A stretch of DNA of 64,000 bases from an uncultured Pseudohongiella sp. (GTDB lineage Bacteria > Pseudomonadota > Gammaproteobacteria > Pseudomonadales > Pseudohongiellaceae): contig CACBCS010000008.1 in assembly GCA_902537815.1 (NCBI GenBank), positions 1 to 64,000 of the forward strand, read 5' to 3'. The translations under genes were made by a program, and so were the position numbers. Positions 1 to 64,000 of this stretch are shown piece by piece. Every line of letters starts with the position of its first letter. The stretch's first letter is position 1. Under the pieces are notes generated by a model. The model did not search any database. It saw only the letters and a list, made by a program, of their open reading frames with translations, and was not told where the DNA came from.

Positions 1-13
1 ATGGCTCAGAATA

Positions 14-2056
14 TTGTCCCGAGATCCTCATCATGTGGGGTCGGCAGAGGGCAGGGCTGTGGTGGATTTTGTGGCGGCGCGTTTTGAAGAGTGGGGCTAC
101 GAGGTCGAAATTGCCGAATATCAGGTTCTCTTTCCGTCGCCGCGCACCCGCGAGCTTGAACTGGTAGCGCCTTACCGCTACACCGCAGGTCTTGCTGAAG
201 ACTCTCTCGCTGAAGATCCGAGCACCTCTCGCGTCGACAACTTGCTGCCACCCTACAACGCTTTTTCCACAGACGGAGAGGTTGAAGGCGAGCTGGTCTT
301 CGTAAACTACGGTACGCCGGCGGATTATGAAATTCTCGAGCGGTACGGTATCAGCGTTGAAGGAAAAATTGCGATTGCGCGCTACGGGGGCTCCTGGCGA
401 GGGATTAAGCCAAAGCTGGCCGGGGAAAAGGGGGCAGTTGGCACCATTATTTACTCCGACCCGGCTGACGATGGTTACGGCGCAGGCGACACTTATCCTG
501 AGGGGCCCTACAAGCACGAAAGCGGAGTGCAGCGGGGGTCGGTGATGGATATGCCGACTTATCCGGGCGATCCGTTAACGCCGTTTATCGGCGCAACCTC
601 GGAGGCGCAGCGACTGGCGTTGGAAGATGCGCCAACCATCACGGAAATACCGGTACTGCCTATCTCATACCGGGACGCTTTGCCCTTGCTTCAGACCATG
701 GGAGGCGAAGTGGTGCCGCGGGAGTGGCGAGGTGGTTTGCCAATCACCTACCACCTCGGGCCCGGCCCGGCGAGGGTTCGCCTGAAGCTGGAATTCAACT
801 GGGATATGGTGCCTGCCTACAACGTGATTGCCAGACTGGCTGGGTCGGAGTATCCGGATGAATGGGTTATTCGCGGCAATCACCATGATGGTTGGAACCA
901 CGGCGCTGCGGATCCTATCTCCGGACTGGTGGCTCTGATGGGAGAAGCCAAGGCGCTGGCTGAGTTGGCGGCCGAAGGCAAAGGGCCGAAACGCTCGGTG
1001 GTTTATGCGGCCTGGGATTCAGAAGAGCAAGGGCTGATCGGCTCAACAGAATGGGTGGAGCATCATGCCGCGGAACTGGATGACCATGCCGTCGCCTACA
1101 TCAACACGGATGGCAACAGCAGGGGCTTCGTGAATATCGGCGGCAGCCACGTGCTGGAGAAAATGGCCAATGAAGTTATGCGTGATGTGGGAGATCCGCA
1201 AACCGGAGTATCGGTTGCCGACAGGCGTCGTGCTCGCATTGAGGTCAATGGCAGTTCACAGGCGCGTGATGAACTGCAGCGGCGCAGCGACCTGCGCATC
1301 AGCCCGCTGGGTTCCGGGTCGGATTATTCGCCGTTTCTTCAGCATCTGGGCATTGCTTCGCTGAACATCAGTTTTGGCGGGGAAGGCTCGGACGGCAGCT
1401 ATCACACGCTCTACGACACCTATGAACATTACACCCGGTTCCGGGACCCCGGGCTGACGTATAACGTCACCCTGGCGCAGGTTGCGGGACGTGCCACTAT
1501 GCGTCTGGCAAACGCGCCGAGATTGCCCTTTGAATTTGTCGGTCTGGCCGACAACGTCAGCCTGTATCTGAGTGAAATTGAAACTCTAGCCGATACGATG
1601 CGCGAGGAGACGCTGGCCAACAATGCCCGTATCGATTCCGGCGTTTACGCTCTGGCACTGGATCCAACCCGCAGCCTCGTCGCGCCGCTCAAAAAAGCAG
1701 AGGTGCCGCATTTTAACTTTGCACCGCTGAAAAATGCGCTGGCGGAGCTGGAACAGGCTGCACAGGAGTATGCTGAGCACAGTCGTGGCGGAGCGGCTGT
1801 CACAGAGCGGGTGAACAAGCTCCTTTACACCAGCGAGCGAGAGCTCACCCGCGATGATGGCCTTCCCGGCAGACCTTGGTTTAGGCATCATATCTATGCT
1901 CCCGGCTTTTATACGGGCTATGGTGTAAAAACATTACCCGGAGTGCGTGAAGCCATCGAGGAGAGACAGTATGAGCTGGCCGAACAGGAAATCCACGTGG
2001 CGGCGGAGGTTATTGCCGGTATGGCAAGGCGCATAAGAGAGCTCACGGCGCAGTGA
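14..2056 (+). CDS. M28 family metallopeptidase, glutamate carboxypeptidase II/transferrin-receptor-like (5' end cut by window edge)
   Basis: PA-domain-like N-terminal part, then GNHHDGWNHGAADPISG, AAWDSEEQGLIGSTEW, YINTDGNSRG and GSGSDYSPFLQHLGIAS metal-site motifs; C-terminal dimerisation-like region. Frame opens at the window edge with a TTG. Confidence 0.85.
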   Translation: MSRDPHHVGSAEGRAVVDFVAARFEEWGYEVEIAEYQVLFPSPRTRELELVAPYRYTAGLAEDSLAEDPSTSRVDNLLPPYNAFSTDGEVEGELVFVNYGTPADYEILERYGISVEGKIAIARYGGSWRGIKPKLAGEKGAVGTIIYSDPADDGYGAGDTYPEGPYKHESGVQRGSVMDMPTYPGDPLTPFIGATSEAQRLALEDAPTITEIPVLPISYRDALPLLQTMGGEVVPREWRGGLPITYHLGPGPARVRLKLEFNWDMVPAYNVIARLAGSEYPDEWVIRGNHHDGWNHGAADPISGLVALMGEAKALAELAAEGKGPKRSVVYAAWDSEEQGLIGSTEWVEHHAAELDDHAVAYINTDGNSRGFVNIGGSHVLEKMANEVMRDVGDPQTGVSVADRRRARIEVNGSSQARDELQRRSDLRISPLGSGSDYSPFLQHLGIASLNISFGGEGSDGSYHTLYDTYEHYTRFRDPGLTYNVTLAQVAGRATMRLANAPRLPFEFVGLADNVSLYLSEIETLADTMREETLANNARIDSGVYALALDPTRSLVAPLKKAEVPHFNFAPLKNALAELEQAAQEYAEHSRGGAAVTERVNKLLYTSERELTRDDGLPGRPWFRHHIYAPGFYTGYGVKTLPGVREAIEERQYELAEQEIHVAAEVIAGMARRIRELTAQ

Positions 2057-2114
2057 AATTAAGGTCTGGTTTCACCGTGGTCTGTGTTGGCGAGACTGAG
2101 CGTCTGCCAATCGG

Positions 2115-3365
2115 CTAGAACAGCTCAAAAGGCTGAAATTCACCATGAAGTAAATCCTGTGATCCCTGATGCCCGAGCCAGCCATTGATCACGGTCTGAT
2201 AGACACGCCGGAAATCAGTGGTGTAGGCGAGGTTGTCCTCCGGATTGAGCTGTGTGAGGCTGGGCAGCTCTCCGTAGTGGCCCCCTTGTACCTGTTTGCC
2301 GATTACAAACATGTTGTTCGCCGCACCGTGGTCCGTGCCGAGATTGACATTTTCAGGGACGCGTCGGCCGAACTCCGAAAAGATCATTAACGCGACATCA
2401 TCTGCCCTACCAATTCGCTCAAGATCCTGCATAAAGGCCGAGACGGCGTCGGAGGTGTAGGTGAGCAGGCGGCGGTGAACATTGTTCTGGAACACATGCG
2501 TGTCAAATGCATTATTTCTGTATGAAACGTAGTACACCTTGGTCGTCATGCCGGCATCTATCAGGGATACCACTTTCGGCAAATCTAGGCTGTTCACCCC
2601 ATAGTCTATGGGTGAGCTGTAGTTCTCCCAGGCCTGCCTAACCAGACCCGACGCATCTTGGGCGCTGCGCGCGATATTCAGTAAAAAGTCTCTGGAGCTG
2701 TTGGACTGACTGCCGGTCTCGGCCACCCGGTTCAGCTCGTCTCGCTCCTCATAAAATGCTTCACGCGTAAATCGGGCAGGCTGATCGAACACAACCGGCA
2801 CATGAGCTGCACTGCGAACGGCGAGAGACTGTCTTGCCGCGATATTGACGAGATAGTTTGGTGGCGCGTCGGGCGCGATTTCTCCAGCCAAGCGGCCAAC
2901 CCATCCGTATTCATCTCCGCTGTTTGGGGCGGCTGTGTGCCAGTACGCCATCGAGGTGAAGTGTGAGTAGGAGGGATTTTCATAACCACACCCGTGAAAG
3001 ATAGCCAGGTTGCCATCTTTGTAAAGGCGTTCAAAACCTGCCATGCCGCCGTTGAGACCAAAGTGATCATCCAGTATCCGTAGCTCCTGCTTGGGTAGAC
3101 CAATGTTGGGGCGATGTCGGTAGTAAGCATCGTCTCCATAGGGCACTACTGTGTTCAATCCGTCATTGCCCCCGGACAGCTCAAGGATCACGATGATCTT
3201 TTCGTTGTCCTGCGCCGCTGCGGCTGCCTGGGCGGCCTGTCCGAATAATGAGGGCGCCAATACGGTGCCACTCAGGCCTGCTAGACTGATTCCAGCCATG
3301 CCCTTTCGAAGTATTTCCCGACGGGTGAGTGTTGAGGAAAACCGTCTGTTATTGGCTGTTTTCAT
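2115..3365 (-). CDS. DUF1501 domain-containing exported protein
   Basis: Tat-like leader (TRREILRKGMAGISLAGLSG); VILELSGGNDGLNTVVPYGDDAYYRHRPNI and FSEFGRRVPEN..GTDHG motifs; next to DUF1800 gene. Confidence 0.85.
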   Translation of the reverse strand: MKTANNRRFSSTLTRREILRKGMAGISLAGLSGTVLAPSLFGQAAQAAAAAQDNEKIIVILELSGGNDGLNTVVPYGDDAYYRHRPNIGLPKQELRILDDHFGLNGGMAGFERLYKDGNLAIFHGCGYENPSYSHFTSMAYWHTAAPNSGDEYGWVGRLAGEIAPDAPPNYLVNIAARQSLAVRSAAHVPVVFDQPARFTREAFYEERDELNRVAETGSQSNSSRDFLLNIARSAQDASGLVRQAWENYSSPIDYGVNSLDLPKVVSLIDAGMTTKVYYVSYRNNAFDTHVFQNNVHRRLLTYTSDAVSAFMQDLERIGRADDVALMIFSEFGRRVPENVNLGTDHGAANNMFVIGKQVQGGHYGELPSLTQLNPEDNLAYTTDFRRVYQTVINGWLGHQGSQDLLHGEFQPFELF

Positions 3366-3384
3366 AGCTCTCTCCTCGTTCTTC

Positions 3385-5232
3385 TTATCCGAGCTGATAC
3401 TCAGGTTGGCTCATAAGCAGATGCAGCATCATGCGCAGAGCATCTTCCATGTAGGTCTGCGCTGCTGGGATGTCCGATGTCCCGAGCTCTTCCTCAAGAA
3501 AACCGATTAACATAATGCGGGTATCAGAGCTTGGCTGGACCCTCATGTATCGGAAGATAAAATAATCTACGACTTCGCTGGCTGTATTAAACTCCTGCCG
3601 GAGAACGTCTTCAGAGAGGCTGAGCCTCGCTGTATGACGGGAGATCGGCTTGACGCGCTGAATGGCCATTTGCCAGCCCCGAAAACTGCCGTAGCGGGTG
3701 TTAAAGTCTTCATCCCTGTCCGCTAACTGGTTGGACTCGGCCATGACTGCTCCTTCACCGACGTTGGAAGGCTGGGTTGCAGTAGTGATGTCCATGCCAT
3801 CCCGAATCCGCTGGGCGACGCTCTGGATTTCACGGCTCCCGTTGCGCCGGTCGGGAGGGATGAAGTTGATGTCCGGGAAAAGCACATCGCGGGCGAAATT
3901 GCCACGCTCCAGCAAAAGCCCCGGCGTGATCCAGCTCCGACCTCCGGCCCAACCTGCTACAGTTGGCGGTCTGAACAGAGTCTGACCGAGTGAACCGGTT
4001 GTACGATTAAAATCTGGAACACCGGGTACGCTATCAAGACTGAGTTTTTTGTAGGTCGATATGGCCAGTTCAACAGGGCTTTTTATATGCGTGCCTACTG
4101 AAGCGTCGCTATAGAAATCCTTAGAAAGGAAAATCGTTTCTAACAGGATAGCAATCTCGTAGTCTGCTTCCCTCAACACTGAGCCTAATTCGCTCTGTAG
4201 TTCCGTGCTCAGCTCGGTTCTGACAAAAAATCGATAAATCTTGCCTGCGATGTATTCGGCTGTCGCAGGCTGCTCCATAATCATCGCAATAATGTCTTCA
4301 CCATCAAATTCGCCGGAGCGACCGAGGAACTCTTTGCGCTCATCGTCATGCTCATGTTCATTAAAGGCGAATTGCAGGCCAACGTAGTTCCAGCCGGTAA
4401 ACGCTCGGGCGGCCTCACGAATATCCTGTTCCCCATAGTTGCCAACGCCCATGGTGAAGAGCTCCATGATCTCCCTGGCAAAATTTTCATTAGGCGCTCC
4501 CTTGACGTTCACTCCGGCATCAAGAAACGCCAGCATTGCGGGATCCTTTGCTACCGCCAGCATGAGCTCGTGGAAATTACCGGTTCCCATGGTATGGAAG
4601 AGCTCCAGTTCTTGGAGTAGCTTTCGGTAATCCCTGACCTTGCCTTCATTGATCGCATAGTGTCCATGCCAGAACAAGGCCATTTTTTCCTGCAGAGGAT
4701 ATTCGGTTGTCAGCATCCGGTTCGCCCACCAGTAGGCGACTCTTTCTGTTTCAAGCCGGCTTGCTCGCAGCCAGTAGAAGAACTTGTTTACGACTGGCTG
4801 AAGCCGACGATTGCCTTCCTGCTTCACCTTGATTCCCAACGCTTCTCCGGTGCGTTTCGCCAGTTCAGTTGTTGCCGGTCTGCTTGGAGGGAATGGCTCC
4901 AGGCCCGGGTCATGAATTCCTGAATGATCAAACGGTACTACGGAGGTATTCTCAGCCGCATCGAAATGCACCAATTGCTCAACCGCGCCCTGAAGGCCCA
5001 GTTCGAACAGCGCCTGAATCTGCTCCGGTGTCCCGCCAAATCCTGCACGTTCAAGGAGATGGGCTGCGGTGTCGTAATTCCAGCTGGATGCCAGCAGTGG
5101 ATTCAGGTCGTCTTGCCAGGTATCGGGCACCGACCCGTTTGCGGCAAACGCAGAGCTGGCGAGGTAAATGGCGAGGATCACCCGCAGGCCTGTGCCGGCA
5201 CGACGCTCTCTCATGTCATGAACAAGCAGCAT
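3385..5232 (-). CDS. DUF1800 domain-containing protein
   Basis: HLLERAGFGGTPEQI, FWHGHYAI, NENFAREIMELFTMGVGNYGEQDIREAARAFTGW motifs; tandem with DUF1501. Confidence 0.85.
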   Translation of the reverse strand: MLLVHDMRERRAGTGLRVILAIYLASSAFAANGSVPDTWQDDLNPLLASSWNYDTAAHLLERAGFGGTPEQIQALFELGLQGAVEQLVHFDAAENTSVVPFDHSGIHDPGLEPFPPSRPATTELAKRTGEALGIKVKQEGNRRLQPVVNKFFYWLRASRLETERVAYWWANRMLTTEYPLQEKMALFWHGHYAINEGKVRDYRKLLQELELFHTMGTGNFHELMLAVAKDPAMLAFLDAGVNVKGAPNENFAREIMELFTMGVGNYGEQDIREAARAFTGWNYVGLQFAFNEHEHDDERKEFLGRSGEFDGEDIIAMIMEQPATAEYIAGKIYRFFVRTELSTELQSELGSVLREADYEIAILLETIFLSKDFYSDASVGTHIKSPVELAISTYKKLSLDSVPGVPDFNRTTGSLGQTLFRPPTVAGWAGGRSWITPGLLLERGNFARDVLFPDINFIPPDRRNGSREIQSVAQRIRDGMDITTATQPSNVGEGAVMAESNQLADRDEDFNTRYGSFRGWQMAIQRVKPISRHTARLSLSEDVLRQEFNTASEVVDYFIFRYMRVQPSSDTRIMLIGFLEEELGTSDIPAAQTYMEDALRMMLHLLMSQPEYQLG

Positions 5233-5410
5233 GGTTTTCTCTTGTTTTTCTCGAGGATTGTCAAACTAACTCAAATTGCTGCATTTTTACATACTCCAGA
5301 CCGATCTTGTGCGCTGTGTCGCTGTATTCAGGGCTCGGAATCGGGGAAATCCAGCTGCAGAGTCAGAACGTAGTGGCATAGCAACCCCAATTCTCGCTTT
5401 GGCTTAAAAA

Positions 5411-6388
5411 ATGTCGGCCCTCGCTTTTCTAATCTCTGATTGTGTCATGACCTGCGTCAGGTTGATTCGACGCACAAGGCTGTCGGCCCTGCTCTGTCTT
5501 TCAGTCACCCCGATCGCCGAAGCCGGCACTATCGTAGAAGTGCAGACCTCATTCGGTAACTTCTATCTGGAAATTGATGAGAAATCTGCGCCCGTGACCG
5601 GTGGTAATTTCCTCAATTACGTAAGAAGCGGGCGATACAACAATACCTTCATCCATGGCGCTGTCGGTGGCTCTCTCATCCGCGGTGGCGGCTACACCTA
5701 CACCAACTGCGCCGACGGCCCACAGAGAATCGAGCTGGATGACCCGATCCCGCTTGAGGACACGGGGCTGTCAAATCTCAATGGCACCATCGCCGCGCTC
5801 AGGCCGTCGAGTGAACTCAATGGTGCGACCAGTGAGTGGTTCATCAATCTGGGTGCAGATACCACTCTGGATACTCAGGACGGCGGCTATGCCGTTTTCG
5901 GAAGAGTCCTGGGCGACGGACTCGAAGTGGTTCGTAACATTTCCCTGGCCAACTTTGTGCGGCTGGGATTCTTTCTGGAAACTCCCACATCCAACTATTT
6001 TCAGTCCACCGTAAACTGCCAGCAGTTCTCACGGGACAATCTGATTCTGGTTCTGATGTCGGTTGTGAATGAGGACTCTCTGGCGGCAACGGCCAGCTTT
6101 GATGCGGTAAGTGAGTCATTAGAAGTCAATGTTGACCTCGGCGCCGATGGTTTTATCCGCGTACCATTTGCGGTTACAGTTTCCGACGAGCAGACCCTCA
6201 TCAGTGCCCGGCTCGAGTCTGTGGTCGATTTGCAGCAGCCGGTGCCCAACATGGCATCCTACGACGCCAACAGCGGCCGCCTGACACTGCCCTCAATTGG
6301 AATTGACGGGGAAGCACGCTATCGCAATGTCGTTTTTGAGCTCAGCGACTCGACCTCAGCGACGTTTGTGCTGCGCTCCTTCGAATAA
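5411..6388 (+). CDS. Cyclophilin-type peptidyl-prolyl cis-trans isomerase, secreted
   Basis: VEVQTSFGNFYLEIDEKSAPVTGGNFLNYVRSGRYNNTFIHGAVGG...SEWFINLGADTTLD...YAVFGRVLGDGLEVV. Confidence 0.85.
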   Translation: MSALAFLISDCVMTCVRLIRRTRLSALLCLSVTPIAEAGTIVEVQTSFGNFYLEIDEKSAPVTGGNFLNYVRSGRYNNTFIHGAVGGSLIRGGGYTYTNCADGPQRIELDDPIPLEDTGLSNLNGTIAALRPSSELNGATSEWFINLGADTTLDTQDGGYAVFGRVLGDGLEVVRNISLANFVRLGFFLETPTSNYFQSTVNCQQFSRDNLILVLMSVVNEDSLAATASFDAVSESLEVNVDLGADGFIRVPFAVTVSDEQTLISARLESVVDLQQPVPNMASYDANSGRLTLPSIGIDGEARYRNVVFELSDSTSATFVLRSFE

Positions 6389-6509
6389 CAAGCCCCTTTT
6401 GTAACTAAGTATTTCATCTCTGGTTTTTTGACCTGAGCCTCATTATTCTGATCCTGTACCTGTCGCGGCGCGAGGCCGCCGGCGACGTTGATGCTTCGGG
6501 AGATATCAG

Positions 6510-6944
6510 ATGAATAGCAGACGAATCTTTAAGTGGAGTGGCCTTGGCCTCGGTGCTTTGCTGCTCCTGTATGTCGGTTCTGTAGTCTGGTTCGAGGCGC
6601 AGCTTGGAATCAATCAGCCGCAGGGCGCAACCTCCATTGTCATCGCGACCTTCAACGAAGACAATGAGCGACACGAGCGGGTAGTCCGCCTTGAGACCAT
6701 CGACGATAAATACTACGTCGCTGCTAATCACTGGCCTAGAGCCTGGTATCACCAGGCTCTCGCCAACCCTCAGATTGAAGTCAAAATGCCGGGTCAGGAC
6801 AGTTTTGCTTCTTTTGAAGCTGTGAATGTCGTGGGAGCGGAAGATGCCTTCGTGCGGGAAATTTACCGCTTTGGCTTCAGTTTTCGCTTTCGGACCGGCT
6901 TTCCGCCAAGGTATTTTCTCCGGCTGGAACCGAATCCGGGTTAA
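6510..6944 (+). CDS. Nitroreductase/deazaflavin-dependent-like small membrane-anchored protein
   Basis: Single N-terminal TM; split-barrel-like YYVAANHWPRAWYHQALANPQIEVKM. Confidence 0.5.
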   Translation: MNSRRIFKWSGLGLGALLLLYVGSVVWFEAQLGINQPQGATSIVIATFNEDNERHERVVRLETIDDKYYVAANHWPRAWYHQALANPQIEVKMPGQDSFASFEAVNVVGAEDAFVREIYRFGFSFRFRTGFPPRYFLRLEPNPG

Positions 6945-6965
6945 TCCTGTCACTAATATTCAGCC

Positions 6966-7430
6966 ATGCGGGGCGATGAAATGTCCAAGCCTAACTTCTT
7001 CGAGGACATCGAAGTCGGATCTGTCGAAGAATTCGGAAGCTATGAAGTCAGCGCGCAAGAGATTATTGAGTTCGCGACCAAATACGATCCACAGCCTTTT
7101 CATCTGTCGGAAGAGGGCGGTAAACAGACCCACTTTGGTGGCTTGGTTGCTTCGGGTTGGCACACTGGCAGCATTGCAATGCGACTGATTTGCGACAACA
7201 TGCCGGAACAGTCTGCCTCATTGGGTTCGCCGGGCATCGATGAGTTGCGCTGGAGAAAACCGGTCTTTCCCGGCGATGTGCTGCGGGTTCGCAGTACCAT
7301 CACGGATAAGAGAGCCTCCAGGTCAAGACCCGAAATGGGTTCTGTCTTCATCCTCAATGAAGTGATCAACCAGAACGATGTGATGGTCATGAGCTACAGC
7401 CCTATCGTGCTATACAAACGGCGCACCTGA
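6966..7430 (+). CDS. MaoC family dehydratase
   Basis: FFEDIEVGSVEEFGSYEVSAQEIIEFATKYDPQPFHLSEEGG...GGLVASGWHT hot-dog hydratase motif. Confidence 0.85.
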   Translation: MRGDEMSKPNFFEDIEVGSVEEFGSYEVSAQEIIEFATKYDPQPFHLSEEGGKQTHFGGLVASGWHTGSIAMRLICDNMPEQSASLGSPGIDELRWRKPVFPGDVLRVRSTITDKRASRSRPEMGSVFILNEVINQNDVMVMSYSPIVLYKRRT

Positions 7431-7649
7431 TTCGTTAGCCGGTGGTGTGAGCCACAGCCGCGGGCTCCGGACGCAGCCTGACTGGCCGCAGACGCGCGGC
7501 TCGGAGTGCTCTGCCGGGGCAGCAAAATGCCGACTAACTTGCTATATTGGCTGGTCTTAAGGACTAATCGCGTGGGTAACGCTTTCGGCGCCGGCGTCTG
7601 CGCGCTCTGGCCGGATCAGCCGGCGTCAATGCTCAGATCGAGGAAAATA

Positions 7650-8549
7650 ATGAAAATACGAAGTCTGTCAGTTCGCGCCCTTGCGGTCCGCTCGGTTGTG
7701 CTGGCCCATTCTCTGGTGGCTGCGGATGTTTACGCTCAGGGTACGCCACTGCCAGTTGAACTGTTGCCGCTGGGCAAGGATCTCGGATTACGATCCGGGC
7801 AAACGGTGACCCCTGCCTATGAAGGCTGGTACGAAAATGAAGATGGCAGTCTGGCTCTGTCGTTCGGCTACTACAATCGCAACACCGAAGAGGTGGTCAA
7901 TATTCCGATCGGGCCGTCAAACCGCATCGTGGGAGCGCCGGACGCTCTGCCTAATCAGGGGCAGCCTACGCGGTTTGAAGTTGAACGGCACTGGGGTGTC
8001 TTCACGGTGACCGTGCCGGCGGATCATGAAGGAGAGATCGCCTGGCATCTGGAAAATCAGGGCAAGGTGTTTCATGTTCCTGCTAACCTGGACACCGACT
8101 ACATCATCGATGCCATCGTCGGAGATGCTAACGGCAATCTGCCGCCTGAAATCAGCTTTGAAGAGAATGGTCCGACCGGCAAAGGCCCGGGCGGCATAAC
8201 AGCGGGCCCGATGACTGCCCGCGTGGGCGACCCGGTCACCATTGAGGCATGGGCCCGTGATGACGGGAAAGTCAGCGGTATCGCCGCGATGTTTGTTGCT
8301 CAGAGTGGCGCAACGCCGCCGATCGATCTCACCTGGTTCCAGCATCAGGGGCTCGGTGCCGTGTCATTCAATCAGCAAACGGCGAAAATACCGGCAGCAG
8401 GCGGTCAGGTCGCCACAGAGGTCACCTTCAGTGAGCCGGGAGACTATCTGCTCAGGGCCCGACTGACCGACCTCGGTGGCCCGGAGATGGCAGGGCACTC
8501 GCAGTGCTGCTGGACCAACAGCTTCGTTAAGATAACGGTAACAGACTAA
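7650..8549 (+). CDS. Hypothetical exported protein
   Basis: ORF 7506..8549; preferred ATG at 7650 gives a signal peptide; directly upstream of cytochrome/PHM-like gene. Confidence 0.6.
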   Translation: MKIRSLSVRALAVRSVVLAHSLVAADVYAQGTPLPVELLPLGKDLGLRSGQTVTPAYEGWYENEDGSLALSFGYYNRNTEEVVNIPIGPSNRIVGAPDALPNQGQPTRFEVERHWGVFTVTVPADHEGEIAWHLENQGKVFHVPANLDTDYIIDAIVGDANGNLPPEISFEENGPTGKGPGGITAGPMTARVGDPVTIEAWARDDGKVSGIAAMFVAQSGATPPIDLTWFQHQGLGAVSFNQQTAKIPAAGGQVATEVTFSEPGDYLLRARLTDLGGPEMAGHSQCCWTNSFVKITVTD

Positions 8550-8619
8550 TGAATCGATCAGAGACACACAGAACAGGAAGCACAAGCAGCGAGGCGGCTC
8601 GGCCGCGTGGAGGAAGACG

Positions 8620-9930
8620 ATGAGACTGTTAAAAATCTGGAGCGTGGCATTCGCTGCGGCAATGACATCAGGCTGGACACTCGGGCAGTCCGAATCGGAT
8701 CGTGAGGTCACCTGGGCCGGCGATGTTGCTGCGATTTTTCAGGAGAAATGTCAGGAGTGCCACCGGCCCAACTCCATCGCGCCGATGCCGCTGTTGACCT
8801 ACGAAGAAGCCAAGCTGTTTGCGCCGGTGATTCGCTATCGCGTCGAAAATCGTGTGATGCCTCCCTGGCACGTCAATCCGCAGGTCGGCATTCAGGAGTT
8901 TACCAACGACCGGGGCCTAACTGAGGCAGAGCGCGCCACGATTCTGGCTTGGGTTGATCAGGGTGCACCGGAAGGTGATCCTGCGCTGGCACCGGCCGCA
9001 GTTGAGTTCAACGATGCGCTGGTCTGGCGCCTTGAAAATCAGATGGGCAGCCCTCCGGATCTGGTGGTCGCATCGGAGTCCTATGATCTGGCCGCTGTCA
9101 CCCAGGACAAATGGTTTCGCCCGATGACGCCGACCGGACTTACCGAGGAGCGCTGGGTAAAAGCCATCGAAATCCGCCCCAAGAATGATGCCAGCCGCCG
9201 AGTGGTGCATCACTCTCTGGCCTTCCTGCTGCAGCAGGAAGACGGCAAACGGGGCCTGCCTGAAGATGTTGACGTGCCCTTCGGGCCGAGTCTCTTTATG
9301 GAATGGGCGGTGGGTAAAGCTGGCCAGATTTTTCGTCCGGATACGGGTAAATTGATGATGCCCGGGTCTCAGATCATGTGGGAAATGCATCTGCATGCGA
9401 ATGGAGAAAGAGTGCCGGAGGCTCAGGTTGAGCTGGGCGTCTGGTTTCATGATGAGCCGCCCGAGCACCGCACTATTCTGAGTATGTTCGACGCGCAGGG
9501 GCCGCACAGCCTTGACATACCGCCGAATGAAATCGCCGTGACTCAGGGGACGTTTGTGTTGTCCGCACCGGCCCGCATTGAAAACTTTCAGCCGCACATG
9601 CACATGAGAGGCAAGGCGATGTCCATGGAAGCCATTTATCCGAACGGGGAGCGTGAGATGCTGTCCTTTGTGGACAATTTCCAATGGAACTGGCAAATCA
9701 ATTACGTGTATGAGGAAGAAGCAGCACCGATCGTGCCCAAAGGCACCATGATCGTAACGACGGCCTGGCATGACAATACTGCACAAAACCCCTATAACCC
9801 CGATCCGAATCAATGGGTAGGCTGGGGTGATCGTACCGTTGATGAGATGGCGCACAACTGGGTTGATGTGACCTATCTCGGGCAGGAAGAATATGAACGA
9901 CTCATTGCTGAACGTCGTGCGGGGCAGTGA
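8620..9930 (+). CDS. Heme-c (CXXCH) protein with copper type II ascorbate-dependent monooxygenase (PHM-like) C-terminal region
   Basis: FQEKCQECHRPNSIAPMPLLTYEEA heme-c site; downstream His-rich WEMHLHANGERVP and QPHMHMRGKAMSMEA. Confidence 0.7.
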   Translation: MRLLKIWSVAFAAAMTSGWTLGQSESDREVTWAGDVAAIFQEKCQECHRPNSIAPMPLLTYEEAKLFAPVIRYRVENRVMPPWHVNPQVGIQEFTNDRGLTEAERATILAWVDQGAPEGDPALAPAAVEFNDALVWRLENQMGSPPDLVVASESYDLAAVTQDKWFRPMTPTGLTEERWVKAIEIRPKNDASRRVVHHSLAFLLQQEDGKRGLPEDVDVPFGPSLFMEWAVGKAGQIFRPDTGKLMMPGSQIMWEMHLHANGERVPEAQVELGVWFHDEPPEHRTILSMFDAQGPHSLDIPPNEIAVTQGTFVLSAPARIENFQPHMHMRGKAMSMEAIYPNGEREMLSFVDNFQWNWQINYVYEEEAAPIVPKGTMIVTTAWHDNTAQNPYNPDPNQWVGWGDRTVDEMAHNWVDVTYLGQEEYERLIAERRAGQ

Positions 9931-10016
9931 CGGCATCCGTCAATGAGATTACTGCAATCAATGCCAAGTTGTGATACAGGTAACCTGGCGCCTTTTTTGT
10001 TTCATTCGGTTCTGCT

Positions 10017-11021
10017 TTGACCACGCTTTCAGTTCTTGATCTGACGCCGGTGCCGCAAGGTAGTTCGCCGGCAAAGGCGCTGAGCAACACGCTCAAGCTT
10101 GCCCAGGCGGCCGAAGGTTTTGGCTATCATCGATACTGGGTTGCTGAACATCACAACATGAAAGGCATTGCGAGTGCGGCGACGGCGGTAGTGATCGGTC
10201 ACATCGCGAATGGTACATCGACAATTCGGGTGGGGTCCGGGGGCATCATGCTTCCCAATCATGCTCCGCTGGTGATTGCCGAGCAGTTCGGCACGCTCGC
10301 TTCTCTCTATCCCGGGCGTATCGATCTGGGGCTGGGTCGGGCGCCGGGAACTGACCAGCTGACTGCCCATGCCCTGCGCAGAAATCTCGCCGGGAGCGCC
10401 GACAATTTTCCCAACGATGTGGTGGAACTCCAGCACTATCTTAGAGAGGCCAGCGAGGGACAGGCGGTAGTCGCCACGCCCGGCGCCGGCACCAACATAC
10501 CGCTGTGGATTCTCGGCTCAAGCCTGTTCGGCGCGCAACTCGCGGCGGCGCTTGGCCTGCCCTATGCCTTCGCGTCACACTTCGCGCCGCAAGACATGAT
10601 GCAGGCCATAGCTCTCTATCGCGAGCGGTTCAAACCCTCCGATCAGCTTCAAAAACCCCATGTCATGCTTGGCTATAACGTGTTTGTCGCGGACACAGAC
10701 GAGGAAGCGCGATATCTGCGTTCATCGGCTTTGCAGTCCATGCTGTCGCTGCGACGGGGAAATCCGATACAGCTGCCGCCACCGGTGGAGGGGCTTGAGG
10801 CAAGCTTAAGCGCTCCGGAAGCGGCCATGCTGGAGATGATTACCCGGTGCTCGGCGGTAGGATCGGTAGAAAGTGCGGCGAATCAGATGGGCGAATTCCT
10901 GATGCGTACAGGTGCTGATGAGTTGATGTGTGTCAGTTCGATATATGACCACGATAAACGGGTGCGCTCCTTCGGCCTGGCGCTGGAAGCGCGGGATTTG
11001 CTGCCTCAAAAAGCGGCCTAG
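10017..11021 (+). CDS. LLM class flavin-dependent oxidoreductase
   Basis: [75 protein letters not shown]. Confidence 0.9.
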
Positions 11022-11156
11022 TCAGTAGTCCGGCCACCGGATTCGGGGCCAGTGTTGCCCCGAGGTCTGGGTGCGGCGGGACGGGATAAACAACGGCAAA
11101 GCGGTATGAATCGCTGTGTCTACTATAAAAAATGAGAATAAGCGGAGGAAAAACGC

Positions 11157-12359
11157 ATGTGTGACCACGAACGATCAAGCGAATCGGAGTCGCAGACCAT
11201 CTCGCGCAGAGCAGCAATTAAAAAGACCATGAACGCCGGGCTTGCCGCCGGCGCCGTTGCGTCGGCACCTTCATGGGTCCTGCCGGCACTTGCTCAAGGT
11301 GAGGAGCTGGTGCCGTTCAGTGATATGCCGGAAGATTATTCCCGGCCACCTGCGCGGCCCGGAGGAACCCACTTCCTTGATACTCGGCAGATCTCCTCAG
11401 ACAGCTTTTACACGGACAACCAAGATTTTTATGTGGTCCAGCACTACGGTCAGCCTGAGCTTGATTTGTCGAGCTACCGCCTGCAGATCACGGGTCTGGT
11501 GGATAATCCCGTCGAATATACCCTAGCGGACCTGCAGGCTATGCCGCAGGTTGATCTCGATGCGGGCTTCGAGTGTGGTGGCAATCGACCGCTCGGGATT
11601 TTTCAGGGCCTGATTGGCAACGCGAACTGGCGCGGCGTGCGGCTCAGAGATCTGCTTGAGGCGGCCGGTATTCAGCCGGAAGGGAAGGAAATCGTGTTTT
11701 TCGGCGGCGATATCGGCGTCGAGGAAATCAGGGAGACGGAGGTTGAGCAGGCCTTCGCCCGAAGCCTGCCAGTGGCCGATGCGATGCGCGACGTCAACAT
11801 GCTGGCGCTGCAGATGAATGGAGAAGCCATGCCGCAGGGTCATGGCCGCCCTGTGAGGTTGCTTGTTCCCGGCTTTTACGGGGTGGCAAACGTGAAGTGG
11901 CTGACCCAGATTCACGTGCAGGACCGGCGATACATGGGCAGGTTTATGGGTCGCGATTACGTCACTCTGAAAAAAGAACGTGTCGGAGATCAGGAGCGCT
12001 GGGTTGAAAACTCCGTGGCGCGCATTAATCTCAAATCGGCGATCGTTCGGGTGAGCCGCATGGTCGACGAGTTTACGATTACCGGTTTTGTACTGAACGA
12101 TGGCACGCCCCTGAAAAGTGTCGAGGTGAAAATCGATGACGGGCCCTGGAAGCGTGCCGAAATAGATCCGCGCTCCAGTCAGTATTCCTGGAAACTGTTC
12201 TCGATGCCGTGGAGCAATCCGGGTGCCGGAGAGCACACCATAGTCTCACGCGTGACAGACGCGAACGGGAACGTGCAGCCGGCCCAGAGTGAGTTACCCG
12301 AAAAAGTCAGCCGCTGGGAAAATTTTGGTCAAATGCCACGCACGCTGGTAATTAGCTGA
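11157..12359 (+). CDS. Molybdopterin-dependent sulfite oxidase family protein (Tat-exported)
   Basis: SRRAAIKKT leader; YTLADLQAMPQVDLDAGFECGGNRP; GHGRPVRLLVPGFYGVANVKWLTQIHV; C-terminal dimerisation domain. Confidence 0.9.
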   Translation: MCDHERSSESESQTISRRAAIKKTMNAGLAAGAVASAPSWVLPALAQGEELVPFSDMPEDYSRPPARPGGTHFLDTRQISSDSFYTDNQDFYVVQHYGQPELDLSSYRLQITGLVDNPVEYTLADLQAMPQVDLDAGFECGGNRPLGIFQGLIGNANWRGVRLRDLLEAAGIQPEGKEIVFFGGDIGVEEIRETEVEQAFARSLPVADAMRDVNMLALQMNGEAMPQGHGRPVRLLVPGFYGVANVKWLTQIHVQDRRYMGRFMGRDYVTLKKERVGDQERWVENSVARINLKSAIVRVSRMVDEFTITGFVLNDGTPLKSVEVKIDDGPWKRAEIDPRSSQYSWKLFSMPWSNPGAGEHTIVSRVTDANGNVQPAQSELPEKVSRWENFGQMPRTLVIS

Positions 12360-12499
12360 TCTTCAGTGAATTAGCGTTGAAGGAACCAGGCGCCTGCCTC
12401 TCGACCCTCGGTTTTTGGCTAAGTACAGACTCTCTGCGCGCTTCTGGCGCATGGCCAGACAGCCTGGTCGAGAGGTTTGAGTAACTTTAGGAGAGGCAC

Positions 12500-12927
12500 A
12501 TGTTCAGCCATGTAATATTGGGCGCAAATGATCTGGAAGCTTCCCGTAAATTTTATGACGCGGCGCTGGCCACTCTGGGGATCGGTGAGCCCGCTCATGA
12601 TCCGGAGGGCGCTATTTTTACCGCACCCCTACCGGTGTTTTTGGAATTACCAATCCCATTAACGGTGAACCGGCTAAGCACGGCAATGGCTTTACTCTCG
12701 GCTTCGCCGCAGAGAGTCCGAAAGCGGTGGACGCCTGGCATAAGGCCGGCGTCGAAGCAGGTGATACAGACTGCGAGGACCCTCCCGGTATTCGCGGAGG
12801 GGCGGGGATTAAGATATATATTGCCTATCTGAGAGATCCGGCGGGCAATAAAATTTGTGGACTACACCGCATGTCACAGGCAGCGGCGGTACAGGGCGAA
12901 AAGTCTTTCCCAGTGCCGCTCTGCTGA
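12500..12927 (+). pseudogene. VOC (glyoxalase/bleomycin-resistance) family protein disrupted by a 1-nt deletion in a T-run
   Basis: Frame 1 encodes MFSHVILGANDLEASRKFYDAALATLGIGEPAHDPEGAIF; after T5 at 12615-12619 the homologous sequence continues in another frame: YRTPTGVFGITNPINGEPAKHGNGFTLGFAAESPKAVDAWHKAGVEAGDTDCEDPPGIRGGAGIKIYIAYLRDPAGNKICGLHR. Confidence 0.8.
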
Positions 12928-13593
12928 GGCCTTGTCATACATACCCTCTCTTTTCGGGAATACGAAACCGTGTTGGGTCCCCGGGTACCACTCGACGCGC
13001 GCATTGATCGCAATCTCTTTGAGGTGTGACTTTAGGGACTCCACCATTTCTGTGGGTGCGTAGCTGTCGGTTTCGGCACAGCCAAAATACATCTCTCCGG
13101 TAATTTTATGCGCCTCAAAGTGCGGTGAATCGGGTGCATCGGTCATCAGCCTGACGCCATGGAATGAGGCGCTTGCGGCAACGCGATCAGGAAACCGCGC
13201 TGCCGCAGCAAAAGCGAAAGGGCCACTCATACAGTAGCCCACACAGCCGAGCCTGTCCGGTTTCGCCGCATCGTCCCGGTCTGCATAGTCAATGAGCTGA
13301 GCGATGTCCGTGCAGATCATGTCGTTGCTGAGCGAGTCCATATGCGCATGCATTTCTTCCCGGGTTGATTCAGCAATGCGATAAACACGCACGCGTCGGT
13401 AGTAGAGGTTAGGCAGCATGACGTAATAGCCGGCGGTGCCGAGTCTCCTGGCCATGTCATGCAGCTCGCCGCGCTTACCCGGTGCGTCCATCAGGAACAG
13501 TACGACAGGATGAGGCCCTTCTTCTTCCGGATGGGTGATGAAGGTATTCATGTCGCCATCGGCGGTTGCTATGTCGATTTCTTTTTCAATCAA
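12874..13593 (-). CDS. Dienelactone hydrolase family protein
   Basis: HPVVLFLMDAPGKRGELHDMARRLGTAGYYVMLPNLYYR; GCVGYCMSGPFA nucleophile elbow; PGTQHGFVFP. Confidence 0.9.
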   Translation of the reverse strand: MIEKEIDIATADGDMNTFITHPEEEGPHPVVLFLMDAPGKRGELHDMARRLGTAGYYVMLPNLYYRRVRVYRIAESTREEMHAHMDSLSNDMICTDIAQLIDYADRDDAAKPDRLGCVGYCMSGPFAFAAAARFPDRVAASASFHGVRLMTDAPDSPHFEAHKITGEMYFGCAETDSYAPTEMVESLKSHLKEIAINARVEWYPGTQHGFVFPKREGMYDKASAERHWERLFALYRRCL

Positions 13594-13671
13594 AGTTGAA
13601 TTTCCGGCCTTCGGCAGACAACAGGTCGATCGTCCCTGACGGGGTCTATCAGCCTGGCCGGTGCGTTTTGC

Positions 13672-14109
13672 TTAATTGCGGTCCTGATCGTAAGGTGCCC
13701 CGGTCCCTGATGAGCCCATAAAGAACTTGCGCCCGTCTTCAAAAGTGATGTCCCGGCCATTGGCCCGCGCGCTTCGATCCTTACTCTGATACCCATCGAC
13801 TACGATAAACGTTCCCGGCAGGATCGTGTCCCGTGAGAGTCCACGACGCAGCAGTGTATTCGGTGTGCCACCCTCGACCATCCAGGTCGTTTTGCTACCG
13901 TCATCATTGGTGACCTCCAGATGGATCCAGGTATGAGGGTTCACCCACTCAACGCGCACAATTGGGCCGCGCAACAGCACCGGACGGTTAGGGTCAAATT
14001 CGGCGCTGAAGGCGTGATGGGCGACGGCCTGCATACCGACGCTTATCCACAGCCCGGCAGCAAGTAGTCCTGCTGCGCTGGTTTTAAGCCAAAAAGAAAT
14101 TGATTTCAT
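13672..14109 (-). CDS. DUF6152 family exported protein (copy 1)
   Basis: HHAFSAEFDPNRPVLLRGPIVRVEWVNPHTWIHLEVTNDDG...WMVEGGTPNTLLRRG; shares a pattern with 48149..48547. Confidence 0.75.
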   Translation of the reverse strand: MKSISFWLKTSAAGLLAAGLWISVGMQAVAHHAFSAEFDPNRPVLLRGPIVRVEWVNPHTWIHLEVTNDDGSKTTWMVEGGTPNTLLRRGLSRDTILPGTFIVVDGYQSKDRSARANGRDITFEDGRKFFMGSSGTGAPYDQDRN

Positions 14110-14139
14110 GATAGTGCTCCCTGTTTGTCTTCCGGCGGT

Positions 14140-15267
14140 TTATTGAGTCGGATTGGCAATGCCACCCGGGTCTTCGCCCCGGTATTCTGCTTCCAGTACA
14201 CGAGCGCCTTTCATGATGCCTTCCAGTGCATAGTTCGCTTCATGACAGGCATACTCGAACAGTTTGTTGTCGGTGCGTGGCCATGAGTACTCGCCGCTAA
14301 AAGAAGCAGTCCACACGGTAGGGTCTTCTACAGTAAAGCGGTAGATCACCTTGTCGCTGTTCTCGTACTCAAAGTATTCGGTGACTACCATGTTGGCCGA
14401 GCCGCGCGAGAAATTGGGGGTGTCCCTGAAGTTTGTCGTTTCAACCACCAGAGTGTCACCTTCCCACCAACCGATAGAATCGCCGAGCCATTTCTGAATG
14501 GTGGACGGATCATGCTCCGCGTTCATTCTGACGATGCGTGCTTCGTGCACCATTTCAATCTGAATAAGAATGGTGTCTTCCGTTTGCACAATGCGTTTAT
14601 GGTTGTTGTACAGTGCGGGAAGCATAGGCGGCCCTGCTGTGGAGCCAAATGACATGATGCAGCGCTCCGCAAATGGCCGGTTTTCAGGATTGTCGTAGGG
14701 CCCGGGTGCCTCCAATCCCGCATCCAGCCAGTAAGCGGTACCATCATTTGCACCACCTTCCCGGCGCGGTGCTTCGCCTGCACCCAGGGCCGCACGACGC
14801 GCATCACGAAGTGCATCGGTTACCGGTGGCAACCTGCCGTTGAGGGGGTCGGTAATAATGGATGAGCGGAATTCGCCGTTTATCCGGACCACATCCGTGC
14901 CGTTGTCTACCCAGAATGTGTTGTAGCCGCCGACGTTGCCGGCCGCACCGGTAGAACCGTCTCCACCCTGAGGAGGTGCTGAGCGGTTGGGATCAGTGCC
15001 CACCTGATTCCCTTCCTTACGCTCGAATTCGGCATTGGCAATGCCAAAGGCTTCGTCGTTGGTCAGGATAAGCCGATTTGCGAATTGTGAGGGACGTTGA
15101 AACGGCGTCAGCGTTGACACGTCGTAGGTGCCGGAAAAATCCGGTTTGCCATTGGCGGTACGGGGAATTTCACCGTTCTGTGCCAGACTCATAGGCGCGA
15201 TGCAGAGCCCCGCAATCGCGGTAACCAGCAGGTAGGTGGAACGTTTTTTGGAAGTTTTCATGTCCAT
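14140..15267 (-). CDS. Uncharacterised exported protein, 'PDFSGTY...WWEGDTLVVETTNF' family (paralog A)
   Basis: Signal peptide after MDMKTSKKRST; IPRTANGKPDFSGTYDV; WLGDSIGWWEGDTLVVETTNFRDT; YACHEANYAL. Confidence 0.7.
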   Translation of the reverse strand: MDMKTSKKRSTYLLVTAIAGLCIAPMSLAQNGEIPRTANGKPDFSGTYDVSTLTPFQRPSQFANRLILTNDEAFGIANAEFERKEGNQVGTDPNRSAPPQGGDGSTGAAGNVGGYNTFWVDNGTDVVRINGEFRSSIITDPLNGRLPPVTDALRDARRAALGAGEAPRREGGANDGTAYWLDAGLEAPGPYDNPENRPFAERCIMSFGSTAGPPMLPALYNNHKRIVQTEDTILIQIEMVHEARIVRMNAEHDPSTIQKWLGDSIGWWEGDTLVVETTNFRDTPNFSRGSANMVVTEYFEYENSDKVIYRFTVEDPTVWTASFSGEYSWPRTDNKLFEYACHEANYALEGIMKGARVLEAEYRGEDPGGIANPTQ

Positions 15268-15277
15268 GCTCCTGAGC

Positions 15278-16138
15278 TTAATCTCGGGGAAGCGGGTATC
15301 TGCGATACTCACCATAAATCAGTTCTTCAACGAATTCGACGCAGCGAAAATCCATGATTCGGGCGTCAGGCTCCATGCGACGGTAGATAGGCATTTTGAT
15401 GGTAAAGGGCTCAGTCAGTACCAGGGGATCTTCAATTGTCGCTTCGTAGTTGATGTGATTGGGGCCCATCAGGGTATAGCGCTCGGTGACTTTCATCTGA
15501 TAGCTGTGATGACTGCCGGCGCGATCCAGCCAGGTGCCGTCATGCAGTCCCGTCACTTCGACCACCAGGGTGTCTCCTTCCCAGCGTCCTGCTGACCACC
15601 CCATCCAGGAGTCAAGCGGTGCCGGGCCCGGGTCTTCCAGGTAAATATCCCGCACGGCACCGGCAAATTGATAGGCAATAAAAAAATCGTTCTCACTCTG
15701 AATGATCTGAAAAGGATGGGGCAGGTAGGTCGCCCTCGGCACTCCCGGCATATAGCACTTTACTTCAGGATCCCGGGTGATCCAGTTCGCCGCGTTGTCT
15801 TCTTTGACCCTGCGCGCCTGCTCGTTGTAGGGAATTCGGCCACCACCTTCAATGATCCCCATGGAGCCGGGGACCGAGAGAACGGCTCCGGCAGCGAGGG
15901 TTTCTGCGGCTGGCACTGCATTGACTGGGCCCTCCCGCATCATTACCGAGTGTCTTGCAATATGGGGTTCTAAATCCCAGTTGGCTTCGTTCAAGACCTG
16001 CCAGACGCCGTTAAAATCAGGCAGTCCGTTTGAGAGGCGCGGAATTTCCTGAGCGCTCAGCGGGAGATGTCCTGTGAGCATCACCAACAGAACAGGCAGT
16101 CGGAGAGAACGAAAAGATGGGAGAAGCTTGAACGACAT
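15278..16138 (-). CDS. Uncharacterised exported protein, same family (paralog B)
   Basis: ORF 15278..16315; ATG at 16138 gives a signal peptide; IPRLSNGLPDFNGVW; GRWEGDTLVVEVTGLHDGTWLDRAG. Confidence 0.7.
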   Translation of the reverse strand: MSFKLLPSFRSLRLPVLLVMLTGHLPLSAQEIPRLSNGLPDFNGVWQVLNEANWDLEPHIARHSVMMREGPVNAVPAAETLAAGAVLSVPGSMGIIEGGGRIPYNEQARRVKEDNAANWITRDPEVKCYMPGVPRATYLPHPFQIIQSENDFFIAYQFAGAVRDIYLEDPGPAPLDSWMGWSAGRWEGDTLVVEVTGLHDGTWLDRAGSHHSYQMKVTERYTLMGPNHINYEATIEDPLVLTEPFTIKMPIYRRMEPDARIMDFRCVEFVEELIYGEYRRYPLPRD

Positions 16139-16363
16139 TGATGTCTCCGTGCAGGGTGCCATGATGCGAGATCTGGAACCTGATTGACTTTTTATTGTGA
16201 TCGCCCCCGCGCCCGGTCGGCTGGAGGACGATGGACGGCACCAGATGTGCTGCCGCATGTCCCGATTGTGCCGTATGGTGCGCGAAAAGAAAAATCCGCT
16301 GTCCGTGCCCGGCACGACCCGATGATACTTGCGACGCGCACCGCCGGATGCGATCGAGCTGTT

Positions 16364-17056
16364 TTATTCAGGTCGTACCATCGTGAAGCTTGAATCCGCG
16401 TCTACCCGCGCGTAATCATTGTACCCGAGTCGGCCGATCGGCATCATTTTAGCGACATCAATAACGCCGTCTCCGGTGATCATGGCGTCATCAATGTGGA
16501 CACCAATGACTTCTCCAAAGATGACCTTGTAGCCATCTGCTTGATCCCAGCCTGGGATCAGGGTGGTTTTAAGATACTTGCATTCCAACTGAACCGGCGC
16601 TTCGGCAATCCTCGGCACCTTTACTAGAGTGGAGCTGACGGGCGTCAGACTTGCCAGCGCAATCTCGTCCGCCTCCGGAGGCAGGGTGGCAGAAGACAGA
16701 TTCATCTGCTCTCTAAATTCCCACGTTGCCAGATTGCAAACGAACTCACCGGTAGTTTCGACATTCCGGGCCGTGTCCTTGTTACGATCATCGGCACTGC
16801 TTACACCTGCTGAAAACATAACGGTTGGGGGTCGGTAACACACGGCATTGAAAAAGCTGTAAGGGGCCAGATTAAACACCCCGTCGCTGTCGACCGAGCT
16901 GATCCAGCCTATGGGCCGCGGGATCACCAAGCTATTGAAAGGGTTCTTGGGCAGTCCGTGGTTCTGGTTTTTCGGTTCATAGAACATGGGGCGGGCTCCA
17001 TACGGAAGGTTGGTAAAGACAGAGCGAATCATCTCGCATCCCGGTCTGCAAGCCAA
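16364..17056 (-). CDS. Flavin reductase family protein
   Basis: LVIPRPIGWISSVDSDGVFNLAPYSFFNAVCYRPPTVMFSAG; GEVIGVHIDD. Confidence 0.9.
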   Translation of the reverse strand: MACRPGCEMIRSVFTNLPYGARPMFYEPKNQNHGLPKNPFNSLVIPRPIGWISSVDSDGVFNLAPYSFFNAVCYRPPTVMFSAGVSSADDRNKDTARNVETTGEFVCNLATWEFREQMNLSSATLPPEADEIALASLTPVSSTLVKVPRIAEAPVQLECKYLKTTLIPGWDQADGYKVIFGEVIGVHIDDAMITGDGVIDVAKMMPIGRLGYNDYARVDADSSFTMVRPE

Positions 17057-17129
17057 TGGCGAGGCTGACGTCAGGCCGGCGGGACCTTACCTTGTCTGCT
17101 TCGAAAAGCAAGAGTTTTAACCTTCCTGC

Positions 17130-17164
17130 GCCGGAAAATCCGGCGGTGCTTCCCGCCGGTTTTT
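17130..17164 (+). promoter_or_regulatory. Terminator-like hairpin with overlapping alternative hairpin just upstream of POT transporter (possible attenuator)
   Basis: CCGGCGG-tgcttc-CCGCCGG-TTTTT (17140-17164) and mutually exclusive GCCGGA-AAA-TCCGGC (17130-17144), sharing nt 17140-17144. Confidence 0.45.
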
Positions 17165-17179
17165 CGTTACAATGATTAC

Positions 17180-18526
17180 ATGTCTTACTATCTGACAGCG
17201 CCCGTTTCAACCCCCGGTATGCCGGGCGGGATTCCTTACATCATTGTGAATGACGTTGCTGAGCGCTTTAGTTTTTACGGTTTGCGGGCAATTCTGGTCA
17301 TATTTATGACCCAGTATCTGATGTCTTCGGACGGGCAGTTGGCGACGCTGCCCGATGAAGATGCGACGTCATATTTTCATCTGTTTACCGCAACTGCCTA
17401 TTTTCTGCCGCTGCTTGGCGCGATCGTTGCGGACGCCTTCTGGGGCAAATACAAGACCGTCATCTTGCTGTCGCTGGTGTATTGCGCGGGGCATTTCTCG
17501 CTTTTTCTGGAAGATACCCAGATCGGCCTGTTTCTGGGCCTGACACTGGTCGCGGTGGGTTCCGGGGGTATCAAGCCCTGTGTGGCCTCGAATGTCGGTG
17601 ACCAGTTTGGCAGGACCAACAAGCATCTGCTGTCGCGGGCTTACAGCTGGTACTACCTTGGCATTAACCTCGGGTCGTCAACTTCTTCCCTGCTGACGCC
17701 CTGGCTGCTGGAACACTGCGGGCCGGCTGTAGCTTTCGGTGTGCCCGGTGCTTTCATGGCGCTGGCGACGCTGACCTTTTGGGTAGGCCGCCGGGAATTT
17801 GTCCATATTCCGCCAGCAGGCAAGGGATATCTGCAGGACATCACCGGCCCCCAAGGCCGGCGGGTGGTGAAGCGGCTGCTAGTGATTTACGTCCTGGTTG
17901 CGGCGTTCTGGTCCCTGTTCGATCAACAGGGCAGCACCTGGGTATTACAGGCGCAGAACATGGATAGGATGGTATTCGGAGTCGAGTTGCTGCCTGCTCA
18001 GATTCTGGCAGCAAATCCGTTTTTGATCATCTTGCTTATACCGACCTTCACCTACCTGATCTATCCGGCAATGAACAGACTGTTTGAGGTTACCCCGGCC
18101 CGGAAGATGTGTATTGGCATGTTCCTCGCTCTGACGCCGTTTCTCGTCACTGCATGGTGTGAATCGCAAATTCAGCAGGGCCTGACGCCTCATATCAGCT
18201 GGCAGCTGCTGGCTTATCTTTTGCTCTCTATTGCTGAGGTAATGCTGGTGATTACGGTGATGGAGTTTTCCTATACGCAGGCGCCCAAGCGGATGAAGTC
18301 TCTGGTCATGTCCTTCTTTTACCTATCGATTTCAGCAGGGAATGTCTTTACCGCGGTGGTCAACCAGATAATCCAAAACCCTGATGGCTCCACCAAGCTC
18401 GAAGGGGCCATGTATCATTTATTTTTTGCAGGTTTTATGGGGACTGCCGCAGTGCTCTTTGCATTTTACATGGGAAGCTATGATATGGACTTTATCATTC
18501 ATGATGAGGCGGGCAGTAATGGCTGA
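17180..18526 (+). CDS. POT family (proton-dependent oligopeptide) MFS transporter
   Basis: PYIIVNDVAERFSFYGLRAILVIFMTQYLM; LGAIVADAFWGKYKTVI; GSGGIKPCVASNVGDQF. Confidence 0.92.
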   Translation: MSYYLTAPVSTPGMPGGIPYIIVNDVAERFSFYGLRAILVIFMTQYLMSSDGQLATLPDEDATSYFHLFTATAYFLPLLGAIVADAFWGKYKTVILLSLVYCAGHFSLFLEDTQIGLFLGLTLVAVGSGGIKPCVASNVGDQFGRTNKHLLSRAYSWYYLGINLGSSTSSLLTPWLLEHCGPAVAFGVPGAFMALATLTFWVGRREFVHIPPAGKGYLQDITGPQGRRVVKRLLVIYVLVAAFWSLFDQQGSTWVLQAQNMDRMVFGVELLPAQILAANPFLIILLIPTFTYLIYPAMNRLFEVTPARKMCIGMFLALTPFLVTAWCESQIQQGLTPHISWQLLAYLLLSIAEVMLVITVMEFSYTQAPKRMKSLVMSFFYLSISAGNVFTAVVNQIIQNPDGSTKLEGAMYHLFFAGFMGTAAVLFAFYMGSYDMDFIIHDEAGSNG

Positions 18527-19793
18527 GCAGAGGCGAAGCTACAACTACAGCAAAAGTGAGGCTCTGCTGCAAAGAGCTAAAAATGTGATTCCTAACGGCA
18601 TTCCGGGACACTTCAATCCGGTGGTGCAGGTTCCAGCGGGAACGTACCCATTTTATGTGGACCGCGCGAAGGGCTCACGCTTCTGGGATGTAGATGGCAA
18701 TGAATATATTGATTACCTGTGCGCTTATGGTCCCATGATTCTGGGTTACGATAACGAAGTTATCGAACAGGCGGTACGCGAGCAGCTGGCCAAATCAGAC
18801 ACCTGCACACTTGCCTCTCCGGTGATGGTGGATCTGGCGGAATTGATTGTGCAATTGATCCCTTGGGCGGATTGGGCGACTTTTGCGAAGAACGGCGCAG
18901 ACGCGACCAACATGGCGGTCCTCATTGCACGCACGTACACGGGCCGTCGGAAACTGATCGCCATTGAAGGGGGGTATCATGGCAGTTCGCCCTGGATGCA
19001 GGCGAGAGGCCGCGCCGGAATCAGCGAGCGTGATCATCAGGAGTTGATTCGGATTCCGTGGAATGATCTTCCTGCCCTGCAGTCAGCACTGTTTGAGCAT
19101 CCTGAAGAAATCGCTGCATTCATCAGCTCGCCCTATCATCATCCGGTTTATGAAGACAACGCCCTGCCGGATCCGGGATATTGGGAGGACGTTCACGACA
19201 TGTTGCGCAAGCATCGGGTGCTGTCAATCTGTGATGATGTGCGAGCGGGTTTTCGGCTGCATATGGAAGGTTCGCCCGCTTACTTTGGCTACACGCCGGA
19301 CCTCAGTTGCTATTGCAAGGCGATCGCCAATGGCTATCCGATTGCAGCTGTGGTCGGGCGTGGCGAAATAAAGGATGCGGCGGCCAGCGTTTTTCAGACC
19401 GGCAGCTTCTGGTTTTCAGCCGGACCCATGGCGGCAGCGCTGGCTTGCTTGCGGGAGCTGAGGCGTGTTGACGCGCCTGCGCGCATTCTCAGGACAGGGA
19501 CCGCGCTGTGGAGTGGTTTGCAATCGATCTCAGCCGACGCCGGCCACGAGCTGGTCGTCAGCGGCATTCCGTCAATGGCCTATTTGCGTACAGAGCACGA
19601 AGCCGGGCCCGGATTTCATCAGGCCCTCTGCGGTGAGTGCACGAGGCGCGGTTTGTTTTTAACTTCCCACCATAACCTGTTTGTTTCCGCGGCCCACACT
19701 GAGCAAGATCTCGCACAGAGCTTCGAGATATTTGCTGACGCCCTAAAGGCCGTCAAAAAACAATTTAAAGCCGGATCAAACCCAAGCGATTGA
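18519..19793 (+). CDS. Class III (GSA-like) PLP-dependent aminotransferase
   Basis: ATG at 18519 overlaps the POT stop; FWDVDGNEYIDYLCAYGPMILGY; FAKNGADATNMAVLIARTYTGRRKLIAIEGGYHG; ICDDVRAGFR; CKAIANGYPIAAVVGR. Confidence 0.9.
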   Translation: MAEQRRSYNYSKSEALLQRAKNVIPNGIPGHFNPVVQVPAGTYPFYVDRAKGSRFWDVDGNEYIDYLCAYGPMILGYDNEVIEQAVREQLAKSDTCTLASPVMVDLAELIVQLIPWADWATFAKNGADATNMAVLIARTYTGRRKLIAIEGGYHGSSPWMQARGRAGISERDHQELIRIPWNDLPALQSALFEHPEEIAAFISSPYHHPVYEDNALPDPGYWEDVHDMLRKHRVLSICDDVRAGFRLHMEGSPAYFGYTPDLSCYCKAIANGYPIAAVVGRGEIKDAAASVFQTGSFWFSAGPMAAALACLRELRRVDAPARILRTGTALWSGLQSISADAGHELVVSGIPSMAYLRTEHEAGPGFHQALCGECTRRGLFLTSHHNLFVSAAHTEQDLAQSFEIFADALKAVKKQFKAGSNPSD

Positions 19794-19928
19794 ATGCGGA
19801 GCATGGCAAGGGGGCCCGGACTCAGGGTTTGGTCTACGTTCCCATCACGCAGAACACATATGCCAGCAGCTTTGCTGATGCTTGTCTCATCCGGACCCGG
19901 CGCTGAGTTACGATGAATGCTGATGAGC

Positions 19929-21242
19929 CTAGCGAACGCTGAGCCGGTTGGCTGCCAGCCAGTAAAAGATCAGTCCTGACCCGATAAATCCCAGACTGAA
20001 CAGCCCCTCTACCGGTCGGCTGATCAGGGTGAAACCCAGAATCCAGCCGGTGAGCAGCAGATAGAGTAAAGGCGGCAGGGGGTAAAGAAACGTTCTGTAA
20101 GGCCGCTCCAGATCGGGCTGTCGATAGCGCAGTACGAAGATGCCTGCGATGGTAACGAAACTGTTGAGCGCGAGGGTAAACCCGGAAAAAACCAGCACGG
20201 ACTCAAAGGTCGAAGAGAGGATAAACAGCAGCGCAACGGAAGACTGTATCCAGATTGCGGTGGCAGGTATTCCGCTGCGGTTCTTACGGCCCAGTATTCC
20301 GATTGCGGGATAATCCTCGCCGATAACCTGAATCACTCTCGGACCCGCCATGGTCATTGCGCTGACAGTTGAGATAAGGAGCATGGCCAGAATCAGACCA
20401 GTGAGACGACCCGCCGTCTCTCCGAAGGCCGCCTGCGCGGCGATTGCTCCTACTTCAACCTGCCCGGCGAGCAGGTCCATCGGCGCGGCGTAAAGAAAAG
20501 AAAAATTGAGCCCGAAGTAAAGCAGGGTGACAACAGCCGTGCCAGAGATCAAAATCCAGGGAAGCGTTCGCTGGGGGTCTTCGAGTTCGCTACTGAGATA
20601 AGTTGCTGCGTTCCATCCCGTGTAGGCAAAGGACACGTAGATGAGTGCCACAGCATAAGCGCCGCTGGTGATGGTTGCGAAATCGCCCTCGGCGGGCAGG
20701 AAACTCACTGGCTGTGGTGTGTCCACCGCTATCAGCGTGCCGAGGACAAAAGCGAGAATCACACCGATTTTCAGAAGGGTAAAAATTACCTGGGTGCCGC
20801 TGCTGTTTTTGTGATTGGTGGCGTGGACTCCTGTCAGCAGAATGAGAAGGGCTGCTGCAAGAAGCTTCTGAAAGTTTTCACTCAGGCCTTCCGGAAAGAT
20901 AGAAGACGCGTAAGCGGCAAACGTCATCGCAGCCAGCGCGACCGGTCCGGAAAAACCCACTGTCGAAGAAACCCAGCCCGACACAAAGCCTGCAGCGGGA
21001 TGATAAATTCGGCTGAGCAGGTTGTATTCTCCACCGGAGCGGGGCAGGGCGGCACCGAGTTCGCCGTAGGTCATGGCCCCACACAGGGCAGCCACGCCAC
21101 CAATCGCCCAGAGGGCAAGCAGAGCAAAGCCAGAGCGGATATCAAGCAGTTGAAAACCAAGACTGGTGAAGACACCGGTCCCTACCATATTGGCGATGAC
21201 AACCGCGGTGAGGGTAGGGAATCTGAACTTATCTGAAGCCAT
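19929..21242 (-). CDS. APC family amino-acid permease
   Basis: MASDKFRFPTLTAVVIANMVGTGVFTSLGFQLLDIRSGFALLALWAIGGVAALCGAMTYGELGAALPRSGGEYNLLSR; multiple TMs; the longer ORF start overlaps the upstream MBL gene and is unlikely. Confidence 0.9.
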   Translation of the reverse strand: MASDKFRFPTLTAVVIANMVGTGVFTSLGFQLLDIRSGFALLALWAIGGVAALCGAMTYGELGAALPRSGGEYNLLSRIYHPAAGFVSGWVSSTVGFSGPVALAAMTFAAYASSIFPEGLSENFQKLLAAALLILLTGVHATNHKNSSGTQVIFTLLKIGVILAFVLGTLIAVDTPQPVSFLPAEGDFATITSGAYAVALIYVSFAYTGWNAATYLSSELEDPQRTLPWILISGTAVVTLLYFGLNFSFLYAAPMDLLAGQVEVGAIAAQAAFGETAGRLTGLILAMLLISTVSAMTMAGPRVIQVIGEDYPAIGILGRKNRSGIPATAIWIQSSVALLFILSSTFESVLVFSGFTLALNSFVTIAGIFVLRYRQPDLERPYRTFLYPLPPLLYLLLTGWILGFTLISRPVEGLFSLGFIGSGLIFYWLAANRLSVR

Positions 21243-21243
21243 A

Positions 21244-22065
21244 TCAGTTGATACGGCGGGTCTCGCCGGGCACCATGAATAGATCTGCTCCGCGCAGCGG
21301 TCGTGGTCTCTGCATCGGATCTCCGGGGATCGTTCTGGGCACATGGATTCCGACATTTCGTTTGGCGCCGACCCGGTTTTCCAGAATATTCCTTCCTTCG
21401 CGGCTGCCAAAAAACCAGTACGGAGGAAAAGCCATATTCGGAGAAACCTGACCCCAGTAATCGGAATTGCGAGCGAAATGGACGTCATTAGAGTCGGCAT
21501 CCCCCATGTGCACAACCACGCTTCGTTCGTTAAGGGTGACGCGCCAGACGATATTCTGAACGTTCAGTCGGTCGGTTGGCCACCCGGAATGGGGTATCCG
21601 AACGGCCTCGACTTTCAGCTTGTCCATCGAAAGGATGACAGGTGCATCCTGATACTCGAGGGCAACACCGTTTACCCGATCAAAAACCAGTTCTTGCATG
21701 GGGTCCGCTATGGACCGCATGGCGAGAACCGCCTGCTGAGGTGCGTAGAGCATGATGTCGGGCTGCGCGGTCAGCAGTCTGAGCATGTCGTCAGCAGAGA
21801 AATGGTCTCCGTGGAAGTGACTCACGAAAATCGCGTCGACGCCATCAAAGGGTTCGTCACCGGCAAACAGCGCCTCCCGCATCGCTTCGGGTACCAGCAG
21901 ATACTGACCATAGCTCTCCGGGTACAGCGGGTCGAACAGCACCTTGGTGTCGCCGTCTGTAACCATCACCGCTTCGTTCGCCATGTAGAACGCCTGCTGC
22001 GCGTTCGCCTGGGTCGTCAGTGTCAGGATTGACACCAAGGCGACAGCGATAGATTTCAGTTCCAC
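21244..22065 (-). CDS. MBL-fold metallo-hydrolase, exported
   Basis: DAIFVSHFHGDHFSADDMLRLL; PHSGWPTDRLNVQNIVWRV; VVHMGDADSND. Confidence 0.8.
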   Translation of the reverse strand: MELKSIAVALVSILTLTTQANAQQAFYMANEAVMVTDGDTKVLFDPLYPESYGQYLLVPEAMREALFAGDEPFDGVDAIFVSHFHGDHFSADDMLRLLTAQPDIMLYAPQQAVLAMRSIADPMQELVFDRVNGVALEYQDAPVILSMDKLKVEAVRIPHSGWPTDRLNVQNIVWRVTLNERSVVVHMGDADSNDVHFARNSDYWGQVSPNMAFPPYWFFGSREGRNILENRVGAKRNVGIHVPRTIPGDPMQRPRPLRGADLFMVPGETRRIN

Positions 22066-22071
22066 TGTTGT

Positions 22072-23079
22072 TTAATCGTCCTGATTTTGCGCTGCCAATC
22101 TCTCTTCGGCCCGGTGCCCGGACAGAATGTTATACATCCCGTAGTTGCCCTCATGACAGGCGTATTCATAAATTTTGTCGGGCGTATGGTCAAAAATAAT
22201 CTCCCGGGTGTAGGAGGAGGTGAATTGCCCCGGATCACTCGACGTCAGCTGATACTGCAGTGCGTTGTCGCTGATTCTGGTGAGACGCTCCACGTTGACT
22301 TTCCTGTCCGTTTCCGGACTGGTGCTGCTGGCATCAGAATAATTCGTTGTTTCAATGACCAGGGTGTCGCCTTCCCACCAGCCGCGTGAATCGCCGTGCC
22401 AGAGTTTTACGCCGGCCGGTGCATGGGGCTGTTCGACGATCGGGATGATGCGCGCATCGTGGGCCATTTCCTGATAGATCACCACAGTGCCCCGCGACTG
22501 TACAATCTGCCAGTAGCTGTTGTAGCCCGAGCCGAGCCGGGGCGCTCCGAATGACAGGCAGCGCTCTCCAAGCGGTCGGTCCGTCCACGAGTCGGCCGGA
22601 TGGGCCGTGCGCCATTCTCTCAGTTCCCGGGCGGCAGCAACTGCCGCTTCAGTCCGCGGAGGATATTTGCCGTTGGGAGGGTCTGTGATCTGCGAGGTAC
22701 GGCGGTGCACGGTCCGCTCCGCCATCCACTGGGAGTCGTAGTTCCCGGTAGTTGGATCGTAGGAGTTGATTTCGCCGCTAAATACGGCCTCGAGAACGGC
22801 GCCACCAAACAGCGCATCTTCTCCGGCCGCCATAATTTCGCCGATTCGGCTTTGAATGAAAGCCATGTCTTCGTCAGTCAGCAATTCCTTGTTGCCGAAG
22901 ACATCGGGTCTCTCAACTGGAGTGATGGTGTTATTTTCCCACACACCCTGCAGATCGGGATGTCCGTCGGGTGTTCGCGGGGCCTGATAGTTGGGGTCTG
23001 CCTGACCGTTTACCTGGCCGGAAATTGCTAAAAATAGCAATAAAATCAATGAGCTGCTTTTTATTATTGTGCGGGTCAT
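22072..23079 (-). CDS. Uncharacterised exported protein, 'PDLQGVW...WWEGDTLVIETTNYSD' family (paralog C)
   Basis: APRTPDGHPDLQGVWENNTITPVERP; WHGDSRGWWEGDTLVIETTNYSD; YEYACHEGNYGMYNIL. Confidence 0.75.
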   Translation of the reverse strand: MTRTIIKSSSLILLLFLAISGQVNGQADPNYQAPRTPDGHPDLQGVWENNTITPVERPDVFGNKELLTDEDMAFIQSRIGEIMAAGEDALFGGAVLEAVFSGEINSYDPTTGNYDSQWMAERTVHRRTSQITDPPNGKYPPRTEAAVAAARELREWRTAHPADSWTDRPLGERCLSFGAPRLGSGYNSYWQIVQSRGTVVIYQEMAHDARIIPIVEQPHAPAGVKLWHGDSRGWWEGDTLVIETTNYSDASSTSPETDRKVNVERLTRISDNALQYQLTSSDPGQFTSSYTREIIFDHTPDKIYEYACHEGNYGMYNILSGHRAEERLAAQNQDD

Positions 23080-23188
23080 GGGGGCTGTCCTCTACGTTCA
23101 ACCGTGGAGCTCTATCTTCAACTACTGACTGTCATTTCGCAAGCGCCCGGGTCTGCACCAGAGCCGCATTCCGAAGGGTAATTGTCGC

Positions 23189-24559
23189 TCAGTCTGCCCG
23201 GCTGGAGAGCCGTGACAGGCCGAACAGCAGGGCGCCCAGAATGATCCAGAATACAATGATCGCCCACTCCTGTGGCCAGATCAGCGCAGATGGGCTGCCG
23301 GGGAAATAGAGCGCGCCGATGGCCACTGAGAGAACCAGCGCGAGATAACCGGTGAAACTGCCCGCTGGTGCCTGATAGGGCCGCTCCAGCTCGGGTTCGT
23401 TTTTGCGCAGCGCCAGAAAGGATAAGGCAACGAAGGCATAGGCCACAACGATGCCGAGCCCGCCTGCATTTACCAGCCAAACCAGTGCCGGCCGACCGAA
23501 GAAAGGTGAAATCACAGACAGTGCCCCAATCAGCAGAATCGCATTTTTGGGGGTGTGATAGCGGGGATGGACTTCGGCCAGCGCTGCGGGGAGCATGCCC
23601 GCCTTTGCCATGGCATAGAGGGCCCGGCTGGCACCCACAATCAGAGCATTCCAGCTGGTCACGATGCCAGCCAGCCCCGTCACCAGCAGAACAGTTTCGC
23701 CTAATTTGCCGTAAATCACGCCATTGGCTTCAGCTGTCACCAGATCAGCAGCGGCGAGCGTATCGCCGTCCATGACCAGCCCCACACCAATGATGATCAG
23801 GGCATACCAGGCAATGGCCATCATCACGGACAGAATCAGAGCGGTGCCGATATCGCGGTACGGAAGATCAATTTCTTCCGCGGCCTGTGGAATGATGTCA
23901 AAGCCCACAAACATGAACGGCACCATGACCAGTACAATCGTGATACCGGTCGCTCCTTCGGCAAACAGCGGATCGAGATTGGAGATCGAGCCGGTAACGC
24001 CTGCCCCGCCGACGAAGAAAAAGCCGACGACAAGGATAAGCAGCACGACTGTGGTTTGGACGATGGCAACAAATTTGACGCCGATGACATTCAGCGTGGT
24101 CATAATGATGGCGCCGGCGATACCGGTAGCTACCCAGGTGGCATAAACATCCCAACCCGCAACAGTCCACAGATAGCCGATGTCCAGCCCGGGCACCAGC
24201 GAGTCCATGACCGTCGGCAGAGCAACCGCTTCAAAAGCGATAACAGACATGTAGCCCAGGATGATTGCCCAGGTGCAAATAAACGAAGCCCGATAGCCGA
24301 GGGCTCTTTCGCTGTAGACATGCTCGCCGCCTGCGTAGGGTAGTGCGGACGACAGTTCTGCATACGTCAGGCCGACCACTGCAATGGCGCCACCGCCAAG
24401 CAGGAACGCGGTGATGGCACCAAGAACACCCGCGGAAGTGATCCAGGTGCCGGTGAGGACCACCCAACTCCAGCCAATCATTGCGCCAAAGGCCAGTGCG
24501 ACCACGTCCCGCCTGCCTAGAACGCGAAGAAAACTCGATTGTTGAGAACTGTCAGGCAT
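23189..24559 (-). CDS. APC family amino-acid permease
   Basis: LGRRDVVALAFGAMIGWSWVVLTGTWI; GLTYAELSSALPYAGGEHVYSERALGYRASFICTW; repeated TMs. Confidence 0.9.
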   Translation of the reverse strand: MPDSSQQSSFLRVLGRRDVVALAFGAMIGWSWVVLTGTWITSAGVLGAITAFLLGGGAIAVVGLTYAELSSALPYAGGEHVYSERALGYRASFICTWAIILGYMSVIAFEAVALPTVMDSLVPGLDIGYLWTVAGWDVYATWVATGIAGAIIMTTLNVIGVKFVAIVQTTVVLLILVVGFFFVGGAGVTGSISNLDPLFAEGATGITIVLVMVPFMFVGFDIIPQAAEEIDLPYRDIGTALILSVMMAIAWYALIIIGVGLVMDGDTLAAADLVTAEANGVIYGKLGETVLLVTGLAGIVTSWNALIVGASRALYAMAKAGMLPAALAEVHPRYHTPKNAILLIGALSVISPFFGRPALVWLVNAGGLGIVVAYAFVALSFLALRKNEPELERPYQAPAGSFTGYLALVLSVAIGALYFPGSPSALIWPQEWAIIVFWIILGALLFGLSRLSSRAD

Positions 24560-24766
24560 AAAACTGTTTCCGGATTCTTGTCGTTTTTGTTTGTGGACCG
24601 GTCGGTAATAGTCTAGTCTTGGCCGCGCTCAGCGGGAGGCAGCACAAGAAGCACAAGGCGGCAGATTCGGGCGAAAACGCGCGACTCGCCCTTCATTGTC
24701 TGGCGGGCCGCATTGTTTGACTCAACCGTTTGTCAGTAAACCAATAACGCGAGGTTTTTACCAGCA

Positions 24767-25042
24767 ATGAGACTGATCTCCTTTTTCCTGATGGCTATGG
24801 CGCTTGTTGCCTGCGAAGTGGACACCACCCCTCGGTTTGAACGGATGAGCTTCGAGGAACTGGCGGAATACAACCGGGGCAAGCCGCTCAGTCAGATGAT
24901 TGTATGCGATGATGAAAACCGCTCTTTCAGCCGGGTCCGCCGGCGTCGCTGTATGACGGTGGAGGCGCGGTACGGATCCCGGGAACAGATCGGGCAACTC
25001 GGTGTGCTGAACTCCATTCCCGGCTATTCGGGCGTCGAATAA
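24767..25042 (+). CDS. Small putative lipoprotein
   Basis: 91 aa; lipobox-like ALVAC after a short hydrophobic leader. Confidence 0.55.
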   Translation: MRLISFFLMAMALVACEVDTTPRFERMSFEELAEYNRGKPLSQMIVCDDENRSFSRVRRRRCMTVEARYGSREQIGQLGVLNSIPGYSGVE

Positions 25043-25179
25043 GCCGTACCTTCTTTCTTCCTACCTTCCTTCCTTGTCCTGCGCCGCGCCCGGGTGTGGT
25101 ACTGGCGGGCCTGAACCGTTCCGGACCGGCAGTGCTGACAGGCTGAAAAGATCTGTCTTCAGGTTTAGGGCACTGTGCG

Positions 25180-26850
25180 CTACGGCGAGTCTCGGTCGTA
25201 GACCAGCGAACCCCCTATCCAGGTTTTTTCGACGTCCACCTCCATAATGCGTTCCGGATCAATAGACAGCAGATCTTCTGACAGCAATACCATGTCGGCA
25301 AACTTTCCGACCTCCAGCGTGCCTTTTTTGTATTCTTCAAAGTTGAGGTAGGCTCCCAGCGCCGTGTAGGCGCGGATGGCTTCTTCCATGGAGATGGCTT
25401 CGTCCGCTCCGTACACGGTGCCAGTCATCCCTTTGCGGGTTACGGCGGCGTAAATACCCACCAGCGGTCCGATCGGCAGGATATCGCTGGAAATGGCGAC
25501 GGTTATTCCATGATCCATCGGGCCGCGCAGTGGGTTGTTGTGCTGCAGTCTCCAGCCATCGAGGTTTTCGGCGTAGCGCCCTTCCAGGGTATAGGTGAAA
25601 TTCGGCTGTTGGGTAATGTGAATGGCATGCTCTGCCATCAGTTCCATCGTCAGCTCCGGCGGTCTCATGGAGAAGTGGTTCAGGTAGTGGCGGTGATCCT
25701 CCAGCGGGTTACGTTCCAGAGCATCGGCCAGCGTATTGACCACCAGTACGATGGCCGCATCGCCAATGGCGTGGATGCCCATCTGGTAGCCGGCATCATG
25801 AATTTCATTGAGGTGGGCAACCAGTTCGCCCTCCGGCATGTTGAGATAACCCCGATATTCGCCCTGATTGACGTAGGGCTCGAGGGTATAGGCAGCCGGT
25901 CCGGTGAAACCGCCGTCAGCGAAGACCTTGATTGGACCGGGTTTCAGAAAGTCGTTGCCCTCCCCGACCCGTGCGTTGAGCGCATTGATGGCATCAGGGT
26001 CATACCACTGGAACTGGAGTGCCGATCGCGGCAGCGCCAGCGCGTTATTCTGATAGAGGTCCTCGAACATCTCGTAGTCATCGACGGTTTTTGAGGCATC
26101 CGTGATTGAGGTGATGCCTTTGGCCAGCAGCGCATTAAGGTTCACTTCCAGACTGGCGATGATTTCTTCATAAGTGGAATCTGGTACCAGTCTTCCAACA
26201 ATGCTCTGGCGCTCCCTGATGACGCCATTCAGCTGTCCGTCTTCTCCCACTTCAATCACGCCGCCTTCGGGCTGCTGGGTGTCCAGAGTAATTTCCGCAA
26301 GCTGCAGTGCCAACGAGTTGGTTACTGCGCTATGCCCTCCTGCCCGGGTGAGAATGACCGGATTATTCGGAGCCACTGCATCCAGATCGACGCGCAGCGG
26401 GCGTCTCCCTTCATCGAGTTCGTCTTCGGACCAGCCATAGCCGGTGATCCATTCGCCTTCGCCAATCTCTTCGATTTTGGCCGTGATGAGCTGTTGGATT
26501 TCTTCAATGGAGGTGACTTCGCTCAGTTCGATGTAGCGCTGTGGCCGCCCGCGGATGTGTGTGTGAGAGTCGTTGAAACCGGGTATGACAAGTTTGCCGC
26601 CGAGATCAACCGTCTCTTCGGCATCAAACTGTTCAGCCAGGCTGCTATCACCGGTTGCCACGATCAACCCGTCAGTGACGACCAGGGTGTCGACCAGAGA
26701 GAAAGCTTCGTCAGCTACGAAAATTTTGCCGTTAGTCAGAATGAGATCAGCGGGACTCACGGCGCCCATTCGCTCTGACTCCTCTCCGCCGCAGGCGGCC
26801 AGAAAAATCAGAATGAAAGGTACAAAAATAGCGGTTCTCATTTTATTCAT
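25180..26850 (-). CDS. Amidohydrolase (YtcJ-like), lipoprotein
   Basis: MNKMRTAIFVPFILIFLAACGGE; VIPGFNDSHTHIRG; ADGGFTGPAAYTLEPY; IHAIGDAAI; VAISSDILPIGPL. Confidence 0.9.
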   Translation of the reverse strand: MNKMRTAIFVPFILIFLAACGGEESERMGAVSPADLILTNGKIFVADEAFSLVDTLVVTDGLIVATGDSSLAEQFDAEETVDLGGKLVIPGFNDSHTHIRGRPQRYIELSEVTSIEEIQQLITAKIEEIGEGEWITGYGWSEDELDEGRRPLRVDLDAVAPNNPVILTRAGGHSAVTNSLALQLAEITLDTQQPEGGVIEVGEDGQLNGVIRERQSIVGRLVPDSTYEEIIASLEVNLNALLAKGITSITDASKTVDDYEMFEDLYQNNALALPRSALQFQWYDPDAINALNARVGEGNDFLKPGPIKVFADGGFTGPAAYTLEPYVNQGEYRGYLNMPEGELVAHLNEIHDAGYQMGIHAIGDAAIVLVVNTLADALERNPLEDHRHYLNHFSMRPPELTMELMAEHAIHITQQPNFTYTLEGRYAENLDGWRLQHNNPLRGPMDHGITVAISSDILPIGPLVGIYAAVTRKGMTGTVYGADEAISMEEAIRAYTALGAYLNFEEYKKGTLEVGKFADMVLLSEDLLSIDPERIMEVDVEKTWIGGSLVYDRDSP

Positions 26851-26878
26851 TAGCGCGGCAACCTCTCCGGTCAGTGTT

Positions 26879-28225
26879 TCAGACCAACAGTTTTTCCTTG
26901 TGCACGTAATCCAGAGTCTGACCCAGAGCCATGTCAAACATGCTGATCATCTCGTCAACCTGTTCACGGCTGATAATCAACGGGGGACAGAAGGCGATAC
27001 AGTTGCCGCTGACTGCCCTGATGAGCAAGCCGTTGTCCTGACAGTACTGTTTGGCTGTGGCGCCAACCTTGCCATCTGAGAAGCTGATTCGTTGGTCCTT
27101 GTTGGCAACCAGCTCAACCGCAGCAATCAGCCCTTTGCCGCGGACCTCACCAACCAGCGGGTGGCTTGCGTACTGTCGCAGACGGTTTTGCATATAGGCG
27201 CCGACCTGAGCGGCATGTTCAAACAGCTGCTCCCTTTGATAAATTTCCAGAGCTTTAAGCGCCGCCGCTGCCGCAACCGGATGACCTGTATAGGTATAAC
27301 CGTGGCCGAAAATGCCGAGTTGATTGCTGGGTTCGCGCATCGCTTCATACATGAAGCCGGGCACCACAGCCGCACTGACCGGTATATAGGCTGCGGACAG
27401 CTGCTTTGCCAGACTCATCAGATCAGGTTTGATGCCCATGGTGTTGGAGCCAAAGTCATTTCCGGTCCGGCCGAATCCGCAAATTACTTCATCAGCCCAG
27501 AACAGGATGTCGTGTTTCTTCAACACCTCCTGCGCTGCGGGATAGTAATTGTCCGGAGCGACAACGACACCGGCGGCACCGCCGATAGGCTCGGCGATGA
27601 AGGCGGCGATGGTGTCGGCTCCTTCTCGCTCGATCAGCTGTTCAATCTCATTAACGAGGCGTGCGACAAATGCTGCTTCCGATTCGTCATCCTGCTGTCC
27701 GTGATAATAGTGTGGGGTGGAAACGCGCAGGATCCCGAGAGCATCGGTTGGCACATCAAAGTGCGTGTGCATGACCGGCAAGCCGGTCAGCGCCGCCGCA
27801 GCCATAGTGACGCCGTGATAGGAGCGTTCCAGCGCAATGATTTTTTTCTTCTGAGGTCTGCCCGTTACGTTGAAGTAATACCGAAGCATTTTGATCTGCG
27901 AGTCATTGGCTTCGCTGCCAGAATTGGCGAAAAACATTTTGGCGTCGCTCACCGGCACCATCTCGCTGAGCCGGTCGGCCAGGTTCATCGCGACCTGATG
28001 GGTACGTCCGCCAAACATATGGCTGTAGGGCAGCGTGCGAAGCTGTTGGGTAATCGCTTCGATCATCTCTTCGTTGCCGTAGCCGAGGGCTGCACACCAC
28101 AGGGCCGACAGACCCTCAAGGTACTGCTTGCCCTGTTTGTCGTATACATAGATACCATCGCCGCGGACGATGTTCAGTTGCTCAACCTGGGTGAGATTGG
28201 TCGTGGGATAGATAAGTGAAGTCAT
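26879..28225 (-). CDS. Class III omega-aminotransferase
   Basis: MTSLIYPTTNLTQVEQLNIVRGDGIYVYDKQGKQYLEGLSALWCAALGYGNEEMIEA; MFFANSGSEANDSQIKM; FWADEVICGFGRTG; SLAKQLSAAYIPVSAAVV. Confidence 0.92.
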   Translation of the reverse strand: MTSLIYPTTNLTQVEQLNIVRGDGIYVYDKQGKQYLEGLSALWCAALGYGNEEMIEAITQQLRTLPYSHMFGGRTHQVAMNLADRLSEMVPVSDAKMFFANSGSEANDSQIKMLRYYFNVTGRPQKKKIIALERSYHGVTMAAAALTGLPVMHTHFDVPTDALGILRVSTPHYYHGQQDDESEAAFVARLVNEIEQLIEREGADTIAAFIAEPIGGAAGVVVAPDNYYPAAQEVLKKHDILFWADEVICGFGRTGNDFGSNTMGIKPDLMSLAKQLSAAYIPVSAAVVPGFMYEAMREPSNQLGIFGHGYTYTGHPVAAAAALKALEIYQREQLFEHAAQVGAYMQNRLRQYASHPLVGEVRGKGLIAAVELVANKDQRISFSDGKVGATAKQYCQDNGLLIRAVSGNCIAFCPPLIISREQVDEMISMFDMALGQTLDYVHKEKLLV

Positions 28226-28418
28226 AGCGGCAGAATAAAACAGCACACTTGTTAATACCAGAGGGCTGAGTGCCCGGACTGAGCCACTTTCGGCACGCCG
28301 GACCGGTGTATCCGTGACGGGCCCGGGGGCGCTGATTCCGGATCGGCTTTTGCGCTTCAATTCGAGTCGGTTTTGACGCTAGACTGAAGTCCGCTGTCAG
28401 ACCGGAGAATCCGAACCA

Positions 28419-29465
28419 ATGAAATCAGGGCGAAGACACACAACAATCGAGACTTTACTGGGCGTACTGGTTTGCGGGCTGCTCGCTCACACGGGGCTGG
28501 TGCAGGCACAGCCCAATCCCTATCAGGTCGTTAATCACTGGGGAGAGTTGCCCGGCGGGCGTCCCATGGGAGTGGTTACCGGCGTGCAGCCGGATCCGGA
28601 TGGCGAACACATCTGGATTGTCGAGCGATGTGGGGGCAATCAGTGTGCCGGATCGGCGCTGAACCCAATCCATAAACTGGACAGTCAGGGGCGCACGGTC
28701 AAGTCGATTGGTGCAGGTCTTTTTGCCTGGCCTCACGGATTTGATATGGACGCTGACGGAAACCTCTGGGTTACCGAGGGCGCGCCTGAGGGCGATGCCC
28801 GGGGAGAATCCGGATCGGAACTCGGGATGGGGCATCAGATCATTAAGCTGAATCAGGATGGCGAGGTGCTGATGCGTCTCGGCGAGGCGGGAGTTCCGGG
28901 TGATGATGCGGAGCATTTCAACGGGCCTGCTGCCGTGCTGATTGGGCCAACCGGGGAAATCTGGGTCGCTGATGGCCACCGTGGCGGAAATAACCGGATC
29001 ATGAAGTTTTCATCGGGTGGTGAGCTGCTATTACAGCTCGGGGGTGGCATTGAGGACACCAGCAGGGAAAGCGGCCTGTTCAATGACCCGCACGATCTGA
29101 AGATGGATTCACAAGGACGCCTGTTCGTTGCGGACCGTGGTAATAACCGCATTCAGATCTTTTCTCAGGAAGGACAGCTGCTCGATATCTGGACGCAATT
29201 CGGAAGACCGAGCGGTCTGTGGATTGACGCCGACGACACTCTCTACGTCGCCGATGGCATGTCCGGTGAGCAATGGAACCGCGGCTGGGAAAGGGGCATC
29301 CGTATCGGAGATGCCCGGACAGGATATGTCACCGAGTTCATCCCGGATTATGAAATCCCCAACGGCAGCGGAATCGAGTTTCTTGCATCAGACCGCAGCG
29401 GAAATATCTTCGCCGGTCAGGTCGGGCGGCAGCGCTTTGAGAAGTACATACGGGTCAGACCATGA
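28419..29465 (+). CDS. NHL-repeat beta-propeller, peptidyl-alpha-hydroxyglycine alpha-amidating lyase (PAL)-like, exported
   Basis: WPHGFDMDADGNLWVTEG...GHQIIKLNQDGEVLMRLGEAGVPGDDAEHFNGPAAVLIGPTGEIWVADGHRGGNNRIMKFS...FNDPHDLKMDSQGRLFVADRGNNRIQIFSQEG. Confidence 0.75.
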   Translation: MKSGRRHTTIETLLGVLVCGLLAHTGLVQAQPNPYQVVNHWGELPGGRPMGVVTGVQPDPDGEHIWIVERCGGNQCAGSALNPIHKLDSQGRTVKSIGAGLFAWPHGFDMDADGNLWVTEGAPEGDARGESGSELGMGHQIIKLNQDGEVLMRLGEAGVPGDDAEHFNGPAAVLIGPTGEIWVADGHRGGNNRIMKFSSGGELLLQLGGGIEDTSRESGLFNDPHDLKMDSQGRLFVADRGNNRIQIFSQEGQLLDIWTQFGRPSGLWIDADDTLYVADGMSGEQWNRGWERGIRIGDARTGYVTEFIPDYEIPNGSGIEFLASDRSGNIFAGQVGRQRFEKYIRVRP

Positions 29466-29499
29466 TGTCGGGCCGAACCATTGCCGAATGGGTTCTCTG

Positions 29500-30162
29500 T
29501 TACTTGAACAGGCTTATCTGAGTCATGAACGATTTGATATGCTGCGGCATGGGAATATTGGCTTCCAGCTGTGGGCAGGGCTCCACTGATTCGGCCAGTG
29601 TGTTCAGATTGATCACACCGGCCCAGATTGCGTTTTCGTAATCGCTGTCCTTGTCTTTCGGTGGTCCACTGCGCACTTTGGCGACCGCCTCGTCAATGGG
29701 GATTTTGATCAGCAGGGTCGCGTTAAGCTCCTGCGGCGTCGCTGCGCGAATCGTGGGCGCGCGGCCCGAGACAATATGGTTGATGAAGACATCGAGGATT
29801 TCCGCTTTGTTTTCTTCTACCCGTTTAGCCTTGCCGAACACCGTCACCGACCGGTAGTTGACCGAGTGGTTAAAACCGGTGCGGGCCAGCACGAGCCCAT
29901 CCAGCAGCGTCATACTGATACAGGCGGTTTGCCCATCCAGCAGTGCGTTCAGCATCTGATTCTGCAGATGTCCATGCAGGTAGAGGGCATCGTCAACTCG
30001 CACGTAGGCATTGGGTAAGACTCTGGCTTCCCCGTTAATGGTGTAGGCGACCTGACATAAAAACGATTTATCAAGCAGGGAATAGATTTCGTCACGCTGG
30101 TAAATGCCGCGACCACTGAAGCGCGAAACTTTGGTGCGTTCCGAAGGTTGCTGATCTGTCAT
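29500..30162 (-). CDS. Pyridoxamine 5'-phosphate oxidase family / flavin-nucleotide-binding protein
   Basis: GRGIYQRDEIYSLLDKSFLCQVAYTINGEARVLPNAYVRVDDALYLHGHLQNQMLNAL. Confidence 0.88.
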   Translation of the reverse strand: MTDQQPSERTKVSRFSGRGIYQRDEIYSLLDKSFLCQVAYTINGEARVLPNAYVRVDDALYLHGHLQNQMLNALLDGQTACISMTLLDGLVLARTGFNHSVNYRSVTVFGKAKRVEENKAEILDVFINHIVSGRAPTIRAATPQELNATLLIKIPIDEAVAKVRSGPPKDKDSDYENAIWAGVINLNTLAESVEPCPQLEANIPMPQHIKSFMTQISLFK

Positions 30163-30289
30163 GGGTGTTTCTCATTGTCGCTGCGCTGGCCGGACGCATT
30201 GTCCGAGTCTGGTTGAGGCCCCAGTATACATGGTCCGCCGGATTTGCTACCAAGTTGTCTGACATATCCCGACAGTCAGGAGGAAGCAA

Positions 30290-30589
30290 ATGGTATTCAA
30301 TAACGTGTTACTGAGAGCCAAAGATCCACAGCGGATTACTGAAATTGCCGAACTGCTCCGGCAGCAGGCATCCCTGTCATCAGTAGAGCCCGGCTGCGAG
30401 CGGTTTGACGTATTCCAGTCTGAAGCAGAGCCTGAGTTGTTTCTTTTAATCGAATTCTGGGCCTCTGAGGGGCATCTGGCACAGCACAAGAAAGCGGAAG
30501 CCTTCACGCAACTGTATCAGCCGAAGGTGCTGCCGCTGGTGCACCGTGAGCCTCATCTGTGCCGCAGGATCTGGCCAAGCCCAGACTAA
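30290..30589 (+). CDS. Putative quinol monooxygenase (ABM domain)
   Basis: 100-aa class; LLRAKDPQRITEIAELLRQQASLSSVEPGCERFDVFQSEAEPELFLLIEFWASEGHLAQHK. Confidence 0.8.
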   Translation: MVFNNVLLRAKDPQRITEIAELLRQQASLSSVEPGCERFDVFQSEAEPELFLLIEFWASEGHLAQHKKAEAFTQLYQPKVLPLVHREPHLCRRIWPSPD

Positions 30590-30658
30590 ATTGGATTCCT
30601 TTCGCTAAAAATGGAAAGATGGGCAGGTTTTTCGACCCATGTATTGCAGGAGTTGGCT

Positions 30659-31417
30659 ATGAAAAGAATCATTCAACTGGGCATTTCAGGTCTCGCATCC
30701 TCGCTGACCCTGTTTGCTCTGCATTCGGCGCAGGCCCAATCTTCAGCGGATCTCGTGGCAGCCGCCCTCAGTCATCCTGACCGACCCAGCGAAGAGGCGC
30801 AGGATGACGCACGGCGTATGCCACTGGAAGTGCTCAGTTTTGCCGGGCTGTCGGCCGGCATGGAGGTGCTGGAGATGGAAGCGGGAGGCGGATGGTACAC
30901 CGAGATAATGAGTCGGGCAGTCGGGGCCGGTGGCAGTGTTACCATGCAGAATCCTTCGGCTTTTGAGAGCTTTACCGGCGATGCAGACAATGACCGTGCC
31001 GCCAGGCTCTCCAACGTCACACTCAGCACAACCAATTTTGATGAACTGGCGCCTGCCAGTGGCTCGATAGACCTGGTTACCTGGATTCTGGGTCCCCATG
31101 AGTTGTGGTTCGCGCCGGGTGGCAATTCCCTGGGGGATCCCACAGAAACCTTCAATGAAATTGTTCGGGTGTTGAAGCCGGGCGGCAGACTGCTCGCCGT
31201 TGACCATCAGGCAGCGGCAGACTCCGGACCGGAGGTAGGGGGCAGCCTGCACCGCATTCGCGATGATCTGATCACTGGCTATGCAGAGGCCGCGGGTCTG
31301 CGTGTGATCCGCAGTTCAGCGATGCACATGAACGCGGAAGACCCGCTTGATAACGGGGTTTTTGATCCTTCTATTCAGGGTCGCACCAGCAAATTTGTCG
31401 TACTTTACGAGAAGTAA
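30659..31417 (+). CDS. Class I SAM-dependent methyltransferase-like protein with signal peptide
   Basis: MKRIIQLGISGLASSLTLFALHSAQAQS leader; LSAGMEVLEMEAGGGWYTEIMSRAVGAGG; NEIVRVLKPGGRLLAVDHQ. Confidence 0.8.
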   Translation: MKRIIQLGISGLASSLTLFALHSAQAQSSADLVAAALSHPDRPSEEAQDDARRMPLEVLSFAGLSAGMEVLEMEAGGGWYTEIMSRAVGAGGSVTMQNPSAFESFTGDADNDRAARLSNVTLSTTNFDELAPASGSIDLVTWILGPHELWFAPGGNSLGDPTETFNEIVRVLKPGGRLLAVDHQAAADSGPEVGGSLHRIRDDLITGYAEAAGLRVIRSSAMHMNAEDPLDNGVFDPSIQGRTSKFVVLYEK

Positions 31418-31504
31418 TTGCGCCGCAGCCGCGTCAACCCATGGCGCGGCTGTGCGCTCTTCAGGACAAGGCGAGCAGCCGGGTCAGCCTGTTGCGCGCC
31501 TGAC

Positions 31505-33238
31505 CTATAAATCCTCAAAAGTAATTTTGCCCCCCACTATAGTCATGACGTTTCTGGCGGTGAGGATGTCCGCTTCAGGGATGGTCATGAGATCGCCGTC
31601 GAACACCGTAAAATCTGCCAGCTTTCCTGCTTCTATCGAGCCTCGCAGATGCTCTTGAAAGGCGCCATGTGCCGGCCAGATAGTGAACATTTTCAGCGCG
31701 GTCTCGCGGGACACTGCCAGCTCCGGATGCCAACCCGGACCGTCTGTGCCGTCCAGACGCTTGCGCGTGACGGCGGCATAGAACTCGATACGGGGGTCGC
31801 CCACCTCAACCGGCGCATCTGATCCACCAATAATCATCAGTCCGCGGTCAACCAGTTGCTGCCAGGGATAGGCATAGCCGAGACGGTCGGGGCCCAGCCG
31901 GTCCGGAGCGAAGTTCAGGTCGCCAATGCCATGACTGGGCTGCATGGAGGGAAAGACCCCCATCTCCACGAATCTCGCCTGATCGGAAGGGGGAATGATC
32001 TGGGCGTGCTCCATCCGCCATCGCAAATCGGTGCTGGACCATTCGGATTCCGGCAGTGCATTCCGTGCTTCGGCATACCAGTCCAGCAGCGTTCGCACGG
32101 CGCGGTCGCCAATGACATGGGTCCAGATTTGCAGGCCTTGCCGCAGTGACGCTGCAAGAACTGGCATGACTTGCTCTTTGGTTGTGCGGTTCATAAAACC
32201 GTTGTGATCTGCATCAGAATAATTCGCCAGTAAGGCAGCGCCTCTTGATCCCAGAGTGCCATCGATGAACACCTTGATGCCCCGCAGATCAAAGAAGTGG
32301 TCCGGGGTGGTTTCCCGGCCACGTTCGAGCATCAAATCCGCTTCCTGCACCAGCGCAGCGGCATAGACACGATGCGCCATTTTCCCTTCGGCATGGATTT
32401 CTTTAAGCAGGTCAATCTGTCTGAATGCCATGCCCGCGTCATGGGTCTGAGTCCAGCCAAGCGCGGCATTAGCCTGCAGACCTCGCTCGAGGTTGTCTTT
32501 GATGTAGTCATCGGTTTCGGGAGGGATGAGCTCACGAAAGACATTCATCGCATTAGCTAGCACATAGCCGGTTGGTGTGCCGTCGAGGTCTCGCTCAAAG
32601 CGCCCTCCTTCAGGATCGGGCGTCCTCGCGGTGATACCTGCCAATTCGAGTGCCCGGGAATTAACGAGTGCCGAGACGCCATCTGCCCGCGGCATGAACA
32701 GAGGTTTGTTCCGGGTGAATGCGTCTACGTCGAACTTGTTGAGAAAGCGCTGCTGGTCGGTCCACTCCCGTTCGATCCATCCGCGTCCCTGCACCCAGTC
32801 TCCTTCGGGAATGGTCTCTGCCCAGTCCTCGATGGCCGCCACTGTTTCAGCCAGCGTCGGAATACCGAACAGGCTGAGGGTTTTTGTCCGGCGACCGATA
32901 CCTTCCAGATGCTGGTGGGCATCAGTGAAGCCGGCGAATACGGTCCGCCCGGTCAGATCGAAAATCTGCGCACTGCTGCACAGGTAGGGCTCGATGCCGG
33001 ATTCATCGCCGACATAGACAATGCGGTCCCCCAGCACTGCCAGAGCGCTGGCAGTCCACTGGTTGTCGTTGGCGGTATAAATCGTGGTGTTGTGTAGTAC
33101 CAGATCAGCAGCCTCACAGTCTGCGCCTGCGTTTTGCGTTGCCAGGCCGGGCTCAATGGACGGGGGCTGATCGCTGCAGGCCGCCGGGAGCAGGCAGATG
33201 GAAAGTCCTAACGCGGCCGATCGAAACCTGTGTGACAC
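31505..33238 (-). CDS. Amidohydrolase (YtcJ-like), lipoprotein
   Basis: LLPAACSDQ lipobox; VFAGFTDAHQHLEGIG; VFIDGTLGSRGAALLANYSD; IWTHVIGDRAVR; IIGGSDAPVE. Confidence 0.9.
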   Translation of the reverse strand: MSHRFRSAALGLSICLLPAACSDQPPSIEPGLATQNAGADCEAADLVLHNTTIYTANDNQWTASALAVLGDRIVYVGDESGIEPYLCSSAQIFDLTGRTVFAGFTDAHQHLEGIGRRTKTLSLFGIPTLAETVAAIEDWAETIPEGDWVQGRGWIEREWTDQQRFLNKFDVDAFTRNKPLFMPRADGVSALVNSRALELAGITARTPDPEGGRFERDLDGTPTGYVLANAMNVFRELIPPETDDYIKDNLERGLQANAALGWTQTHDAGMAFRQIDLLKEIHAEGKMAHRVYAAALVQEADLMLERGRETTPDHFFDLRGIKVFIDGTLGSRGAALLANYSDADHNGFMNRTTKEQVMPVLAASLRQGLQIWTHVIGDRAVRTLLDWYAEARNALPESEWSSTDLRWRMEHAQIIPPSDQARFVEMGVFPSMQPSHGIGDLNFAPDRLGPDRLGYAYPWQQLVDRGLMIIGGSDAPVEVGDPRIEFYAAVTRKRLDGTDGPGWHPELAVSRETALKMFTIWPAHGAFQEHLRGSIEAGKLADFTVFDGDLMTIPEADILTARNVMTIVGGKITFEDL

Positions 33239-33524
33239 GTCGCTATTCTCCCTTTTTGCATGTTGAGTATTGGTGGAGGCTCAAAATAACCGATCCTGAC
33301 GGCTGACTGAAGGCGGATCTCGTGGCTGGATTGCCGGCCATCGAGCTCAGCGCCCGCCTGCCGATTTGTCGCGGGTATCCGGAGTTGGGTGCTGACCAGC
33401 ACCGTTCGCTCGTCCTGCTTCAGAAGCAGCCCGGTTGGGAGGATAGGCACCGACGTTTGCCAGCCATCATAAGAGTCGTACAATGGGGGCTCACTTAAAA
33501 TAACAAGTCTCAAGGGAGCCAGTC

Positions 33525-33983
33525 ATGCCAAGAATTATCCTGCTAAGCGTGTTTGCCTTATTTGTCACCCTGCCAGCGTCCGCGCAACAAAATGCGGAAC
33601 CCTGCGGCCCTGCGGCCGATTTGTCTGAGGATTTCAGCAAAAGTGTTGACGCCGGTTCGCGCTGTTTTGAGCTTCGCATGTACACGGCTGAGCCTGCGGT
33701 GGATGGCGAGGGCGGCATTGATAACCTGCACCAGCGGTTCCGTGAGGAGGAGGTGGCCATTTTTGAGAAGCATGGTGCCGAGGTTGTCGCTGTCTGGCAG
33801 CGTCTGGACAACCCGAACACGCTGGTCTGGATGCTAGCCTATCGAGATCGGGCCCACCGTCAGGAAGTCTGGGAAGCGTTTGCCGCGGATCCCGCCTGGC
33901 ATGCGCTGCGTGAGAAATACGCAGTACCGCTGTCAGCAGAAGCTTACATGATGAGCGCTACCGATTACTCCAAGCTCAAGTAA
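33525..33983 (+). CDS. NIPSNAP family protein, exported
   Basis: CFELRMYTAEPAVDGEGGIDNLHQRFREEEVAIFEKHGAEVVAVWQRLDNPNTLVWMLAYRDRAHRQEVWEAFAADPAWHALREKY. Confidence 0.85.
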   Translation: MPRIILLSVFALFVTLPASAQQNAEPCGPAADLSEDFSKSVDAGSRCFELRMYTAEPAVDGEGGIDNLHQRFREEEVAIFEKHGAEVVAVWQRLDNPNTLVWMLAYRDRAHRQEVWEAFAADPAWHALREKYAVPLSAEAYMMSATDYSKLK

Positions 33984-34020
33984 AAGCCTGACCGGCTTCT
34001 CGTGGAAGCGGTCCGGATAG

Positions 34021-34185
34021 TCTGAGTCACATGGCCTGCATGTTTTTGACGGAGTCGTCACCTTCACCTGGCGTGACGACGACAGCACGCTAGACCCGGT
34101 AACCTACACGCTGACGGCTTCCGGTGTGACACCTCCTATCCAGTGGACAGTGGGCGGGACCTGCGTGCCGCTTGGCCTGTGCTAA
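34021..34185 (+). pseudogene. Possible remnant of a type IV pilin-like C-terminus (no start codon context)
   Basis: Frame opens after TAG at 34018: SESHGLHVFDGVVTFTWRDDDSTLDPVTYTLTASGVTPPIQWTVGGTCVPLGLC*; W..GGTC...C terminus resembles pilin C-termini. Confidence 0.35.
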
Positions 34186-34188
34186 CGG

Positions 34189-36612
34189 CTAAGGTGAGCT
34201 GATTGGCTCGGGCAGGGCGTAGGCATAGACCCAACCCCCGCCCACTTCAGGCTCCTCGTCATCTTCATTGACCTGAGTTTCAAGCTGTAGAATGCCACCG
34301 CCTTCCGGCACCGTTATAACGACATACTGCCGTCCCGATTTCGGACTGATATAGCTCATCGGCGTCGCGGTTGAGGCGGCTGGCAACTCATCAGTCCAGA
34401 GTTCCTGGCCATTCAGGACATCGATGGCTCTGACTTTGCTGTCCGTTACGCCCGCGTTAATAATCAGTCCGCCTCCTGTGACCATGGAACCGGCGGTGTA
34501 GAACATGCCCATCGGCAAGGGCAATCTGGTGGGGATCCCTAAAGGCCCCATGTCGGTTGTGGTTCCCAGTGGACGGCGCCAGAGAACATCCTGACTGGCA
34601 AGATCGACCACGGCGATTTCCCCATAGGGCGGTTTGAGACAGGGAGCGAAAACAGACGACAGAAAGAAGAACGAATAGACAGCATAGGGCGTTCCGGCCT
34701 GGGCGCCGCCGATGCCGTAGTTGTACCCCGTTTCTGTTTCGGCCCTCGGAATGAGGCGCACGACAGAGGGGTTATGCAGAGAATTGACCACCATCAGGTG
34801 GTTGACCTCGTCCACAGCCACGCTGCCCCAGTTCATTCCGCCACCGACGCCCGGGTAATACAGTGAACCGTAACCGGTGGTGGGCGGAGTTAGGGGTCCC
34901 TCGTAGCGCATCCGCTTGAACTGAATGCGACAGGAAGCGTGATCAAAAGGCGTGATGCCCCACATGTCTGCTTCTCTGAGTCGTTCATGATCAAATCTCG
35001 GCATGCCCACCGAAAAAGGCTGAGTCGGGTCGGTAAATTCTTCCGGAATATCGGTCTGTGGCGTTGGCAGTTCCGCAACCTCGGTAACCGGCTCACCGGT
35101 TTCCCGGTCAAGGACAAAAATCTGTGCTCGCTTGGTCGGGACGATTACCACTTTACGCAGCGTGCCATTGATCGGGATGTCTGCCAGAGTCGGTTGTGAA
35201 GGAACGTCATAGTCCCAAATGTCGTGGTGCGTGGTCTGGAAATGCCAGCGCACGCGACCGTTTTCAGTGTCCAGCGCCACGACCGAACTGGCGTACTTTT
35301 CCATTGCTTCGCTGCGGTGACCGCCAAAATAATCCGGCGTTGCATTGCCTGTGGGGACGTAGACCAGTCCCAGCTCCTCATCCGTGCTGGTCAGGCTCCA
35401 GACGTTTGGCGTTCCCCGCGTGTAGGTCTCACCCTCCGCAGGAAGGCCTATGCGGTCCTCCCGTCCCATGTCCCAGGCCCATTTCAATGCACCGGTCACC
35501 GGATCGAAACCCCGAACGACGCCGGACGGTTCTTCGGTTTCCTGGTTATCCAGAACCCAGCCGCCTAAGACGAGAGTATCATTAGCGACAGTGGGGGGAG
35601 AGGTCACAAAATAGTAACCTGGTTTGATTTCCCCCATGCCCGTCAGCAGATTGACCTCTCCCTCATCGCCAAAGTCTGAGCAGGTCTCGCCAGTTTCCTT
35701 GCTCACCGCAATCAGCCTCGCGTCCGTTGTGGCCGTGATAATTCGCTCCGGACAGTTGCTGTCCGCCTGCTCTGGCGGGCTGGCATAGTAGGTGACGCCA
35801 CGGCAGGTGTCCCAGAACCCTATTCGCGCAGACTGGATTTCCGGATCATATCGCCAGCGCTCCTCGCCGCTATCCGGATCGAGCGCCAGAATGACGTTTC
35901 GACCGGTACACAAATAGAGCCCATCATCGATTTGAATCGGTGTGCCTTTAAATTCTCCGGGTACGCCTGTTCTGGTAGTCCATGCAGGCTCCATTTGTCC
36001 CACGTTGGTGGTGTTGATCTGTGCGGTGGGGGCAAAGCGTGTGCCGCGCTGGCTTGCCCCATAATGTCGCCACTGGCCTGTGTCATCGAAGACCTGCCCG
36101 GTGCCCGCTGCAGTGGGTACCTTGACCTCGTATCTGCCATTGGTGGCGAACAGGGCAACAACCAGAATTGCCAGGGCGGCGGCGACGGGACGGGTGGCCG
36201 GCAGCTGTAGTAGGGCATCAGGCTCTCGCTGCAGCAGACCCCGTCTGACTCTGGGTAACAGGAACCACAGGCCCAGAACAGTGAACAGGCCAACGCGCGG
36301 CATGAGTTGCCAGGGGTCAAGACCCACTTCGAACAGGGCCCAGAGGTAGGTCACACCCAGGAAAGCGCCGTACAGTTTTGCTCCCTCCGGTTTGCCCCGA
36401 AACAGCAGCAGGGCGACTGTGATCAGGAGCAGACCCGCACCCAGGTAGTAGGGCGAACCTCCGAGAAAGGCCAGTGTCCACCCCTGAAGGCTCAAGCCAA
36501 CCCCGCATAAAGCCAGTACCACAGCTAACAGCCGTGGTTTCACATAATTACCCTGTGCCTGAGACAACGAAATCTCTCCTGTAAACGTCCACTCGTGCGA
36601 AGATGATCGCAT
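34189..36612 (-). CDS. Membrane-bound PQQ-dependent dehydrogenase, glucose/quinate/shikimate type
   Basis: N-terminal TM helices; WRHYGASQRGTRFAPTAQINTTNVGQMEPAWTTRTG; LTSTDEELGLVYVPTGNATPDYFGGHRSEAMEKYASSVVALD; HHDIWDYDVPSQPTL; YYPGVGGGMNWGSVAVD. Confidence 0.9.
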   Translation of the reverse strand: MRSSSHEWTFTGEISLSQAQGNYVKPRLLAVVLALCGVGLSLQGWTLAFLGGSPYYLGAGLLLITVALLLFRGKPEGAKLYGAFLGVTYLWALFEVGLDPWQLMPRVGLFTVLGLWFLLPRVRRGLLQREPDALLQLPATRPVAAALAILVVALFATNGRYEVKVPTAAGTGQVFDDTGQWRHYGASQRGTRFAPTAQINTTNVGQMEPAWTTRTGVPGEFKGTPIQIDDGLYLCTGRNVILALDPDSGEERWRYDPEIQSARIGFWDTCRGVTYYASPPEQADSNCPERIITATTDARLIAVSKETGETCSDFGDEGEVNLLTGMGEIKPGYYFVTSPPTVANDTLVLGGWVLDNQETEEPSGVVRGFDPVTGALKWAWDMGREDRIGLPAEGETYTRGTPNVWSLTSTDEELGLVYVPTGNATPDYFGGHRSEAMEKYASSVVALDTENGRVRWHFQTTHHDIWDYDVPSQPTLADIPINGTLRKVVIVPTKRAQIFVLDRETGEPVTEVAELPTPQTDIPEEFTDPTQPFSVGMPRFDHERLREADMWGITPFDHASCRIQFKRMRYEGPLTPPTTGYGSLYYPGVGGGMNWGSVAVDEVNHLMVVNSLHNPSVVRLIPRAETETGYNYGIGGAQAGTPYAVYSFFFLSSVFAPCLKPPYGEIAVVDLASQDVLWRRPLGTTTDMGPLGIPTRLPLPMGMFYTAGSMVTGGGLIINAGVTDSKVRAIDVLNGQELWTDELPAASTATPMSYISPKSGRQYVVITVPEGGGILQLETQVNEDDEEPEVGGGWVYAYALPEPISSP

Positions 36613-36741
36613 AGATCGGGTCAATGCTCGATACGGTGTTGTCTGTTTTACGGGTTGTACCCTATTGCGCATTCTGCGATAGGCATAGACCTTCCCAGCC
36701 AGAGACTTTATGCTCTGTCGCATAATAAAAAGGAACTGATC

Positions 36742-38496
36742 ATGCCTTGTAACCTATCCCGAACCGCCCTGGTCACAGGGTTGGCACTGCTGGCCCCATT
36801 CGCGATGCACGCGCAGCATTCGCAGCAGCTGCTGGAGAGTTATACCCCCGTCACTTACACAGAAATTGAAAATCCCGACCCCAGCGAGTGGTTAATGTGG
36901 CGACGTACCCAGAATCACTGGGGCTATAGCCCGCTTGATCAGATCAACAAAGAGTCAGTGGGCGACCTCCGGCTGGCCTGGGCCTGGACCATGGAGCCGG
37001 GCATGCAGGAGACAACTCCGCTGGTACGAGATGGCATCATGTTCCTGCCTCAGGCCTGCGACTTTATTGAGGCAGTGGATGCCCGCGATGGAACTCCCAT
37101 CTGGGAATATCGACGTGAGCGGGTCGATCACGCAGCTTCATTGTCCTGTGCCAATCGCAATGCGACGCTCTATGGCGACAAGCTTTACATCGCAACCGGC
37201 GACGCCTATCTGGTGGCGCTGAGTGTCCTGACGGGAGAGGTGAGCTGGGAACGGCAGATCGGTGACTGGACAATTGGTCAGCACTATTCAGGCGGTCCGC
37301 AGATACTGGATGGCAAAGTGGTTGTCGGGATGTCCGGCTGCTATTACATCAATACCGGCTGCTGGATTACCGCACACGACCCGGAGACTGGAGAGGAGAT
37401 CTGGCGAACCAACACGGTTCCGAAAATCGGGGAGCCGGGCGGTGAGACCTGGGGCGACGTGCCCAATGAGGAGCGAAGGGGGGGCTCTGCGTGGATGCCG
37501 TCGAGCTACGACCCTGAGCTGGATATGATTTATGTGGGGGTTGCCGTACCCATTCCCTGGGGTGAAATTCAGCGGGATACCCGCGATGGAGATGTTCTGT
37601 ATACGAACTCGACCCTAGCGCTCAATGCCGACAACGGTGAAATTGAATGGTATTTCCAGTACATACCGGGGGGAAATTGGGATCTGGATCATCCCTTCGA
37701 ACGGATCATTGTAGAGTCAGAGGTGATTCCGTATGCCGATTCTGTCGACTGGATCAATCCGAATATCGTCTCCAATGAAAGTCGAAAGCTGATTACCGGT
37801 GTTCCCGGAAAAACCGGCATCGTCTGGACTCTTGATGCCGCCACCGGCGAGTTTTTATGGGCTAAGGAAACCAGCTATCAGAACGTCATTGTTGGTGTGG
37901 ATATCGAAAATCACAAAGGCATCACCAATGAGAATCTTGAGATTACCGAAATCCGCCAGCGGCGCTTCGTCTGCCCTTCTACCACCGGCGGTATCAACTG
38001 GAATTCGGTTGGCTACAGTCCTGATACGAACGCCTTGTATGTACCCAGTAACAATGTCTGCATGGATTACTACCTGAATCCTGTGAATCCTGTGCTTGGT
38101 GGCTATCACAGTTCCGCGACCCAGAGAAAACTGCCGCCGGAAGACTTCGACGGGCAGGTGGGTATGTTCTCCGCGATTGATGTCGCAACCGGTGAAGAAA
38201 AGTGGACTTATCGGCAGCGTGCTGGTGTTGCCGGTTCGGTGCTGACCACCGGCGGCGGCCTGGTTTTTGTCTCCGACGATGCGCGACGTTTTCGCGCCTT
38301 TGACGCGGATTCAGGAGAGGTGCTCTGGGAGCAGATTCTGAACTCCTCCGCGGGAGGGTTTCCGATGACTTATGAGCTTGATGGGGTACAGTATCTGGCA
38401 ATCGCTGCTGGCGGCGGGGTCAACTACCGGATGATGACGCCTGAAATCCGTCAGCGACGGGGTGGCAATATCCTTTACGTCTTCAGGCTGCCCTGA
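36742..38496 (+). CDS. PQQ-dependent dehydrogenase, methanol/ethanol family-like
   Basis: WLMWRRTQNHWGYSPLDQINKESVGDLRLAWAWTMEPG; NRNATLYGDKLYIATGDAYLVALSVLTGEVSWE; GGNWDLDHPFERI; ATGEEKWTYRQRAGVAGSVLTTGGGLVFVSDDARRFRAFDADSGEVLWEQ. Confidence 0.9.
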   Translation: MPCNLSRTALVTGLALLAPFAMHAQHSQQLLESYTPVTYTEIENPDPSEWLMWRRTQNHWGYSPLDQINKESVGDLRLAWAWTMEPGMQETTPLVRDGIMFLPQACDFIEAVDARDGTPIWEYRRERVDHAASLSCANRNATLYGDKLYIATGDAYLVALSVLTGEVSWERQIGDWTIGQHYSGGPQILDGKVVVGMSGCYYINTGCWITAHDPETGEEIWRTNTVPKIGEPGGETWGDVPNEERRGGSAWMPSSYDPELDMIYVGVAVPIPWGEIQRDTRDGDVLYTNSTLALNADNGEIEWYFQYIPGGNWDLDHPFERIIVESEVIPYADSVDWINPNIVSNESRKLITGVPGKTGIVWTLDAATGEFLWAKETSYQNVIVGVDIENHKGITNENLEITEIRQRRFVCPSTTGGINWNSVGYSPDTNALYVPSNNVCMDYYLNPVNPVLGGYHSSATQRKLPPEDFDGQVGMFSAIDVATGEEKWTYRQRAGVAGSVLTTGGGLVFVSDDARRFRAFDADSGEVLWEQILNSSAGGFPMTYELDGVQYLAIAAGGGVNYRMMTPEIRQRRGGNILYVFRLP

Positions 38497-38547
38497 ACGT
38501 TGAGGTGTCTCAGAAGTCCCGTCGGCGGGTATCGCTGACTGAACCGT

Positions 38548-39336
38548 TTATTTGTTGCGCCAGTTCGGGGGGCGTTTCTCTCGAAACGCAAGCCGCGCTT
38601 CTTTGCTGTCTTCGCTGGAAAAGGCTTCTGACAGCGCCTTGAGTGCGACATCTGGCACCTCTGAGAACGCCATGTCTTCCATTTGGAAAAGCAGCTTTCG
38701 GGTTCTTTTGATCGCAAGCGGAGACATCGCGGCAATTTTGGCAGCCATTCTCTGGGTCTCTGCTTCTAGAGAAGCGGCCGGCACAGTTTTGGTAATAAGA
38801 CCCATGCTGGAAGCGTCGAGAGCGCTGATCGGCTCGCCGGTATAGATCAGTTCTGCCGCTTTCATTCTGCCGATCAGACGCTGCAAGAACCAGACATGCA
38901 TACCGGGAGGACCTGCCAGATTGGGAACGGCCGGGTAGCCGAAATCAGCATCATCCGCGGCGATGATCAGATCTCCGGCAAAAGCCAGAGTGCAGGCGCC
39001 TTCCCGGGCATAGCCCTGCACCATAGTGATCAGCGGTTTAGAAAGAGACCGGCAAATCGCCAGGGTGTCGACGTAGAATAGGCGAAGAAATTTCTCCATT
39101 TCCTCCTGTTCAAACGCCTCTACAAATTTGATGTCCAGCCCGCCTGAGAGACCTTTGCCGCTTCCCGACAGAATGATCACTCTGCAGTCAGGATCGGCTT
39201 CTGCCTGCCGCAGCGCGTGGTGATATTCGCGCGTCAGTGCCTCATCAATGAGATTCAGGGGCGGCCGGTCCAGCACAATATGCGCAATTCCCTCAGCAAC
39301 GCGGTAACGCAGACCACTGTAGGGTGATTCACACAT
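38548..39336 (-). CDS. Enoyl-CoA hydratase/isomerase family protein
   Basis: GIAHIVLDRPPLNLIDEALTREYHHALRQAEADPDCRVIILSGSGKGLSGGLDIKF; crotonase fold signature. Confidence 0.88.
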   Translation of the reverse strand: MCESPYSGLRYRVAEGIAHIVLDRPPLNLIDEALTREYHHALRQAEADPDCRVIILSGSGKGLSGGLDIKFVEAFEQEEMEKFLRLFYVDTLAICRSLSKPLITMVQGYAREGACTLAFAGDLIIAADDADFGYPAVPNLAGPPGMHVWFLQRLIGRMKAAELIYTGEPISALDASSMGLITKTVPAASLEAETQRMAAKIAAMSPLAIKRTRKLLFQMEDMAFSEVPDVALKALSEAFSSEDSKEARLAFREKRPPNWRNK

Positions 39337-39747
39337 TTATTGCCGCGTGCCGGTGATGGTGAGGTTGCCGGACTGGGTATACAGGGTGCCGGCGAACCGG
39401 TTCCCGTTAACGGTGCCATTGAAATTGAGGCGCTGCACAGACCCGGCCGGCTTCAGCGGGTTAGTCGCGTTTGCCGACCAGGACATGCGGCTGCCGGCGA
39501 GTTCGAGTTCATCGACCTGCAGACTGAGCTCTCCTTCCACCTTCACGCCACTTTTTTCGCTGATATGCCAGACTCCGGCGCGTTGCTGGCCAGGAAGCTC
39601 ATACACGACATCCCAGCTGCCCTCTGCGACATACGGGATATCGCAGCTCAGAAGAAAAAGAAACACGCAACCCACCATCAGCGGGCGGCGAGCTAATGTC
39701 AGGAAGGTTTTCGCTCCCAATGACTGGTGCATAGTTGTTTCGCTCAT
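39337..39747 (-). CDS. Hypothetical exported/lipoprotein-like protein
   Basis: VFLFLLSCDIPYVAEGSWDVVYELPGQQRAGVWHISE; ATGA overlap with upstream LysR stop. Confidence 0.55.
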   Translation of the reverse strand: MSETTMHQSLGAKTFLTLARRPLMVGCVFLFLLSCDIPYVAEGSWDVVYELPGQQRAGVWHISEKSGVKVEGELSLQVDELELAGSRMSWSANATNPLKPAGSVQRLNFNGTVNGNRFAGTLYTQSGNLTITGTRQ

Positions 39748-40700
39748 TGGACAAGGCGGCTGTGGCTAGCCGGAAGGATAACCGATCCCAGCGAGCTTTC
39801 GATGATTTCCCGAATCTCTTCGGCTAGCTGCTTGTAGAAGTTCCTGACCGGCGAAGTGTTACGCCAGACCAGCGCATGGTTGCGAACCACGTTGATGCCT
39901 TCCACATCAGTGACTCTTAGCTCTTTTTTATCCCTGATTTCTGATTTGACGTAGAGTGCAGGCAGAAAAGCGATGCCCATACCCATAACCACCATCTGTC
40001 TGAGGGTGTCGAGGCTGGTCCCCTCGTAATCTCTGCGGACTACTGCCCCTACACGCTCGCACAGCTCCGTAATTTGGCGATGGAACAGGTGGTGTTCGCT
40101 GATTGTTAGTACTGGCTCTCCAAGCAGATCCATGCGGTTTATTCGAGCCTTGCTCCCTAGGCGATGATCCTTGGCGAGTGCTAGTTTGAGCGGTTCCCTA
40201 AATAGGGGCGCGACGACAAGTTCTTTGGACATGATTGGTAGTGTGGTGAGAATCAGATCGTGTTGACCATTGATTAGGCCAGTTTCAAGATCACTGGGCG
40301 TGTCTTCGCGGACATAGAGTTTTAGCTCGGTGTAGCGATCGTGGACAGGATTTAGGATGTGGGGAAGCAAATACGGCCCAAGAGTTGGGGTAACGCCAAG
40401 TCTATAAGTTCCCATACCACCTCCAGAGAGTAGCGCGGCCTGAGTGGTAAATCCTTGCGCTTCCTCAAGTACACGTCGTGCGCTGAGCAGAAGTTCACGG
40501 CCCTGAGGAGTGGTGTTGATGCCTTTTCTGGTGCGTTCGAATAGTTGAATATTGAGCGCCTTTTCCATGACGCCTACTTGGTTGCTAAGTGTCGGTTGAG
40601 TGATGTTGAGGCGGAAAGCTGCTTGTCGGAAGCTGCCATACTCAGCCACCGCGGCAAAATACTGCAGCTGCTTCAGTGAGAGATTTCCCAGTGTATTCAA
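39744..40700 (-). CDS. LysR family transcriptional regulator
   Basis: LSLKQLQYFAAVAEYGSFRQAAFRLNITQPTLSNQVGVMEKALNIQLFERTRKGINTTPQGRELL wHTH; effector domain; TTG start. Confidence 0.92.
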   Translation of the reverse strand: MNTLGNLSLKQLQYFAAVAEYGSFRQAAFRLNITQPTLSNQVGVMEKALNIQLFERTRKGINTTPQGRELLLSARRVLEEAQGFTTQAALLSGGGMGTYRLGVTPTLGPYLLPHILNPVHDRYTELKLYVREDTPSDLETGLINGQHDLILTTLPIMSKELVVAPLFREPLKLALAKDHRLGSKARINRMDLLGEPVLTISEHHLFHRQITELCERVGAVVRRDYEGTSLDTLRQMVVMGMGIAFLPALYVKSEIRDKKELRVTDVEGINVVRNHALVWRNTSPVRNFYKQLAEEIREIIESSLGSVILPASHSRLVQ

Positions 40701-40701
40701 G

Positions 40702-40729
40702 TTGACACCACTGATTACCGGTCTATGTT
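40702..40729 (+). promoter_or_regulatory. Candidate sigma70-type promoter for the iota-CA/SulP genes
   Basis: TTGACA (40702-40707), 16-nt spacer, TATGTT (40724-40729). Confidence 0.45.
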
Positions 40730-40732
40730 GTA

Positions 40733-40749
40733 TATAGATAAAATCTATA
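40733..40749. promoter_or_regulatory. Candidate LysR-type operator (T-N11-A palindrome)
   Basis: TATAGAT-AAA-ATCTATA perfect 7-bp-arm dyad in the LysR/carbonic-anhydrase divergent intergenic region; contains T-AGATAAAATCT-A. Confidence 0.6.
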
Positions 40750-40845
40750 ACGAAATTCTGTTTATATCAATATTCTTTCATATAACAGCTTAATAAAATA
40801 GCAATTCGATCAAAACACCACGCATTTGCGAATAGAGAGACCATA

Positions 40846-41325
40846 ATGATTTCGAGTATTTCAGAAGCAGACATTGAGAAGGCACGCGAGTCTTGGGGTA
40901 ATGCCTTAATCGAGATTTCGATCGCTTTCGAGGAGCGTGGTATTGAGGCCGCGAGAAAACTAGCTAGTGATGCGATAGATAGCGTGTATGGCTATGGTCA
41001 TGGCCCAGTCCTATTTAAACCGACGATGGCCAGTGGAGAGCAAACGTTTCGTCCCACCAAAGAAGGAGCTTTGGCATATTTTGTTGGACACAGCGATGAA
41101 TATCCGCTCGACGGAGGCTTTGGTATTAAGGGATGGCGTAAAGTGGTGTCAGAGACCTCTGAATGCTTCATCGACGGAAATATTGCAATGTGGATGGGAT
41201 GGGTAACTTTTACAGATAAAAATGGATCGGTTACGCAAGTGGATAAAAGTTGGGGATATAAGAAAGATGAGGCTGGTGTGTTAAGGATCGTTCTACACCA
41301 TTCGTCCTTACCTTACTCCCCCTAA
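40846..41325 (+). CDS. Putative iota-class carbonic anhydrase (SnoaL/CaMKII-AD-like fold)
   Basis: ARESWGNALIEIS..FEE; DSVYGYGHGPVLFKPTMASGEQTFRPTKEGALAYFVGH; KSWGYKKDEAGVLRIVLHHSSLPYSP with terminal HHSS motif. Confidence 0.72.
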   Translation: MISSISEADIEKARESWGNALIEISIAFEERGIEAARKLASDAIDSVYGYGHGPVLFKPTMASGEQTFRPTKEGALAYFVGHSDEYPLDGGFGIKGWRKVVSETSECFIDGNIAMWMGWVTFTDKNGSVTQVDKSWGYKKDEAGVLRIVLHHSSLPYSP

Positions 41326-41407
41326 AATCTATGTCGCTCTTGGGCGGATGGCTAGAGTAGAGATTTTCGGAACTTTGTGTTTGTTCAGACAAGCTAGGAA
41401 GACCTAA

Positions 41408-43072
41408 ATGATAGATTTCAAAACAAAAGACCTCAAGGGAGACCTTTTTGGTGGGCTTACCGCGGGCGTCGTTGCGTTGCCATTAGCTCTGGCTTTCGGT
41501 GAGGCTTCAGGCGCGGGCCCAATTGCCGGTTTATACGGCGCAATCTTCGTTGGTTTTTTTGCATCTCTATTTGGTGGCACAGGCTCTCAAGTAACGGGAC
41601 CTACTGGACCTATGGTTGTTGTCTTTGCGGGCGTTTTTGCGACGCTGGACGGCAATCCTTCTCTTGTGTTTACCACGGTTGTCCTGGCCGGTGCTATACA
41701 GGTAGCTCTGGGAGTTTTTAAGCTTGGCCAATACATCCGATTGGTACCCTATCCAGTGATATCAGGATTCATGAGTGGCATCGGCTGCATAATCATCGCG
41801 CTTCAGACCTCTCTTCTGCTTGGCCATGAACCGAGAGACAGCGGAACCATCGGTGCGCTTATGGAAATTCCTCGTGCTGTGGCTGACCCAAACATTGCGG
41901 CGCTAATTCTGGGAGTGCTAACGCTTTTGATTGCGTTCAAATGGCCGGCGAGACTGGCTAAAATCGTGCCTCCACCCCTAGCGGCTCTGATTATTGGCAC
42001 GCTTGCCAGTCTTTTCCTGTCCGGCGCTCCGACTCTGGGTGACATTCCCACAGGATTACCTAGTTTCATCATGCCTAGCTTTAATCAGGAAACATTTTTG
42101 ATCGTTCTCCAAGCAGCTATAACCTTGGCGCTACTCGGGTCAATCGATAGCTTGCTTACGTCGCTGGTGGCAGACAATATGACTCGCACTCGGCATAACT
42201 CGAATCGAGAGTTAATCGGACAGGGTATCGGTAATATGGTGGCCGGTCTATTCGGAGGTATAGCAAGCGCCGGTGCGACCATGAGAACGATGATCAACAT
42301 CCGAACTGGTGGTACTACTAAGATTTCTGGAATGTTCCACAGCGTCTTCTTGCTAGCAATAGTGTTAGTCCTAGCCCCTTTGGCAGAAAAAATCCCCCAT
42401 ACTGTGCTTGCGGGAATTCTTATAAAAACTGGATGGGACATTATTGATCGTGCTTATATTCTCAAGGCTCATCGTGGCCCACGTTGGGATCTCGCGCTAA
42501 TGCTGCTAGTCCTGACGATGACCGTCTTTGTGGATCTTATCCAAGCTGTTGGTGCCGGCGTGGTGCTAGCTTCTCTCGCCTTCGTGAAACAGATCGCCGA
42601 TGAACAATTGAAGTCGTTGCGAGACATTGCTGATGAAAAATTATCCACGAATTTTTCTGATGAAGAGACAAAATTAATAACTGATGCGAATAATCGCATT
42701 AACGTATTTGACTTCGGTGGACCACTTAGCTTTGGAGCTGCGGCTGATTTCGGCTACCAAATACGAGAGAAGTCAAAAGGCCCTAGTAAGGTGATGGTCT
42801 TAGACTTTTCGAAGGTACCTTTCTTAGATGTGTCGGCGGCACGCGCAGTACAAACTGTTGCCGAAGACGGAAAGGTCTCGAATAAATTGGTTTTCATTTC
42901 AGGGATGACTGATCAGATCCGTAAAATGCTTACGGATCTGATGGGCGAGATAGTGCCTGTAGAACACTTTTTTGATTCGCGCCGCAATGCCATTGCCGCC
43001 GCAGTCGAACTCTTGGAGGATCCAGTAGAAAACTCGCCCAAAGAGTCTAACACCAAGCCTTCGCCCACCTGA
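41408..43072 (+). CDS. SulP family inorganic anion (bicarbonate/sulfate) transporter with STAS domain, BicA-like
   Basis: LKGDLFGGLTAGVVALPLALAFGEASGAGPIAGLYGAIFVGFFASLFGGTGSQVTGPTGPM; C-terminal STAS VMVLDFSKVPFLDVSAARAVQ. Confidence 0.9.
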   Translation: MIDFKTKDLKGDLFGGLTAGVVALPLALAFGEASGAGPIAGLYGAIFVGFFASLFGGTGSQVTGPTGPMVVVFAGVFATLDGNPSLVFTTVVLAGAIQVALGVFKLGQYIRLVPYPVISGFMSGIGCIIIALQTSLLLGHEPRDSGTIGALMEIPRAVADPNIAALILGVLTLLIAFKWPARLAKIVPPPLAALIIGTLASLFLSGAPTLGDIPTGLPSFIMPSFNQETFLIVLQAAITLALLGSIDSLLTSLVADNMTRTRHNSNRELIGQGIGNMVAGLFGGIASAGATMRTMINIRTGGTTKISGMFHSVFLLAIVLVLAPLAEKIPHTVLAGILIKTGWDIIDRAYILKAHRGPRWDLALMLLVLTMTVFVDLIQAVGAGVVLASLAFVKQIADEQLKSLRDIADEKLSTNFSDEETKLITDANNRINVFDFGGPLSFGAAADFGYQIREKSKGPSKVMVLDFSKVPFLDVSAARAVQTVAEDGKVSNKLVFISGMTDQIRKMLTDLMGEIVPVEHFFDSRRNAIAAAVELLEDPVENSPKESNTKPSPT

Positions 43073-43127
43073 ATATTCCAGGCACACGACTAACTTTATT
43101 CGTAAGTGTATTGAAGAATTGCGCACC

Positions 43128-44345
43128 TTATTGGCCTAGCTTGAATTTTCGCCGCAGATGCACTGTGGCTACCAGCAGTAGGGTTCCCGCAAGAATTGAA
43201 CAGAATAGAGTCCACAGGTGCTTTGGTTCAGAACCGGCTGTAGTCAGAACTGCTGTTGTCCCTTCGTATTCAGAGCCGTATAGGAAATCGGAAAGGTCTG
43301 CCGGAAGCTGATAGCGTACTTCGTCAAAGCTGGCAAACGGGTTGAGACCGATTCCGGTGCCGTAAACGAGGCTGAAAGGATCCCGCGGATCGACTGCGTC
43401 AGGCATCACCATGGCCACTGCCAGGCTGGCCTTCCCGGCGATCTTGCCGTCTTCGCCGGTTCCGGCGAACAAAATGCTGCCCTGAACCGGCCGAAATAGC
43501 GTCTCATTCTGAATCAGTGCCAGTCGCTTTTGCTGAAGACGGGCGGTGCTGCCGCGCAGGCCCAGCAGCAGCAGATTGCCCTCTACCGCCTGTTCGCCCA
43601 GAGTGCGCTCCAAATTTGAATAGGCGCGACTGCCGATCAGCATGTCTCCCAGTCGTCCATGTCCCATGTAGGCCACAGCAATATCCAGACTGGCGCGGTC
43701 AGCCAGTTCGGTAGTGAATTGGCGCACAAGACCCGCGTCCAGCAGGCCGCTCCAATCTAGCTCCGCCAATGTTTCCAGCGCCGAGATTTCATTCCTCGCT
43801 GTTTGGCTGAATTCGGAATTGATCAGATAGGCTTCAGCAACCCGTCTGGCGGCATTGCGCACCCCCCGGGTCAGTGCCCAGCTGGTGATGGTGGCTCGGC
43901 TGATCGTATCGATATCAGTCCCTAATCTGAATGCGTCCGCAATCGACTTGTTCGTCAGTTGCTGCGTGAAGCCCGCATCCTCGACAAAATCACCGCGAAA
44001 ACTCCTGTAGGATTCGGTGTAGTACAACACTTTTGTGCCTGTCAGAACGCCCTCAAGATCCATACCAACCAGCAGATGAAGCGGACCGCTGAAGCCGACC
44101 TCTTCAGGCGGGATGTCCGGCGTGGTAAACACCAGGCCAACCAGTTGTTCCTGTTCAGGGTCGCTGAATGCTCTGATAACCGGAGGGCTGCCGCTCTTCT
44201 GGGAAAAGCTGATGGCCTGAGGCATCACCTCGAAGAGCCAGTCTGACTGCAGATTGCGCCACTGCTGCTGGCTCCAGGCTGCATCCGGGCAGACAATCAG
44301 AAAAAACAGTAAGAGTCCGCAGACGCTTGAGTGATGATTGTTCAT
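43128..44345 (-). CDS. NosR-like exported FMN-binding domain protein
   Basis: GFSGPLHLLVGMDLEGVLTGTKVLYYTESYRSFRG...DTISRATITSWALTRGVRNAARRVAEAYL; C-terminal TM GTLLLVATVHLRRKF. Confidence 0.65.
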   Translation of the reverse strand: MNNHHSSVCGLLLFFLIVCPDAAWSQQQWRNLQSDWLFEVMPQAISFSQKSGSPPVIRAFSDPEQEQLVGLVFTTPDIPPEEVGFSGPLHLLVGMDLEGVLTGTKVLYYTESYRSFRGDFVEDAGFTQQLTNKSIADAFRLGTDIDTISRATITSWALTRGVRNAARRVAEAYLINSEFSQTARNEISALETLAELDWSGLLDAGLVRQFTTELADRASLDIAVAYMGHGRLGDMLIGSRAYSNLERTLGEQAVEGNLLLLGLRGSTARLQQKRLALIQNETLFRPVQGSILFAGTGEDGKIAGKASLAVAMVMPDAVDPRDPFSLVYGTGIGLNPFASFDEVRYQLPADLSDFLYGSEYEGTTAVLTTAGSEPKHLWTLFCSILAGTLLLVATVHLRRKFKLGQ

Positions 44346-44463
44346 CTCGCTAAACCTGAGCCGGACCTGATGAGGGAGTTGGACGCCATCAGAGTCTAAC
44401 ATCACTGCCGCTTGAGCGGGTGACCGTGGTGGCTATTCTTCCATTGTTGAGCTTGGCGCGGTC

Positions 44464-44898
44464 TTGTCAGAGAATGCGATGATGCACTCGGATTTTTCTT
44501 TGCGATATCAGCTCACTGCCCGTCCCTGGTGGATGCAGCTGCTGCTGGCGTTTAGCATTTTTATGACCTTTGTCTATCTGCCCTGGGACGTTTTGATCAA
44601 GCCGTTGGGCGAAGATCAAGAGGTTTGGTTCGGTGTGCTTTTTACCGGCTGGTTTGCCAAACTAGGCGGATTGCTGCACTGGCTGGTTTATGGTGCAGCA
44701 AGCTACGGCTATCTTAAAATGAAACGCTGGATGCACCCGTGGTCTGTCATCTATCTGCTGCAGATTGCTCTGGGTATGCTGGTCTGGAGTCTGCTTGATG
44801 AGCGCGGCGGTGGTTTGGCGACTGGTTCAATTGTCGCAGGGTGTTTCCTGCTGATTGCCTATTTCAGCTGGCGGGAACGTGCCAGATTCGACGGCTAG
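44464..44898 (+). CDS. Hypothetical integral membrane protein
   Basis: About four TM segments in 144 aa. Confidence 0.6.
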   Translation: MSENAMMHSDFSLRYQLTARPWWMQLLLAFSIFMTFVYLPWDVLIKPLGEDQEVWFGVLFTGWFAKLGGLLHWLVYGAASYGYLKMKRWMHPWSVIYLLQIALGMLVWSLLDERGGGLATGSIVAGCFLLIAYFSWRERARFDG

Positions 44899-44924
44899 GT
44901 TTGACGGCGAGATTGGAGTCACAG

Positions 44925-45824
44925 ATGCGCACAGGTTTCAGATTCGCCAAGATTTCGAAGGCTTTACCAGGTCTCATCTGCTGTCTGGCTCTTCATGCCT
45001 GCTCACCGGGCCAGGACCGCGAGTTGAATGTGACATTCGTGACTGAGTTCCCCGATTCACTGGAGGAAAGCTCCGCGCTGGCCATTGCAGATGAAGTGGT
45101 CTGGACATTGAACGACAGCGGCAATACCGCCGTCCTGTTTGCCCTGTCCCTACAAGGTCAGATTCTGGCTGAAGTCCCCATTGGCAATGCGCGCAATGTC
45201 GATTGGGAGTCGCTGGCTCAGGACCAATCCCATTTTTTTGTGGCGGACACCGGGAATAATCTGAACACCCGTGATCGCCTAGTCATCTATCGCATCCCCA
45301 AACCGCGATTGGATTCAGAGAACATCGCTGCAGAGTTAATTTCGGTCAGATATGCAGGGTATGAATCGGGCAATATGTCTTCCCATAATTTTGATGCAGA
45401 GGCACTGGCGGTGCGCGGTGATGAGCTCTGGCTATTTTCGAAAAACCGGGGGAATGGCAATTCAGATCTCTATCGATTACCCAAGCTGCCCGGCGATTAT
45501 GTCGTTGAGATTAGCCAATCCCTGCCGGTGCGGTCATTGGTCACAGCTGCAGACATTCATCCGGAAACCTCTGAGCTGGTGCTCATCAGCACTCGGCGAG
45601 AAGATTTCGGCTCGCAATCCCTGATCTGGTTTGCGCCGACCACTGGCGGGGGGGTTGACTGGGAGCGGCATCGGGTCGCACATCTGGCGCCTTCAGATCA
45701 GTGGGAAGCTGTTGTTTGGCTGGATGAGGCAGAAGTATTGCTCAGTCATGAAAGTAACACCCGCGGATTTGCAGGGCTCGGCCGCTTTCAGAAGCGCTTG
45801 GCGAATCAGGGTCCGACAGACTAG
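44925..45824 (+). CDS. Putative beta-propeller lipoprotein
   Basis: ATG at 44925 gives lipobox LALHACSPG; EESSALAIADEVVWTLNDSGNTAVLFALSLQGQIL. Confidence 0.6.
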   Translation: MRTGFRFAKISKALPGLICCLALHACSPGQDRELNVTFVTEFPDSLEESSALAIADEVVWTLNDSGNTAVLFALSLQGQILAEVPIGNARNVDWESLAQDQSHFFVADTGNNLNTRDRLVIYRIPKPRLDSENIAAELISVRYAGYESGNMSSHNFDAEALAVRGDELWLFSKNRGNGNSDLYRLPKLPGDYVVEISQSLPVRSLVTAADIHPETSELVLISTRREDFGSQSLIWFAPTTGGGVDWERHRVAHLAPSDQWEAVVWLDEAEVLLSHESNTRGFAGLGRFQKRLANQGPTD

Positions 45825-45832
45825 CGACAAAC

Positions 45833-46774
45833 TCAAACGGCCGGATTTTCGACAGCATCAGTGGTCTCTCCGGTTTGCCAGGCAGCAATCAGACATCCGG
45901 TCACAATCATGGCGGTACCCAACAGCGTTGTGAAGGTGAGGGTTTCAGAGAAAAAAATCCAGCCGAGCAGGGCAGCCCAGGCAAATGCCGTGTACTCAAC
46001 CGGAAGTAAGGTACTTGCCGGCGCCCTTGCATAGGCCCAGGACATCATCAGCATCGAAAACAGTCCAAGAATTGAAGCAGTGAACAGCTGCGGGACCATT
46101 GCGAGGGGCGGAACCACGGCAAGGATCGGGGCCAGTGTGCCGAAAACAAGAATAACCGTCAGATTCTGGAAAAATCCGATTTCTGTGGGCGCCGCTACCA
46201 GCGCTTGCTGCCGCTGAAGGATAAGGTTATAGGCATAAAGGACGGCCGAGCAGAGAATCGCAAGAATGCCCTGACCCATTTCGACGTTGTAGTTTCCGCT
46301 CAGCCGGCCACCGATTACCACCCCGGCGCCGATCAGACCAATGACTGACGCGACAATCGAGCGTCGATTGATATGCTCGTGCAGGATCACCGCGGATAAA
46401 TACAGGGCGACCAGGGGCGCGATAAAAGATAAGCCAATGGCTTCCGCTACCGGCAAATATTTCAATCCCCAGAAGAACAGAAAAGCCATGATCGACACAA
46501 CGAAGCCGCGCCAGACGTGTAACTTAAGCACCGATCGTGATGGCCGCACCGGCTTGCGCCAACAGTACAAACTTCCAGCGAGAACGATAGTGATCAGGCT
46601 GCGCCAGAACATGGCGTTGTAGGCGCCGACCTGCAGTGCCAGTCCCTTCATGGCAACATCCATACCCGAGTAGGTCGCGATGCCCAGAGCGGCAGCGACA
46701 AACGCGACAGATAGAGGCTTTAGTTGATGCTGCAAGGGTATTCGCTGCTCTTTCGTTTGAAGACGGCGAAGCAT
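45833..46774 (-). CDS. DMT (EamA) family transporter
   Basis: About ten TMs; MKGLALQVGAYNAMFWRSLITIVLAGSLYC; PVAEAIGLSFIAPLVALYLSAVILHEHINRRSIVASVIGLIGAGVVI. Confidence 0.9.
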   Translation of the reverse strand: MLRRLQTKEQRIPLQHQLKPLSVAFVAAALGIATYSGMDVAMKGLALQVGAYNAMFWRSLITIVLAGSLYCWRKPVRPSRSVLKLHVWRGFVVSIMAFLFFWGLKYLPVAEAIGLSFIAPLVALYLSAVILHEHINRRSIVASVIGLIGAGVVIGGRLSGNYNVEMGQGILAILCSAVLYAYNLILQRQQALVAAPTEIGFFQNLTVILVFGTLAPILAVVPPLAMVPQLFTASILGLFSMLMMSWAYARAPASTLLPVEYTAFAWAALLGWIFFSETLTFTTLLGTAMIVTGCLIAAWQTGETTDAVENPAV

Positions 46775-46885
46775 ACCTCAAACCTCAGCTCTGAACGAGA
46801 AGCGGCCGTCCCGACTATTTCCCGGGGGGGGGTTGGTTGCCGGCAGTAACCCGGCACTAGGGCGGGTTAGCGACCGCCGCCCGGC

Positions 46886-47245
46886 TTATTTGTTGCGAGT
46901 CATGGTCCAGGGCACGTTGCTGCCCTAGGCGGACGCGATACCATCCGCAGTATCGCCTTTAAGAGTTGCTGTCATGACATAGGTCATCGAAGCCCCATCG
47001 CGGTTGATCTTAAAGTTGATGGAGCTCCCTTCGATTGTGCCCTCTTCGATGGGCCAGGTTCTTCCGTTGCCCAGATCGAATTGACCGGTCAACACGCCGG
47101 CTTCCGCTTTTAGAGTTACGACTGCATCTACCGTGCCCATCTGGATGCTCATTTGAAATTGCCATTGGCTTTCCGGTAAGGATTGCGCTGAGCTGACAGT
47201 CAGATAGGTTGCCTGGGCAGTTAAAAGCGAAATTTGTCTGAACAT
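46886..47245 (-). pseudogene. Hypothetical beta-rich protein with in-frame amber codon near its C-terminus
   Basis: ORF from MFRQISLL (47245) ends at TAG (46925-46927) after DGIASA; the same frame continues GSNVPWTMTRNK then TAA (46886-46888). Confidence 0.55.
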
Positions 47246-47427
47246 TCTATAACCCTCTTCTTGTGATCGACGGGCGTCATAATCATCCCATGAGAAAGCG
47301 GATGTGTTTTGCAGGTAACACGCCGACCAATGATGTCCGGTTTCCTGATTCCTTTCGTGTGCATATATGCTAGAGTCCCAGCATGTCTGGCCAATGGCAG
47401 GCTTCTGCGCAGCCAGCGAGGATCGCC

Positions 47428-48114
47428 ATGAAAACAGTTGCGCTTGTCTCTTCGGTTTGCTTATTTTTCTGCGGCTCTGTCTTCTCACAGACGTCGATCA
47501 GCGGCGTCTGGCTACTTAACGGCCCGGGCACAGAAAGTGCTATTCAGCTCACACCCCTGGGTGAACAGATCCGCGCGGACTATGATCTGCTCGTAGATGA
47601 TCCCAGTCTGTCTTGCACCCCGGCCAGTGTTTCAAGAATTTGGGCCAACCCCAATTCTCGGATCAAGATCACCGAGCAGGCCGATGCTATTGAGATCAGC
47701 TACGAGTTGTTCGACCTGCGTCGCCACATCCCGTTAGGAGATGACTCTGTTATGTCGGATTCCCCGAGCACCAGAAATCTCTCTGGCACTCTGTTTGCGG
47801 AGATGGGCTCATCCTTTGCCTTCTATGAGGGCACCACGCTGATCATTGAATCGCGAAATCACGCGCCCGGATACATCAGAACATCGCGGGGCATTCCTCA
47901 GTCATCGAACACTGTCGCGATTGAGGAGATTAAGGTGAGAGACGGTGAGCTGCATATTACGCATACCTACCGCGACGAATCCTTGTTCGACGCACCTCTC
48001 GTTCTGGAATACTCGTTTCGTTGGATTGAGGCAGAAGATGTAGACATCTATTCCTGCACGGACGCCGATTATGATTGGTTTCTCGAACTGAATAACAAAT
48101 TCGACAGTAAGTAA
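47428..48114 (+). CDS. Uncharacterised exported protein resembling the 'SGVW...EGxTLxxE' family (putative paralog D)
   Basis: MKTVALVSSVCLFFCGSVFSQTSISGVWLLNG; FYEGTTLIIESRNHAPGYI. Confidence 0.55.
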   Translation: MKTVALVSSVCLFFCGSVFSQTSISGVWLLNGPGTESAIQLTPLGEQIRADYDLLVDDPSLSCTPASVSRIWANPNSRIKITEQADAIEISYELFDLRRHIPLGDDSVMSDSPSTRNLSGTLFAEMGSSFAFYEGTTLIIESRNHAPGYIRTSRGIPQSSNTVAIEEIKVRDGELHITHTYRDESLFDAPLVLEYSFRWIEAEDVDIYSCTDADYDWFLELNNKFDSK

Positions 48115-48148
48115 GGCAAAAGAGGAAGAGAGGGAACGAAGGCAAAAA

Positions 48149-48547
48149 ATGAACAATTTTTCCACGACAGCTAAGCACCTTCTGATGATCGCGCTTGGTC
48201 TAGGTGCGTGTTTGTCCATGACGCTGGATGCTCATCATTCCACCAACGCCAATTTTACCCAGGAGATCGTCTCAGTAGAGGGGACCATTGAGCGGGTGCG
48301 ATTCGTGAATCCTCACGCATCGGTTCTGATCAGGCATGTCGACGCAGAGGGGCAGGAGATTTTCTGGCTCATCGAGTCGGGCGCTCGAACTACCCTCGAG
48401 CGGCAGGGCGTGACACTCGAGCATCTGGAGATCGGATCAACGGTAACAGCAACCGGGCGTAAGGGAAGGCGTGACTTCACCATGTATCTCCAGAAGATTA
48501 CCTACGAAGACGGCACGGAATTCATTCCGCAGCCGGAACTCAACTGA
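48149..48547 (+). CDS. DUF6152 family exported protein (copy 2)
   Basis: HHSTNANFTQEIVSVEGTIERVRFVNPHASVLIRHVDAEGQEIFWLIESGARTTLERQGVTLEHL. Confidence 0.75.
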   Translation: MNNFSTTAKHLLMIALGLGACLSMTLDAHHSTNANFTQEIVSVEGTIERVRFVNPHASVLIRHVDAEGQEIFWLIESGARTTLERQGVTLEHLEIGSTVTATGRKGRRDFTMYLQKITYEDGTEFIPQPELN

Positions 48548-48580
48548 TAGGAATGGATAGGCTGAACGGGTAATCTGGCA

Positions 48581-49543
48581 ATGGCAGAACGCTCACAGAC
48601 TCAAATGCAGAAAAACAACCGCGCCCGGGTCGCCGTGCTTTATGTTTTTCTCTCGCTGTCTTCCTTCTCGTTCGGTGACGCTTTGTTGCCGCAGGTGCCT
48701 GAAGGCGTCCAGGCGATGTCTTTGTCAGGAGAGCCCCTGGTTTCCGCCGAGCCCAGTGACAATACCCTAAATAATCTGGCACAGGCCCGGACGGAATACG
48801 AGGCAGAACCGGGGATTGCGGAAAACATTATATGGTATGGCCGCCGAACCGCTTACGCAGGTGATTATCGCCGCGCCATTGATATATTCACGGAGGGGGT
48901 CGAAAAGTTTCCCGAGGATCCCCGGTTCTTCCGGCATCGCGGCCATCGTTATCTTTCCATCCGCGAGTTCGATCATGCCATTGCCGATCTGGAGAGGGCG
49001 GCGGATTTGATGGATGGAACGCCCGTTGCGGTTGAGCCTGATGGTCTGCCGAATGCGCAGAATATCCCGCTGACGACCACTCAGGGTAACGTGTGGTATC
49101 ACCTGGGTCTGGCCAACTATCTGAAGCAGGACTGGCTCCGTGCGCTGGAGGCGTTTCGTCGCGGGTACAGTCTTGGTGGCTACGACGACAATCTGGTCTC
49201 TACCGGGCACTGGATCTACATGATTCTGCGTCTGATGGGCAGAGAAGCCGACGCGCTTGCCGCGCTTGTTGAGATCTCCGCCGAGATGGAGATCATCGAA
49301 AACATGAGTTACCACCAACTGTGTCTGCTTTATAAAGGCGAAGCGTCACTTGAAGACATGATGGCAGCGGACGGTGATGACCCAAGTAATGCCGCAGTTG
49401 TCTATGGGGTTGCCAATTATCTCTATTACAACGGAGACCGTCAGGGTGCCGATGATCTGTTACGCCGTCTGGTGTCAGGGTCAAGCTGGAGCGCGTTCGG
49501 ATTTATCGCGGCTGAAGCCGACCTGGCAAATCCGAATCGCTGA
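48581..49543 (+). CDS. Tetratricopeptide-repeat protein, exported
   Basis: YRRAIDIFTEGVEKFPEDPRFFRHRGHRYLSIREFDHAIADLERAADL; VWYHLGLANYLKQDWLRALEAFRRGYSL. Confidence 0.8.
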   Translation: MAERSQTQMQKNNRARVAVLYVFLSLSSFSFGDALLPQVPEGVQAMSLSGEPLVSAEPSDNTLNNLAQARTEYEAEPGIAENIIWYGRRTAYAGDYRRAIDIFTEGVEKFPEDPRFFRHRGHRYLSIREFDHAIADLERAADLMDGTPVAVEPDGLPNAQNIPLTTTQGNVWYHLGLANYLKQDWLRALEAFRRGYSLGGYDDNLVSTGHWIYMILRLMGREADALAALVEISAEMEIIENMSYHQLCLLYKGEASLEDMMAADGDDPSNAAVVYGVANYLYYNGDRQGADDLLRRLVSGSSWSAFGFIAAEADLANPNR

Positions 49544-49566
49544 GCCGTATCGCTGTCACCTGCCAC

Positions 49567-50277
49567 CTAAAAGGGAAGAAGCCGATACAGCGTTGCTGCG
49601 AGGACACCGCCGGTCAGAGGGCCAAGCACCGGCACCCAGGCATAGCTCCAGTTATTCGGGCCTTTGCCTTCGATAGGCAGTATGGCATGGGCCAGCCGCG
49701 GCCCCAGATCTCTGGCGGGATTGATCGCATATCCGGTAGTTCCCCCCATACCCAGCCCGATTCCGAATACCAGCAGCGCGACGGGTAAGGCATCCAGAGC
49801 GCCCAGACCCACATCCGGTTCGGCAATGTAAAGCACGCCCAGGACCAGCACAAAAGTCGCAATAATTTCACACAGCAGATTTATCGGTGTGTTCGGGATA
49901 GCGGGTGCAGTACTGAAAACACCCAGTTTTGTCGCCGGGTCTTCGGTGGCATTGAAGTGGTCCTTGAACTGAAGCCAGCAGCACACCGCTCCCAGAAAGG
50001 CGCCGATCATCTGAGCAGTGAGATAGGCGGGTACCAGCCCCCATGAAAAATTTCCTGCTGCGGCCAGCCCCAGCGTCACGGCTGGATTGAGATGGGCCCC
50101 GCTGACGTCGGCGGTCATGAAAACCGCAATAAAGACCGCGATTCCCCAGCCCCAGGTGATGACGATCCATCCGCTTTCATTGCCTGCTGTTCCGGCGAGT
50201 GAGACGTTGGCGTTCACGCTGTGTCCCACCAGAACTAGAATAAAAGTACCGAGTATCTCCCCGAGAAACGCTTCCAT
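49567..50277 (-). CDS. MIP/aquaporin family channel (glycerol facilitator-like)
   Basis: Two NPA motifs: SGAHLNPAVT and GYAINPARDLGP; Asp after the second NPAR suggests a GlpF-like pore. Confidence 0.92.
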   Translation of the reverse strand: MEAFLGEILGTFILVLVGHSVNANVSLAGTAGNESGWIVITWGWGIAVFIAVFMTADVSGAHLNPAVTLGLAAAGNFSWGLVPAYLTAQMIGAFLGAVCCWLQFKDHFNATEDPATKLGVFSTAPAIPNTPINLLCEIIATFVLVLGVLYIAEPDVGLGALDALPVALLVFGIGLGMGGTTGYAINPARDLGPRLAHAILPIEGKGPNNWSYAWVPVLGPLTGGVLAATLYRLLPF

Positions 50278-50681
50278 AGCAGCTGCCTTATTTTTAGATT
50301 GGGTATGCCTGGCTTCAGTTGCAGACGCGTTCGCCGGTGAGACGAGCTTCGTCACGCTTCAGCATTCGAGCGGACTTGTAATCGCCCTCCGAAACTCCCG
50401 CTACTATAGGCAAAATTGTGCCAGGTCGCCACTTTGCGCATCGCTGTTTCCGTGGTTGCCGCTGCATCGACATGATCTGAAGCCCCGGGGGCGCTGATGC
50501 CTTTTACCAAAGGACAGGGGGTGAGCGAGATGTGAGCAAGCTGCGCCATGTGGTGCGTTTGCAGTACTGGACAACTGCCGTTCGGGCCGCTAGGTTGAAG
50601 GTAGAAGACAGTGCGTTCTCCCTTGCGGGTGTACGCAAAAAAGTTTCCTTAGGGATAAACAGGGAGCACAGGGAGAGACTG

Positions 50682-51938
50682 ATGTCCATGAAAGCCGATT
50701 CTGACACCAAGACCGCAATGAATAAGCGCGTTGACCGCAGGGAACTGCTCAAGTTTCTTGCCGCCAGCCCGCTACTGACCAGCTATTCCGCGTTCGCTCA
50801 GGAAGCCGAGGAAGTGCTCGGTGAGCGCCTGACAGATCCGTCAGAGGTCATCAACGTGTTTGAGATGGAAGCGGTTGCGCGCAAAAACATTCCGCCGGCA
50901 CACCTCGGCTATTTAAATACGGGCGTAGACAGTGACAATACGCTGAGGGCCAATCGGGACGGGTTTACCCGATTTCAGATCAAGCCCCGTCGACTGGTGG
51001 ATGTGAGTAAGACTGACACGCGGGTCAATATCCTCGGCACTGAAGCGAGTTCGCCGATTTTCCTTTGTCCGGTTGGCAGTCAGGGGGCCTACCATCCTGA
51101 GGCTGAACTGGGTACTGCACGAGCGGCGGCTGCCAAAGGGCATCACATGGTGCTGTCAACGCAATCCTCGACGGCTGTCGAAGCGGTTGCGGAAGCGAAA
51201 GGTGCGCCCATCTGGCATCAGCTCTACCCGACTGACCGCTGGGAATACACGGTTGCGATGCTGCAGCGCGCTGAGGCCGCCGGATGCACAGCAGTGTGTT
51301 TGACCATTGATCTGCCCGGCGGGCGCAATACTGAAACTCAGTCGATTCTCATGAGAGAAGATGACAGAACCTGCTCAAACTGTCATACAGGCCAGGCCAA
51401 GCCGATGTTTGACGGACTGGATATGCGCGGCGTGGGTCTGAACAACCCGGCTCTGACCTGGGAAGTCATCGGCCGCATGAAGGAGGTGACCTCCATGAAT
51501 GTGATCATCAAAGGGGTCGAGGTCGGGGCAGATGCGGCTCTTGCTGTGCAATATGGTGCTGACGGCATCTGGGTCTCCAACCATGGCGGGCGGGCAACCG
51601 AGACCGAGAGAGGCACAATCGAGTGTCTGCCGGACATCGTGGCCGCCGTGAATGGCCGGGTGCCGATCATCGTCGACAGTGGATTTCGTCGGGGCACCGA
51701 CATCTACAAGGCGCTGGCTCTCGGAGCCTCCGCGGTAGGGATTGGCAGACCTTATTGCTGGGGTCTGGGTGCGTTTGGTCAGGCCGGTGTCGAGCGGGTA
51801 TTGGACCTGCTGAATCGTGAGCTGCTGATTACCATGCGGGGAAGCGGTACGCCGACTATTGCCTCCATCGGTTCTGACTATGTGCATGATGCCGGCTATC
51901 GGGTGCCCCGTGGGACGCTGGGCCGCGAGCTGCTGTAG
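50682..51938 (+). CDS. FMN-dependent alpha-hydroxy-acid dehydrogenase/oxidase with Tat-like leader
   Basis: RRELLKFLAASPLL leader; PIFLCPVGSQGAYHPEAELGTARAAAAKGHHMVLSTQSS; GADGIWVSNHGGRATE; PIIVDSGFRRGTDIYKALALGASAVGIGRPY; internal CSNCH. Confidence 0.9.
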   Translation: MSMKADSDTKTAMNKRVDRRELLKFLAASPLLTSYSAFAQEAEEVLGERLTDPSEVINVFEMEAVARKNIPPAHLGYLNTGVDSDNTLRANRDGFTRFQIKPRRLVDVSKTDTRVNILGTEASSPIFLCPVGSQGAYHPEAELGTARAAAAKGHHMVLSTQSSTAVEAVAEAKGAPIWHQLYPTDRWEYTVAMLQRAEAAGCTAVCLTIDLPGGRNTETQSILMREDDRTCSNCHTGQAKPMFDGLDMRGVGLNNPALTWEVIGRMKEVTSMNVIIKGVEVGADAALAVQYGADGIWVSNHGGRATETERGTIECLPDIVAAVNGRVPIIVDSGFRRGTDIYKALALGASAVGIGRPYCWGLGAFGQAGVERVLDLLNRELLITMRGSGTPTIASIGSDYVHDAGYRVPRGTLGRELL

Positions 51939-51974
51939 ACGTGATTTTTTGAGTTGGTGTTAAGGGGGTGGCGC

Positions 51975-53315
51975 GTGCATAAAGCCTTATTCGGATTGCT
52001 GTCGGCAGTTTTCTGTTCCTTCGTCAGCGCCCAGGCGGGCAGTCAGTGGAAAATTATCCACGCAGGCTCTTTGCTGGTTGATGCCAGAGAGGAAGTACGG
52101 GCCGAACAGAGCATCATTATCAGAAATAACGTCATTGTCGATGTGCGCGATGGCTATGTCGTACCCGGCGAAGTCAGCGGTGCAGCGAATGCGAAGGTGA
52201 TTGATCTGAGTAATCAGTTCGTCTTGCCCGGGCTAATTGATTCCCACACCCACATTTTAAGTCAGCAGGAGCCCAACTCCCGGGAAATCCGTGTGACCCG
52301 CAGTGATGAACTGAGCACGCTGATGGGCTACGAGTTTGGGATGCGCACACTCCGAGCCGGTTTCACCACGGTTCGAAACGTCGGTGGGACGAGAAACGCC
52401 ATTTTTGCTCTGCGTGATGCCATTAATCAGGGCATTGTCATGGGCCCACGCATCAAAGCGGCCGGTCAGGGAATCACGCCGACCGGTGGTCATGGTGACG
52501 GAGGCGGATTTCGCGACGACATATTTCCTCATCCTCACACCGGAGTGTGCGATGGCGTGACGGAGTGCCGGAAAGCCGTCCGCACGCAGGTGAAGTATGG
52601 TGCTGATCACATTAAATATGTTGCGACCGGCGGAGTGCTCAGTCTGACAGCCACCGGCACTGAACAGCAGTTCACCGATGAAGAGCAGATCGCGCTGGTA
52701 CAAGCTGCCCATGCTATGGGTCGCAAAGTGGCGGCTCATGCGCACGGTAAAACCGGCATGATGGCCGCCCTGCTGGCCGGCGTAGATTCGATTGAGCATG
52801 GCTCTTATCTTGATGAAGAGGTGGCTGATCTATTTGTGCAAACTGGCGCGTATTTGGTGCCGACTCTGATTGCCGGTTATACGGTCGAAAGAATCGCTAC
52901 CGAGCAGCCTGAATTTTTTATCCCTGCTGTCAGGCAGAAGGCTCTCGAAGTGGGTCCTATCATGCGTAATGCATTGCGGATCGCCCATGAGCGCGGCGTT
53001 AAAATTGCCTACGGCACCGACGCCGGTGTTAATGATCACGGCACCAATGCGTATGAAGCCGTGTTAATGGCTGAAGCAGGTATGCCTGCCAGAGAAATTT
53101 TGATTGCGGCAACAGTCAACGCCGCTGACCTGATGAGTCTCACCGAGGTGACAGGTACGATTGAAGCCGGGAAAGATGCAGATATTCTGGCGGTTGGCAG
53201 TGATCCACTGGAGGATATTTCTGCACTGATGCAACCGACCTTTGTCATGGCCAGGGGCAATGAAGTGAATCTGGCTGTGCCGCCGGTGGACCTGTTCCCC
53301 TGGCCTGACCTGTAA
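51975..53315 (+). CDS. Amidohydrolase family protein (imidazolonepropionase-like), exported
   Basis: FVLPGLIDSHTHILSQ; KYVATGGVLS; VAAHAHGKTGMMAALLAGVDSIEHGSYLD; IAYGTDAGVNDHG; GTG start at 51975. Confidence 0.9.
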   Translation: MHKALFGLLSAVFCSFVSAQAGSQWKIIHAGSLLVDAREEVRAEQSIIIRNNVIVDVRDGYVVPGEVSGAANAKVIDLSNQFVLPGLIDSHTHILSQQEPNSREIRVTRSDELSTLMGYEFGMRTLRAGFTTVRNVGGTRNAIFALRDAINQGIVMGPRIKAAGQGITPTGGHGDGGGFRDDIFPHPHTGVCDGVTECRKAVRTQVKYGADHIKYVATGGVLSLTATGTEQQFTDEEQIALVQAAHAMGRKVAAHAHGKTGMMAALLAGVDSIEHGSYLDEEVADLFVQTGAYLVPTLIAGYTVERIATEQPEFFIPAVRQKALEVGPIMRNALRIAHERGVKIAYGTDAGVNDHGTNAYEAVLMAEAGMPAREILIAATVNAADLMSLTEVTGTIEAGKDADILAVGSDPLEDISALMQPTFVMARGNEVNLAVPPVDLFPWPDL

Positions 53316-53575
53316 CCTCCTCTGTCCGTTTCAGGCATTGCCGGTCATCTTGATTGCCAGCAGAATTTGCGGTGCCCGGTTTCACGGCTTTGCCTGCTGA
53401 CGCCTTTCTGCGCAAACATTCCCGATGAATAGCCCGGGTGCCGGCTGGATTTGCTGGCTCGCGCTCTGTTTCGCCAACGGTTCTTTATGCAACAGAGCTC
53501 GATGATTCCGCGAGGAAGGTTTACTCAGCTGGGTGGGTGGCTTAGCATCAGCCCAATGCTTTCGGGAGAAAAATA

Positions 53576-54241
53576 ATGAGAATACACAAATCTTTGCTGG
53601 CTCTCGCGGCCATATCCGGTGTGGCGTTGACCATGGTTACCCTTCAGGCTCAGGATGATGAACCGCCTGAAATGGGTGTGTTCATCGCCAGCGTCGGTCT
53701 GGGTGATGGTGGCAATCTGGGTGGGCTTGAGGGTGCCGATTCGCACTGTCAGCAGCTGGCTGCCAACGCGGGGCTTGGGCATCGCAGCTGGCATGCCTAT
53801 CTGAGCACTCAGGGTCCTGATGCGGTGAACGCGCGTGATCGTATTGGTGAGGGCCCCTGGGCCAATGCCAATGGTCTGGTCATGGCCACCAGCGTCGACA
53901 ATCTCCATTTCGATAACTCTAACTTCACCTGGACGTTTATGCTGGACGAAAATGGCAATCGGTTTGCCTCACGCATCGACGGTGACCCGGATTTCACGGA
54001 ACACGATGTGTTGACCGGTACCCGGATCGATGGTACCGCGTTTACTGACGGTAGCGACATGACCTGCAGTAACTGGACCAGCAATGACGAAGGCAGCGCC
54101 CGAGTCGGTCACGCGGATCGCTATTCGTTTACGACACCCGGTTCTCCGTGGAACTCATCTCACGGAACGCCGGGGTGCGCGCAGGAAAATCTGGTTGCGG
54201 TGGGTGGCGCCGGGTTGTTCTACTGCTTTGCGATCGATTAA
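53576..54241 (+). CDS. Exported lectin-like protein (DUF1554/endostatin-like fold suspected)
   Basis: GGNLGGLEGADSHCQQLAANAGLGHRSWHAYLSTQGPDAVNARDRIGEGPWANANG; C-terminal CAQENLVAVGGAGLFYCFA. Confidence 0.6.
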   Translation: MRIHKSLLALAAISGVALTMVTLQAQDDEPPEMGVFIASVGLGDGGNLGGLEGADSHCQQLAANAGLGHRSWHAYLSTQGPDAVNARDRIGEGPWANANGLVMATSVDNLHFDNSNFTWTFMLDENGNRFASRIDGDPDFTEHDVLTGTRIDGTAFTDGSDMTCSNWTSNDEGSARVGHADRYSFTTPGSPWNSSHGTPGCAQENLVAVGGAGLFYCFAID

Positions 54242-54386
54242 AGCTTCGTGATTGATTTAGACTTTGTGATTGATTTAAGCCCCTTGAGGTTCTGAGTCTA
54301 TCGCGCAAAACATCGCAGGCGTCCTTGCCGGGCTTGCGTCGCCACTTCTGAACCGAGGGGCGGGATGAAATAGCTGGAGCAGTTTT

Positions 54387-55067
54387 ATGGAATACGACAC
54401 TGTCGTACTTGGCAGGCGCAGCATTCGGGGCTATTTGCCCAAGCCGGTGCCCAAGGCATTGATCAAAGAAGTCCTTGGGATCGCGATGAGGGCGCCGACA
54501 TCGCTGAACACCCAGCCGTGGAACTTTTACGTGGTGGCAGGCGAGGTATTGGACAGAATTCGCGCTGGCAACACCGAGCGGAATCTTGCCGGTGTTCCCG
54601 ATTCCCGCGAATTCAGAAACCATGGAGCTTATGAGGGTGTCCATCGCGAGCGGCAGATTTGCATTGCCAAACAGCTGTTTCACGTCATGGGCATTGAGCG
54701 GCACGACAAGGGAGCGCGACAGGACTGGGTGCTGCGTGGCTTCCGGCAGTTTGATGCGCCGGTATCTGTAGTCGTAACCTACGATCGGTCAATCCATGGC
54801 GGTGATATTGCACCTTTCGATTGCGGGGGAGTAACCAACGCCTTGGTCAATGCGGCCTGGTCGCGCGGACTGGGTTGCGTCATCAACAGTCAGGGCATCA
54901 TGCAGTCGCCGGTGGTTCGTGAACACGCGAAGATTCCGGATGATCAGGTGATCATGATTTGTGTGGCCATGGGCTATCCGGATGAAGAGTTTCCCGCAAA
55001 TGCCGTGGTTTCTGAGCGTAAATCCGTAGACGAGGCAGCCGTTTTTGTCGGCTTTGATGCACGCTGA
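54387..55067 (+). CDS. Nitroreductase family protein
   Basis: RRSIRGYLPKPVPKALIKEVLGIAMRAPTSLNTQPWNFYVVAG; GLGCVINSQGI; DQVIMICVAMGYPDEEFPAN. Confidence 0.9.
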   Translation: MEYDTVVLGRRSIRGYLPKPVPKALIKEVLGIAMRAPTSLNTQPWNFYVVAGEVLDRIRAGNTERNLAGVPDSREFRNHGAYEGVHRERQICIAKQLFHVMGIERHDKGARQDWVLRGFRQFDAPVSVVVTYDRSIHGGDIAPFDCGGVTNALVNAAWSRGLGCVINSQGIMQSPVVREHAKIPDDQVIMICVAMGYPDEEFPANAVVSERKSVDEAAVFVGFDAR

Positions 55068-55098
55068 GTAGGCGGGCTCATGCCACTGTTTAGCCAGT

Positions 55099-56082
55099 GT
55101 GCTTAGGGGCAATCGACAGCAGGAAGATTCCAGTAAGCTGTCTCACCAGCTTTCTGAATTCGGCCCTGTTGAGAACTATTATGGGGATGGTTCATTTATC
55201 GCGATAAACTACTTTAAAAAGCGGATTCGCGATTTTGTCGGTAACGCTACGAATCTTGATCAATCGTTTGGAGGTTTAACCAGTCCATTTTTAAGTGAGT
55301 ACGGCCAGCAGGCGCAGGCTTGTGTGAACGCTTGGGCAGCAGCTGGTCGGCCTCAGACAGGCTTTCCTGGAGAGGGTGGGACTGGCGATTGTGTCTCGCA
55401 ACAGTTCTTGTGGGGCCAAGGCTGGGCGATAGACCAGCACCATATGTTTCAGGTAGCGTCCGCTTTAGAAGCTGGGGTAGACGTACTTAACGGCGCTGCC
55501 TACCTGGATCCAGGTTGGAATGCTAATTGCCGAGCAGGACACTGGTGGGTATGTGGTGATGGCGTAATAAACGGCTCAGATTCTGACCCATTAGCGCTTT
55601 TCGATATTACACAGCCAGTGAATATGGAGTCAGGAAAAGTTAGTGGTTGGGAAGGTTCTTGGCAGCACTTTTTCTCGGGAACACCTTTCGGTGTAACGAT
55701 GAACTACACCAGGGTCAATGGTGGTAACGTAGAGCCCGGGCTGTCAACTGTTGGTCGTCAGTTCGTGTTGACAGGACTTGGTGACTCAGGGAACGCTTCG
55801 GTATTTTTTGAAAATCCGAAGCACACCATCAGACTTTCTCTCAACTATAGAGCGGAGACTGCATCGGGATTTGCCAATTATGAGCAGCCTGTTTTTGTGG
55901 AAGCAAGAAGGCAAGTGGATTTTTCATACCAGTATGGTTACGATAATAACCTCACGGTTTTTCTTGATGCTCAAAACATCCTCGACGAAGAAACGCGACT
56001 CTTTGTCAGATACCCTGAGATGCTATTTCTAGCGCAAGACCATGGCCCTGTTTTCAGATTAGGGGTGCGGGCAAACCTTTAG
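55099..56082 (+). pseudogene. 3' fragment of a TonB-dependent receptor (5' portion absent)
   Basis: ESGKVSGWEGSWQHFFSGTPFGVTMNYTRVNGGN...HTIRLSLNYRAETASGFANYEQPVFVEARRQVDFSYQYGYDNNLTVFLDAQNILDEETRLFVRYPEMLFLAQDHGPVFRLGVRANL: typical barrel end; no plug domain or signal peptide upstream. Confidence 0.75.
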
Positions 56083-56104
56083 GGTGGTGGTTTCCGCCAC
56101 CTTT
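56083..56104 (+). terminator. Rho-independent-like terminator after the TBDR fragment
   Basis: GGTGGTGG-TTT-CCGCCACC hairpin immediately after the stop codon, followed by TTT. Confidence 0.55.
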
Positions 56105-56320
56105 AGATAGAGAAATTTCGCTCGAAGGAATTAGGCCTATTTCGGCAAGTCTTGCGAAGTTCATCGGCAGGGTGGGGAAGGTAGAGTAACGATCTTCCCC
56201 GCCTCTTCCGCCGAGGCCTGTATGGGCCTTGGGTTGTTCAACCTTTTAAATTGTCTTCCGGACAAACGGCGACTTCTGCCGTGAGTTTTGAAGTATCCTA
56301 TTTCTGTGAGTTTTTAAGAG

Positions 56321-57781
56321 ATGGCGCAGCTGATCCCGGTTGACCCGTTTGATCTTGTTATTGTGGGTGGTAATGGTGATCTGGCGGTGCGCAAACTCAT
56401 TCCCTCGCTGTTCCATCGTCACCGCGATAAGCAGTTCAGCGACGACAGCCGAATCATTGCGATTGGTCGCGTCGAGATCTCGCGTGATGCCTATATCAAA
56501 GAAGTAAAGTCGGCCTTGATGCCAGCGGTATCAATTGATGAGTCGGAATTTGAGCGATTCACCGACCGTCTGCACTATTGCTACTTTGATGTGAACAACT
56601 ATGGCGCATGGACACCACTGGTAGACATGTTGACTGGCCACGAGCATAAAATTCGAGCGGTGTATCTCGCTACCCCGCCTTCGCTTTTTGGTACTGTCGC
56701 CGCCGGATTCAAGGCCAACAAGCTCATGACCTCAGACATGCGTATCGTTCTGGAAAAGCCGATAGGCCATGATTATGAGTCTGCCAAGGCGATCAACGAT
56801 CAGGTGGGTGCATGCTTCGAGGAGAATCAGATCTTCCGCATTGACCACTATCTTGGTAAAGAAACCGTGCAAAATTTACTCGCGCTTCGTTTTGCCAATT
56901 CCCTGTTTGAGCCTCTTTGGCGCAGGGAGGTGATTGACCACGTCCAAATTACAGTGGCGGAAGTTTTGGGTGTGGAGAACCGGATAGAATTTTACAACGA
57001 CATCGGCGCTTTGCGAGACATGGTGCAGAATCACCTGTTGCAGCTGCTCTGTTTGGTTGCCATGGAACCGCCGAGCAGCCTCGATGACGATGCAGTGCGC
57101 GATGAAAAATTAAAAGTGTTAAGAGCACTGAAACCGATCAGTACAGATTCGGTGAAGCAGAGCACAGTCCGCGGCCAGTATGCCTCGGGTGCGGTCGATG
57201 ATGCAGTCGTTGCAGGCTACGCTGCCCAACTCAGCGAACCGTCCAATACCGAAACTTATGTGGCAATCAAGGCGGAAGTCGATAACTGGCGCTGGTCGGG
57301 TGTGCCGTTCTATCTGAGGACAGGAAAGCGTTTAGCGGCGAAGCATTCTGAGATAGTTATTCAGTTCAAACCGGTGCCGCACGCTATTTTTGAGGATCAG
57401 AATCAGCAAACGGCTCCGAATAGTCTGTCGATCATGTTGCAACCTAACGAAGGGGTCAAGATGACGATCATGTCTAAAGAGCCTGGGCCGGGTGGGTTCG
57501 AACTGAAGCCGGTGTCTCTTGATCTGAGCTTCGAGGAAACGTTCGGAGTCCGCTATCCGGACGCGTATGAACGCCTGCTCATAGAGGTGTTGCGGGGTAA
57601 TCCGGCGTTATTTATGCGGCGCGATGAGGTTGAAACGGCTTGGCGCTGGATTGATCAGATTATCTCAGGCTGGGAGCAGAGCCAGCAGCCGGTGGAGTCC
57701 TACCTGGCAGGCTCATGGGGCCCGGCCGCGGCCAGCATGATGCTGGATCGCAATGGCCATGCCTGGAAGTCTGGTGAATGA
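56321..57781 (+). CDS. zwf: Glucose-6-phosphate 1-dehydrogenase
   Basis: GGNGDLAVRKLIPSLFHR; RIVLEKPIGHDYESAKAIN; IFRIDHYLGKETVQNLLALRFAN. Confidence 0.95.
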   Translation: MAQLIPVDPFDLVIVGGNGDLAVRKLIPSLFHRHRDKQFSDDSRIIAIGRVEISRDAYIKEVKSALMPAVSIDESEFERFTDRLHYCYFDVNNYGAWTPLVDMLTGHEHKIRAVYLATPPSLFGTVAAGFKANKLMTSDMRIVLEKPIGHDYESAKAINDQVGACFEENQIFRIDHYLGKETVQNLLALRFANSLFEPLWRREVIDHVQITVAEVLGVENRIEFYNDIGALRDMVQNHLLQLLCLVAMEPPSSLDDDAVRDEKLKVLRALKPISTDSVKQSTVRGQYASGAVDDAVVAGYAAQLSEPSNTETYVAIKAEVDNWRWSGVPFYLRTGKRLAAKHSEIVIQFKPVPHAIFEDQNQQTAPNSLSIMLQPNEGVKMTIMSKEPGPGGFELKPVSLDLSFEETFGVRYPDAYERLLIEVLRGNPALFMRRDEVETAWRWIDQIISGWEQSQQPVESYLAGSWGPAAASMMLDRNGHAWKSGE

Positions 57782-58422
57782 CCATGCAGGACACGGTTTC
57801 AGGCGCTTGCCTGCGTCAGTTCTCCACCCGTCAGGAAGCGGCTCGGAGTCTGGCGCAGCGCATCAAGCAAGCGCTGTTGTTTGAATTGGAGCAAAATCAA
57901 AGGGCGACTTTGGTTCTTAGTGGTGGCGGTTCGCCAGTCGAATGTTTCCGAATTCTTTCGACCATCGGTTTGCCCTGGCATCGAATTGACGTCACTCTGA
58001 GCGATGAGCGCAATGTGCCAGCTGATCACGCCGCCAGCAACGAAAAGCTGCTTCGAGAGAATCTGATCAGGTCTAAAGCCAGCGGCGCAACTTTTGCCCC
58101 TCTTCAGGAGGGCATTGGCCGACTGTTGCCTTCGGCCTGCAGTCTCATCGGTATGGGCGAGGATGGCCACTTCGCCTCACTGTTTCCAGATTCGCCCGAG
58201 CTGATGACAGGTCTCACCGGCGACACCGATGTTGTCTCGGTGACCACACCCTCGAGTCCGTATTCAAGAACGAGTATGACGCTCCGTTCTATCACAAAGA
58301 CCAGAGCACCGTGTTTGCTGGTTTTTGGCGAAACCAAGAGAGCTCTGCTGAAGAACCCGCAGGCTCACGCCATCAATCATCTGCTGGAAGCGATGCCGGT
58401 CGAGATTTTCTGGGCCCCTTGA
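57778..58422 (+). CDS. pgl: 6-phosphogluconolactonase
   Basis: ATLVLSGGGSPVECFRILS; WHRIDVTLSDERNVP; LIGMGEDGHFASLFPDSPEL; ATGA overlap with zwf. Confidence 0.93.
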   Translation: MTMQDTVSGACLRQFSTRQEAARSLAQRIKQALLFELEQNQRATLVLSGGGSPVECFRILSTIGLPWHRIDVTLSDERNVPADHAASNEKLLRENLIRSKASGATFAPLQEGIGRLLPSACSLIGMGEDGHFASLFPDSPELMTGLTGDTDVVSVTTPSSPYSRTSMTLRSITKTRAPCLLVFGETKRALLKNPQAHAINHLLEAMPVEIFWAP

Positions 58423-58470
58423 AAACAGCCCTTCGTCAGAGGCAGGCGGATTAGCTGTAGAGAACCAATA

Positions 58471-60279
58471 ATGATGAACGTTATCGTTGAAAGAGTCACC
58501 GAAGCGATCGCGCTTCGCAGTCAAGAGTCGCGTCGCCGTTATCTTGAGAAAATTGCCAGAGCCGCGGATCGCGGCAAAGGGCGTGCTAACATGGGGTGCA
58601 GTAATCTGGCGCACGGCATGGCAGCGTGCTCCCCTGAGGCGAAATCGCTCATGCAGAGTGAAGCCGCGATTAACCTCGGTATCGTGACAGCCTATAACGA
58701 TATGCTCAGTGCCCATCAGCCTTACGCCGGATACCCCGATCAAATACGTGCCATCGCGCATCAGAATAAGGCCACAGCTCAGGTAGCCGGGGGCGTTCCG
58801 GCGATGTGTGATGGCGTGACTCAGGGTGAAGACGGCATGGATCTTTCCCTGTTCAGTCGCGACACGATCGCTATGTCGACCGCGATTGCGCTTTCGCACA
58901 ACCTGTTCGATGCCGTTATTTGTCTCGGGATTTGCGACAAAATCGTGCCCGGGCTGATGATTGGAGCGCTGTCCTTTGGTCATCTGCCGACACTGTTTAT
59001 CCCCGCCGGACCGATGCCGTCAGGACTGCCGAATTCGGAAAAAGCCAAGGTGCGGGAAGCGTTCGCAGCGGGCGAGGTTGGCCGGCCGCAGCTCATTGCT
59101 GCGGAATCAGCGGCCTATCATGCCCCCGGAACCTGTACCTTTTATGGTACCGCCAACAGCAATCAGATGCTGATGGAGTTCATGGGCCTGCAGTTACCGG
59201 GAGGGTCTTTCGTTAATCCGGACTCGGAACTACGCTCCGCTCTGACCGCTGAGGCGACTCGGCAAGTCATCGAGTTGGCGAAGTCGCAAGACAGCGCCGT
59301 CAGCTTAGGTGCGATTGTGTCTGAAAAAACGCTGGTGAATGCCATGGTTGGACTGCTGGCAACTGGTGGCTCCACGAATCACACGCTCCACCTCGTCGCC
59401 ATTGCCAGAGCCGCTGGCCTGGTGATTAATTGGTCTGATTTTGCCGAGCTGTCGGCCGTAGTGCCTTTACTGGCCCGGGTGTACCCGAATGGGACGGCCG
59501 ATGTGAACCATTTTCATCAGGCTGGTGGTCTGGGGTTTATCATCAGAGAATTACTCGATGCGGGTATTCTGCATGACGACGTTCGCACTGTCGCCGGGCC
59601 CGGCTTGAGGCGATTTTCCCAGAGTCCTGTGGAAGTGAATTACGGGCTCAGATGGCAGCCCGTTGCAAGTCAGTCAGAAGACCGCAATGTGGTCAGAGGC
59701 TGTGATGAGCCTTTTCAGCAGACTGGGGGTCTCAGTCTGGTCGAAGGAAACCTCGGTCGGGCGATCGTGAAGGTTTCTGCTGTGGCTGAGGAAAATCGCC
59801 GTATTCGCGCACCCGCCAGGGTCTTCCAGTCGCAGGAGGCTTTTCTGGCGGCATTCGAAGCCGGAACTCTGAATCAGGATGTTGTGGTGGTGGTTTCTCA
59901 TCAGGGGCCCAAGTCAAACGGGATGCCGGAGCTGCACAAATTGACGCCTTATCTCGGAATTTTGCAGAACAAAGGATTCAAAGTTGCCCTGGTGACGGAC
60001 GGCAGAATGTCAGGCGCCTCCGGGAAAGTCCTTGCGGCTATCCACGTAACGCCGGAAGCCTGTGCCGAGGGTCCGATCAGCCAGATTGAGAACGGCGATG
60101 TCGTAATCATCGACGCCGAGCTTGGTCTCCTGGAGGTTGAAGCCGAATTGGCGAATCGGAATTTCAAATCCACATACAGTTCGGAGCATGAGTCCGGCAT
60201 GGGACGCGAACTGTTCGCTGTCTTTCGACGGGAGGTGGGTCCGGCCGAGAATGGAGCCACAATATTTGAGCTAAGTTAG
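58471..60279 (+). CDS. edd: Phosphogluconate dehydratase
   Basis: NLGIVTAYNDMLSAHQPYAGYPDQIR; GGVPAMCDGVTQGEDGMDLSLFSRDTIAMSTAIALSHNLFDAVICLGICDKIVPGLMIGAL; TGGSTNHTLHLVAIARAAG. Confidence 0.95.
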   Translation: MMNVIVERVTEAIALRSQESRRRYLEKIARAADRGKGRANMGCSNLAHGMAACSPEAKSLMQSEAAINLGIVTAYNDMLSAHQPYAGYPDQIRAIAHQNKATAQVAGGVPAMCDGVTQGEDGMDLSLFSRDTIAMSTAIALSHNLFDAVICLGICDKIVPGLMIGALSFGHLPTLFIPAGPMPSGLPNSEKAKVREAFAAGEVGRPQLIAAESAAYHAPGTCTFYGTANSNQMLMEFMGLQLPGGSFVNPDSELRSALTAEATRQVIELAKSQDSAVSLGAIVSEKTLVNAMVGLLATGGSTNHTLHLVAIARAAGLVINWSDFAELSAVVPLLARVYPNGTADVNHFHQAGGLGFIIRELLDAGILHDDVRTVAGPGLRRFSQSPVEVNYGLRWQPVASQSEDRNVVRGCDEPFQQTGGLSLVEGNLGRAIVKVSAVAEENRRIRAPARVFQSQEAFLAAFEAGTLNQDVVVVVSHQGPKSNGMPELHKLTPYLGILQNKGFKVALVTDGRMSGASGKVLAAIHVTPEACAEGPISQIENGDVVIIDAELGLLEVEAELANRNFKSTYSSEHESGMGRELFAVFRREVGPAENGATIFELS

Positions 60280-60281
60280 TT

Positions 60282-60908
60282 ATGGATGCGAAGGGATTTT
60301 TTACAGACATCAAACTGGTTCCTGTAGTCACGCTGGAGCGTCATGAAAATGCCGTAGACCTCGCGCTGTGTTTACGGGATGCGGGGATCCGTGCCATAGA
60401 AGTTACGCTGCGGACTGAGTCTGCTTTGAAGGCTATTGAACTGATTGCTGATGCGGTACCCGATGTTCACGTTGGAGCGGGCAGTGTTCGTGGGGCGGAA
60501 CAGATTTCGATGATCAGAGAGCGGGGAGCACAATTTGCAGTCAGTCCGGGCCATTCGCAAAGTCTGATCAATCAGGTCAAGGCTGCCGGCATGCCGTTTG
60601 TGCCCGGCGCAGCCACCGCGACTGAAATGCTGGCACTCAGGGAAAACGGTTATTCACTCATGAAATTCTTCCCTGCTGAGTTACTGGGTGGCACAAAAAT
60701 GCTGAAGGCCCTGTCGGCTCCTTTACCGGAGATCCGTTTCTTTCCGACCGGAGGCATCAGTGCCGACCTCGTTCAGGGTTATCTGAAGCTTGGCTGTGTG
60801 TCCTGTGTCGGTGGCAGCTGGTTCATCCCTGTTGAACTGCTTGAGGCGAAAAGGTTCAATGACATCAAAACTCTCACGCAGTCCGCATTGCAATTGAGCC
60901 ATGTCTGA
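60282..60908 (+). CDS. eda: 2-dehydro-3-deoxy-phosphogluconate aldolase
   Basis: LVPVVTLERHENAVDLALCLRDAGIRAIEVTLRTESALKAIELI; SLMKFFPAELLGGTKMLKALSAPLPEIRFFPTGGIS. Confidence 0.95.
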   Translation: MDAKGFFTDIKLVPVVTLERHENAVDLALCLRDAGIRAIEVTLRTESALKAIELIADAVPDVHVGAGSVRGAEQISMIRERGAQFAVSPGHSQSLINQVKAAGMPFVPGAATATEMLALRENGYSLMKFFPAELLGGTKMLKALSAPLPEIRFFPTGGISADLVQGYLKLGCVSCVGGSWFIPVELLEAKRFNDIKTLTQSALQLSHV

Positions 60909-61866
60909 ACCGACCGTTCTTGTGGGCGATATCGGCGGTACGAACGCCAGATTCGCGATAGCTCGCCCGACCGGGGCCGGATATGAATACGAGCAGGTTT
61001 TGCTGTGCGACGATTTCGTATCGGCTGAGTCAGCTATCCAGCACTATCTTGAAGAGATATCCGCCCCGCCGGTCAGATCCGCTTGCCTGGCCGTCGCCGG
61101 GCCTGTGGCTGCGGGGAGGGCGAGCCTGACTAACAACCGCTGGCTGTTTGATGAAGCCAGTCTACGCGCCACACTCAGCTGCGAGAGAGTCAAGCTTCTT
61201 AATGATTTTGAAGCGGCGGCTCTGGGAATGGCAGAGCTTGGCCCTGCCGATCTGACTCCCGTGGGGAAAGCTGGATTGCCAGATTTGACTCAGACGGAGT
61301 TTGTGACGGCGGTGGTTGGTCCCGGAACCGGTTTTGGTGCTGCGAACCTGATCAAGCGGGATGGCAGGCTGACTTCGCTGAGCGGAGAAGCCGGGCACGT
61401 TGGGTTCGCGCCCGAAAACCCTTTACAGGCTGAACTGCTCGCCAGTCTTGCCAATGAGTTTGATCGGGTCTCGGATGAGCGCCTGGTTTCCGGAAGCGGC
61501 CTGGTGAATATTTATCAATTTCTCGCAGCTCGCAGCCAGACCGCAAGCGAGCGATTTGAAGCGGCGACGATCTTTTCGAGGGTCGAAATGGACCAAATTG
61601 CCCGGCAGGCGGTCGCACTGTTTTTTGAATTGCTGGGGCAGGTGGCGGGTAATTTCGTACTTGCAACAGGGTCTTTCGATGGGCTGTTTATTGCCGGCGG
61701 GATTGTTCAGAGATATCCGGAATTACTTCAAAGCAGTGCTTTCATGGCAGGATTTGAAAATAAAGGGCGTCATCGTGGGCTGATGCAGGCGGTCCCTACG
61801 GGACTGGTCCATCATCCCTTGCCGGGACTTCTTGGGGCGGCGGCCTTCGCAAAAGGCTGGTACTGA
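60901..61866 (+). CDS. glk: Glucokinase
   Basis: LVGDIGGTNARFAIARPTG; VKLLNDFEAAALGMAEL; VVGPGTGFGAANLI; SGEAGHVGFAPENPLQAELL. Confidence 0.94.
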   Translation: MSEPTVLVGDIGGTNARFAIARPTGAGYEYEQVLLCDDFVSAESAIQHYLEEISAPPVRSACLAVAGPVAAGRASLTNNRWLFDEASLRATLSCERVKLLNDFEAAALGMAELGPADLTPVGKAGLPDLTQTEFVTAVVGPGTGFGAANLIKRDGRLTSLSGEAGHVGFAPENPLQAELLASLANEFDRVSDERLVSGSGLVNIYQFLAARSQTASERFEAATIFSRVEMDQIARQAVALFFELLGQVAGNFVLATGSFDGLFIAGGIVQRYPELLQSSAFMAGFENKGRHRGLMQAVPTGLVHHPLPGLLGAAAFAKGWY

Positions 61867-62012
61867 GTCAGATTTGTCGGGGACGCGGTTGCGCACTCTT
61901 TTGACAGCCTCTTGTCGGGAAATCGTCATTCAGCGCCTTATGAGCAGCTATGGAGCTGCATTACAGACCGGCGGACATTGTAATTTTCGGGCGATGGTGT
62001 GACACTCGTTTT

Positions 62013-62462
62013 ATGATCCGTAGACGAATTGTACTTCTACTAATGCTGTCACTAGTGGCGCCACTCAATTCCGGAGCAGCGGCATGGATGTCACTGAGCA
62101 TGAGTGAGCAAGGCGAAGCCAATCAGGAGTCGTCAGATGATCACCGACATACTGACCACCCCATGCACGGTGACAGACATGCGCATGGTCAGCACGCCGA
62201 CGGCCACCTCCATTATCCGCAACCGAATGGGTCCGCTCACGACCATCATGGCGCCGCACAGTTGCACGATGCGCATAGTGATGGGCACAGTGAGGCAGAC
62301 TGCGAGTCCGAGTGTCTGTCTTGCACCAACCACTGCTCCAGCCTGGCTCTCTTGAGTCAGCCCAATGAGAGCGAGAACGGAAATCTGGCCTTTGCCTCGT
62401 CTCCGTCCCATTGCCTTTCAAGTCTTGCGGAAAAGCTTCTGCGCCCACCCATCCTCGTCTAG
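62013..62462 (+). CDS. Histidine-rich, Cys-cluster exported protein (probable metal binding)
   Basis: ATG at 62013 gives signal peptide MIRRRIVLLLMLSLVAPLNSGAAA; DDHRHTDHPMHGDRHAHGQHADGHLHYPQPNGSAHDHHG; CESECLSCTNHC. Confidence 0.6.
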   Translation: MIRRRIVLLLMLSLVAPLNSGAAAWMSLSMSEQGEANQESSDDHRHTDHPMHGDRHAHGQHADGHLHYPQPNGSAHDHHGAAQLHDAHSDGHSEADCESECLSCTNHCSSLALLSQPNESENGNLAFASSPSHCLSSLAEKLLRPPILV

Positions 62463-62726
62463 TCGGAGTTGGCTAGGCTCTTCGGCTCCTGCCAGTGACC
62501 AGTCCGGATACTCTTTGCTTTTTCATGTGCATTCCAGAAGCAATCTGGCCCAAGTATGTGTTTTGCGAGTTCTTGGCTCGGTCCACTCTCCACCCCTAGA
62601 TATTTGAATTGTTCGAAGCATCAGCGCTTGCAGCGGTTAATTTGCCGTCAGGGCTGCAGCTCGGACACAGGGTCTGACTAGACGGTGTCAACGTCTCGCG
62701 AGAGAAAGGCGCCTTGGGAAAGAAAA

Positions 62727-63848
62727 ATGTTACTAACACAAGTTTGCGCAAGGGGTCGCTTGAGAGCGATCGTCTTGCTCTGTTTTGGGGGCGCGCTGAG
62801 TTCTCTGTTTTCGATGGCGTCGCCTGCTTGGGGACAAGAGAGTGATACTCTGGATGTGCCTATGATGCGCCGCGCACTCGGTATGTCCGGACTGAGGAGA
62901 AGTATCGCGCTGGATACCCCCCTCGGGGCACTCTTAATGAGAAACAATACGTACCGCATTGCGAAGCTCTCTTCTGCGGCCGTCCCCGCTGGCGACAGGA
63001 AATTTGGCTCTTCAAGTGCGATTGGTCAGTTCAATTCTGTGTTGGACATCGGGCACTCAGGCGGCACAGCCTTTTTTCTCCAGACGACTGCCAGACACGT
63101 TGATTTTGAGGTGTCTGATCTGCTTAAAGCCAGCGTCAAGCGCCTCGATCTGGGCATCATGGCGATGCGCAACAGCAGTGAGGGGAACCCGCAATATCTT
63201 GGCCTCAGTGTTATCTCGGAAGACAATACTGGCAGGCCGCAATTTGTGGATGGTTACAGGATTGGCGATGGTGTCGGGCTCAGGCTGGAGGGCGGAGCAA
63301 AAATTTCCGACGCCTGGGCGGTCTCCTTCAGATCGGAATTTCTGAACTGGCAGGGTGAAAACGGGATGAATCGACCTAACCTCATGCCCCAACCAATGGT
63401 CAATCCAATTGATAATGGCAGGATGTTTTCTAACGTAGATATCATCAGGGCCGCTAATGCCTTTGGTGGAAGAGGGCAATGGCGTACCGGGCTGCACTAT
63501 CTGTCAAATCAGTATGAACCGCAGCAAAACAACTTTGGCATGACGGTCACGGAGCCGTTCGGAGATCATGAGCGCCTAGGGTTTTTCCGGACCGGCTATC
63601 TGCAGATGTGGCCTCTGGCAAGTATCCCCGGCGCGATGGCTTATATAGAGGCCAATATTGACCGGGAGTTTGAGAATAATATGGATCGATTTCTGTCAGA
63701 CAAAACCATAGTCTCTGCGAAGGTGGGTGTGAACTGGACCTTTGCGCCTTCACGCCAGCTACTGCTGGAATGGCAGCGGTTCAACGGGACTGAAGGCATA
63801 CGGTCCCGAAACGGGCTGTTGATGACAATTCTGCTGGATGATCTTTAA
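62727..63848 (+). CDS. Hypothetical outer-membrane beta-barrel-like protein
   Basis: Signal peptide ending SPAWGQE; alternating amphipathic strands in the C-terminal half. Confidence 0.5.
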   Translation: MLLTQVCARGRLRAIVLLCFGGALSSLFSMASPAWGQESDTLDVPMMRRALGMSGLRRSIALDTPLGALLMRNNTYRIAKLSSAAVPAGDRKFGSSSAIGQFNSVLDIGHSGGTAFFLQTTARHVDFEVSDLLKASVKRLDLGIMAMRNSSEGNPQYLGLSVISEDNTGRPQFVDGYRIGDGVGLRLEGGAKISDAWAVSFRSEFLNWQGENGMNRPNLMPQPMVNPIDNGRMFSNVDIIRAANAFGGRGQWRTGLHYLSNQYEPQQNNFGMTVTEPFGDHERLGFFRTGYLQMWPLASIPGAMAYIEANIDREFENNMDRFLSDKTIVSAKVGVNWTFAPSRQLLLEWQRFNGTEGIRSRNGLLMTILLDDL

Positions 63849-64000
63849 CGCATGGGCGGCGCTTCTGACGCGGCGCTTAACGCTCGGAATTTGCCCAGAG
63901 GCGCTCGCTTTGCATGGGTTTTTTCTGTGCTGTGGTTGGGAGTTTCTCATCCGCTAGGCCGCGAGATGCGAGGGCGCGGTCAGTTCGGGCTTGAATGATG

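Follow-up and report, generated by a model that had tools for sequence, protein, structure and literature searches.

An iota-class carbonic anhydrase in the place of a zinc beta-carbonic anhydrase in a LysR/SulP gene unit of Pseudohongiella

RESULTS

Organization of the locus

Comparison with related genomes indicates that, in an uncultured Pseudohongiella sp., a zinc beta-carbonic anhydrase (beta-CA) has been replaced by an unrelated iota-carbonic anhydrase (iota-CA) of the metal-free type, at the same position and under the same regulator. We consider it likely that the resulting locus is a LysR-controlled bicarbonate-supply unit of a marine heterotroph; the activity, transport, regulation, and zinc response that this implies are inferred. 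The iota-CA and BicA-type families are already known, and the novel element is the exchange of one CA for the other within the LysR/SulP unit.

The window, that is, the entire stretch of 64,000 nucleotides analyzed, contains a gene for a 318-aa LysR-type regulator (39744-40700, minus strand) that is divergent from an open reading frame of 159 aa (40846-41325, plus strand), which is followed after 82 nt by the gene for a 554-aa SulP transporter with a STAS domain (41408-43072, plus strand). A previous sequence-only reading had placed the three genes at these coordinates, with the same gap, and had quoted the segments GYGHGPVLFKPT, TKEGALAYFVG, and LHHSSLPYSP as well as a stretch of the first transmembrane region of the SulP protein, all of which were present as written. 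Its interpretation of the locus as a whole is supported, with the reservation that neither CA activity nor transport has been shown.

The iota-CA and its active site

The product of 40846-41325 matched the NCBIfam model for metal-independent CAs (NF047901) with an E value of 1.2e-57. This match remained below the strict cut-off of 350 bits and began at position 50 of the 205 model positions, the N-terminal part being absent from the window protein. Among solved structures, there were matches to Anabaena all2909 (PDB 7c5v; 1.8e-47) and Bigelowiella Bn86287 (PDB 7c5x; 2.3e-80). The AlphaFold model (pLDDT 91.9) was aligned with 7c5v by Foldseek with a TM score of 0.96, an rmsd of 0.9 Å, and 49% identity in the structural alignment, and by this comparison the protein meets the fold criterion of a cone-shaped alpha+beta barrel.

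The catalytic residues of all2909 are Thr106, Tyr124, His197, and Ser199 (PMC8132391). In the alignment, they correspond to Thr60 (41023-41025), Tyr78 (41077-41079), His151, and Ser153 of the window protein, the latter two forming part of an HHSS motif (residues 151-154; 41296-41307) that the characterized enzymes share, and all four are invariant among the 67 to 69 aligned sequences that have a residue at the position. The earlier proposal of an iota-CA was thus borne out by the profile search and the structural comparison, in which characterized metal-free iota-CAs were the top matches and all active-site residues were kept. The family label required narrowing, to COG4337 and not the CaMKII_AD/COG4875 branch. 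Assignment to a non-CA CaMKII_AD/SnoaL family was ruled out by the absence of any Pfam match and by a fold match specific to iota-CA; COG4337 itself is without a Pfam model. On the strength of homology and modeling, we annotate the protein as a COG4337 iota-CA with an intact active site, for which metal-free CO2 hydration is inferred.

The window protein has no signal peptide, as judged from a search for an N-terminal hydrophobic segment, and is predicted to be cytosolic; for most bacterial COG4337 members, export is the prediction (PMC8132391). A further difference from the characterized enzymes is that its gene shares an operon with that of a bicarbonate-type transporter. No transporter operon was described in those portions of the COG4337 literature that were available for searching.

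The transporter is most similar to BicA

The SulP protein (41408-43072) matched PF00916 (1.3e-88) and PF01740 (7.9e-10). The NCBIfam BicA model (NF050096) scored 518 bits (E value 2.4e-155), as compared to 307 bits for DauA and 282 bits for the sulfate permease model sulP, and the BicA structure (PDB 6ki1) was matched with 1.6e-100, the next solved relative with 4.6e-39. The alignment with 6ki1 spans the transmembrane and STAS regions, with conservation in the ID.LLTS.VAD and AGATM regions. The expectation that the protein would group with BicA and not with sulfate transporters was thus met. Since the score is below the equivalog cut-off of NF050096 (880 bits), we refer to the protein as BicA-like and not as BicA. 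Among characterized SulP families, BicA is by sequence the nearest, and bicarbonate as the substrate is an inference; in contrast to BicA, the protein is from a heterotroph without detected RuBisCO, and its substrate has not been shown.

The RuBisCO large chain was not found in the window genome (71% complete) nor in 82 of the 84 genomes of the genus, on which basis an autotrophic CO2-concentrating mechanism was rejected; this agrees with the heterotrophic setting noted previously. A gamma-CA-like protein was present in 14 of 15 genomes tested, and alpha-CA was outside the search; the iota-CA need not be the sole CA of the cell.

The LysR regulator and a candidate operator

The regulator (39744-40700) matched the Pfam models LysR_substrate (7e-44) and HTH_1 (1.1e-20). 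Among NCBIfam models, OxyR was matched with 3.5e-57, and CbbR (1.6e-32) ranked below the OxyR and CynR models; among structures, OxyR (PDB 4x6g; 5e-40) preceded a Rubisco-operon regulator (PDB 5y2v; 1.6e-25). The position of the peroxidatic Cys199 of OxyR is occupied by Leu, and that of Cys208 by Cys (alignment EHHLF...ELC), a Leu/Cys motif common to all close LysR orthologues where readable. An OxyR-type peroxide sensor was rejected on account of the missing Cys199. By sequence, the protein is OxyR/CbbR-like, nearer to the OxyR, CynR, and CbbR models as a group than to any one named regulator.

The divergent promoter region (40701-40845) contains a perfect palindrome, TATAGATAAAATCTATA (ATAG-N7-CTAT; 40733-40749), which occurs only once in the entire 64-kb window. 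Within the genus, the ATAG-N7-CTAT pattern was found in the LysR intergenic region of every iota-CA locus, every locus without a CA, and some of the beta-CA loci; it was also present in most loci of another family. We propose this palindrome as a candidate LysR operator; binding is inferred, and there are no binding data. The CbbR/CmpR-type control suggested earlier is only partly supported: the gene adjoins a CA/SulP pair and has one conserved operator-like palindrome, but the regulator is nearer to the OxyR model and its inducer is unknown.

Exchange of beta-CA for iota-CA within the genus

In the genus and in two other gammaproteobacterial families, the LysR/SulP unit usually holds a zinc beta-CA (PF00484). 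Three locus types were observed in the genus, namely, LysR-iota-CA-SulP (7 genomes, including that of the window), LysR-beta-CA with or without SulP (18 genomes), and LysR-SulP without CA (7 genomes). The neighborhood search thus recovered the three-gene order in six further congeneric genomes, which, along with the family matches of the three products, speaks against a chance arrangement. The three-gene unit with an iota-CA, as proposed earlier, holds only for the clade of the window; in the more common version, the central gene encodes a beta-CA. In all seven congeners, the iota-CA occupies the exact slot and orientation of the beta-CA, whereas LysR, SulP, gene order, and palindrome type are common to both versions (G014, G011, G020, G497, G637, and others). 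This is illustrated by the close relative G014, which has a beta-CA at the identical position and flanks about 94% identical to those of the window; the segment that differs extends approximately from 40100 to 43110, between flanks of about 94 to 97% identity.

The seven iota-CAs form one clade (support 100/97), whereas the beta-CA state is scattered across the remainder of the LysR and SulP trees. Protein identity among the seven species decreases to about 80%, with the active site intact. None of the loci examined contained both enzymes, and no beta-CA was found in six of the seven iota-CA genomes, the seventh (G010) retaining one elsewhere. The window genome is a metagenome-assembled genome that is 71% complete, and its lack of a beta-CA alone is weak evidence; the probability of losing a beta-CA from all six genomes through incompleteness is about 1e-5 if each should have one. 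The Fisher p values for mutual exclusion are inflated by shared ancestry and rest on a slightly high count for family f155 (29, not 28); we take the counts as the evidence.

Several congeners carry a stand-alone iota-CA elsewhere in the genome. The exchange was not part of the sequence-only reading and is visible only by comparison with other genomes.

A second lineage and the wider survey

In family f155, 28 of the 30 loci read had a beta-CA, and the other two (G288 and G563) had an iota-CA adjoining LysR. No beta-CA was found anywhere in these two genomes (100% and 99% complete), nor was an iota-CA found on the far side of LysR in 20 more beta-CA loci. This link beyond the genus was detected only through a class-wide SulP search. 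In most orthologous loci, SulP has a neighboring CA, whichever its class. No iota-CA was present within 6 kb of a BicA-like SulP in 59 loci fetched by sequence outside the genus. The tree separates the two iota-CA/LysR associations and does not favor a common origin for them, although grouping them in one clade was not rejected by an AU test (p 0.215). Given that the gene order differs, independent origins appear likely from these sequence data but are not proven.

Relation to zinc

In roseobacters, cytosolic relatives of the iota-CA are located in zinc-starvation clusters with COG0523/ZigA, ThrS, HisI, AztA, and a Zur-like repressor, and Zur-box-like palindromes are concentrated in those loci. 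This resembles the Zur-regulon clusters in which zinc-independent paralogues are found beside COG0523 (PMC2770081); the CA named in that study is of the gamma class, not iota. In contrast, a Zur-box scan revealed no such site at the window locus, including 40701-40845, and Zur control of the locus was rejected. As a consequence, zinc sparing at this locus is argued from relatives. Zinc saving was probably the selective reason for the exchange, which remains an inference.

DISCUSSION

According to the explanation that we favor, the BicA-like SulP would import HCO3- into the cell, and the cytosolic iota-CA would hydrate CO2 to HCO3-. Together, they may supply HCO3--dependent carboxylases and contribute to pH balance when CO2 is scarce. 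Low CO2/HCO3- is the inferred signal for LysR. The iota-CA, which has taken the place of the beta-CA of most relatives, is retained under this regulator, probably as a zinc saver.

The unit might instead serve pH/CO2 homeostasis, with the iota-CA hydrating respiratory CO2 and SulP exporting HCO3- or exchanging anions. We regard this as unlikely, but it is the alternative with the most in its favor: without RuBisCO, the demand for inorganic carbon is not high, and SLC26/SulP proteins include exchangers. However, BicA, the nearest relative of the transporter, is a Na+-dependent importer, and biotin carboxylases and carbamoyl phosphate formation impose a demand for HCO3- on heterotrophs as well. 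A LysR gene over a CA/transporter pair also resembles low-CO2 regulons, whereas the Anabaena and Bigelowiella enzymes, for which CO2 hydration was shown without clear HCO3- dehydration (PMC8132391), are compatible with homeostasis.

Much less room is left for a SulP that transports sulfate or organic anions, with the neighboring CA reflecting something else. SulP substrates vary in this functionally mixed family and the BicA equivalog cut-off was not reached, but BicA is 200 bits closer than DauA or sulfate permease, and most orthologous loci have an adjoining CA. We give marginally less credit still to a reading of the iota-CA gene as a mere passenger, brought into the operon by its mobility and without functional coupling to SulP. 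COG4337 genes are mobile and occur on conjugative plasmids, stand-alone copies exist in congeners, and some LysR-SulP loci lack a CA; set against this are the insertion at the precise beta-CA site in the same orientation, the retention of an enzyme with an intact active site in seven species, and a second family in which iota-CA adjoins LysR only where beta-CA is gone.

Returning to bicarbonate supply, we tentatively suggest, without being able to favor it over its negation, that iota-CA displaced beta-CA at least twice as the importer-linked cytosolic CA of marine heterotrophs. This would provide a zinc-free supply of inorganic carbon, and a largely hydration-directed enzyme next to an importer would also restrict the escape of imported HCO3- in the form of CO2.

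What metal-free CAs do in bacterial physiology is unknown, and most have been regarded as exported, whereas the branch described here is predicted to be cytosolic. Closely related genomes that carry either enzyme under the same regulator represent matched natural alleles, which allow asking whether a metal-free CA can carry the CO2/HCO3- chemistry of a cell and whether a shortage of zinc is the driver behind the exchange, a question that bears on the trace-metal limits of ocean carbon cycling. The swap of beta-CA and iota-CA may thus be seen as a natural experiment on cells doing without zinc.

Gene content of the locus

The sequence confirmed the three genes of the sequence-only reading, in position and orientation: a LysR gene on the minus strand (39744-40700) and, on the plus strand, open reading frames for an iota-class carbonic anhydrase (iota-CA; 40846-41325, 159 amino acids) and a SulP-STAS transporter (41408-43072, 554 amino acids). 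Two divergent PQQ-type dehydrogenase-like genes at 34189-38496 (844 and 613 amino acids, mutual identity about 24-26%) also adjoin the locus in close relatives.

The 159-amino-acid protein matched the NCBIfam metal-independent carbonic anhydrase model (1.2e-57) and both solved metal-free iota-CAs, all2909 of Anabaena (PDB 7c5v; 1.8e-47) and Bn86287 of Bigelowiella (PDB 7c5x; 2.3e-80), upholding the proposed identity. The suggested structural comparison gave an AlphaFold model (pLDDT 91.9) that superimposed on 7c5v with a TM score of 0.96 at 0.9 A. Mutation of key residues in all2909 and Bn86287 abolished or strongly reduced activity (PMC8132391); the equivalents of the essential residues, T60, Y78, H151 and S153, were invariant across an alignment of 67-69 relatives. 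Pfam yielded no model for the iota-CA family, so Pfam-based CA surveys overlook such COG4337 proteins. A crude test detected no hydrophobic N-terminus in the protein or in nearly all marine-branch members. Since most bacterial COG4337 proteins reportedly have signal peptides (PMC8132391), the enzyme is assigned, from sequence, to a cytosolic branch.

Among family models, the SulP protein scored highest with BicA (518 bits), ahead of DauA (307) and sulfate permease (282), and it matched the BicA structure 6ki1 (1.6e-100). This agrees with the BicA-like assignment; we retain "BicA-like" because the score lies under the strict BicA cut-off. The proposed CbbR/CmpR-type regulator was borne out only in part: CbbR was among the closest LysR models, but so were OxyR and CynR, and the closest structures were OxyR, whose peroxidatic cysteine aligns with a leucine here. 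A perfect 17-nt palindrome (40733-40749) contains the window's sole ATAG-N7-CTAT.

The window's genome (2.1 Mb, 71% complete) has gammaproteobacterial, apparently marine MAGs as close relatives. RuBisCO was found neither there nor in 82 of the 84 genomes of the genus, consistent with the suspected heterotrophy, and an autotrophic CO2-concentrating mechanism was thereby ruled out for the unit. The two remaining congeners have a gene for a RuBisCO large-chain family protein that may be RuBisCO-like (G085:C31:7969-8799 and G075:C76:2878-3708).

Carbonic anhydrase types in the unit

Genus loci with this LysR contained a beta-CA (PF00484) in 18 cases, an iota-CA in 7 and no CA in 7, and none of these genomes combined both types in one locus. 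Every iota and every CA-less locus of the genus has ATAG-N7-CTAT between LysR and operon, as do some of its beta loci and, in another family, most loci. This fits a single regulator that would control whichever CA occupies the unit, its binding being inferred. The seven iota-CAs group in a single clade (100/97); the beta state is scattered over the remaining LysR and SulP branches, including the deepest, which suggests that beta-CA came first. In congener G014 both flanks are 94% identical to the window; between them the CA is non-homologous and SulP DNA identity is only 77%. Identity drops within lysR at about 40100 and returns near 43110, the pattern that homologous exchange of a CA- and SulP-bearing segment would leave. 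Because the G014 flanks nest among iota-bearing genomes, its regaining the beta-CA version is the simplest reading, the direction being inferred. Beta-CA was missing from 6 of the 7 iota-locus genomes of the genus, and a gamma-CA-like protein occurred in 14 of 15 genomes tested; we therefore regard iota-CA as replacing beta-CA, not as the sole CA.

A class-wide SulP search located the orthologous unit in a second gammaproteobacterial family (f155), with beta-CA in 28 of 30 loci read. In the other two genomes (G288 and G563; 100% and 99% complete), beta-CA is absent throughout, and an iota-CA (73% and 70% identity to that of the window) flanks LysR on its far side. None of 20 beta loci with extended far-side sequence had an iota-CA there. 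Gene order and tree make acquisition independent of the genus likely, although an AU test did not exclude a single origin (p 0.215). In several f155 genomes (L311, L312, L315, L320 and L321), beta-CA occurs twice next to a single LysR, usually with the betaCA-SulP unit itself doubled; identity of the second SulP is only about 30%.

Proposed zinc link and function

Stand-alone roseobacter relatives adjoin a ZigA-type COG0523 chaperone, ThrS, HisI, AztA and a Zur-like repressor, and Zur-box-like palindromes (at least 12 of 13 matches) were almost confined to such zinc-cluster loci. Together these support iota-CA as a putative zinc-sparing isoenzyme. COG0523 clusters with zinc-independent paralogues were already known, the CA listed there being gamma-CA (PMC2770081). 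No Zur-box-like site was found at the window locus, whose iota-CA thus seems to have joined a carbon-regulated unit.

Many COG4337 iota-CAs are labelled phosphoribosyl-AMP cyclohydrolase by NCBI, apparently in error; a true hisI paralogue is adjacent (zinc-starvation clusters L301:8995-9468, Phaeobacter inhibens plasmid NZ_CP081236.1, and L304:7998-8471). Other stand-alone genes lie beside a MerC-domain membrane protein (PF03203; two congeners, L010 and L016), a metal-handling link not being established. In congeners G076, G062 and G073 (L218, L219 and L064), the stand-alone gene follows one for a MacB/FtsX-like ABC permease, which comes after an ABC ATPase gene wherever the latter was recognised; this last arrangement appears to resemble Pseudomonas operons induced by zinc starvation. 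In HIMB59-type alphaproteobacteria (L049-L060, e.g., L059:6001-6462), the gene immediately before iota-CA encodes a farnesyl/geranylgeranyl diphosphate synthase, and a Bac_rhodopsin gene (PF01036, 4.6e-44) comes next in the upstream direction, on the other strand. On a Klebsiella pneumoniae IncF conjugative plasmid (NZ_CP143503.1; L302:6914-7474), a COG4337 gene coding for a longer N-terminus is surrounded by insertion sequences, IS26 among them.

The COG4337 literature, searched in part, describes no such LysR/iota-CA/SulP operon, which is not proof of novelty. We infer that bicarbonate would enter through the BicA-like SulP, that iota-CA would convert diffusing and respiratory CO2 to bicarbonate, and that both sources would supply carboxylases. 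As the published metal-free enzymes showed hydration without clear dehydration (PMC8132391), a CA of this kind beside an importer would curb back-leak as CO2.
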